Positions 1-37,519 of a stretch of DNA of 37,519 nt are shown here, one piece after another (position 1 is the stretch's first letter; each line of letters starts with the position of its first letter). Under the pieces are notes generated by a model that was not told the DNA's origin, did no database searches, and saw nothing but the letters and a program-made list of their open reading frames with translations. Position numbers and translations under genes: made by a program. The stretch lies in the NCBI GenBank assembly GCA_919902125.1, contig CAKKQM010000079.1, positions 1-37,519 of the forward strand, written 5' to 3'. Origin of the DNA: Actinomycetes bacterium. GTDB lineage: Bacteria > Actinomycetota > Actinomycetes > Nanopelagicales > Nanopelagicaceae.

Positions 1-840
1 GATCACACCAAGCGGTGGTTCTTGATCAAGCCACCAGAATGCCAAGATTGCGCTTACTGGGACTTCAAAGAAAACAATGAGGGAAACAACTGCGGGTGAA
101 ACTCGCTTTAATGCAGCATTGAACATTGTGTGTCCCAAGATCTGTGCGCCCAGGACTAACCCGCCGACAATCCACCATTGGCGCGCAGAAAAGTGAAAAA
201 CATTCATGGAAGAAACCAGCGCCATCGGTAAAGCAGTGAAAGCACAGACGAAATAGGCCACAGTTGTGTAGGTCGTGGTCTCAATAGTTTCTTGCGCCCG
301 TGATCCAGCCATCATGTACAACGCGGCAAGTGCTGCAGAAATCAACGCCGCCAGATCCCCGAGAAATGAACGAAATGAAATATGTAGATCAACTCCAGAG
401 ACAAGGAGTACCCCAGAAAAACTAACGACCATGCCTAGCCATGCCCGAGATGGGATATGCCCGCCGGTGAATTTCACGAAAAGAGCTGCAAAAATCGGTT
501 GAAGTGCAGTCAGCGCGGTGCCAGCAGCAACGCTGGTGAGACGCATTGCAAGAAAGAAACCATAGAAATGTAAGGCAAGAAGTACACCAGCAAAAATTGA
601 CCATTTCATTCCTGCACGATCGCCCCATTGACGATGGCGAATTGCAAAGGGCGCAGTCAGAATTGCTCCGCCTAGATTGCGCCAGAAGATCAGAGTGGGG
701 ACCGGCATCACGCTCATTGCAATCAGAGGGCCCGATGTTCCGATACCAATAATTCCAAGCCCCAATCGGATCAAATCGGGGCGGGCGGGAATCTGCGTAT
801 GGCTCGTTATCTGATTTGCTCGTGGAGTCATCGTGGCCAT
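1..840 (-). CDS. EamA/DMT-family transporter (partial, 3' end outside window)
   Basis: Open frame of 280 codons running off the window start, so the C-terminus is missing. The protein is highly hydrophobic, with about eight membrane segments visible and a repeated layout (for example LGLGIIGIGTSGPLIAMSV, WSIFAGVLLALHFYGFFLAM and the late segment VSPAVVSLIVFFEVPVSAIL). The pattern TSVAAGTALTALQPIFAALF in the first half and the SPAVVSLIVFFEVP stretch in the second match the two EamA repeats of drug/metabolite transporters. The substrate cannot be told from sequence. The start is ATG at 840; an in-frame ATG at 831 is an alternative. A TAGTTT hexamer sits 6 nt before ATG 840, which favours that start and a leaderless mRNA. 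The gene diverges from the MgtE-like gene across 73 bp. Confidence 0.85.
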   Translation of the reverse strand, partial: MATMTPRANQITSHTQIPARPDLIRLGLGIIGIGTSGPLIAMSVMPVPTLIFWRNLGGAILTAPFAIRHRQWGDRAGMKWSIFAGVLLALHFYGFFLAMRLTSVAAGTALTALQPIFAALFVKFTGGHIPSRAWLGMVVSFSGVLLVSGVDLHISFRSFLGDLAALISAALAALYMMAGSRAQETIETTTYTTVAYFVCAFTALPMALVSSMNVFHFSARQWWIVGGLVLGAQILGHTMFNAALKRVSPAVVSLIVFFEVPVSAILAFWWLDQEPPLGVI

Positions 841-846
841 TGGCTA

Positions 847-852
847 AAACTA
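847..852 (-). promoter_or_regulatory. Putative -10 box for leaderless EamA gene
   Basis: Reads TAGTTT on the minus strand, followed by exactly 6 nt and the ATG at 840. No Shine-Dalgarno sequence lies in between. The spacing equals the usual -10 to +1 distance, so transcription would begin at or beside the start codon. No clear -35 was seen. Confidence 0.45.
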
Positions 853-901
853 TCTAGTTGCGACCGCAATTGCCTAAGCGGGCTAGCCGGGTGATAGCCG
901 A

Positions 902-907
902 TACCCT
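902..907 (+). promoter_or_regulatory. Putative -10 box for leaderless MgtE/CBS gene
   Basis: TACCCT, followed by 6 nt and ATG 914, with no Shine-Dalgarno sequence. It matches the actinobacterial -10 form TANNNT. The same hexamer and spacing occur before dapD at 8597-8602. Confidence 0.5.
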
Positions 908-913
908 TTGCCT

Positions 914-2188
914 ATGAGCGGAAACCAGATTAATCGAGTGTTTCTCGCCCGACTCGCTGGTACTGCGGTCTTTGACCCCAACGGTGATCCAGTCGGAAAG
1001 GTGCGAGACGCGGTTGCAACCCTTCGCACTAATGACCAACCACCACGGGTATTGGGTCTGGTAGTAGAGGTACCCCTTCGTCGTCGAGTTTTTGTTCCGA
1101 TTACGCGGGTTACATCAATTAAAAGTGGCGCCGTCGTGATAACAGGACTTCTCAATATGCGTCGCTTTGATACTCGACCAGGTGAAATTTTGGTGCTCGG
1201 AGAATTACTTGATCGATCCGTCACCGTCATTGAAAGTAACGAAGCTGTTCTCGTTGAAGACGTGGGAATGGAACAAAATCGCACGGGTGATTGGTTTATT
1301 ACACGTGTGCACATCATGCGGCGTGGCCGTGGGTTGCGACGTAAAGGTGCAACCTCCACTGTTGCATGGGAAGAAGTTACCGGCTTTGCACACGTAGAAA
1401 AGGATCAAGGAGTTACGAACCTTCTCTCAACTTTAAGCAGTCTTCGCGCGGCTGACTTAGCAGCAGTCCTTCATGGTCTTGCGCCAAAACGCAGAGTTGA
1501 GGTTGCCCGGGCTCTTGATGATGAGCGCTTGGCAGATGTGCTGGAAGAGATGGATGAAAGTGCTCGTGTTGAATTACTTGCCGAACTCGAGGGCGAACGT
1601 GCTGCGGATGTTCTAGGCGAGATGGATCCTGATGATGCTGCGGATTTGCTCCGTGAAATTGGACACGAACGCGCACAAGCACTTATAGACCTAATGGAAC
1701 CAGAAGATGCCGAAGATGTCTTACGCCTTATGACCTACGAGGACTACTCAGCTGGCGGCATGATGACAACCGAACCTATTGTCATGACGGCAGATTCAAC
1801 TGTTGCCGAAGCTATGGCTGCAATACGTCGAAGTGAAATCTCACCAGCCCTTGCTTCGCAGGTTTATGTCTGTCGTCCACCATTAGAGACACCCACTGGC
1901 CGCTTCATTGGCATCGTTCACTACCAGCGTCTGCTGCGCGAGCCCCCTGCCACACTCCTAGGTTCAATTGTTGATACCGATACGCAAGCCCTAAATCCGG
2001 ATGCGTCGCTCAATATTGTTGCGTCATACTTAGCCAGTTATAACTTGCTCTCAGTCCCTGTAGTTGATGCCAATGATCGCCTCCTCGGAGCAATCACCGT
2101 TGATGATGTTCTTGATCACCTACTGCCCGAGAATTGGCGCCACGGGCATCATGATTTACCAAATAATGTAATAGACACCCAAATTTAA
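914..2188 (+). CDS. PRC-barrel / MgtE N-domain / CBS-domain protein without channel domain
   Basis: 424 aa. Residues about 5-85 look like a PRC-barrel (FDPNGDPVGKVRDAVATL). About 160-265 form the helical MgtE intracellular N-domain, rich in acidic repeats such as LEEMDESARVELLAELEGER and MDPDDAADLLREIG. A CBS pair follows after the family hallmark YEDYSAGGMMTTE and ends with VPVVDANDRLLGAITVDDVLDHLL. In MgtE these parts sense magnesium and gate the pore, but here no transmembrane domain follows, so this is not a transporter by itself. It is probably a cytosolic Mg- or nucleotide-responsive regulator; its partner is unknown. ATG 914 is preferred over TTG 908 because the -10 TACCCT ends at 907. 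The DUF1003 gene follows after 32 nt, an arrangement also found in mycobacteria. Confidence 0.9.
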   Translation: MSGNQINRVFLARLAGTAVFDPNGDPVGKVRDAVATLRTNDQPPRVLGLVVEVPLRRRVFVPITRVTSIKSGAVVITGLLNMRRFDTRPGEILVLGELLDRSVTVIESNEAVLVEDVGMEQNRTGDWFITRVHIMRRGRGLRRKGATSTVAWEEVTGFAHVEKDQGVTNLLSTLSSLRAADLAAVLHGLAPKRRVEVARALDDERLADVLEEMDESARVELLAELEGERAADVLGEMDPDDAADLLREIGHERAQALIDLMEPEDAEDVLRLMTYEDYSAGGMMTTEPIVMTADSTVAEAMAAIRRSEISPALASQVYVCRPPLETPTGRFIGIVHYQRLLREPPATLLGSIVDTDTQALNPDASLNIVASYLASYNLLSVPVVDANDRLLGAITVDDVLDHLLPENWRHGHHDLPNNVIDTQI

Positions 2189-2220
2189 AAATTTAGACAA
2201 AAAGTACGGGAGGCGTAAAA

Positions 2221-2718
2221 ATGGCACGCTCGAACAGGCTAGATACACCGCGCGAGACCCGTCGTACCTTGCGCCCGAATTACGATCCAGAAACATTTGG
2301 TCGTCTATCCGAACGCTTTGCGCGCTTCTTAGGTACCGCACGCTTCTTGGTCTATATGACTGTCTTTGTATTTACCTGGGTAAGTTGGAATTTTTTAGCG
2401 TCTAGGAATTCTCGCTTCGACGACTATCCCTTCATCTTCTTAACGCTTATTCTTTCTTTGCAAGCCTCATACGCCGCACCGCTCATCTTGCTTGCCCAAA
2501 ATCGTCAAACCGACCGTGATCGTATCCAATTCAACGAAGACCGTGAGCAAAACGAGCGCAACATTGCAGATACCGAATATCTCACTCGCGAACTTGCAAG
2601 TCTTCGAATTACCTTAGGTGAAGTTGCCACACGCGATTATCTGCGAAGTGAACTTGCCGACTCACTCGAGAAAATTTTGAAAGAGTTACGTAGCAAGCCC
2701 CAACCGAACACCAAGTAA
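2221..2718 (+). CDS. DUF1003 membrane protein
   Basis: 165 aa. A charged N-terminus is followed by two membrane segments (about residues 42-58, VYMTVFVFTWVSWNF, and 70-92, FIFLTLILSLQASYAAPLIL) and a long acidic/basic coiled-coil-like tail containing QNRQTDRDRIQFNEDREQNE. This layout, with the hairpin followed by the DR-rich segment, is that of DUF1003 proteins, whose function is unknown. A good ribosome site GGGAGG (2208-2213) lies 7 nt before ATG. It is probably co-transcribed with the upstream MgtE-N/CBS gene. Its last 33 nt overlap the 3' end of mrp on the other strand, so the two transcripts converge inside coding sequence. Confidence 0.88.
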   Translation: MARSNRLDTPRETRRTLRPNYDPETFGRLSERFARFLGTARFLVYMTVFVFTWVSWNFLASRNSRFDDYPFIFLTLILSLQASYAAPLILLAQNRQTDRDRIQFNEDREQNERNIADTEYLTRELASLRITLGEVATRDYLRSELADSLEKILKELRSKPQPNTK

Positions 2719-3807
2719 GGATTTACTGCGCACAATTAATTGTGCGGCTATCGCAGAGATTGCAATTGATGCAGGTGATTCTGGATCGGCTAGAACAACA
2801 GGAGTTCCAGCATCTCCACCTGTACGCAACTGCGGACTAAATGGAATCTTTCCTAGTAGTGGGACATCACTGCCTACTAATTCGGATAGACGTTGCGCAG
2901 TTGCTTCGCCCCCGCCAGTACCGAAGAGTGAAATCGATCCGCCGCAAGTAGGGCAAGCAAAATCTGACATGTTTTCGATAACACCAATGACATGTTGCTT
3001 GATCTGGTGTGCGATTCGACCTGCGCGTTCTGCCACTTCTGCAGCTGCTATTTGTGGCGTCGTTACAACAATAATTTCAGAGGCGGGAACAAGTTGGCCA
3101 AGTGAGATTGCAAGATCGCCAGTACCTGGCGGTAAATCAATAAGAAGTAAGTCTAAATCACCCCAATAAGCATCACTTAGTAGTTGCTGGAGTACTCGAT
3201 GCAAAAGAGGGCCACGATAGGCAATCGCATCGGAACGCTCAGGTTTGAACATCTCCATAGAAACAACTTTTACGCCGAAAGACTCAAGCGGGATAAACAT
3301 CTGGTCGATGGCAGTAGGGCGCTGACCCATCAAGCCCATCAAGCGCGGAATTGAATGTCCATACACATCAGCATCAAGAATTCCTACGCGCAGACCCCTC
3401 TGTGCAGCAGCGAGGGCAAGATTGACTGTTAAAGAAGACTTGCCAACTCCGCCCTTGCCTGATGCGATTCCAATCACTCGGGTCAGTGAGTCAGGCTGAG
3501 CAAAGGGGATGAACCTGTCTCGACCATGACTTAGAATTTTTTTGACATTGTTACGTTGCTCCTCTGACATCACGCCAAACTCCAACACGACTCGCGAAAC
3601 TTCAGGAACATTGGTGACGGCCGTAGTGATATCGGTGCGAAGACGATCTTGCATGGGGCACCCAGAGATCGTAAGCAAAATCTTGATTTGAGCTGCCCCG
3701 TCGGAAAATGCAACTGATTCAATCATTCCCAACTCTGGTAGCGGGCGATGGAGTTCAGGATCCTGAACTTGGGCTAGTGCGCCATTAATCCGCTCTATTA
3801 CGGTCAC
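2686..3807 (-). CDS. mrp: Mrp/ApbC-family iron-sulfur carrier P-loop ATPase
   Basis: 373 aa. Residues 1-80 are the MIP18/DUF59 domain. The deviant Walker A GKGGVGKS is at 117-124, followed by LDADVYGHSIPR and the Walker B-like LLIDLPPGTGD. The CPTC motif (Cys285 and Cys288) would bind a bridging 4Fe-4S cluster. Family members load or carry Fe-S clusters in the cytosol. The start is GTG 3807, overlapping the TGA of tatB by 4 nt (GTGA), which indicates translational coupling. The 3' end overlaps the DUF1003 gene convergently by 33 nt. Confidence 0.95.
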   Translation of the reverse strand: MTVIERINGALAQVQDPELHRPLPELGMIESVAFSDGAAQIKILLTISGCPMQDRLRTDITTAVTNVPEVSRVVLEFGVMSEEQRNNVKKILSHGRDRFIPFAQPDSLTRVIGIASGKGGVGKSSLTVNLALAAAQRGLRVGILDADVYGHSIPRLMGLMGQRPTAIDQMFIPLESFGVKVVSMEMFKPERSDAIAYRGPLLHRVLQQLLSDAYWGDLDLLLIDLPPGTGDLAISLGQLVPASEIIVVTTPQIAAAEVAERAGRIAHQIKQHVIGVIENMSDFACPTCGGSISLFGTGGGEATAQRLSELVGSDVPLLGKIPFSPQLRTGGDAGTPVVLADPESPASIAISAIAAQLIVRSKSLLGVRLGLAT

Positions 3808-4115
3808 AGTAAATCTGGGTCAATCTTCGCTACGGGCTTAGTCGATGGCTTGGTCAGAGCGTCGTTCTGTTCAAGCACGCCTGCTAATTGTTTCTTCAGA
3901 AAAGTTTTGGGATGTAAATCCGCAGGTTGAAGATCTTCAAAACCAGGTCCAAGGTTCTCGCGTAATTCTTTGGTTGCAGTCTGCGAGATGCGTTGAATAT
4001 GACGTACCAATGCAGCTGCATCAGATGCGAGCTTAGGTAGACGCTCTGGCCCAACCAAGATCAGGCCAAGAATTGCCAGGCCGATGATCTCGCCAGCACC
4101 GATGTCAAAGAACAT
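3804..4115 (-). CDS. tatB: Sec-independent translocase subunit TatB
   Basis: 103 aa. The N-terminus MFFDIGAGEIIGLAILGLIL is the single Tat membrane helix, followed at once by the hinge VGPERLPKLA and an amphipathic helix with ALVRHIQRISQTATKELREN. The VGPERLP hinge and the length fit TatB rather than the shorter TatA. TatB works with TatC in recognising twin-arginine precursors at the membrane; no tatC is in the window. A TAGGCT hexamer 6 nt before the ATG suggests its own leaderless promoter, although htrA ends only 25 nt upstream. It overlaps mrp by GTGA. Confidence 0.93.
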   Translation of the reverse strand: MFFDIGAGEIIGLAILGLILVGPERLPKLASDAAALVRHIQRISQTATKELRENLGPGFEDLQPADLHPKTFLKKQLAGVLEQNDALTKPSTKPVAKIDPDLL

Positions 4116-4121
4116 GGCTCC

Positions 4122-4127
4122 AGCCTA
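4122..4127 (-). promoter_or_regulatory. Putative -10 box for leaderless tatB
   Basis: TAGGCT on the minus strand, 6 nt before ATG 4115. The intervening GGAGCC ends only 2 nt from the ATG, too close for a normal ribosome site, so leaderless initiation is the better reading. It lies in the 25-nt htrA-tatB gap and would give tatB-mrp an internal promoter. Confidence 0.45.
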
Positions 4128-4140
4128 CCCGCTCTGATAA

Positions 4141-5268
4141 TTACCGTGAGGCCACCAAGGTGACGATGACGTCATGCGAGATTTTGTCGCGCAAATATGT
4201 TAATTTGACACGATCGCCGATGTTCTTGGCTCGGACCGCAACTATTAGTTCATCTGGGCTATTAATGGTCTTACCATCGAAGTTGATGATTATATCGCCA
4301 ACTCTCAGGCCCACCTTCATGGCAGAACTGTCTGCCCGGATTCCTGTTGCGGAATTAGCGATCTTGGCACCGAGCCCGCTGTAGGTCATATCCAGTGAGA
4401 TTCCAATTACTGGGTAAGTGGCTTTGCCTGTCTTTATTAATTGATCTGCAGTCTTACGAGCTTGGTTAATGGGAATAGCGAATCCCAAACCAATAGAACC
4501 TGGCTGGCTTCCGTATGAACTTCCCAGAGATGCAATTGCTGAATTCACTCCAATGACCGCTCCAGTTGAATCCACCAGTGGTCCACCGGAATTGCCTGGG
4601 TTAATTGCAGCGTCGGTCTGCAAAGCATTAATAAAAGAACTTTCACCGGTGGAACCACCAGCAGTTACTGCTCGGTCCTTCGCGCTAATGATTCCTGTAG
4701 TAACCGTGCCAGATAAACCCAGCGGGGAACCTACGGCAATTACCGTATCCCCCACTTGAATTTTATCGCTATCGCCAAATTGCAAGGCAGGAAGATTAGT
4801 TGCGGCAATTTTCACGACCGCTAGATCATAGGAAGAATCATGTCCAACTATTGTGGCGCCAATTGTTCTGCCATCATTGAATGTGACAGTAATGGATCCA
4901 CCAGAAGTTGCGGCGGCTTCAACAACGTGATTATTGGTAAGAATATAGCCAGCACTATCAATAATGAAACCAGATCCAGTTCCACCACCGTTGGCCGTTT
5001 TCGTGGAGATTGATACAACTGATGGAAGGACTCGTTGCGCAATACCAGCAACAGAATCCGGCTTACGCTCAATGGAGTTAGATACCGTAACTAAATTCAC
5101 GCGATGGTTTATCAGTGAACCGACATTTGTAATATTTCCAACGACGCTTCCCACGAGTCCTGCTATCACAGCAAGTGCAAGCGCGGCACCTAATGGGATA
5201 TATGACCGTTTCGGCCTAGGAGTTGGCTCTGACCACCACGGCTGAGACTGGGGCTCAAACGATTCCAT
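4141..5268 (-). CDS. HtrA/DegP-like membrane-anchored serine protease with PDZ domain
   Basis: 375 aa. A cytoplasmic N-terminus rich in Pro and Trp is followed by one membrane anchor (about 24-44, IPLGAALALAVIAGLVGSVV). The extracytoplasmic trypsin-like domain has the triad His114 (TNNHVV), Asp148 (SSYDLAVVK) and Ser227 (GNSGGP). A C-terminal PDZ domain spans about 285-372. The family degrades or refolds misfolded exported proteins. Start choice: AAGGAG (5276-5281) is 7 nt from ATG 5268 but only 1 nt from ATG 5274, so 5268 is used. In mycobacteria the gene upstream of this htrA is rseA, preceded by sigE; both are missing here. tatB follows after 25 nt. Confidence 0.93.
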   Translation of the reverse strand: MESFEPQSQPWWSEPTPRPKRSYIPLGAALALAVIAGLVGSVVGNITNVGSLINHRVNLVTVSNSIERKPDSVAGIAQRVLPSVVSISTKTANGGGTGSGFIIDSAGYILTNNHVVEAAATSGGSITVTFNDGRTIGATIVGHDSSYDLAVVKIAATNLPALQFGDSDKIQVGDTVIAVGSPLGLSGTVTTGIISAKDRAVTAGGSTGESSFINALQTDAAINPGNSGGPLVDSTGAVIGVNSAIASLGSSYGSQPGSIGLGFAIPINQARKTADQLIKTGKATYPVIGISLDMTYSGLGAKIANSATGIRADSSAMKVGLRVGDIIINFDGKTINSPDELIVAVRAKNIGDRVKLTYLRDKISHDVIVTLVASR

Positions 5269-5275
5269 ACTCATA

Positions 5276-5281
5276 CTCCTT
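5276..5281 (-). promoter_or_regulatory. Ribosome binding site deciding the htrA start
   Basis: AAGGAG on the minus strand, 7 nt before ATG 5268 and only 1 nt before the upstream in-frame ATG 5274. The spacing supports the downstream ATG. Confidence 0.6.
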
Positions 5282-5352
5282 CAAAAATAAAGTCCTGACT
5301 CTAGTCAACTTTGCGATACCGAGAAATTCGTGAGAAAACCCTTGCAACTCTC

Positions 5353-5979
5353 CTAACGCTTGGTGGCAAGAAGTAAGCCGTCGCCAACGTCAATTAAGGA
5401 AGTTATCCAAGTGCCAGTCGCGGCACGGATAGTCTTGCCTGCCTCGCGCAGGGCAATAGTCCGTGAATCTCGTTGAGCGGGATCTGGAACCTTTCCATCA
5501 CCAAAGAAACTATCGATTACTAAGACGCCTCCGGTACGGAGCATGCGATGGGCGTGGTCAACTGAGAAGCCCAGATCCTCTGGATCGTGGCGCAGTACGA
5601 CTAAATCATAAGCGCGATCGGTGAGCTTACTCATAACATCCATCACTGGGTTTGCGATGAGACGATACCGCTGCGGGGAGATGTCGGCTTCAGTAAATGC
5701 AATACGTGCGATACGTGCATGTTCAACTTCATCGTCAATAGATGTCAACGTTCCACTTTCAATCATTCCGCGTAACAACCAGAGACTACCGACTCCTGAA
5801 CCGGTGCCAACTTCGACCACCGCTTGAGCGGAGATGAGATGGGCGAGAAAGCGCAAATAAGCACCCGTGCCCGATGATGTATCCCTAGCCCCAACCTCAA
5901 CCCCGCGCGCGCGTGCCGCCAGCAGCACATCATCTTCCGCAATAAAACCTTCGGCGTAACTATGTACATCAATTTTCAT
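5353..5979 (-). CDS. SAM-dependent O-methyltransferase (COMT-like family)
   Basis: 208 aa Rossmann methyltransferase. The SAM-binding loop is VVEVGTGSGVGSLWLL (about 54-69), the acidic end of strand 2 is LTSIDDEVEHARIAR, and YDLVVLRHDPEDLGF corresponds to strand 4. It resembles bacterial family-3 (catechol type) O-methyltransferases, and a homologue sits next to sigE in mycobacteria. The usual metal-binding DADK motif is replaced by RHDPED and the later DN motif by DSFF, so metal-dependent catechol chemistry is doubtful. The substrate is unknown. ATG 5979 overlaps the stop of pepA by 4 nt (ATGA), so the two are translationally coupled. Confidence 0.85.
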   Translation of the reverse strand: MKIDVHSYAEGFIAEDDVLLAARARGVEVGARDTSSGTGAYLRFLAHLISAQAVVEVGTGSGVGSLWLLRGMIESGTLTSIDDEVEHARIARIAFTEADISPQRYRLIANPVMDVMSKLTDRAYDLVVLRHDPEDLGFSVDHAHRMLRTGGVLVIDSFFGDGKVPDPAQRDSRTIALREAGKTIRAATGTWITSLIDVGDGLLLATKR

Positions 5980-7466
5980 CTAAGCCCCGCAATCCAGTCG
6001 ATGAGAAGTCGGACTCCAAAACCAGTACCACCCTTGGGGTTCTCGCCAGAATCGCTTTCACTACGAGCAGGTCCTGCAATATCAAGGTGCACCCATTTGC
6101 GTTTGCCAACAAAGTGTTCAAGAAACAACGCAGCCGTTACTGATCCAGCAGAAAACTTCGGTTTATCAGCGGTGTGCTTGAGATCGGCGATGGAACTTTG
6201 CAAGGCAACTTGGTAATCGTCAATTAGAGGCATATGCCAGACTCGATCACCCGAGGATTCACCATACTCGTGGAGTTTCTTTGCTAATGCAGTATTTCTC
6301 GTGTACATCGCAGCATATTGACGACCCAAACCTAATGTGGCAGCACCGGTCAGAGTTGCAATATCGAGAAGATAATCTGGATCCAACTTTAGATCCGCAT
6401 AAGCCAGACCATCGGCGAGTACGAGGCGACCTTCGGCATCTGTATTAATTACTTCGACAGTCGTACCGTCATAATGCGTGATGACGTCACCGGGACGCTG
6501 GGCGGTACTAGATAGCGCGTTTTCAGCACACATAAGAAGAGCGGTGACGCGAACCTTGGGACTGATATCTGGCATTGCGCCTACAACTGCAAGAACTGTT
6601 GCAGCGCCAGCCATATCGCTCTTCATGCCAATCATCGTCTCGTATGGACGCTTCAGCGATATCCCACCCGTGTCAAAAGTGATTCCCTTGCCCACCAGTA
6701 CGACATGTGGCCAATTCTTTGAACCTCGCGGGGTGTAACTGATTTCGACAAAGCGAGGGCCAGGGTGGGGTGATGAATTGCCGACCGCCTGTAAACCACC
6801 AAATTCATGTAATTCTTTACCTGCCAGAACTTTGACGGTGATATCGCCCTTCTTCCTCAGCCTCTTTGCTTGCTCTGCCATCCAAGCCGGTGTCTTGATA
6901 TTTGATGGCGTATGGATTAAGTCCCGTGCTCGACATACTGCTTGCGCCATCGTATTTGCGCGAAGAACCTCTGCTGAGTGAGTATCTGCAACTAAAAACT
7001 TTGGTATCTCCGACTTCTTAACCCCACTCTTCTGACTCCATTGGTAAGACCCAAGAATGAGGGCAATTGCGTGTGTTCGCAGCTCCACGCGAGATGTTGC
7101 CGCGATACTAAAGAGTGATATTGATTTCCCACGAACTTTCCTGCCAAGGGCGCCACCAGCGATACGAAGATCGGAGAGAGATTGATTGCCAAGCCCCACC
7201 AAAATCAAACGTTCGCAATTTTGCGCACCCAATTGGGCGCTAACGGGTATCTCATTGATCTCGCCAGGTTTACCTGTGGCCGAAAAGAAATTCAATTCAT
7301 CGGCAAGTACCAGATCGAAATGGGCTTCGATTTTACGGACCAAAGATGTTGCAACGGGAAAGGTAAATTCTCCGGATTCAGTCTTACTAAAGCCAATCGC
7401 TGTAGCATCAGAGTCAAGGACTGATGCGAGATCCAGTGATCGCGCCTGAACCATCGGAGTAGCCAT
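5976..7466 (-). CDS. pepA: Leucyl aminopeptidase, M17 family
   Basis: 496 aa, the normal M17 length. The metal and active-site region is clear: GKGITFDTGGISLK, then MKSDMAGAA, then the family signature NTDAEGRLVLADGLAYAD. The N-terminal half is the less conserved regulatory domain. The enzyme removes N-terminal residues from peptides in the cytosol using two metal ions. ATG 7466 is preferred to GTG 7475 because a TACCGT -10 box (7474-7479) overlaps that GTG and lies 7 nt before ATG 7466. The gene follows DUF3117 after 28 nt and overlaps the methyltransferase by ATGA. Confidence 0.94.
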   Translation of the reverse strand: MATPMVQARSLDLASVLDSDATAIGFSKTESGEFTFPVATSLVRKIEAHFDLVLADELNFFSATGKPGEINEIPVSAQLGAQNCERLILVGLGNQSLSDLRIAGGALGRKVRGKSISLFSIAATSRVELRTHAIALILGSYQWSQKSGVKKSEIPKFLVADTHSAEVLRANTMAQAVCRARDLIHTPSNIKTPAWMAEQAKRLRKKGDITVKVLAGKELHEFGGLQAVGNSSPHPGPRFVEISYTPRGSKNWPHVVLVGKGITFDTGGISLKRPYETMIGMKSDMAGAATVLAVVGAMPDISPKVRVTALLMCAENALSSTAQRPGDVITHYDGTTVEVINTDAEGRLVLADGLAYADLKLDPDYLLDIATLTGAATLGLGRQYAAMYTRNTALAKKLHEYGESSGDRVWHMPLIDDYQVALQSSIADLKHTADKPKFSAGSVTAALFLEHFVGKRKWVHLDIAGPARSESDSGENPKGGTGFGVRLLIDWIAGLR

Positions 7467-7473
7467 AGCGCTC

Positions 7474-7479
7474 ACGGTA
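7474..7479 (-). promoter_or_regulatory. Putative -10 box for leaderless pepA
   Basis: TACCGT on the minus strand, 7 nt before ATG 7466. It overlaps the alternative GTG start at 7475, arguing against that start. Confidence 0.45.
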
Positions 7480-7494
7480 GCGAAGAGAGAAAGT

Positions 7495-7677
7495 TTATTT
7501 CTTGATTAGCAGCAATGCGGCAGCATGAAGTGCGTTGCCAAGATTTGAAGCCTCTTCCCCATTGAGTTCGACGACCAAACGTCCGCCGCCTTCTAAAGGG
7601 ATGCGCATGACCAAACTGCGCGCTTCCTTTGTGACCTCCATGGGTCCATCACCAGTTCGAGGTTTCATGGCTGCCAT
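7495..7677 (-). CDS. DUF3117 small conserved protein
   Basis: 60 aa beginning MAAMKPRTGDGPMEVTKEAR and continuing with a glycine-rich turn and RLVVELNGEEASNLGNAL. This matches the highly conserved actinobacterial DUF3117 family in both sequence and length; function unknown. No membrane segment or signal peptide is present. AAGGAG (7686-7691) lies 8 nt before the ATG. Its leader carries a 12-bp perfect palindrome and a direct repeat (see 7682-7728). It sits between the small sigma-like gene (137 nt upstream) and pepA (28 nt downstream). Confidence 0.93.
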   Translation of the reverse strand: MAAMKPRTGDGPMEVTKEARSLVMRIPLEGGGRLVVELNGEEASNLGNALHAAALLLIKK

Positions 7678-7681
7678 GTTC

Positions 7682-7728
7682 CGGACTCCTTTTTAAGTTC
7701 TCCTGCGGGCCTAGGCCCTTACGGACTC
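7682..7728. promoter_or_regulatory. Palindrome flanked by direct repeats in the DUF3117 leader
   Basis: A perfect 12-bp palindrome GGGCCTAGGCCC (7707-7718) is flanked by two copies of CGGACTC (7682-7688 and 7722-7728, 40 nt apart start to start). The proximal copy overlaps the DUF3117 Shine-Dalgarno sequence. No T-run follows, so this does not look like an intrinsic terminator. It could be a protein-binding operator or an RNA hairpin near the ribosome site; function is inferred only from symmetry and place. Confidence 0.35.
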
Positions 7729-7814
7729 GTGACCCGCACTTGCTAGCGAATGAGACAGAAGTATCTCGCACTTACTGCCTAACCAGGAAATTGGGATTGG
7801 CAAGGGCAAAAATC

Positions 7815-8033
7815 CTACAAATTTAAGCGTGACGTGAGGCGAGCGCGACCTGCGGCGATGAGATGAATGACGGCTTGTTCAGGGACATGGAGCGTCGTGG
7901 CAATCTGCGCAGGTGAGAAGTTCTTCAGGTAATGCATGGTCAGAATAACCCGCTCCTCCTCTGGCAAACTGGCAAGCAGTTGCGCCAGAGTTTCTGCGGT
8001 CATAGTCGTAAGGCTACCTGTTGCGAGCGCCAT
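7815..8033 (-). CDS. Stand-alone sigma-70 region 4-like HTH protein
   Basis: 72 aa. Residues about 14-68 read as region 4 of an ECF-type sigma factor: LAQLLASLPEEERVILTMHY corresponds to the conserved 'LPxxxRxvlxLry' start, and FSPAQIATTLHVPEQAVIHL to the helix-turn-helix with the basic end AGRARLTSRL. No region 2 is present in any frame upstream, so it cannot act as an ordinary sigma factor. It may bind DNA or RNA polymerase as a regulator, or be a remnant. ATG 8033 is 9 nt after the LOG-family stop, suggesting one operon; ATG 8003 is an alternative start. The role is not known. Confidence 0.75.
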   Translation of the reverse strand: MALATGSLTTMTAETLAQLLASLPEEERVILTMHYLKNFSPAQIATTLHVPEQAVIHLIAAGRARLTSRLNL

Positions 8034-8042
8034 GACTGGGCT

Positions 8043-8579
8043 TCATTCGCCGTTACATACCGCAAGAGCTTCATCAACAGTGCGACACCAGTGAAGCAAT
8101 TCTCGCTGACCAGGTTTTACAAATCCTTCAACCTCTAAATGATCCAGCAAGTCACGAAGTGGAGTGTAGAGATCGAAAGGATCAAGAATGATGACGGGTT
8201 TGTCATGAAATTTAAGAAACCGACCTACCCAAATTTCAAAAAGCTCTTCCAATGTTCCGAGGCCGCCAGGTAATGCAATAAACGCATCGGATTTTTCTTC
8301 CATCATCGCTTTACGTTCACGCATTGAACTGACGACGTGAAGCTCATGGCTCTCGTTATCCGCAAACTCGATATCTACCAAAGACTGTGGAATAACACCT
8401 ATGGTCCGCCCACCGCCAGTACGAACACCGCGTGCGACAGCACCCATCATGGAGATGTGTCCCCCACCGGAAACTAAATCCCAACTGCGCAGACCAATCG
8501 CCAGACCAAGGTCGGTGGCAAGTTCAAGGTACTTGCTATGAATGGTTGGTGATGATGAGCAGAAGACCGCGACACGCAT
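8043..8579 (-). CDS. LOG-family protein (TIGR00730 type Rossmann fold)
   Basis: 178 aa. Shows the family motif PGGLGTLEE (about residues 104-112), the glycine-rich VSGGGHISMMGAVARG and an N-terminal VAVFCSSSP strand. LOG proteins release the base from nucleoside 5'-monophosphates (cytokinin riboside 5'-monophosphate phosphoribohydrolase activity in characterised members). The bacterial substrate is often unclear. It is divergent from dapD across only 29 bp. TATTCT lies 6 nt before ATG 8579, consistent with a leaderless mRNA. The sigma-like gene follows after 9 nt. Confidence 0.9.
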   Translation of the reverse strand: MRVAVFCSSSPTIHSKYLELATDLGLAIGLRSWDLVSGGGHISMMGAVARGVRTGGGRTIGVIPQSLVDIEFADNESHELHVVSSMRERKAMMEEKSDAFIALPGGLGTLEELFEIWVGRFLKFHDKPVIILDPFDLYTPLRDLLDHLEVEGFVKPGQRELLHWCRTVDEALAVCNGE

Positions 8580-8585
8580 CTGCGA

Positions 8586-8591
8586 AGAATA
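8586..8591 (-). promoter_or_regulatory. Putative -10 box for leaderless LOG gene
   Basis: TATTCT on the minus strand, 6 nt before ATG 8579. It shares the 29-bp divergent region with the dapD -10 box, leaving 5 bp between the two hexamers. Confidence 0.5.
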
Positions 8592-8596
8592 GAGGC

Positions 8597-8602
8597 TACC
8601 CT
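8597..8602 (+). promoter_or_regulatory. Putative -10 box for leaderless dapD
   Basis: TACCCT, then 6 nt, then ATG 8609. The whole divergent region is 29 bp, so neither gene has space for a conventional leader, and both -35 regions would lie in or at the neighbour's coding start. Confidence 0.5.
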
Positions 8603-8608
8603 TGACCT

Positions 8609-9541
8609 ATGTCGCATCAGAAAACTGGGTCTGCGTCAGGACACGGAATCGCAACGCTCACATTTGATGGTGCCACTCTGGACACTTGGTATCCCGCCCC
8701 AACCTTGGGTGAATCCTCACTCGGCGCACCTGATTATCTGAGCGCACTTGTTGGCCGCGATGAAGAGCGCAAGGTGACTCGAGAACTTGTTTTCACCACC
8801 ATTGACTTGTCAGCGGCCCCAAAAGATCCTAGCGATGCCTACCTCCGCTTACATCTACTCTCGCATCGATTGGTAGCACCGCATGGCCAATCTCTCGATG
8901 GGCTCTTTGGAATTCTCAATAATGTGGTCTGGACATCTCAAGGACCATGCGCAGTTGAGGGCTTTGAAGAAACTCGGGCACGTCTTAAAGCCAAGTATGG
9001 TCATCTCACTGTTTTTGGAGTGGATAAATTTCCGCGGATGCTCGATTACGTAATTCCCAGTGGTGTACGGATCGCTGATGCTGATCGCGTTCGCCTAGGA
9101 GCACATCTGGCACATGGCACCACAGTGATGCATGAGGGTTTTGTAAATTTCAATGCTGGAACGCTCGGAACCTCAATGGTCGAGGGTCGCATCTCCTCCG
9201 GAGTTATTGTCGGAGACGGTTCAGATATCGGCGGGGGCGCTTCGATCATGGGCACTCTCAGTGGTGGCGGCAAAGAAGTAATCTCCATCGGTGAAAAATG
9301 CCTGCTCGGAGCAAACTCAGGACTTGGAATTTCGCTTGGTAATAATTGCGTGGTTGAAGCGGGTACCTACATCACTGCTGCGGCAAAAATCCGATTACCC
9401 GATGGAGAAATTGTTAAGGCTGGCACACTCTCTGGCGCCAGCAATCTACTCTTCCGCCGCAATTCGTTGGATGGAAACTTAGAAGTCGTTCTTCGCACAG
9501 GCACGTGGGGCGGACTCAACGCTATTCTGCACGCCAATTGA
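8609..9541 (+). CDS. dapD: Tetrahydrodipicolinate N-succinyltransferase, actinobacterial type
   Basis: 310 aa. The C-terminal half is a left-handed beta helix of hexapeptide repeats, visible in [40 protein letters not shown] and [20 protein letters not shown]. The N-terminal alpha/beta part ([18 protein letters not shown]-like start and [20 protein letters not shown]) is that of the actinobacterial DapD group. The enzyme transfers succinyl from succinyl-CoA to tetrahydrodipicolinate in the succinylase route to meso-diaminopimelate and lysine, feeding peptidoglycan. It is divergent from the LOG gene, an arrangement near that of mycobacteria. It converges with the SpoIID-like gene with 20 nt between the stops. 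Confidence 0.93.
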
Positions 9542-9561
9542 TTTGATATACAACTAAAGCC

Positions 9562-10890
9562 CTAGAGCCTATGTATGACCGTGGGCGTGGGTCTGGGTGT
9601 TGGTGTTGGAGTTGCGTTACTTATCTGCGGACCAAGGAGATCAAACCAGGCCGAGGGTAACTTGACCCTGCTACGGAATGTCTCTCCCATTAGTCGAACT
9701 TTCTTTCCAGTGCTAGATCTGCCAACAATTGTTCCAACTGTTCCGCTCGCATGCCGATTCGTGATCTTCATCAACACAACATCGGGTAAACCAAAAGCGC
9801 TGGCAACTAGCGCTTGTGAAATGGGGCGTTCCCAATGGAGATACCGCGCATTAAGCAAGGGGTCGGTACTCCAGGGATCAGGAACGCTTGCCGTATAAGG
9901 CACTGCGCTGCCCCATGCATCCTGGGCCGATTCCGTCTGGCCTCCAGAGGAGGAAAAAAAATATGCGGCAATCGGAATTGAGTTGTAAAGAATCGCCAAT
10001 CCAGTCGAATCATCTTGGAAGGTTGAAATTACTGCGTTTTTCCAGAGATGTCCGTACCCACGTTCAATTTCTTTGGAATAACCCACAAAAGCTTGGTCCT
10101 GCGAGGCGGAGTAAATATCGCAATCGCAACTGGATTTAGTCTTTCCGACTTTACTTAAAGCAAAACTTCGAGAGGCAATCACTTGCGCCCGCATCGCTTC
10201 TAGAGGCCAGGAAGAGGGCATCTCACCTATCCCCCATAAATACTCATCATGCAATCGGAGAGTATTTGTTACTTCTATTCGATAACCAAGTAATGCCGCC
10301 TTCACCAACTTCACCTGGATTTGACCATAGCGATACTTGGTGGTTACCCCGCCCTTTTTAACGGAGACAACAGCATCCGCACCTTGCATATATCGTGTCC
10401 CAGTCCATCGGATCGTCCACGCTTTCCCGCTGGGTAGCGCTTCCACTCGACCGTTGGCATAAGTGGCACTTGGAAAGATAGCGTTACCGAGCAAGGTGAA
10501 ATTAAGACTTACCTTTGCTGGAACGTTTTTTTGCGGAACCAAGTCAATGCTCTCTTTGATATCACCGTTGAAAAGTTGAAGTTCTCCCAACTTTGTATCT
10601 GTTCTTAGCGAAATCTCCGCAAGTAAGTGGCCTATATTTACACGTAGCAACTGATCATCTTTCACCGGCTCAACCGTTACATCTTTGTAGTAATACTGGA
10701 TTATCACAGTAGCTGTGTCCCCAGCTAACGCTTGCCCGCGCGCGCCTATCTGACTCATTCCTACTCCATGGCCGTAACCCGAACCTTGGAAAGTGAAACT
10801 TAACGGAACATCTTGGCTAGCAAAAGCAGAAGAAGCGGTGGCTAGAAGGGATAGAAGTGCAAGGGATACGGCTCGGTTAAATATCCTCAT
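9562..10890 (-). CDS. Secreted SpoIID/LytB-domain protein
   Basis: 442 aa. The signal peptide MRIFNRAVSLALLSLLATAS with cleavage near AFA-SQ starts at ATG 10890; longer frames upstream lie inside the ABC ATPase gene. Just after it comes the glycine-rich motif GYGHGVGMSQIGARGQ. The core domain includes LWGIGEMPSSWPLEAMRAQVIASRSFAL (about 250-277) and a Ser/Gly stretch YFFSSSGGQTES. In Bacillus, SpoIID is a lytic transglycosylase acting on denuded glycans; actinobacterial homologues are secreted proteins of unclear activity. The C-terminus is a Pro/Thr-rich tail (TPTPTPRPTPT), likely wall-spanning. The start lies 14 nt inside the ATPase gene, so the two are coupled. The setting suggests a role in wall polysaccharide assembly. 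Confidence 0.85.
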   Translation of the reverse strand: MRIFNRAVSLALLSLLATASSAFASQDVPLSFTFQGSGYGHGVGMSQIGARGQALAGDTATVIIQYYYKDVTVEPVKDDQLLRVNIGHLLAEISLRTDTKLGELQLFNGDIKESIDLVPQKNVPAKVSLNFTLLGNAIFPSATYANGRVEALPSGKAWTIRWTGTRYMQGADAVVSVKKGGVTTKYRYGQIQVKLVKAALLGYRIEVTNTLRLHDEYLWGIGEMPSSWPLEAMRAQVIASRSFALSKVGKTKSSCDCDIYSASQDQAFVGYSKEIERGYGHLWKNAVISTFQDDSTGLAILYNSIPIAAYFFSSSGGQTESAQDAWGSAVPYTASVPDPWSTDPLLNARYLHWERPISQALVASAFGLPDVVLMKITNRHASGTVGTIVGRSSTGKKVRLMGETFRSRVKLPSAWFDLLGPQISNATPTPTPRPTPTVIHRL

Positions 10891-11668
10891 CGATGACAGC
10901 GCTCTTTCTGACATGCAGGAAATCCGCATAAGCGTCAACAACTTCATCTGGCTTGCCGCGTTGAATAAGTTTACCTTTATGCAACCAAGCAACCTCATTG
11001 CAAATATCTTTGACGGTACCAAGTGCATGACTCACTAAAATCAATGCACGAGCATCGCTACGTAACTCTTTGATCTTCTCTAAACTCTTTTCTTTGAACC
11101 TGGCATCACCAGTGCTTAAGGCTTCATCAACAATCAAGATATCAGGGCGCACTGTGACCGCGACAGAGAATGCCAATCGTGCATACATGCCAGAGGAATA
11201 TGTGCGCATAGGGGCATCAATTGAATCGCCCAACTCTGCAAAATCCGCGATTTCCTCAAAATGATCTTCGATTTCTTGACGTGACATGCCAGCTGCTAAC
11301 CCACCTAACCGTACATTTGCCCTGCCAGAGAGTGATGGGCTGAAGCCGACACCGAGAGCTAAGAGAGTGCTGACCTTCCCATAAACCTCGACTCGTCCCT
11401 GTGATGGTGGCAAGATTCCAGAAATCACGCGCATCAAAGTTGACTTGCCAGCACCGTTCGCGCCAACTACGCCAAGGACTGATCCATAAGGAACATCCAG
11501 CATGATGTCATCGAGAGCGCGAATAACTTGCGTCTGCTTTGTGCCGCGCCCCATGGACTTTAATCGAGATTTTAAAGTTGGGCGACGGTCAATTGTCGTT
11601 GTATAGGTCAATCCCAGGTGTTGCACTGAGACTGCGATCTCGCCACTGGTATGTACGGTATTAGACAC
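10877..11668 (-). CDS. ABC transporter ATP-binding protein, polysaccharide export (Wzt/TagH-like)
   Basis: 263 aa from GTG 11668. Walker A GANGAGKST, the signature YSSGMYARLAFS and Walker B ILIVDEALS followed by the H-loop LVSHAL are all present. The preamble LKSRLKSMGRGTKQTQVIRA and the ST-DARFKEKSLEKIKEL region are typical of the KpsT/Wzt/TagH class that drives export of lipid-linked surface polysaccharides or teichoic acids. It lacks the extra C-terminal carbohydrate-binding domain seen in long Wzt proteins. GTG 11668 overlaps the permease stop by 8 nt, and the 3' end overlaps the SpoIID-like gene by 14 nt. A longer reading to 11713 exists but would lie wholly in the permease gene. Confidence 0.9.
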   Translation of the reverse strand: MSNTVHTSGEIAVSVQHLGLTYTTTIDRRPTLKSRLKSMGRGTKQTQVIRALDDIMLDVPYGSVLGVVGANGAGKSTLMRVISGILPPSQGRVEVYGKVSTLLALGVGFSPSLSGRANVRLGGLAAGMSRQEIEDHFEEIADFAELGDSIDAPMRTYSSGMYARLAFSVAVTVRPDILIVDEALSTGDARFKEKSLEKIKELRSDARALILVSHALGTVKDICNEVAWLHKGKLIQRGKPDEVVDAYADFLHVRKSAVIDEDI

Positions 11669-12494
11669 GGACGGCAAATTCTCTCTCTCGTGATAAAAAG
11701 AAATAAGTACCAAAGATAAAAAGAAGTAACGCCCAGGCTGATGCGATGAGCATGCTTGAGAGGTGGGGCTGTTGAGCGTGGACTACGGTTCGAGACCACG
11801 AATCTAGAATTGGAAAAAGTGGATTAATCATCTCGATAGTCTGAAGTTTTGGTTTTAAGTCGGAAGCTTCCCAAAGTACTGGTGAGAGATAGAGGAAAGT
11901 GCGAGTGAGGTAGGGCAAGAAATTTGCAATGTCGCGGAAATACACATTGATACATGAAATCAAGATCGCAAGTCCGAGAGCAAAGACAATTGTGATTACG
12001 ACAATAGGAATAGCCCAGAGCAGCTCCCAGCCCACCGGCAAGCCAAGAACTGTGCGGAGTATCGCGAAAATAAGGATCGTTGGAATAAATCGGAAAATAG
12101 CAATAACGGTTGCAGATATCGGCAACATAATACGCGGGAATGCTGTATTCAAAATTAGGCGCTGCCCTGAAGTTACAGACTTCACTCCACCGGTCAGCGT
12201 GTTTGCTACAAGATAAAAGAGAAAAAGACAGGCTGTTAAGTGGGCGTAACGCACCTTGTCGCTATGTCCACCAATGATGACAATTAATATAAAATAGACC
12301 GCAGATAAGAGCAGTGGGTTTAATATCAACCAGATCTGGCCGAAAACTGAGTCATAGTGTTGTTCGTGAAGTTCAGAGCGGGAATACTCGGTAATAAAGG
12401 CGCGGCGCTCCCAGAGAGTGCGCCAATACTTCCTCAAAGGTGGCAATCCTTTATGAAAGGGCACAAAAACATCGACAGGGGTCACTGGCTCCAC
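11661..12494 (-). CDS. ABC-2 type polysaccharide export permease (Wzm/TagG-like)
   Basis: 277 aa with six predicted membrane segments, including IWLILNPLLLSAVYFILIVI and IPIVVITIVFALGLAILISC. The amphipathic N-terminus (WRTLWERRAFITEYSRSELH) before the first helix and the motif NVYFRDIANFLPYLTRTFLYLSP are typical of ABC-2 exporters of O-antigen or teichoic acid. It pairs with the downstream ATPase (8-nt overlap). The start is GTG 12494, with TAGCCT 6 nt before it and no ribosome site, so an internal leaderless promoter is likely. The glycosyltransferase gene ends 28 nt upstream. Confidence 0.9.
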   Translation of the reverse strand: MEPVTPVDVFVPFHKGLPPLRKYWRTLWERRAFITEYSRSELHEQHYDSVFGQIWLILNPLLLSAVYFILIVIIGGHSDKVRYAHLTACLFLFYLVANTLTGGVKSVTSGQRLILNTAFPRIMLPISATVIAIFRFIPTILIFAILRTVLGLPVGWELLWAIPIVVITIVFALGLAILISCINVYFRDIANFLPYLTRTFLYLSPVLWEASDLKPKLQTIEMINPLFPILDSWSRTVVHAQQPHLSSMLIASAWALLLFIFGTYFFLSREREFAVRV

Positions 12495-12500
12495 AACGAC

Positions 12501-12506
12501 AGGCTA
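12501..12506 (-). promoter_or_regulatory. Putative -10 box for leaderless export permease
   Basis: TAGCCT on the minus strand, 6 nt before GTG 12494, in the 28-nt gap after the glycosyltransferase stop. Confidence 0.45.
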
Positions 12507-12522
12507 CCGTAGTAACTATCGG

Positions 12523-13551
12523 TCATTGCCGCCCGGATGCGAGAGTCCGAGGTGAGGTCAAAAATCCCGCGCCCCACGACATATGCATCGTCATCAATAT
12601 CACCGGAAGCCGTATACGTTCGTAAATGCCACGGCCAATTGCAACTGATGCGGCAATCAAGAAGGTTAGGTAAATCCCGGCTGGGATAAAGAAGAGAGGG
12701 GCGAGAAAAGTGCCCAACCCCAAAGAAAAAAGAATTCCTAGTAGCGCAATCGGTGGCGCGAGATAGCGGAGATTGACTGTACCTTGATGATGACGCGTTA
12801 CCACTCGACGCCATCTGCCATATTCAAAATACTGTTTGGCTAAGGCCGCAAGTGTTGGTCGCGGACGATAAGTAACATGCAATCGTGGATCGAAATAAAC
12901 AATCCCACCAGCAGCACGCAATCGATAATTGAGTTCCCAATCTTGCGCACGTGTAAATCTCTCGTCAAAGCCGCCCACCGCAAGTAATGCGGCACGCGAA
13001 AAACAACCTAAATAGACGGTATCTACGGGTCCGGCGCTGCCACCGGTATGAAAATTGGAAGAACCAACGCCGAATGGACTGCGCATTGCGCAAGCAACTG
13101 CGCGCTCAAAAGGTGTAACCCCTTCGGCTCCCATCACTCCACCTACATTTACCGCACCCGTTTTGCCCAAGATTTCAACAGCCAATGTAATGTAATTACG
13201 AGGGATCTCTGCATGACCGTCAACTCGGACAATGATGGGATATTTTGATTGAGCAATTGCTAGGTTAAGTCCAGCAGCAGTCCGCCCTGTTGGATTATCA
13301 ACCAGAATTACTCGCGGGTCTTTGGCTCTTAGTTCTTGCGCAATTTTCTCAGTCTGATCTACTGAAGGACCAAGCGCCAAAATGATTTCAATCTGCCCGA
13401 GATAATCCTGAGAAAGAATTGCCTCGGCTGTATGGGCCAGATATAACTCTTCATTAAGCACCGGCAGGATCACTGAAACACCGTCTACCGTGGACTTTCT
13501 GACCTCATCTATCGGCGGTGAGGCAGGCAACTGCTCTGATGCTGGAGTCAT
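12523..13551 (-). CDS. Family 2 glycosyltransferase with C-terminal membrane segments
   Basis: 342 aa. The GT-A fold begins with VSVILPVLNEE (about 25-35). The metal-binding VRVDGHAEIP (a DGH variant of DxD) is about residue 110. The acceptor-side motif TRAQDWELNYRLR lies near 205-217. Hydrophobic segments close to the C-terminus (IALLGILFSLGLGTFLAPLF and GIYLTFLIAASVAIG) anchor it to the membrane. It resembles ExoA-like succinoglycan-type transferases; donor and acceptor are unknown. Together with the exporter, LCP ligase and UDP-glucose dehydrogenase it points to a wall-linked polysaccharide. It diverges from the LCP gene across 36 bp; TAGCGT (13561-13566) lies 9 nt before its ATG. Confidence 0.88.
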   Translation of the reverse strand: MTPASEQLPASPPIDEVRKSTVDGVSVILPVLNEELYLAHTAEAILSQDYLGQIEIILALGPSVDQTEKIAQELRAKDPRVILVDNPTGRTAAGLNLAIAQSKYPIIVRVDGHAEIPRNYITLAVEILGKTGAVNVGGVMGAEGVTPFERAVACAMRSPFGVGSSNFHTGGSAGPVDTVYLGCFSRAALLAVGGFDERFTRAQDWELNYRLRAAGGIVYFDPRLHVTYRPRPTLAALAKQYFEYGRWRRVVTRHHQGTVNLRYLAPPIALLGILFSLGLGTFLAPLFFIPAGIYLTFLIAASVAIGRGIYERIRLPVILMTMHMSWGAGFLTSPRTLASGRQ

Positions 13552-13575
13552 GACCCCATAACGCTACCGTCCAAG

Positions 13576-13581
13576 TACGCT
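13576..13581 (+). promoter_or_regulatory. Putative -10 box for leaderless LCP gene
   Basis: TACGCT, then 6 nt, then GTG 13588. The sequence between has no Shine-Dalgarno motif. The 36-bp divergent region also holds TAGCGT on the minus strand (13561-13566) for the glycosyltransferase. Confidence 0.5.
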
Positions 13582-13587
13582 CTCCCT

Positions 13588-14697
13588 GTGAAATCCACGC
13601 GCCAGGTTCGGATAGTGACCTCCCTCTCAATCGGAATTGTGCTGGTTTCTGCTTTTTCATGGCTTGGCCTCAGCCATGTCAGTGGCTCACTCAAGCGTAT
13701 CGATGCATTCGCTGGTTTGAAATCCCGACCAGAGAAGCCATCGAGTGCGATCAATTACTTATTAGTGGGCTCTGACACCCGCGAAGGATTGACTAAGGAA
13801 GAGTTAAAAACGCTTCGTGTCGGAAATATCAAGACCGCAGCAGGCAAACGTTCGGACACGATGTTGCTTGTGCATATTAGCAAAGCACGCGATCAGGCAG
13901 TAATCATCTCTCTGCCGCGCGATACGCTAGCAACGATTCCTGAACATCTAAGTTCTGATGGAAAAACAATTCCTGCAGCGCAAGCAAAACTAAATGCAGC
14001 GTTTAATTGGGGCGATGCCCCGTTGTTAATCCAGACGATTGAATCGATGACAAATTTACGGATCGACCATTACGTAGAAATTAATTTTGCTGGATTTGCA
14101 CATATGGTGGATGCACTTGGTGGCATCGAAGTATGCACAAAACAAAACATCAATGACCCAAAAAGCCACTTGATCCTCTCCGCGGGCATTCATACTCTCA
14201 ATGGAATTGAAGCGCTAAAATATGTGCGCACCAGAGATTTTGATGGCATGGGCGACCTTGGCCGTATGCAGCGTCAACAACAATTTATGAGTTCAGTTCT
14301 CCGCAAAGCTACGAGTACGGGCGTTCTACTCAACCCAATCAAACTCGTAAACTTCTTTAATGCTGCGATGTCGATGGTGCAGACCGATTCGGCGCTCAAT
14401 AGCAACGACCTAATCACGTTAGCTAAGCAGATGCGCAATTTATCTTCCAGTAAGGTTCGCACATTGACTGTTCCCCTTTCTAACACGAATTACTTTGTTC
14501 CCAATCTTGGCTCGACAGTAAAATGGGATTCAGTTCTTGCTGGTGAACTTTGGCAACGATTAGTAAATGATCAACCCATCATTGATGAAGTGACTCCATC
14601 TCCGTCTGCCTCTTCTACAACTAGTGCCGCACCCATGATCATCGACAAATTTAAAACCCGTACTGCCGATGAAAACCCTTGTGGTGCGCTAAAATGA
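13588..14697 (+). CDS. LytR-CpsA-Psr (LCP) family glycopolymer ligase
   Basis: 369 aa. A short cytoplasmic N-terminus and one membrane helix (about 9-30, IVTSLSIGIVLVSAFSWLGL) precede the LCP domain. Hallmarks are LLVGSDTRE, GKRSDTMLLVHI, SLPRDT, QAKLNAAFNWG and YVRTRDFDGMGDLGRMQRQQ. The conserved Arg and Asp residues bind the polyprenyl pyrophosphate head group. LCP enzymes transfer lipid-linked polymers to peptidoglycan outside the cell. The tail after about 325 is Ser/Pro/Thr rich. Start GTG 13588 follows a -10 box by 6 nt. It fits the neighbouring export operon as the final ligase. Confidence 0.93.
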   Translation: MKSTRQVRIVTSLSIGIVLVSAFSWLGLSHVSGSLKRIDAFAGLKSRPEKPSSAINYLLVGSDTREGLTKEELKTLRVGNIKTAAGKRSDTMLLVHISKARDQAVIISLPRDTLATIPEHLSSDGKTIPAAQAKLNAAFNWGDAPLLIQTIESMTNLRIDHYVEINFAGFAHMVDALGGIEVCTKQNINDPKSHLILSAGIHTLNGIEALKYVRTRDFDGMGDLGRMQRQQQFMSSVLRKATSTGVLLNPIKLVNFFNAAMSMVQTDSALNSNDLITLAKQMRNLSSSKVRTLTVPLSNTNYFVPNLGSTVKWDSVLAGELWQRLVNDQPIIDEVTPSPSASSTTSAAPMIIDKFKTRTADENPCGALK

Positions 14698-14715
14698 ACG
14701 AAATACCCGTCCTCA

Positions 14716-14721
14716 TAGAAT
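14716..14721 (+). promoter_or_regulatory. Putative -10 box for leaderless UDP-glucose dehydrogenase gene
   Basis: TAGAAT, 7 nt before ATG 14729. It overlaps the other in-frame ATG (14720) by 2 nt, which argues for the downstream start. Confidence 0.45.
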
Positions 14722-14728
14722 GAGTCAT

Positions 14729-16042
14729 ATGAATCCCGTTCTCTCAGTCATCGGCACTGGCTACCTTGGCGCAACTCATGCCGCTTGCATGTCTTCTTTA
14801 GGGTTTACTGTCGTTGGTATCGACACCGACAAGGAAAAAATTGCGCAACTCTCGCGTGGCGAACTACCTTTTTACGAACCAGGTTTAGATGAACTCTTAA
14901 AAGTTGAAATTGCGTCAGGGCGCTTAACATTTACTTCCGATTTCTCTACTGCTGCTCAAGCGGATATCCATTTTATCTGCGTGGGAACTCCACAGAAAGC
15001 AGATAGTCTGGCAGCGGATCTAACCTATATTGAAGGCGCAGTTGCTGCACTTGTGCCATATCTGAAACCTGGATCTCTTATTGTCGGTAAATCCACGGTG
15101 CCCGTTGGTACTGCCAAGAAACTTCTAGACCAACTTGCGATAACTGCCCCGCAAGCAGATTTGGCATGGAACCCAGAGTTTTTGCGAGAAGGTTTTGCTA
15201 TCGAAGATACTTTGCGCCCCAATCGCCTCGTTGTCGGTGTCACAAATGATCGTGCCGAAGAAATTCTTCGCGAGGTTTACGCACCGTTACTCGCGCTTGG
15301 CACTCCTTGGATACGTGCAGACTTGCCAACGGCAGAACTTGTAAAGGTCGCAGCGAATTCATTCCTAGCAACTAAAATTTCCTTTATCAATGCGATGGCG
15401 GAAGTGTGCGAAGCAGCGGGCGGGGATGTCACTGTTCTTGCCCAAGCCATTGGATACGACCCTCGCATTGGAAATAAATTTCTGCAAGCTGGTATTGGAT
15501 TTGGTGGAGGCTGCCTTCCCAAAGATATTCGCGCTTTTATGGCGCGCGCCGAAGAGTTAGGTGCAAGACAAGCCCTTGAGTTCTTACGCGAAATCGATGC
15601 AATCAACTTACGTGCTCGCCAACGTGTTATCGGCCTCGTGCGTGCAGAACTCACTCAGGATCTCGGTGCATATAAAATCGCGGTGCTTGGTGCAGCATTT
15701 AAACCAGATAGCGATGACGTCCGTGATTCTCCGTCCCTAGATATCGCAGCACAATTACGTGCCGCAGGCGCCTCTGTAACGGTTCATGACCCTAAGGCAA
15801 TAGTAAATGCCAAGAAACGCTTTCCTGATCTCACCTTTGCTGCGAGCGTAACTGAATGCATTTCTGGTTCGGACTTAGTACTGCACCTGACCGAATGGCG
15901 CGAATACCGCGATCTCAATCCTGCAGATCTCATCTCTTTGGTTAAGAATCCAATAATTATCGATGGAAGAAATGCTCTCAATCGTGATCGCTGGATTGCC
16001 GCTGGATGGAAATTCCATGCCTTAGGCCGATCCAATGCATGA
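14729..16042 (+). CDS. ugd: UDP-glucose 6-dehydrogenase
   Basis: 437 aa. The NAD-binding motif VIGTGYLGATHA is at the N-terminus. NPEFLREG (Glu150) and the catalytic Cys262 in GFGGGCLPKD are present, with GAAFKPDSDDVRDSPS in the C-terminal UDP-binding domain. The enzyme makes UDP-glucuronate from UDP-glucose with two NAD. Close relatives such as UDP-ManNAc dehydrogenase cannot be fully excluded. ATG 14729 is preferred over ATG 14720 because TAGAAT lies 7 nt before it and the Rossmann strand begins sooner. It lies 31 nt downstream of the LCP gene and probably feeds uronic acid into the surface polymer. Confidence 0.92.
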   Translation: MNPVLSVIGTGYLGATHAACMSSLGFTVVGIDTDKEKIAQLSRGELPFYEPGLDELLKVEIASGRLTFTSDFSTAAQADIHFICVGTPQKADSLAADLTYIEGAVAALVPYLKPGSLIVGKSTVPVGTAKKLLDQLAITAPQADLAWNPEFLREGFAIEDTLRPNRLVVGVTNDRAEEILREVYAPLLALGTPWIRADLPTAELVKVAANSFLATKISFINAMAEVCEAAGGDVTVLAQAIGYDPRIGNKFLQAGIGFGGGCLPKDIRAFMARAEELGARQALEFLREIDAINLRARQRVIGLVRAELTQDLGAYKIAVLGAAFKPDSDDVRDSPSLDIAAQLRAAGASVTVHDPKAIVNAKKRFPDLTFAASVTECISGSDLVLHLTEWREYRDLNPADLISLVKNPIIIDGRNALNRDRWIAAGWKFHALGRSNA

Positions 16043-16057
16043 GCACAGAGATAATTG

Positions 16058-16071
16058 ATCGCCTTCGCGAT
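16058..16071. terminator. Small hairpin between converging ugd and purE (possible bidirectional terminator)
   Basis: ATCGC-CTTC-GCGAT forms a perfect 5-bp stem with a 4-nt loop in the 36-nt gap between two convergent stops. It is flanked by A/T-rich sequence but lacks a convincing T-run on either strand, so termination strength is uncertain. Confidence 0.35.
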
Positions 16072-16078
16072 TAGCTAA

Positions 16079-16591
16079 TTAAAAACCCGTCTTCTGGTTT
16101 CGACGAGCTTGGAGATTCTCACCCTTTGCTCTGGCTTCATCGCGGAGCATGGCCATTGCACTGGTAACTTTCGCTGAAATCGCCGGATCTTTAACACCTA
16201 AAATTCTGGCAGCGAGCAGCGCTGCATTCTTGGCGTTACCTACCCCCACTGTTGCAACAGGGATACCTGCCGGCATCTGCACAATAGAGAGCAGGGAATC
16301 CAAGCCATCGAAAGATTTTAAAGCAATTGGCACTCCAATTACTGGCAACGGCGTCAGTGCTGCAACTATTCCTGGCAGATGCGCCGCCCCGCCAGCAGCA
16401 GCGATTATTACTTCAATCCCAGAAGACTTGGCAGATTGCGCAAAATCCATTGTCTCAATGGGCATGCGGTGTGCAGAAAGTACTTGTACGGAATATGTGA
16501 TACCTAATTCATCTAAAACCTTGGCAGCATCTTCCATGATTGGCCAATCGGAATCAGACCCCATAATTATCGCGACAATTGCTTTACTCAT
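16079..16591 (-). CDS. purE: N5-carboxyaminoimidazole ribonucleotide mutase PurE
   Basis: 170 aa. MGSDSDW (10-16), LSAHR (catalytic His41) and [10 protein letters not shown] (His71) are the class I PurE signatures. The enzyme converts N5-CAIR to CAIR in de novo purine synthesis. Start ATG 16591 has GGAG (16598-16601) 6 nt upstream; TTG 16594 is too close to it. purK, the usual partner that makes N5-CAIR, is not adjacent. The gene follows birA after about 100 nt, with a possible TACGCT -10 box at 16646-16651. Confidence 0.95.
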
Positions 16592-16645
16592 CAATGACTC
16601 CGTTCATGTAATCGATGGCGCGTGCATGACCAATCTTGCCTCCCT

Positions 16646-16651
16646 AGCGTA
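16646..16651 (-). promoter_or_regulatory. Possible -10 box for purE
   Basis: TACGCT on the minus strand, within the birA-purE gap, about 54 nt before ATG 16591. It would give a short leader holding the GGAG ribosome site. No -35 was recognised. Confidence 0.25.
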
Positions 16652-16693
16652 CATCTTTGCGATATTGATGAATTTTGAGCACTGGGATCCCGA

Positions 16694-17488
16694 TTAGTCC
16701 GTGTTCAGATGCACGACATCGCCAACCGTCAAGAGTTCTCCAGTTGTCAAAATCAGTGCCCCGCTCGGATCGATTCCAATTGCCGTAGATTCCCGCACAG
16801 TTCCAGTCGGCGATTCAACTCGAATCTGCCGACCAATAGTTGCGCTACGCGCTTCATATTCCCGAACCAATCGGACATCTCCAGATTCCCAACGCTCTAG
16901 GTAATCTGTAAAATTCTGCAAGATGGCCACTAATAACTCATCACGATTGCATCCACTACATCCTTGCAAATTTAAAGCCGACGCAGTTGAAACAGGAAGT
17001 TCGTCCTGGCCTAGATGCACATTGATCCCAATTCCGATAATTACCCCCGCGCCATCTCGGTGATCAATTCGTTCAGAGAGTAGTCCGGCAATCTTTTTTT
17101 CGTTCATCAAAATATCGTTAGGCCATTTTAATTTTGGTATGTGATTCACATCCAATCTGCATTGCGATTCGATCGCGGCGCAGACCGCTTGCCCTGCGAG
17201 TAATGGTAGCCAGAGCCAATCCGCGCTATCACGGAGTGGTTTTATAAAGAATGAAAATAGGAGCGCAGATTGTGGTGGTGCTACAAAACTTCGATCGAGT
17301 CTTCCTCGGCCTGCAGATTGAAACTCAGCGACCAGCACATTGCCATGTCCCGAATTCCCCTCACGAATCTGTACCGCTAAATCATTCTGTGTTGAACCAG
17401 TGACATCAACCACGCTTACTCGCCAGTAACTATTATTCAGAGCGGAATTGATGCGCTCGTTATCCAACGGCCTACGTAACATCTCCAT
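16694..17488 (-). CDS. birA: Biotin-[acetyl-CoA-carboxylase] ligase
   Basis: 264 aa. Biotin-adenylate binding loop GRGRLDR (60-66) and KWPNDI (Lys121) are clear, with a short C-terminal SH3-like domain (EARSATIGRQIRVESPTGTV). There is no N-terminal helix-turn-helix, so it is a monofunctional ligase, not a repressor. The likely target is Lys536 of the carboxylase alpha subunit encoded at 19851. ATG 17488 is chosen: TACGGT lies 7 nt before it, while longer readings to 17545 would invade the divergent carboxylase gene. The 18-bp divergent gap carries both promoters' -10 boxes. Confidence 0.92.
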   Translation of the reverse strand: MEMLRRPLDNERINSALNNSYWRVSVVDVTGSTQNDLAVQIREGNSGHGNVLVAEFQSAGRGRLDRSFVAPPQSALLFSFFIKPLRDSADWLWLPLLAGQAVCAAIESQCRLDVNHIPKLKWPNDILMNEKKIAGLLSERIDHRDGAGVIIGIGINVHLGQDELPVSTASALNLQGCSGCNRDELLVAILQNFTDYLERWESGDVRLVREYEARSATIGRQIRVESPTGTVRESTAIGIDPSGALILTTGELLTVGDVVHLNTD

Positions 17489-17494
17489 GACTAG

Positions 17495-17501
17495 TACCGT
17501 A
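17495..17501. promoter_or_regulatory. Overlapping divergent -10 boxes of accD-like gene and birA
   Basis: On plus, TACCGT (17495-17500) is 6 nt before ATG 17507. On minus, TACGGT (17501-17496) is 7 nt before ATG 17488. The two hexamers share five base pairs, so RNA polymerase could open only one at a time. The gap between the two start codons is 18 bp. Confidence 0.5.
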
Positions 17502-17506
17502 GGGGT

Positions 17507-19078
17507 ATGAACCGTGATCTGCATACTACTGCGGGAAAAATTCAAGACCTACGTGGCCGATTAGATGAAGCAGTCCATGCTGGGTCAGCGCGTGCAATCG
17601 AAAAGCAGCACGCCAAAGGAAAGATGACCGCCCGAGAACGAATTGCAAAACTTGTTGATCAAGATAGTTTTACTGAACTCGATGAATTTGCTCGCCATCG
17701 TTCAACCAATTTTGGAATGGAAAATAATCGTCCATACGGTGATGGTGTTGTCATCGGGTACGGAACGATTGATGGTCGCAATGTCGCAATTTATTCCCAA
17801 GATTTCACTGTCATGGGCGGGAGCCTCGGAGAAGTCTTCGGGGAAAAAATGGTAAAGATTGCCACGCTCGCGCTCAAGAATGGAATCCCACTCATCGGAA
17901 TAAGTGATTCGGGCGGTGCACGTATCCAAGAGGGCGTTGCATCGTTAAGCGGTTACGGAAAAATCTTCCGCCTCAACACCCGCTCATCTGGTGTCATCCC
18001 TCAGATCTCATTGATTCTTGGTCCCTGCGCTGGTGGAGCAGCCTACTCCCCCGCACTTACGGATTTCACCGTAATGGTGAATGAAACTTCTCATATGTTT
18101 ATTACGGGCCCTGACGTCATCAAGACAGTTACCGGCGAAGACGTTGGAATGGAAGAACTCGGTGGCGCGCATACTCATAACACACGCACGGGCAATGCAC
18201 ATTACTTGGCAGAAAATGAAGATGACGCTCTGGATTATGTAAAAGCATTGCTCTCTTATTTACCAAGTAACAATGTAGACGGCGCTCCAATCTTGCCTGC
18301 AACAGAAACGCTTACGCAAAAAGCAACCGACCAGGCACTTGATTCATTAATTCCTGACAGCCCAAATCAACCATACGACATGAAGGTACTGGTCCGAGCC
18401 CTCTTAGATGAATCTGAATTCTTGGAAATACAAGCGCTCTTTGCTCAAAACATTGTTGTTGGTTTTGGTCGTATCGAAGGTCATTCCGTTGGTGTGATCG
18501 CCAATCAACCTCAACAGTTGGCCGGAACGCTTGATATCAATTCCAGTGAGAAAGCCGCTCGCTTCTTGCGTTTCTGCGATGCTTTCAGCATTCCTATAAT
18601 TACTCTCGTTGATGTACCGGGCTTCCTTCCTGGCATCGAACAGGAATGGAACGGCGTCATTCGCCGTGGTGCCAAGTTGTTATACGCCTATGGTGAAGCT
18701 TCCGTGCCAATGGTTACGCTTATTACCCGTAAAGCCTACGGCGGTGCATTTATCGTTATGGGATCGAAATATATCGGCGCAGATGTGAACCTAGCTTGGC
18801 CTAGTGCGGAAATCGCGGTGATGGGCGCGCAAGGGGCCGTAAATATTCTTTACCGTAAAGAACTCAACGAGGCTGACGATGCTGAAAAGTTGCGCGCTGA
18901 TCTCATCACCGAATATAACGAAACCTTGGCAAACCCATATCTAGCTGCCGATCGTGGCTTTGTTGATGCAGTCATTGAGCCAAATCAAACGCGCGAATAC
19001 ATCACAAAAGCATTGCGGACTTTGCGTACCAAACGCGATTCGCTCCCGGCTCGCAAACACGGAAATATTCCGCTGTGA
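17507..19078 (+). CDS. Acyl-CoA carboxylase beta subunit (carboxyltransferase)
   Basis: 523 aa, full length for the PccB/AccD5 family. The N-terminal half has [11 protein letters not shown] (133-143) and [14 protein letters not shown] (171-184) for acyl-CoA binding. The C-terminal half has [20 protein letters not shown] and [12 protein letters not shown] for carboxybiotin. It transfers the carboxyl group from biotin to propionyl- or acetyl-CoA. Position 416 is Ile, where propionyl-specific subunits usually carry Asp (aligned by eye), so acceptance of acetyl-CoA is possible. ATG 17507 has a -10 box 6 nt before it. The stop overlaps the epsilon-like gene by GTGA. It heads a nine-gene plus-strand run. 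Confidence 0.93.
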
Positions 19079-19236
19079 TCAGATACACAATTACCTCTGG
19101 AACACCAACGGCTGAAGAACTTACCGCTCTTGAACAGGCGCTTAAAGACCATGAGCGACCCGAAGTTGCCACCAAAGCAATCAAGAGCGTTTGGGCTGCG
19201 CCACAATTACGCATGCCATTGGTGAGGAAAACCTAA
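19075..19236 (+). CDS. Acyl-CoA carboxylase epsilon-like subunit (53 aa)
   Basis: Starts GTG 19075, overlapping the beta-subunit TGA by 4 nt, and stops TAA immediately before the maf ATG. The 53 residues contain [20 protein letters not shown], matching the 'G-PT-EELAAL' helix of actinobacterial AccE/PccE. A later [12 protein letters not shown] matches the W-x-x-P-x-x-x-R segment that ends those proteins. Epsilon subunits bind between alpha and beta subunits and raise carboxylase activity. Both sequence and position (beta-epsilon-maf-alpha order, as in mycobacteria) support the call. It is small enough to be missed by length filters. Confidence 0.82.
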
Positions 19237-19854
19237 ATGCCCTCAATCATTCTTGCCTCTGCTTCCCCATCTCGTAAGCGCTTATTGAAAGCTGCTGGTA
19301 TTTCTGCAAGAGTAATCATCAGCAATGTTGACGAAGATGCAGAAATTTATACAACGATGGCACCAAAAGAAATGGTCATCGCCTTAGCGATTGTAAAAGC
19401 GCATACGATCCGCGAACTTGTTACGGAGCCAGCTCTCATAATTGCTTGCGATTCAAATTTTGAATTTGAGGGCGAGTCTTTAGGTAAACCACTTACTGCC
19501 CAGGCTGCCAGAGAACGAACAAAAAGGCTTAGCGGAAAATCCGGTTATCTTCACACTGGTCATTGCATCATTGATACCGCCCAAGGAATGGAAATCTCCG
19601 ATATCGCAACAACTAAAGTAACTTTTTCGGAACTAACGGATGAAGAAATTGAAGACTATGTTGCATCGGGTGAACCACTTGGTGTTGCTGGTGGTTTTAC
19701 CCTCGATGGCCTCAGTAGCGCTTTTATTCCATCAATCGAAGGTGATTATACGAACGTCATCGGACTCTCTATTCCCCTCTTGCGACGCATGACAACGCAG
19801 TTGGGATATAGCTGGCCAGCATTAAAGCACCAACTTACTGGAGCGCAAAAATGA
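19237..19854 (+). CDS. maf: Maf-family nucleotide pyrophosphatase
   Basis: 205 aa. N-terminal [17 protein letters not shown] is the phosphate-binding signature, followed by [18 protein letters not shown] and the C-terminal [28 protein letters not shown]. Maf proteins hydrolyse canonical or modified nucleoside triphosphates (house-cleaning) and have been linked to septum control. The actinobacterial 'CDS' form replaces the usual ADTVV. Its place between the carboxylase epsilon and alpha genes is conserved in high-GC actinobacteria without a known functional reason. ATG follows the epsilon stop directly; the 3' end overlaps the next ATG (ATGA). Confidence 0.92.
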
Positions 19855-21569
19855 AAAGTGTATTGATTGCCAACCGCGGTGAAATTGCAGTTCGCATTAT
19901 TCGCGCGTGTAAAGATCATGGTCTCAAAAGCATTGCTGTGTATTCCGATGAGGATCGCAACCTGCTGCATGCCCAAATGGCCGACGAGGCCTACTCACTC
20001 AACGGCCTGACCGCTGCGCAAACATATTTGAATATTGAAAAGATCATTGAGGTTGCTAAGTCTTCGGGCGCAGATGCCGTACACCCCGGTTACGGTTTCC
20101 TCGCAGAAAATGCCAATTTCGCTCAAGCGGTTGTTGATGCTGGCTTGATATGGATTGGTCCACCACCTGAAGCGATTCGATTGCTCGGTGACAAGGTTTC
20201 TGCTCGCAAGATTGCCGCAAAGGTGGGCGCACCACTTGTTGCCGGTACTGCAGATCCCGTCGAAAACCCTGAAGAAGTAATTGCTTTTGCTAAAGAATAT
20301 GGGCTTCCCGTGGCTATCAAAGCCGCACACGGCGGTGGCGGTCGCGGTCTCAAAATAGCCCGCACAATGGAGGAAATCCCCGAAGCCTTTGCGTCGGCTG
20401 TACGTGAAGCAATTGCAGGTTTTGGGCGTGGTGAATGTTTTGTAGAGCGTTATCTCGATCGCCCTCGACACGTAGAAACCCAAGTTCTTGTTGATTCACA
20501 TGGGCATGCTGTGGTCATCAGTTCGCGGGATTGCTCGTTGCAACGCCGCCACCAAAAATTAGTAGAGGAAGCGCCAGCACCATTCCTGTCTGATGCTCAG
20601 AACAAAGAGTTGTATCGCTCGAGTAAAGCGATCATGAAGGAAGCTGGCTACGTCGGCGCTGGTACTTGCGAATTCTTAGTTGGAGTCGATGGCACAATTT
20701 CATTCCTTGAGGTAAATACCCGCCTTCAAGTAGAGCATCCAGTAAGCGAAGAGATCACAGGGATTGATCTGGTTCGCGAACAATTCCGCATCGCCATGGG
20801 TGAAACTTTAGGTTACGACGACCCAGAGACCCGCGGACATTCCTTAGAGTTCCGCATCAATGGCGAGGATCCTGGCCATTTATTCTTACCAGCGCCAGGT
20901 CGAATTACTGAATGGAATCTACCCACGGGCCCGGGCGTGAGAGTTGATGCTGGCTTTAAGAACGGTGACACCATCAGTGGAAATTTCGATTCACTCTTAG
21001 CCAAACTGATCATCACCGGTGATAGCCGAGAGCAAGCAATTCATCGAGCACGCCGTGCTCTCGATGAATTTCACGTCGGTGGCTTAGCAACTGCGTTGCC
21101 GTTCCATCGCGCAATTGTGCAAGACCCTGCATTTACGGAAAATTTTGCGGTTTACACCAGTTACATTGAAAATGAATTTGTTAATGAAATTCCAGCATTT
21201 GTTGCAACCAATCCCCAATCGCAGAGCCTTGCTGCTCCCGAGCATCTCGTCGCTGAAGTCAATGGTCATCGCTTTGAAGTACTCCTTCATGCGCCCGAAC
21301 CGCTCCATAAGCGCCATCGCGCCAAGAAGAGCATGAGCGGTGCTGTTGCTGGAAGCGGGTTGACCAGCCCAATGCAAGGCACAGTGGTCAAGATAGAAGT
21401 TGATGAGGGCGATCTCGTTAAAGTCGGCGATCTTCTCTTCGTTCTGGAAGCGATGAAAATGGAGCAGCCATTAACGGCGCATAAAGCGGGCATCGTTACA
21501 AACCTCACGGTGGTAATCGGAGAGAGCGTTTCAAACGGAGCGACGCTCTGTGACATTATTGACACATGA
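19851..21569 (+). CDS. Acyl-CoA carboxylase alpha subunit (biotin carboxylase + BCCP)
   Basis: 572 aa. The biotin carboxylase domain starts [14 protein letters not shown] and includes [10 protein letters not shown], the ATP-grasp loop [26 protein letters not shown] and [14 protein letters not shown]. After a linker, the C-terminal carrier domain ends with EAMKM, placing biotin on Lys536. It charges biotin with bicarbonate using ATP and hands it to the beta subunit. It is shorter than mitochondrial PCC alpha, and matches the actinobacterial AccA3 layout. ATGA overlaps occur at both ends (with maf and with the nucleoside phosphorylase), so carboxylase and nucleoside genes are translationally linked. 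Confidence 0.95.
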
Positions 21570-22402
21570 ACACTCACAATTCAGAAATCCTTTACCTCGA
21601 CCCCATCGGAACCGCCGAAACTGCAGCGGCTGAAATCGCCAAGCGCACAGGCGTAGCGCAACATCACATCGCACTTGTAGCGGGATCAGGATGGGTCAGC
21701 GCGATTGATGCACTAGGAAAGCCCACTCATGAATTCAATACGGAAGAGATTCCTGGTTTTCTACCTCCAACAGTTGTTGGTCAGTCAGGAAAGATCCGCT
21801 CATATGAGTTAATGGGCGAGTCAGGCCCTATTCGAATCCTCATCTTTCTTGGACGCACGCATCTCTATGAAGGCAAAGGCGTGGAACCCGTTGTTCACGG
21901 AGTACGTACCGCAGTAAAAGCTGGCTGCAAAGTCATCATCTTGACCAATGCATGCGGGGGAATAAACACCAACTACCAAGTCGGTCAACCAGTTTTGATC
22001 CGTGATCATATTTCTCTAACTGCTACAAGCCCGCTTATTGGGGCGGATTTTGTTGACCTCACCGACCTTTACAGCAAGCGCATTCGCGCCATTGTTAAAA
22101 ACGAAGATAACTCACTAGCAGAAGGTGTCTACGTTCATTGGCGCGGACCAGCGTATGAAACTCCAGCCGAAATCCGCATGATGCGCACGATAGGCGCAGA
22201 TTTGGTAGGGATGTCCACGGTACCTGAAGCAATCGCCGCACACTCCCTTGGCGCAGAAGTGCTCGGCATCTCTCTGGTTACAAATGCAGCAGCAGGGGTC
22301 ACTGGCGAAAAACTCAACCACGAAGAAGTTATCGCTGCAGGAAAAGCAGCAGCAGACCGCATGGGTGCACTTCTCGCAAGTGTAATTCCGAAACTACTCT
22401 AG
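21566..22402 (+). CDS. punA: Purine nucleoside phosphorylase (trimeric PNP/MTAP family)
   Basis: 278 aa. Phosphate- and substrate-site motifs of trimeric PNP are visible: [53 protein letters not shown] and the base-binding LVTNAAAG. It converts purine (deoxy)nucleosides and phosphate to base and (deoxy)ribose-1-phosphate. It works with Add (adenosine to inosine) and the mutase encoded next. ATG overlaps the alpha-subunit stop by 4 nt; the mutase gene follows after 4 nt. Confidence 0.93.
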
Positions 22403-22406
22403 GACT

Positions 22407-24032
22407 ATGAAGCCTGAGTTACTGGCGCAGGTCAATGCCTGGATTTTGGATGATCCGGATGCACAAACCGCGGAACAGTTGCGCGAACTTCTTGCTGCGA
22501 ACAATGAGGCAGAATTAAGTAAACATTTCTCTGGGTTTCTGCAATTTGGTACTGCCGGGCTCCGTGGTCCGATTGGACCTGGCCCATCATCAATGAACCG
22601 CGCCGTTGTTGGACGTACGGCCGCTGGGCTAGCTAACTACATGAAGGCCCGTGGACTTAAGAGCATCGTGATTGGCCGTGATGCACGACATGGATCGGAA
22701 GATTTCACTCGCGAAACCGCAGAAATCATGAGTGGCGCTGGCATGGAAGTTTTCGTCTTGCCTCGTCCACTACCAACTCCAGTTCTAGCATTTGCAATTA
22801 CTGAACTCGGTGTTGATGTTGGTGTGATGGTGACGGCTAGCCATAACCCCCGCGAAGATAATGGCTACAAGGTTTACCTTGGTGGCACAGTAGATGGAAT
22901 TGATTATCGGGCCTCGCAAATCATCTCTCCGGCAGATAGCCAGATATCCCACGAGATTGCATTAATCACATCACTTGCAACTCAGCAGCGTGACACCAAG
23001 TGGACTGTGCTTGATGACGCAATTGTTGAGAAATATGTTGTCCGCACTGCTGCATTGGCGACGAAGCCCGGCGATCTCAAAATTGTCTACACCGCACTTC
23101 ACGGTGTTGGTACTGAAACACTCGAGCGCGTTTTCCATGCAGCAGGATTTACTTCCCCAATCTTGGTACAAGCCCAAGCGCAGCCCGATCCAGATTTTCC
23201 AACCGTTGCCTTTCCTAATCCCGAAGAACCTGGCGCTATCGATCTGGCTCTAGAAACTGCGCGCAATTGTGGTGGCGATCTTGTGATCGCCAATGATCCA
23301 GATGCCGACCGTTGCGCTGCTGCAATTAAAGATCCAACGCGTGGCTGGCGCATGTTGCGCGGGGATGAACTCGGTGCCCTCTTCGGGGAATACATTGCGG
23401 CACACGCCAATGGTGGAATTCTTGCAAACTCCATTGTCTCTTCCTCCATCTTGAAGAAAATTGCAACACACCACAAGATGGAGTTTCGCGAAACTCTCAC
23501 AGGATTTAAGTGGCTAGCAAAAATCAAGGGACTTACCTTCGGTTACGAAGAAGCGCTAGGTTATTGCGTCGATCCCACATCAGTCAACGATAAGGATGGA
23601 ATTTCGGCAGCTTTAGTATTGGCGCAAATTGCGAGCGACCTTAAAGCCGAAGGCAAAACTATTCTGGATTTCCTTGATGAGATTTGGTTGCGACATGGCT
23701 TTCATGGCACAGAACAGATCTCTCTACGTGTTAATGATCTCTCGCAGATTGCAACGTTATTAAAGAGCCTTCGATCAGACCCTCCAACCGAAATTGCGGG
23801 CCGAGAAGTTATATCTATTGATGACTTGATGCAGTCGAAAGATGGCTTGCCGCCCACCGACGGTATTCGTATCTGGCTAGTTGGCGAAATTCGGATCATT
23901 ATTCGACCCAGTGGAACTGAAGCAAAAGTGAAATGCTATATCGAAGTAATCAGTCATGCGGGTGCAAGCGCTGCACAAGAAGTACTAGATCAGCTAAGAG
24001 GACCCCTCACGGCTTTCTTGACTGGCTCCTAA
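22407..24032 (+). CDS. Phosphohexomutase-family enzyme, likely phosphopentomutase (PGM2-like)
   Basis: 541 aa. All four domain signatures of the alpha-D-phosphohexomutase superfamily are present: TASHNP with the phosphoserine, the metal loop DPDADR, the sugar loop GYEEALGY and the phosphate loop RPSGTEAK. The N-terminus with FGTAGLRGPIGPGPSSMN is typical of the PGM2/ManB-like branch. Databases often call these phosphomannomutase, but its place between PNP and DeoC argues for (deoxy)ribose-1-phosphate to 5-phosphate conversion; this is inference. The well-known DeoB-type phosphopentomutase is not in the window. Confidence 0.88.
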   Translation: MKPELLAQVNAWILDDPDAQTAEQLRELLAANNEAELSKHFSGFLQFGTAGLRGPIGPGPSSMNRAVVGRTAAGLANYMKARGLKSIVIGRDARHGSEDFTRETAEIMSGAGMEVFVLPRPLPTPVLAFAITELGVDVGVMVTASHNPREDNGYKVYLGGTVDGIDYRASQIISPADSQISHEIALITSLATQQRDTKWTVLDDAIVEKYVVRTAALATKPGDLKIVYTALHGVGTETLERVFHAAGFTSPILVQAQAQPDPDFPTVAFPNPEEPGAIDLALETARNCGGDLVIANDPDADRCAAAIKDPTRGWRMLRGDELGALFGEYIAAHANGGILANSIVSSSILKKIATHHKMEFRETLTGFKWLAKIKGLTFGYEEALGYCVDPTSVNDKDGISAALVLAQIASDLKAEGKTILDFLDEIWLRHGFHGTEQISLRVNDLSQIATLLKSLRSDPPTEIAGREVISIDDLMQSKDGLPPTDGIRIWLVGEIRIIIRPSGTEAKVKCYIEVISHAGASAAQEVLDQLRGPLTAFLTGS

Positions 24033-24037
24033 GAAGG

Positions 24038-24043
24038 TAAGGT
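24038..24043 (+). promoter_or_regulatory. Possible -10 box or ribosome site for deoC
   Basis: TAAGGT lies 6 nt before GTG 24050 and fits the leaderless pattern, but the AAGG within it also has a 7-nt spacing suitable for a ribosome site. Both readings are possible; an internal promoter is less certain than at other genes. Confidence 0.3.
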
Positions 24044-24049
24044 AGTGCG

Positions 24050-24997
24050 GTGAATTACTACGGATTAGTTGATGGCAGCGATGCCTCCCTCCGCAATTTC
24101 TTACGGACTCTTTCTGGCGTAGATCAGATCGGCGCAGAATCCCGTGCAGCAATGTTGGCAACACGGAGCATTAAGACCACTGCGAAAAATTGGGCTATTG
24201 ATCTGGCAATCTCCATGGTTGACCTCACCACGCTTGAGGGTGCCGACACCCCTGGGAAGATCCGCGCTCTGGCCGCCAAAGCAGTTCGGCCCGACCCAAC
24301 AGATTCGACTGTTCCAAGCGTCGGGGCAGTCTGCGTTTACAACGATATGGTTTCGATTGCGCGCCAACATCTTGATCTCATTGGTGGCGCTCACGTTCGT
24401 GTTGCTGCCGTATCGACCGCTTTCCCATCAGGTCGCGCTTCCATGGCTGTAAAAATCCAAGATACGCAAGACGCGATTGATGCCGGCGCTGCTGAAATCG
24501 ATATGGTCATCGACCGCGGCGCGTTTCTCTCTGGTCGCTACCTAGAGGTTTTCAATGAGATCGTGCAGATTCGTGCCCTCTGCGGCAAGAAGACGCATCT
24601 CAAAGTTATTTTAGAAACTGGCGAACTAGTGACATACGACAATGTACGTAAAGCATCATTTCTTGCAATGCTAGCTGGTGCGGATTTCATTAAAACATCT
24701 ACCGGAAAGGTCTCCCCTGCGGCCACGCCTCCCGTTGTTTTAGTGATGTTGGAAGCAGTACGAGATTTCTATGAAATGACAGACCGTCGAATTGGTGTAA
24801 AGCCGGCGGGCGGTATTCGCAATACCAAAGATGCCATCAAGCAACTTGTCCTTGTCAACGAAACTGCTGGTCCGGAATGGCTCAATCCTGGCCTCTTCCG
24901 CATCGGTGCCAGCGCACTCTTAAATGATTTACTGATGCAGAGAATGAAAATGCGCGATGGCTATTACCCTAGCCCTACCTACGTGACGATCGATTAA
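24050..24997 (+). CDS. deoC: Deoxyribose-phosphate aldolase
   Basis: 315 aa. Schiff-base Lys215 sits in ADFIKTSTGK, with a second active-site Lys251 in GVKPAGGIR. VVAAV-like strand AAVSTAFPSG and EIDMVIDRGAFLSG are also typical. It cleaves 2-deoxyribose-5-phosphate to acetaldehyde and glyceraldehyde-3-phosphate. It is longer than the E. coli enzyme because of an N-terminal extension of about 50 residues, as in other actinobacterial and eukaryotic forms. The start is GTG 24050, 17 nt after the mutase stop. The aldehyde dehydrogenases that follow can dispose of its acetaldehyde. Confidence 0.94.
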   Translation: MNYYGLVDGSDASLRNFLRTLSGVDQIGAESRAAMLATRSIKTTAKNWAIDLAISMVDLTTLEGADTPGKIRALAAKAVRPDPTDSTVPSVGAVCVYNDMVSIARQHLDLIGGAHVRVAAVSTAFPSGRASMAVKIQDTQDAIDAGAAEIDMVIDRGAFLSGRYLEVFNEIVQIRALCGKKTHLKVILETGELVTYDNVRKASFLAMLAGADFIKTSTGKVSPAATPPVVLVMLEAVRDFYEMTDRRIGVKPAGGIRNTKDAIKQLVLVNETAGPEWLNPGLFRIGASALLNDLLMQRMKMRDGYYPSPTYVTID

Positions 24998-25011
24998 GGC
25001 GAGAAGAACAA

Positions 25012-26457
25012 ATGACAACCTTCGAATACGCACCAGCGCTTGAATCGCGATCCATCGTCACGATTAAGCCCGAATACGGACACTTCATCAACGGAGCATT
25101 CGTCGATGGAGTAGATCACTTTGCAACAATTAATCCTGCCAACGAGGAAATCCTGAGCCGGATCGCACTAGGCAACGCTGAAGATATTGATCGTGCCGTG
25201 GATGCAGCGCGAGTTGCTTATGAAGCGACCTGGTCGAAAATGCCGGGTAAAGAGCGCGGAAAATATCTCTATCGCATCGCACGCATCATGCAAGAGCGCG
25301 CCCGCGAATTTGCAGTGCTTGAATCGCTAGACAATGGCAAACCAATCCGCGAATCCCGCGATATTGATATACCACTTGCTGGCGCCCATTTCTTCTATCA
25401 CGCAGGATGGGCTGACAAATTGGATTATGCGGGGTTGGGTCACGCGCCGCGTCCGCATGGCGTTGCTGGTCAGATCATCCCTTGGAATTTTCCGCTCTTG
25501 ATGTTGGCATGGAAAATCGCACCAGCCTTAGCAGCGGGCAATACCGTGGTTCTCAAGCCAGCCGAAACCACGCCGCTGACTGCGTTACTTTTTGCGCAAG
25601 TCTGCCAACAGGCCGAACTTCCTGCTGGTGTTGTCAATATCGTGACAGGTGACGGTCGTACTGGCAGTGCCCTCGTGGATCATCCAGGAGTAGACAAGAT
25701 TGCATTTACTGGTTCAACCGATGTTGGCAAAGCAATTGCGCGAGCGATTGCTCCAACAAAAAAGAAGGCAACTTTAGAACTCGGTGGCAAAGGCGCAAAT
25801 ATCGTCTTTGATGATGCACCGATAGATGAAACTGTTGAAGGAATAGTTAACGGAATCTTCTTTAATCAAGGACATGTCTGTTGTGCTGGTTCGCGGTTAT
25901 TGCTGCAAGAAAACATCGCCGAGGAAGTTCTGGCAAAACTTAAGGTTCGGATGGCGAAGATACGCGTTGGTGATCCGCTAGATAAAAACACCGACCTTGG
26001 TGCAATCAACTCTGCAGCCCAATTAGGCAAGATCCGCGAACTTGCAACCTCTGGCGACTCTGAAGGCGCCCAGCGCTGGAGCCCTGCTTGTTCACTACCC
26101 AAGAACGGGTTCTGGTTTGCCCCCACAATCTTTACCGGCGTTACGCAAGCCCATCGCATCGCGCGCGAGGAAATCTTCGGTCCCGTTCTCTCTGTCCTTA
26201 CCTTCCGTACACCGGCCGAAGCCATAGAGAAGGCCAATAACACCCCTTACGGCCTCTCTGCTGGCGTCTGGAGCGAGAAGGGGTCAAGAATTCTCTGGGC
26301 CACGCAACAATTGAAAGCCGGCGTTATTTGGGCAAATACCTTTAATAAGTTTGACCCGGCCAGCCCATTTGGCGGATACAAGGAATCTGGATGGGGACGC
26401 GAAGGTGGCCGCCATGGCCTGACCGCCTACCTCAAGAGCGCGGAGGCCCAACAATGA
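25012..26457 (+). CDS. Aldehyde dehydrogenase (full length)
   Basis: 481 aa NAD(P)-dependent ALDH. All key residues are present: Asn159 in PWNFPLLM, Lys182 in VVLKPAE, the FTGST glycine motif (232-236), Glu256 in LELGGKG and catalytic Cys290 in QGHVCCAGSR. EEIFGPVLSV and SPFGGYKESGWGRE close the fold. Given its place after deoC, acetaldehyde is the likely substrate and acetate the likely product; no CoA-acylating family features were seen. A GA-rich ribosome site precedes ATG 25012. The 3' end overlaps the next ALDH-like gene by ATGA. Confidence 0.93.
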   Translation: MTTFEYAPALESRSIVTIKPEYGHFINGAFVDGVDHFATINPANEEILSRIALGNAEDIDRAVDAARVAYEATWSKMPGKERGKYLYRIARIMQERAREFAVLESLDNGKPIRESRDIDIPLAGAHFFYHAGWADKLDYAGLGHAPRPHGVAGQIIPWNFPLLMLAWKIAPALAAGNTVVLKPAETTPLTALLFAQVCQQAELPAGVVNIVTGDGRTGSALVDHPGVDKIAFTGSTDVGKAIARAIAPTKKKATLELGGKGANIVFDDAPIDETVEGIVNGIFFNQGHVCCAGSRLLLQENIAEEVLAKLKVRMAKIRVGDPLDKNTDLGAINSAAQLGKIRELATSGDSEGAQRWSPACSLPKNGFWFAPTIFTGVTQAHRIAREEIFGPVLSVLTFRTPAEAIEKANNTPYGLSAGVWSEKGSRILWATQQLKAGVIWANTFNKFDPASPFGGYKESGWGREGGRHGLTAYLKSAEAQQ

Positions 26458-27299
26458 ATGAGCGTCTTGAAGTGAAGAAAACCTACAAACTCTTTATCGG
26501 CGGTGCATTCCCACGGAGTGAATCTGGCCGCACTTATGAAGCTAAAGGACCGGACGGCGCTTTTATTGCCAACTCATCGCTGGCATCGCGCAAGGATCTG
26601 CGGGACGCAGTTGTAGCGGCTCGAAATGCTCAGATCAGATGGGCTGGCGCAACGGCTTACAACCGTGGACAGATTCTCTATCGCATCGCCGAAATGCTAG
26701 AAGGCCGCCGGGCGCAATTTGCTACAGAGATTGCAGCACTTGATGGAATTTCACTACAGGAGGCTGAGTTAGAAGTTCATACGGCAATTGATCGCTGGGT
26801 CTGGTATGCCGGTTGGAGCGACAAGTTAGCTGCGATCAACGGATCGACAAATCCTGTTGCTGGGCCTTTCTACAACTTCACCATTCCAGAGCCCATGGGG
26901 GTCATCGGAGCAATCGCACCCGAGAACCAGAGTTTGCTGGGCTTAGTCGATGCAATCGCACCCATCATTGTTTCTGGTAATACCACGGTGGTATTAGCAA
27001 GTACTCGTGCGCCGCTGCCGGCTATGACATTCGCTGAAGTTTTAGCGACAAGTGATCTACCTGCAGGTGTTTGCAATATTCTTACCGGGCAAAAAAGTGA
27101 ACTTGCACCATGGTTTGCCTCACATATGGATATTGATGGTTTAGATATCAGCGGAGTAGATGAATCCTCGCGTTCGGATATCAAAATTGCTGGAGTTGAA
27201 AACCTCAAGCGAATTCACGTCTTTGATGGCGCAACTACCCCGCAACGGATCTTTGCCTTTATGGAGGCAAAAACTGTCTGGCACCCGATCGGGGTTTAA
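26454..27299 (+). CDS. Truncated aldehyde dehydrogenase-like protein lacking catalytic domain
   Basis: 281 aa, a little over half of a normal ALDH. It aligns with the N-terminal part of the upstream enzyme: KTYKLFIGGAFPRSESGRTY, then IGAIAPENQSLLG where PWNFP is expected, then SGNTTVVLAS where the NAD-binding Lys is replaced by Ser183. The Glu and Cys of the active site are absent. It ends FMEAKTVWHPIGV without any ALDH C-terminus, and the next gene on the other strand begins 3 nt later, so no continuation exists. The frame is intact and the start is coupled to the active ALDH (ATGA). It is likely a non-catalytic partner of the full-length enzyme; this is inference. Confidence 0.85.
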   Translation: MNERLEVKKTYKLFIGGAFPRSESGRTYEAKGPDGAFIANSSLASRKDLRDAVVAARNAQIRWAGATAYNRGQILYRIAEMLEGRRAQFATEIAALDGISLQEAELEVHTAIDRWVWYAGWSDKLAAINGSTNPVAGPFYNFTIPEPMGVIGAIAPENQSLLGLVDAIAPIIVSGNTTVVLASTRAPLPAMTFAEVLATSDLPAGVCNILTGQKSELAPWFASHMDIDGLDISGVDESSRSDIKIAGVENLKRIHVFDGATTPQRIFAFMEAKTVWHPIGV

Positions 27300-27302
27300 G
27301 CG

Positions 27303-28400
27303 TTACTCCGCAGAAATAGCCAAGTAACCAGGCTTTACGATTTCTTCGATAATTGCCAGGCGCTCTTCGAAAGGAATGAAAGCACTCTTGAGTGCGTTAA
27401 TCGTCACTCGCTGCAGGTCGAGGAAGTTCCAATCAAACGCATCCACCAACTGTTGCATTTCATTACTCATGGAAGTCTGGCTCATCAGACGGTTATCTGT
27501 ATTAACTGTGATACGGAAGCGGAGTTTGCCGAGTTTGCCAATCGGATGATCCTTGATGGACTTTGCTGCACCTGTCTGAAGATTTGACGTTGGGCACAAT
27601 TCCAATGGAACTCGTCGATCACGGATATAAGCTGCCAGGCGTCCTAACTTAGGGGTTGCTCCAGTTAAATCAATGTCATCCATGATGTGAACCCCGTGTC
27701 CTAAACGCTCAGCACCACAGAGTTGGATTGCTTCCCAGATTGACGGAAGTCCATACGCCTCACCTGCATGGATGGTGAAGTGAGCATTTTCGCGACGTAG
27801 ATATTCAAAAGTTGATAGTTGGTCACTAGGTGGAAAGCCTTTTTCTGGGCCCGCAATATCAAAGCCAGCAACACCTGCGTCACGGTATTTCACAACCAAC
27901 TCAGCAACTTCTTGCGAATTCTTGTTCTGACGCATTCCGCAGAGCAGTGAGACGACGCGAATATTACGACCCTCGGACTTGGCTTCAACTTCACCTAAAC
28001 GGTATCCCTCAAGCGTTGCCTCAACGACATCGGCCATCGTTAACCCTTTTTCAGTAAAGAGTTCAGGAGCGCCGCGGACTTCTGCATAGACCACGCCATC
28101 GCGGGCCAAATCAATAACACATTCGCGAGCAACGCGAACTACATCTTCGCGACGTTGCATCACTGCAATTGTGTGGCTAAAAGTTTCTAGATACCGAACC
28201 AGTGAACCGGAATCGCAGGATTCGCGAAACCAAGTCGCTAATTCTTCCGGCTTGGTTGTTGGAAGGGCGGTGTATCCAATTTCAGCAGCAATATCGATAA
28301 TTGTCTGCGGGCGTAGACCACCATCAAGGTGATCATGTAGGAGCGCCTTAGGCAGACGTTTGATCTGCTCAGACGTTGGAATCTTAGTTAGGTCGCTCAC
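27303..28400 (-). CDS. add: Adenosine deaminase
   Basis: 365 aa. Zinc-site HDHLDGG near the N-terminus, then HAGEAYG, the LGHGVHI motif, ELCPTSN and [16 protein letters not shown] supply the metal ligands and catalytic residues. The NTDN form instead of NTDDP is usual for actinobacterial Add. It hydrolyses (deoxy)adenosine to (deoxy)inosine, which PNP can then split. Start GTG 28400 overlaps the deoA stop by 4 nt (GTGA). It is the last gene of the transporter-salvage operon and converges with the ALDH-like gene with 3 nt between stops. Confidence 0.94.
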
Positions 28401-29686
28401 GCTTCAATTCTCTCCACAACTAAAGGTAACCGATTTACAGTACCGCCTGCCACAATAATCATGCAGCCTTCCAGGATCTCAAGGGCGCGCGGAAAGCGCT
28501 CTGCTTCATCGGTATGAAGCGTCATTAATAGTTGTCCGGAAGAAATCTCATCGCCCGGCTTGGCGTGTAATTCGATACCTGCCCCGGCTTGAACTTTCTC
28601 GCCCTGCCTAGATCGCCCCGCACCTAAACGCCAGGCAGCAACGCCAACTTTCATCGCATCCATGCCTACCATCATCCCTGATTGTGTTGCCAGTACCCGA
28701 TGCTGCTCGCGCGCAATTGGTAGCACGGCATCAGGATCTCCATCTTGTGCGCTAATCATCCTTCGCCACACATCCATCGCGCTGCCATCTTTCAAAGCAA
28801 CCTCTGGATCTTTGCCAACAATTCCTGCTGCATCAATCATCTCGCGCGCTAGCAGCAGAGTTAACTCAACCACATCGCTAGGTCCACCCCCTGCTAAAAC
28901 TTCCACTGATTCGCGTACCTCAAGAGCATTGCCTACGGTTAAACCCAGTGGAACATCCATTGCAGTGACAAGAGCGCGTGTCTTTACGCCAGCGCTTTTA
29001 CCAAGTTCAACCATAGTCCGTGCCAATATTCCGGCTTGCACAGGATCGCTCATAAATGCGCCGTTGCCAGTTTTCACATCAAGAATAAGCGTCGAAGTCC
29101 CTTCGGCAATTTTCTTGCTCATGATTGAAGATGCAATTAAAGGAATTGCTTCAATTGTTGCAGTGACATCGCGCAAGGCATAAAGTTTTTTATCAGCAGG
29201 GACTAGCCCCGGACCCGCTGCGCAGATGACCGCACCGCAATCGCGCAAGACGTTGAGCATCTCTTCATTGCTTAACTCTGCACGCCAACCAGGGATAGAT
29301 TCCAATTTATCCAGAGTGCCACCTGTGTGACCAAGTCCGCGTCCTGATAACTGTGGAACCGCGCCGCCACAGGCAGCCACCAATGGTGCCAATGGGAGTG
29401 TGATCTTGTCCCCGACCCCCCCGGTGGAATGTTTATCAGCGGTTGGTCGATCAAGAACTGACCACTCCATCCGTTCGCCGCTATTGATCATTGCATTGGT
29501 CCAGCGCGAAATTTCGCGAGAGTTCATGCCATTGAGCAAGATTGCCATCAGTAACGCAGACATCTGTTCGTCTGCTACGACTCCACGGGTGTATGCAGAG
29601 ATAACCCAATCGATCTGCGCATCGCTTAATTCGTTACGATCGCGTTTAGTTGCGATAATTTCAACCGCTGCGAATGGTTCAATCAC
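28397..29686 (-). CDS. deoA: Thymidine (pyrimidine-nucleoside) phosphorylase
   Basis: 429 aa. The family signature [16 protein letters not shown] and the phosphate-binding [11 protein letters not shown] are clear. The C-terminal alpha/beta domain includes [19 protein letters not shown]. It converts thymidine or uridine-type nucleosides and phosphate to base and (deoxy)ribose-1-phosphate. Length fits the bacterial enzyme. GTG 29686 overlaps cdd by 8 nt and the stop overlaps add by 4 nt. Confidence 0.94.
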
Positions 29687-30077
29687 GGCGTTTAGTCATT
29701 TCCTCTGGCCCAAATGCCCAAGGAAGTAATTCAGAGAGCGGACGAACACCAGAATCGGTCATAAGTTGGAGCGAACCACCACCATGCTCAAAGAGGAGTT
29801 GCCGGCAACGGCCACATGGCATCAAGGAATTGCCATGCATATCCACGCACGAAAAAGCGATCAAACGCCCACCACCAGTAGCCATCAAACTTGAGACAAG
29901 GCCGCACTCCGCACAGAGAGTCAGTCCATAACTGGCATTTTCGACATTGCAACCACGCAAAACGCGACCATCATCGACCAGGGCAGCGGCACCTACCGGA
30001 AACTTTGAATACGGCGCATATGCAGTTTTCATTGCCTCAATAGCTTGCGCGTGAAGGTATTCCCAATTAATTTCCAT
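29679..30077 (-). CDS. cdd: Cytidine deaminase
   Basis: 132 aa, the small tetrameric type. Zinc-site motifs CNVENASYGLTLCAEC and PCGRCRQ with the catalytic Glu in CAE are present, and APYSKFPVGAA forms the nucleoside-binding strand. It deaminates cytidine and deoxycytidine to uridine forms, feeding DeoA. The ATG shares 1 nt with the permease stop (TAATG), so the enzyme is translated together with the importer. Confidence 0.95.
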   Translation of the reverse strand: MEINWEYLHAQAIEAMKTAYAPYSKFPVGAAALVDDGRVLRGCNVENASYGLTLCAECGLVSSLMATGGGRLIAFSCVDMHGNSLMPCGRCRQLLFEHGGGSLQLMTDSGVRPLSELLPWAFGPEEMTKRRD

Positions 30078-31357
30078 TAGTGACTTTCGCCTCTCTTGTA
30101 CGGCACGCCATCGGCTGCAGGAGCGCGCACTCGTCCGACGAATCCAGAGACAGCAATGATTGTCGCAATATAAGGAACCATCAACATAAATTCTGATGGG
30201 ATGGGTGTTCCAGTAATGGAGAGAACGCTCTGCAAATTGTTAGCAAAACCAAAGATCAGTGCTGCCGCAACAGCGCCCAGCGGGCTCCATCGACCAAAGA
30301 TCAGTGCTGCTAGAGCAATAAAACCTTGACCGGCGGTCATCTGTTTTCCAAAAGTCCCCACCGCCCCGATCGTGAAATATGCTCCGCCTAATCCAGCGAT
30401 AGCACCTGCCAGTAAGACATTACGGAATCGCACTTTGTTGACGTTTATTCCAACGCTCTCAGCAGCAGTGGGATGTTCTCCCACAGCACGCATACGCAGA
30501 CCCCATTTGGAACGGAAGAGTCCGACGGTAATCAATGCAACCAAGGCGTACATGAGATACACGATGATCGATTGATTAAATAAGATCGGCCCGAGCAGAG
30601 GAATTTTCCATAAAATGGGGATGCGGATCGGATTCAGCGTTGATCCGGAGTTCCAGGTGCTTTGGTAAGGAATGAGTAAGCGTTGGTAAAGGAAGCCGGT
30701 AATGCCAATGACAAGAACGTTGAGAACGAAACCAAGAATTACCTGATCAACAGCAAAGCGAATCGCAAAAGTAGCCAACAACAGTGAGACCAAAACGCCC
30801 GCTAATGGGGCAATTATCAACCCAAGCCAGTTACGATGAGTAAGGCTTGCCAGAACGCCTGAAGCAAATGCGCCCGCTAGCAACTGTCCTTCGATAGCAA
30901 TATTGATAACACCAGAGCGTTCGCTAATAATGCCGGCCATTGCTCCAAAAATTAAAGGTATCGATAAGAGTAATCCGCCTTGTAAAAGCCCAGTAAATGG
31001 AATGAATTTGCCACTGGCTGCCCAGCAGAGAAATGACATAAAGAAAGTAAAGGAGAAGAGCGCGCTGGCCAACCGGATGGTCTTTCTGGCTCGAAATTGC
31101 AGATATGCAAGGAGTGCAGCTAGGAGGGCGACAATGGCAAAACCTAAGGATCCAGTTTTAGAACTTACCGACCATTCATGAAAAGCGACCCACTCTTTAT
31201 CCATAACAAATCCAAAAGTGACGGTTTCATTCTGTTTTGGAATTATGACAAATGCCAGCAATGCGCCTAGCCCCAAGAAAAACATGGTGGCGATTCCACG
31301 GCGACGGCGGCGCTCTGGTGCAGATAAGGAACCGACCTCTCGCTCTCGTTCTGACAT
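30077..31357 (-). CDS. Nucleoside ABC transporter permease 2 (BPD_transp_2 type)
   Basis: 426 aa from ATG 31357. About ten membrane segments follow a basic N-terminus (APERRRRRGIA). The segment AGIISERSGVINIAIEGQLL and the later GLRMRAVGEHPTAAESVGIN are hallmarks of NupQ/YufQ-type permeases that work with BMP-family binding proteins. An extra hydrophobic region of about 100 residues precedes the core. The start shares 1 nt with the preceding permease stop (TGATG); TTG 31369 is an alternative. It forms the membrane pore with permease 1. Confidence 0.9.
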   Translation of the reverse strand: MSEREREVGSLSAPERRRRRGIATMFFLGLGALLAFVIIPKQNETVTFGFVMDKEWVAFHEWSVSSKTGSLGFAIVALLAALLAYLQFRARKTIRLASALFSFTFFMSFLCWAASGKFIPFTGLLQGGLLLSIPLIFGAMAGIISERSGVINIAIEGQLLAGAFASGVLASLTHRNWLGLIIAPLAGVLVSLLLATFAIRFAVDQVILGFVLNVLVIGITGFLYQRLLIPYQSTWNSGSTLNPIRIPILWKIPLLGPILFNQSIIVYLMYALVALITVGLFRSKWGLRMRAVGEHPTAAESVGINVNKVRFRNVLLAGAIAGLGGAYFTIGAVGTFGKQMTAGQGFIALAALIFGRWSPLGAVAAALIFGFANNLQSVLSITGTPIPSEFMLMVPYIATIIAVSGFVGRVRAPAADGVPYKRGESH

Positions 31358-32529
31358 CAGCCGTTCCAACCTTTAGAGACGACCGAAGACCCCGTTTTAA
31401 TATCGCGCAATCTAAAAATATATTTAACCAGCGCTGGTGCAGAGATAAACAAGACGATGAGTGCCTGAATGACCAAAACAATATCAATTGGAGTCTGCGT
31501 GTTTGCTTGCATCGTTGAACCACCTGCGCGCAATCCACCAAATAAAATCGCAGCAAAAACTGTACCTATTGGATTTGCTCGACCGAGGAGAGCAACAGTG
31601 ATTGCGTCAAAACCAAAACTTCCCGCTGCGTCAGTGGTAAGTGCATATTGCGTACCAAGCGTCTGAACTGCACCACCTAACCCTGCAAGTCCTCCGGCTA
31701 TTGCCATAACTGCCGTGGTGACAAATGGCACCGAAATTCCTGCAGTTCTTGCTGCTGCGGCATTTGCACCGACAGCACGGAAACGGAAACCCCACGTGCT
31801 GCGGTTTAAGAGCCACCAGAGAAAGAAAGCGGCACCAAGCGCAATCAAGAGTCCTGCATTGACGCGCAAGTCCTTGCCAAGCAGATGAGGCAGATGAGCC
31901 GATTGATTGATCGGTGGCGCGAGTGGATCCAGACGACCTGGACGCAAGAAGAGCTCAGTCTTTAGTAACCAGAGAAGAAAGTAGGCGGCAACATAGTTCA
32001 GCATGATCGTGACAATTACCTCATGGGCGCCGGTACGTGCTTTTAGTAAACCAACGAGTCCGCCCCAGATAGCAGAGAGAAGAATTGCACCAAGAATTGC
32101 AAATAGCACATGCAAAACGGGAGGCAGTTCAAATTTAAAACCAATATAGGAAGCGCCGATTGCACCAAAAATAAATTGACCTTGTGCTCCGATATTAAAT
32201 AACCCGGCACGGAAAGCGAGTGCCACTGAAAGTCCAGCCAAAATTAATGGTGCAGCAATCACCAATGTTTCCGAGAATGGATAGAAACCACTAATGAAAG
32301 AACCATGCGTCATTAAATTTGTATCGAAAAAAGAACCTTGAAAAAGGGCCAAATAAGCCTTCCCAGCCGAACGAAATGCTGCCTTCACAAACTTCCATGG
32401 TGAGCCAATCAGAGGCAGAACAAGAGGATCTGATAGGGCGATAAGAATTCCGCCCGAAAGTAAGGCTAGCAAAAACGCCAACGCTGGGAGAGCAACTTTC
32501 TGCACTACCGCTGAGCCACGATGCGCCAT
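31357..32529 (-). CDS. Nucleoside ABC transporter permease 1 (BPD_transp_2 type)
   Basis: 390 aa with about nine or ten membrane segments. FRAGLFNIGAQGQFIFGA and AHEVIVTIMLNYVAAYFLLW, followed by FRFRAVGANAAAARTAGISV, identify the NupP/YufP-type permease. It starts directly after the ATPase TAG with no gap. With permease 2 and the double ATPase it forms a nucleoside importer; family members characterised in Bacillus, Streptococcus and spirochaetes take up purine or pyrimidine nucleosides. The precise range here is unknown. Confidence 0.9.
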   Translation of the reverse strand: MAHRGSAVVQKVALPALAFLLALLSGGILIALSDPLVLPLIGSPWKFVKAAFRSAGKAYLALFQGSFFDTNLMTHGSFISGFYPFSETLVIAAPLILAGLSVALAFRAGLFNIGAQGQFIFGAIGASYIGFKFELPPVLHVLFAILGAILLSAIWGGLVGLLKARTGAHEVIVTIMLNYVAAYFLLWLLKTELFLRPGRLDPLAPPINQSAHLPHLLGKDLRVNAGLLIALGAAFFLWWLLNRSTWGFRFRAVGANAAAARTAGISVPFVTTAVMAIAGGLAGLGGAVQTLGTQYALTTDAAGSFGFDAITVALLGRANPIGTVFAAILFGGLRAGGSTMQANTQTPIDIVLVIQALIVLFISAPALVKYIFRLRDIKTGSSVVSKGWNG

Positions 32530-34047
32530 CTATGCGCTTTTCTTTATATCGGGATGAATACCTGCCATAAGTAGACCTAATTGCTCGCAGGAAGTATCAG
32601 GAGGAACTATCGCAATAATCTCACCGCGGTACATCACTGCTATGCGATCGGCCAGTGCAATAACTTCATCTAACTCAGTGCTAAATAGCAAAACAGCACG
32701 GCCAGAATCTCTCTCGGCGATGATACGTTCATGAACAAAATCGACCGAACCTACATCAAGGCCACGAGTGGGTTGCGAAGCAACTACTAACTTCACTGGT
32801 CTTGAAAGTTCGCGGGCCAGAACAACTTTCTGCTTATTTCCACCAGAGAGGGATGATGCGGGGTCTTGAATGCTCTGCAAGCGAACATCAAATTCTTTCA
32901 CGCGAAGTTCTGCCTCACGCGCGACGATTGCCGGGGAAAGGACGGGGCCTTTCGCATACGGAGGCAGATCGTGAACATCGAGGATGAGATTTTCAGCAAT
33001 AGAAAAAGAACCGATTAATCCGTTAAGTTCGCGAGATTCCGGCACAAAGGCAATACCCGACTGGAGGACGTCTCTCACCGAGCTTGAACTGATATCTAGG
33101 CCATCAAGCGTAATTGTTCCATCAACGAATTCCTGTAGGCCAACGATTGACTCGGCAAGTTCAGTCTGGCCATTACCTTGCACTCCGGCTACTACGACAA
33201 TTTCACCGGCACGCACATCAAAACTGACATCTCTTACCAAACGACGTCCTGTAGCGTCATGAATATTAAGGTTCTTCACCGAGAGAATGACAGCGCCAGG
33301 ATTAGCGGGCCCTTTATCTACCTCAAGCGAGATTGGTCGACCAACCATCAATGAGGCGAGTTCTTCTTGCGAGGCGCTCGGCGACGCGGTACCGACTACT
33401 TTGCCACGGCGAATGACAGTGATCTTGTCTGCAGCCTCTTTTACTTCACGTAGTTTATGAGTAATAAAAACAATTGACGTGCCTTTATCGCGCAAATTCT
33501 TCATATTCTTCAACAATTCATCAGTCTCTTGCGGTGTTAAAACCGCAGTCGGCTCATCCAGAATAAGGACCTTTGCGTCATAAATGAGTGCGCGGATAAT
33601 TTCAACGCGTTGTTGGATTCCCACTGGCAGATCTTCAACGATCGCATCAGGATCGACATCAAAATTAAATTCCTTGGAGACTCGGCGGATTTCTTCCTTC
33701 GCTGCATCTAAATCCAAGATACCAAATCTCTTTGTTTTCTCATGACCAAGAACAATATTCTCGGCAACGCTAAAGACTGGAATCAACATAAAGTGTTGGT
33801 GGACCATACCAATGCCAGCAGCCAACGCGTCACCTGGGCCATTGATAATAGTTTCTTTGCCATCCACCAGAATAGATCCAGAGTCTGGATCTAATAGTCC
33901 ATAAACAATGTTCATCAACGTTGATTTACCGGCACCATTTTCACCCAAGATGGCATGGATTTCGCCATCACCTACGACAAGGTCGATCCCATCGTTGGCG
34001 ACTAAAGCGCCAAAACTCTTGGTAATTCCGCGGAGCTCGAGGGACAC
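32530..34047 (-). CDS. Nucleoside ABC transporter ATP-binding protein with two nucleotide-binding domains
   Basis: 505 aa. The first domain has Walker A GENGAGKST, QQRVEIIRAL and Walker B VLILDEPTAVL. The second has a degenerate Walker A GVQGNGQTE, the signature LSGGNKQKVVLAREL and ASQPTRGLDVG in place of a canonical Walker B. This asymmetry is normal for RbsA/NupO-type double ATPases, with only one fully competent site. Start GTG 34047 has TAGATT 7 nt before it and a TTGAGT -35 at 34077-34082 with a 16-nt spacer. The gene heads the ATPase-permease-permease-cdd-deoA-add operon. Confidence 0.93.
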   Translation of the reverse strand: MSLELRGITKSFGALVANDGIDLVVGDGEIHAILGENGAGKSTLMNIVYGLLDPDSGSILVDGKETIINGPGDALAAGIGMVHQHFMLIPVFSVAENIVLGHEKTKRFGILDLDAAKEEIRRVSKEFNFDVDPDAIVEDLPVGIQQRVEIIRALIYDAKVLILDEPTAVLTPQETDELLKNMKNLRDKGTSIVFITHKLREVKEAADKITVIRRGKVVGTASPSASQEELASLMVGRPISLEVDKGPANPGAVILSVKNLNIHDATGRRLVRDVSFDVRAGEIVVVAGVQGNGQTELAESIVGLQEFVDGTITLDGLDISSSSVRDVLQSGIAFVPESRELNGLIGSFSIAENLILDVHDLPPYAKGPVLSPAIVAREAELRVKEFDVRLQSIQDPASSLSGGNKQKVVLARELSRPVKLVVASQPTRGLDVGSVDFVHERIIAERDSGRAVLLFSTELDEVIALADRIAVMYRGEIIAIVPPDTSCEQLGLLMAGIHPDIKKSA

Positions 34048-34054
34048 ATGCGGA

Positions 34055-34082
34055 AATCTACAGGTAAATACTTATAACTCAA
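34055..34082 (-). promoter_or_regulatory. Promoter of the nucleoside transporter-salvage operon
   Basis: -35 TTGAGT (34082-34077), 16-nt spacer, -10 TAGATT (34060-34055), then 7 nt to GTG 34047. It is the only promoter in the window with both hexamers close to consensus. It begins just after the terminator of the upstream binding-protein gene. Confidence 0.55.
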
Positions 34083-34084
34083 AA

Positions 34085-34128
34085 AGCAAAAAACGGAGCG
34101 AGTTGAAAATTTTCAACTCGCTCCGTTT
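34085..34128 (-). terminator. Strong intrinsic terminator after BMP-family gene
   Basis: A perfect 38-bp inverted repeat (34091-34128; left arm AAACGGAGCGAGTTGAAAA) lies 22 nt after the stop of the binding-protein gene. On the minus strand the stem is followed by TTTTTTGCTTTTT, so it is oriented to stop transcription leaving that gene. The hairpin would also protect the binding-protein mRNA 3' end and set a higher level of it than of the transporter. Confidence 0.85.
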
Positions 34129-34150
34129 AATGAAACTACCGCTAAGTTTA

Positions 34151-35209
34151 TTAGACTTTTAGCGCGCCAGACTTGATCTTTTTGGCGATTGCGCGGATTT
34201 CATTCTGCAACTTGGCAGGAACTTTCTTGGCCAAATCGTGGTAGGGGCCCAGAACGGTTCCCTTATTTGCCAAAGTGCCCATATAACCAGTTCCGGAGAA
34301 CTTGCCTGCGGCGGTTTCTTTAATGGCAGCAGCTACGGAATTGTCAACACGTTTAATAACCGATGAGAGCAATACCGAGCGGTACTGAGGGACAACCTTA
34401 AAACCATCTGAATCTACCCAGATAGTTACTGATTTCTTATCCTTCAAAGACTGCCCTGCAGTAGCAGCACCAAGACCACCAGCAACCGGAAAGATCACAT
34501 CTGCGCCCTGTTGTTCAAAACTCTTAGAGACCTGAAGAGCGATGTTCAAACTACTGAAGTCTCCGACGAAGGTACCGTCCTGCTTTACAGTATCCCATCC
34601 GAGGACCTTGACAGATTTGCCCTTAACCTTGTTGTAGTAAGCAACACCCTTGGCATAACCATTCATAAAAATGGTAACGCTTGGGAATGCCATTCCACCA
34701 TAAGTAGCAACTTTGCCAGTCTTTGAATAACCAGCGGCAAGGTATCCAGCTAAGAAAGATGACTGATCGGTAGCAAACTCAAGTGCCTTAACATTTGCAA
34801 CCTTTGTGCCTGGCCATTGATCGCCCTTTGGACCATGATCTAGTCCACCATCATCAACGATGGCGTAATTGATCTTTGGATTTAACTTGGCAGAATCAAC
34901 AATGGCAGCGCTGATTTGGAAGCCAACACCAATGATGATGGTGCAGCCCTTATCAGCGAACTTTTTAATATTTGGTGCAAAATCAGCGGATGATGCTGCA
35001 GGAAGATATTCGACGGCGATCTTCGATGACTTCATTGAATTAGCTCCAAGCCAAGCAGATTCGTTGAATGAATGATCATCCACTCCGCCAGTGTCGAGAG
35101 CTAAACAAGCTTTTACTGAAGTTGCAGCGGTGGCTGTTGGGGCCACGATAATGCCAACTGCAAAAGTGGTCGCCGCAAGAACGGCTACGTAACGCAATGA
35201 CTTCTTCAA
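34151..35209 (-). CDS. BMP-family nucleoside-binding protein 1 (secreted)
   Basis: 352 aa from TTG 35209. Signal peptide KKSLRYVAVLAATTFAVGII ends near TATAA. The PnrA/BMP fold shows DTGGVDDHSFNESAW, DKGCTIIIGVGF, NYAIVDDGG, the strand FATDQSSFLAGYLA and GGMAFPSVTIFMNGYAKGV. DHSFN and the DQ pair bind the nucleoside in the family. No lipobox Cys follows the signal peptide, unlike most BMP lipoproteins. TTG is chosen because GGAGG (35214-35218) lies 4 nt before it and the signal peptide then starts normally; ATG 35230 and 35239 are alternatives. It lies upstream of the transporter operon and ends in a strong terminator. Confidence 0.9.
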   Translation of the reverse strand: MKKSLRYVAVLAATTFAVGIIVAPTATAATSVKACLALDTGGVDDHSFNESAWLGANSMKSSKIAVEYLPAASSADFAPNIKKFADKGCTIIIGVGFQISAAIVDSAKLNPKINYAIVDDGGLDHGPKGDQWPGTKVANVKALEFATDQSSFLAGYLAAGYSKTGKVATYGGMAFPSVTIFMNGYAKGVAYYNKVKGKSVKVLGWDTVKQDGTFVGDFSSLNIALQVSKSFEQQGADVIFPVAGGLGAATAGQSLKDKKSVTIWVDSDGFKVVPQYRSVLLSSVIKRVDNSVAAAIKETAAGKFSGTGYMGTLANKGTVLGPYHDLAKKVPAKLQNEIRAIAKKIKSGALKV

Positions 35210-35213
35210 TGTT

Positions 35214-35218
35214 CCTCC
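35214..35218 (-). promoter_or_regulatory. Ribosome binding site deciding the BMP protein 1 start
   Basis: GGAGG on the minus strand, 4 nt before TTG 35209. The two upstream ATGs (35230, 35239) have no comparable site. Confidence 0.45.
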
Positions 35219-35258
35219 AAGGGATCCCATGTCTTTCATGGGGAGTTGATTTGACTAA

Positions 35259-35289
35259 AGCCTAGTAGGAGAGTGCAAAATAAGGGCAA
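35259..35289 (-). promoter_or_regulatory. Possible promoter of BMP protein 1 gene
   Basis: TTGCCC (35289-35284) is followed by TACTAG (16-nt spacer) or TAGGCT (19-nt spacer, 35264-35259). Either would start transcription near 35252 and give a leader with the GGAGG site. The 98-nt gap otherwise shows a T-run but no convincing hairpin. Confidence 0.3.
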
Positions 35290-35337
35290 AAAATAAGCGT
35301 GACATGGAGGTGCGGAAGGTAACATATAGATAAACCC

Positions 35338-36330
35338 TCAACCCAAGGTAGATAGTTTTGCCGCTTTCTGCGCTGCGGTATTTATCGCCTTGCTGAATTT
35401 GGCCACCGTGCCAGACCAGAGTGAGAACTCAATTCCCCCACCTGTAATTCCATATCGGTGACCGCAAATACCCAGGACAGGATCAAGCAGATCCGTGAGT
35501 GATCGGCCAGCGACCGCTTCGCCGATAACGTTGACAACGGCTCTGTCCACGCGCTTCACCACTGAGGCGAGAATGTATTTCCTCGCACTGGCAGCCAGAG
35601 TTACATATTGATCTGGTTCAACTCCTATTAAGCCAACTTTCTTTCCATTCTTATTCGCACCCACAACAACGTTAAAAACTTCAGAACCCGAACCTGCAGT
35701 CGTTAGAAAAATTACGTCGACTCCGCTAGCAATCATCGTCTCTGCAAGAGCACCCCATGAGTCTTCTCCATACTTAGTCACGATGGCAATCTTCTTCTTC
35801 GTGGCGCGAGCGCCAGCGATAAATCCAGATTCGTAATCACTACTCTGACTCGAATTTCCAATAAGCCCAATCTTTGCTTTTTTTGAGACGAGCGCTGCGG
35901 CAACCCCAGCAAGGTAGCCACCTTGATCCTCAGCGAAAACAAGTGACGCAACATTGAGAAGATCTACCGATGCGTCATTGACAATTGCAAATTGATGATC
36001 TGCGTATTCCGTGGCAACTATTTTTACCGCTGGCGCATATGCGCTTCCCACCACTATTACTAGATCGCAACCTTTCTTGACCAATGAACGGATACGTAAT
36101 TCACGGTCTGCATCTGAACCAATGGTGACTGTCGCATCCACGACAATCGCAGAACGTTTCTTTGCTGTGATAATCCCCGCGGCTACTGCGTCATTGAAGG
36201 AATGATCGCCCGGGCCTCCGATGTCATAGGCGACGCAAATAGAAGTTGTGGTGATCGCTTGTGCGCTTGGGGCAAGAGTTGTGCTCAACAATGCAATCAC
36301 AACCCCGAAAAAGAGAGTCAGGCGTCTCAT
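35338..36330 (-). CDS. BMP-family substrate-binding protein 2 (secreted), coupled to trpS
   Basis: 330 aa. Signal peptide [20 protein letters not shown] with likely cleavage after AQA. The fold shows [39 protein letters not shown] and [14 protein letters not shown], parallel to protein 1 but clearly diverged. No lipobox is present. It lacks the extended GGLDHGPKGDQWPG loop region of protein 1, so specificity may differ. ATG 36330 overlaps the trpS stop by ATGA, so it is expressed with tryptophanyl-tRNA synthetase rather than with the transporter. No own permease genes are adjacent; it may share the importer encoded downstream. Confidence 0.88.
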
Positions 36331-37328
36331 CGTTGAACTAATCCTAAGTTGCGATAGGCCTCACTCAGAGTCTTTTCGGCTACCAGAGCCGCCTTATCTG
36401 CTCCTTGATGTAATAGCGCAAGCAGACCTGATTCATCTTCCAATATTTCCAGCGCCCGCTGACGGATCGGGCGGAAATACTCAACGACAACTTCCGCAAC
36501 CACTGCCTTGAAGTCGCCATAACCCTTGCCTGCGAATTCAGACTCGAGTTCAGCAATCGATCGTCCCGACAGTACTGAATGAATGGTAAGGAGATTGCTA
36601 ATTCCAGGTTTTTCTTTTTCATCAAAGCGCACTTCGCGACCTGTATCGGTCACTGCGCTTTTAATTTTCTTGGCATTGACTTCCGGCGCATCCATAATTT
36701 CTATTACGCCTTGCATCGATCCGGCAGACTTGCTCATCTTCGAAGTTGGATCCTGTAAATCATAAATTTTCGCACCACTCTTCAAGATGTACGCCTCCGG
36801 TAATTGGAATGTCCGGCCGTAGCGTGAATTAAAACGGCCCGCTAAATCGCGGGTGAGCTCAATGTGTTGGCGCTGATCTTCACCAATTGGTACATAGTCT
36901 GCCTGATATAACAAAATGTCGGCAGCTTGCAGCATGGGATAGGTGAAAAGGCCTACCACTGTGCGATCAGCACCACTCTTCTGAGACTTATCTTTAAATT
37001 GAGTCATCCGGCTTGCTTCACCAAAGCCCGCCAAACATTCCATCACCCAACCCAATTGATTATGTTCAGCCACATGCGACTGCAAGAAAAGAGTGCACCT
37101 TTCGGGATCGACCCCGAGTGCTAAAAGTTGAGCGGCAGAAGCAAGCGTACGTTTGTGTAATAGCGCTGGATCTGTTTCAACCGTAAGTGCATGGAGGTCG
37201 GCCACACAATAAAAAGCATCATGCTCTTGTTGTAATTCGATCCACTGCTTTACCGCCCCAAGATAATTTCCCAATTGAAAAGAGTCGTGCGTGGGTTTAA
37301 TGCCAGAGAGGACTCGTTTGCGGGTCAT
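36327..37328 (-). CDS. trpS: Tryptophanyl-tRNA synthetase
   Basis: 333 aa, the normal bacterial length. The class I HIGH-like motif is [14 protein letters not shown] and the KMSKS motif is [40 protein letters not shown] and GRFNSRYG are TrpRS signatures for tryptophan and ATP binding. It charges tRNA-Trp in the cytosol. The ATG at 37328 follows the CorC-domain gene stop by 19 nt, so they may be one transcript. No T-box or leader peptide is visible. The stop overlaps BMP protein 2. Confidence 0.95.
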
Positions 37329-37347
37329 GTCCCTAATTCTCGCACGA

Positions 37348-37519
37348 TTAGAGCAGACGCGAGATCAATATCTGTCCCGCGCGCTTGCCTTCCATGGATA
37401 GCACTGTGACGCGAATCCCATTTACTCCAACAACATCGTTGACCTGGGGAATCCGCCCGAGAAAATGCATCACAAAGCCACTAACGGTCTCATATGGACC
37501 CTCTGGGATCTCAAGGCCT
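37348..37519 (-). CDS. CorC/HlyC-domain membrane transporter-like protein (3' end only)
   Basis: Only the last 56 codons are in the window. They read [20 protein letters not shown] followed by [20 protein letters not shown] and a terminal [16 protein letters not shown]. This is the CorC_HlyC (transporter-associated) domain that ends CNNM-type proteins with a DUF21 membrane part and CBS pair. The 'PEGPYET-GF' and 'GRIP--ND-V' positions are the family's conserved ones. Those N-terminal parts cannot be seen here. Such proteins are linked to magnesium or cobalt transport. Confidence 0.85.

Follow-up and report, generated by a model that had tools for sequence, protein, structure and literature searches.

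In the ECF and group 3 sigma factors, domain 4 is a four-helix fold carried by a full protein that also possesses domain 2, as in SigF (8jzt), SigR (5fgm), SigE (2h27), SigW (6jhe), and WhiG (6pfj). The residues of SigW and of Escherichia coli sigma-E that contact the -35 element have been named (PMC6713349). The interface between sigma-32 and the flap-tip helix of RNA polymerase involves A221, L225, W244, L245, L278, and E283 (PMC10216364), and hydrophobic flap contacts are common to primary and ECF sigma factors (PMC6411747). Proteins that consist of a sigma 4 part, or that resemble one, are already known in kind. SigO of Bacillus subtilis is a separate protein carrying the sigma 4 part, while RsoA supplies the sigma 2 part (PMC8103513), and the UPF0122/YlxM proteins are free-standing with a sigma-4-like fold. 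In phage T4, gp33 is a separate protein that occupies the place of sigma 4 on the beta flap (PMC7408454), and AsiA is a separate sigma 4 mimic and anti-sigma factor, described in that source as having neither sequence homology nor structural similarity to sigma 4 except for its helix-turn-helix (HTH) (PMC6755090). Here we describe a small gene that encodes sigma region 4 and nothing else, found in the window, that is, the whole stretch of 37,519 nucleotides analyzed, which comes from a genome of 1.63 Mb in 110 contigs.

The open reading frame at 7815–8033 (minus strand, 72 aa) is present in the window as first described. A profile search gave a strong match to Pfam Sigma70_r4_2 (PF08281) over residues 15–66, at 48.4 bits (E 7e-13; the curated cut-off is 25.7 bits), which makes the small protein the third best match to this profile in its own genome. 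Sigma domain 2 is absent from the same protein and nothing else is attached, so the original prediction of a stand-alone sigma-70 region 4 protein was borne out. The predicted length of 72 aa holds for the reading frame only, as relatives place the start at 8003. Because the residues before residue 11 are not conserved among relatives and a conserved hexamer lies 7 nt 5' of the ATG at 8003, the true gene is most likely 7815–8003 (minus strand, stop codon included), encoding 62 aa rather than 72; start and length agree across 36 aligned members of the family. The in-frame 5' extension at 8004–8033 (minus strand), unconserved among relatives, contains this hexamer and is probably untranslated.

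The AlphaFold model of the small protein (mean pLDDT 88.6) has four helices, and its structural matches are mainly solved sigma region 4 domains. The top Foldseek match was SigF (E 6.7e-3, probability 1.00) and none reached E <= 0.001, as can happen with a domain of this size. In structure comparison, the model aligned with SigF at Z 10.4 (57 residues, rmsd 1.3 Å), with SigR region 4 at Z 10.3 (61 residues, rmsd 1.9 Å), and with the UPF0122 structures 1xsv at Z 9.8 (59 residues, rmsd 1.4 Å) and 1s7o at Z 8.8. The model superposes on region 4 structures over its whole length, and the sigma 4 fold is predicted to be retained.

We searched the order in 201 genomes, which span 16 genera of a single family. 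Of these genomes, 196 matched at E <= 1e-6, six of the 196 only weakly (E 6e-9 to 3e-7); subtracting these by hand from the listing leaves 190 of 201 genomes, in 15 of 16 genera, with a strong match (threshold E <= 1e-21; all at E 8.1e-22 or better). Every strong match listed in this search lies in an open frame of 62–129 aa. The locus is absent from the one remaining genus, represented by a single genome, and in a further genus the copy has diverged to 39% identity with its position unchanged. The DUF3117 gene, the constant neighbor described below, was found in 0 of the 12 genomes without the small gene (11 of the order search and one other), though all 60 genomes examined from the class carry it. 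For this reason, the locus is probably missing from those 12 draft assemblies rather than lost. A MAG titled Streptomyces griseus, a title that is probably a mislabel, also has a copy, with 73% identity and an unchanged gene order.

In a search of the class (246 genomes, 22 of this order), no stand-alone copy was present among the matches listed outside the order. These matches, the best at E 3e-12, lie in long frames, the shortest of which (118 aa) starts near a contig end. Around DUF3117 in 28 outgroup loci, the flanks searched, which extend at most about 1.5 kb, contain no region 4 match. As far as these searches reach, the small protein is a feature of this order. A phage origin was considered and rejected: one scan of viral contigs contained no relative of the family, and PHROGs matches were weak and led to sigma factors and other transcription regulators.

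Size and position were checked across related genomes and are conserved, which fits the original prediction of a stand-alone region 4 protein. Among 190 pairs drawn from 20 sequences of the same genus, 81 gave dS under 3, and these had a median dN/dS of 0.14 and a maximum of 0.31. Codon position 2 is the least variable and position 3 the most variable. Two copies flagged as containing a stop have open frames from the conserved start, and no broken copy was seen among those read. These substitution patterns indicate that the small gene is under purifying selection and is a maintained gene; together with its near-universal retention (190/201), this speaks against the remnant of the original prediction.

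The surroundings of the gene are largely constant. In all 56 loci compared, a DUF3117 gene (PF11314, by profile match; 7495–7677, minus strand, in the window) lies 3' of the small gene on the same strand, 7–182 nt off. The usual upstream neighbor is a LOG-family gene (TIGR00730; 8043–8579, minus strand), which lies 5' of the small gene in 53 of 56 loci, with an SRPBCC-like gene intervening in 26 of the 56. LOG was not found upstream in three loci; the flanks of two of these (L043 and L087) may end too early, and in the third (L083) the small gene directly follows a divergent dapD with no LOG match between them. In one relative (L055, 2859–4827), LOG, an SRPBCC-like gene, a tagA-like glycosylase gene, and the region 4 gene stand in a row, unlike the window, where nothing lies between LOG and the region 4 gene. 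The dapD and LOG genes of the window are divergent, with 29 nt between their start codons (8580–8608); a TACCCT hexamer precedes dapD at the spacing of a leaderless promoter, and a TAGCCT on the LOG strand lies further from the LOG start. No Rfam family, riboswitch or other known RNA, and no tRNA was found in the window.

The hexamer before the small gene is a -10-like TAGCCT (8011–8016, minus strand). The pattern TANNNT occurs 6–8 nt 5' of a start codon in 53 of 56 loci, a count that is slightly generous as the test tries successive candidate starts, compared with 2.6% of arbitrary upstream positions. Across 36 loci, the information content of upstream columns peaks at the hexamer (1.29 bits at -12) and reaches at most 0.46 bits from -60 to -16, where no conserved -35 element was found. 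We infer that the small gene is transcribed from its own leaderless promoter. Other genes in the window carry hexamers of the same kind, so the leaderless hexamer is ordinary for this genome; the idea of a special -10 motif as a sign of a dedicated sigma factor or of autoregulation was dropped on this account.

A second promoter appears to serve DUF3117. The -10-like hexamer GATACT (7760–7765, minus strand) belongs to a motif found in 55 of 56 loci, and CAATTTC (7787–7793, minus strand), recognized by eye and unscored, is a possible -35 element. The highly conserved promoter-like block before DUF3117 (7757–7793, minus strand) consists of CAATTTC, then GAGATACTT, and does not depend on the sigma-like gene. 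Of the 28 outgroup loci, 20 have a related GATA[ACT]T motif no more than 220 nt from DUF3117, a figure without a chance control. The motif was rejected as the mark of a wider regulon, since the genome contained 8 matches with up to 2 mismatches versus 14 for the reversed control. Given its own leaderless promoter and the separate DUF3117 motif, the small gene seems to be its own transcription unit between LOG and DUF3117, and LOG is probably a separate unit. The operon with LOG that had been proposed is not supported, given the leaderless -10 hexamer in 53 of 56 loci and the locus in which the gene follows dapD without LOG.

In Mycobacterium, sigE and rseA adjoin htrA. In the window, the genes after DUF3117 are an aminopeptidase, a methyltransferase, and htrA, and the same order is found in relatives with flanks long enough, except that a few loci contain insertions. 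The gap at the methyltransferase-htrA junction (5275–5352) is only 78 nt, too short for sigE and rseA, so both are absent from this site. In this respect the original prediction was right, but the small gene, which it had placed there, sits three genes away. Origin from sigE was rejected, as the position does not fit. A midpoint-rooted tree built on 55 columns separated the family (55 sequences) from 24 other region 4 domains with supports of 0.79 and 0.96; the source was not placed. Descent from a full sigma gene is likely, since outside the order the family is best matched by ECF-type sigma domains that have a similar L-H-Y motif.

To describe the DNA-reading face, we counted residues in 55 members (L081, with the motif LS rather than LP, was left out though it is among the 56 loci) and in 22 region 4 domains of longer sigma proteins from the same order, three of which (L149, L162, and L163) align weakly (5.9–12.9 bits) but were kept. 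The position of the base-reading SigW residue R175 holds arginine in 1 of 55 members versus 20 of 22 comparison domains, that of the phosphate-binding R172 in 0 of 55 (V, I, L, or M in all) versus 15 of 22, and that of T168 holds threonine in 0 of 55 (A or S, with S in 15) versus 16 of 22. The base and phosphate contacts to the -35 element expected of a functional ECF sigma factor are thus missing at these three positions. Two others do not discriminate: K/R is found at the K170 position in 0 of 55 members versus 7 of 22 comparison domains, and at the K148 position in 0 of 55 versus 1 of 22. The base-reading T171 is partly kept, its position being S/T in 16 of 55 members and S in 15 of 22 comparison domains. 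Other features are compatible with DNA binding. The position of the backbone-contacting S154 is S/T in 52 of 55 members, position 53 (sigma-E R178) is K/R in all 55, a new K/R is found at position 43 in 44 of 55, and the net charge of the last helix is +1 to +3 in 54 of 55. Judged by this alignment, several ECF-type -35-contact residues have been lost and some DNA contacts may persist. In group 1 and group 3 sigma factors, other residues recognize the -35 element.

The same face also drifts. In 11 genomes, exposed recognition-helix positions of the small protein have a mean pairwise identity of 36%, versus 88% in the SigR-like sigma factor of the same genomes. Identity at positions 14–26 is 71% versus 74% (two sequences have a two-column gap within positions 19–22), and at positions 27–41 it is 47% versus 77%, so the drift extends beyond the DNA face. 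From these values, helix alpha7 is held, and the rest of the domain is freer than in the full-length sigma factor, the DNA-reading face most of all.

Positions 6, 25, 26, and 56 of the small protein correspond to L225, W244, L245, and L278 of sigma-32; this mapping used an RpoH sequence checked only by the fit of the six residue numbers and by the aligned range 219–284 of the sigma-32 chain. Position 6 is L/I/F/M in 54 of 55 members, position 25 is Y/F/L in 55, position 26 is L/V/I/M in 55, and position 56 is L/I/M in 55; the positions that correspond to A221 and E283 are not conserved. However, positions 6, 26, and 56 are also hydrophobic in the 22 comparison domains where aligned, as the fold requires, and the test therefore does not discriminate. 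Position 25 is acidic (D/E) in 18 of 22 comparison domains, so an aromatic residue here is not needed for flap binding. The residues at the flap positions are compatible with flap binding and say no more than that, and the suggestion of an RNA-polymerase-binding modulator stands to this extent and not beyond it.

The fold is kept, alpha7 is fixed, ECF-type DNA contacts are lost, and the DNA face drifts. Because of this combination, the reading that we favor, with a probability of about 0.42, is an orphan sigma domain 4 that may act by protein contact, most likely docked on the beta flap of RNA polymerase. The flap is proposed as the partner because it is the best-known partner of sigma 4 besides DNA and because T4 gp33 and AsiA take that seat. 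The 62-residue domain would be translated from a leaderless transcript of its own that does not depend on LOG or DUF3117, and would dock on the flap at the usual seat of sigma domain 4. There it would compete with or replace domain 4 of the sigma factor, and such a replacement may shift the need of the polymerase for a -35 element, as with gp33 and AsiA. The genome also has four WhiB matches and one RbpA match, and titration of WhiB is neither backed nor opposed by these results.

The most serious alternative, which we consider unlikely, is that the small protein is a DNA-binding regulator, probably dimeric and similar to UPF0122/YlxM or to a free LuxR-type domain, that reads DNA through an altered recognition helix. 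This alternative keeps its standing for two reasons, the HTH nature of the domain and the mildly basic character of its last helix; the lysine or arginine at positions 43 and 53 and the presence of 1xsv among the structural matches point the same way. Small residues make up 66% of five recognition-face positions versus 49% elsewhere at variable positions, which could allow helix packing, with the qualification that the five were picked after viewing the alignment. A regulator with a conserved target should, however, hold its exposed recognition positions, and these vary widely. Positions 46, 47, 50, and 51 are basic in only 0, 5, 9, and 2% of members, and no other positions of the last helix vary as much as 46 and 50. 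Summed over the 62 aligned positions, the net charge is zero or negative in 48 of 55 members. The DNA-binding role that had been suggested is thus weakened by the lost -35 contacts and the drifting face, while the HTH and the basic last helix persist.

A bolder form of the flap-docking reading deserves mention, although we regard it as doubtful. The small protein could be an order-wide, chromosomally encoded sigma 4 mimic that sits on the host flap and permits transcription from -10-only promoters, which would make it a cellular counterpart of T4 gp33. If this is true, a lineage with few sigma factors would tune its dependence on the -35 element through a free-standing 62-aa domain.

It is also conceivable, if improbable, that the protein releases a sigma factor by serving as a decoy for an anti-sigma factor, in the way of the sigma-like domain of PhyR. 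This domain is N-terminal in PhyR (PMC8103513). The genome of the window encodes a SigR-like ECF sigma factor followed by a 131-aa HxxxCxxC protein, probably a zinc anti-sigma factor (L066, 1917–2905; both labels by inspection). Yet no anti-sigma gene was seen adjoining the small gene. Moreover, class I anti-sigma domains coevolve with two sigma 4 residues, located in helices 4.2 and 4.4, which double as contacts to the -35 element (PMC7406223). The decoy is less likely for this reason, as contacts of this kind are largely lost or drifting in the small protein.

Still less probable is one half of a split sigma factor with a region 2 partner encoded elsewhere. Such factors exist, with SigO-RsoA of B. 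subtilis as the model (PMC8103513), and a diverged partner could escape the profile; a single region 2 match below the threshold (12 bits, E 0.41) lies in a 46-aa frame that has a stop near a contig end. Against this, the region 2 matches of the own genome that pass the cut-off sit in three frames of 228, 485, and 551 aa, and every frame among the region 2 matches listed for 61 genomes of the order is at least 175 aa. This split arrangement is very unlikely: neither the own genome nor those listed matches include a free region 2 that passes the cut-off, and the region 4 half would lack several residues required for contact with the -35 element. Finally, a functionless, decaying remnant of sigE or of another sigma gene is hardly credible: descent from a full sigma gene is likely, as the ECF-type matches with their L-H-Y motif indicate, but dN/dS is about 0.14, codon position 2 is the least variable, the gene is present in the examined genomes except those also lacking DUF3117, the promoter is conserved, and no broken copy was read.

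Sigma region 2 matches number two to seven per genome in 61 genomes of the order. Separately, we observed in the own genome an ECF-type sigma factor with a long C-terminal extension (contig 51, L067, 188–1618; 476 aa), with a 623-aa alanine- and threonine-rich protein encoded 3' of it; region 2 matches in frames as long as this one recur in the order. An order with few sigma factors nevertheless keeps the extra sigma fragment described here in nearly all genomes. If docking on RNA polymerase is true, the fragment would be an overlooked general transcription modulator in the order, and a single sigma domain could be freed from its sigma factor and reused by the cell, as in phage.

Our searches of open-licence PMC papers listed no description of an order-wide cellular sigma 4 protein without ECF-type -35-reading residues, and each of the closest systems differs from it. 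The small protein shares the profile, the four-helix fold, and the domain length of domain 4 of ECF and group 3 sigma factors, but here domain 4 stands alone and several ECF-type -35 contacts are lost. Like SigO, it is a separate protein carrying a sigma 4 part; RsoA, however, supplies the sigma 2 part in that system, and the small protein has no such partner over the cut-off. The UPF0122/YlxM proteins are likewise free-standing with a similar fold, yet their chains have about 106 residues and the small protein falls far below the cut-off of their Pfam profile (13.3 versus 22.7 bits). It also differs from AsiA, as it does match the sigma 4 profile. The likeness to T4 gp33, a phage protein, is one of working mode only; in both cases, a separate protein would hold the seat of sigma 4 on the flap.
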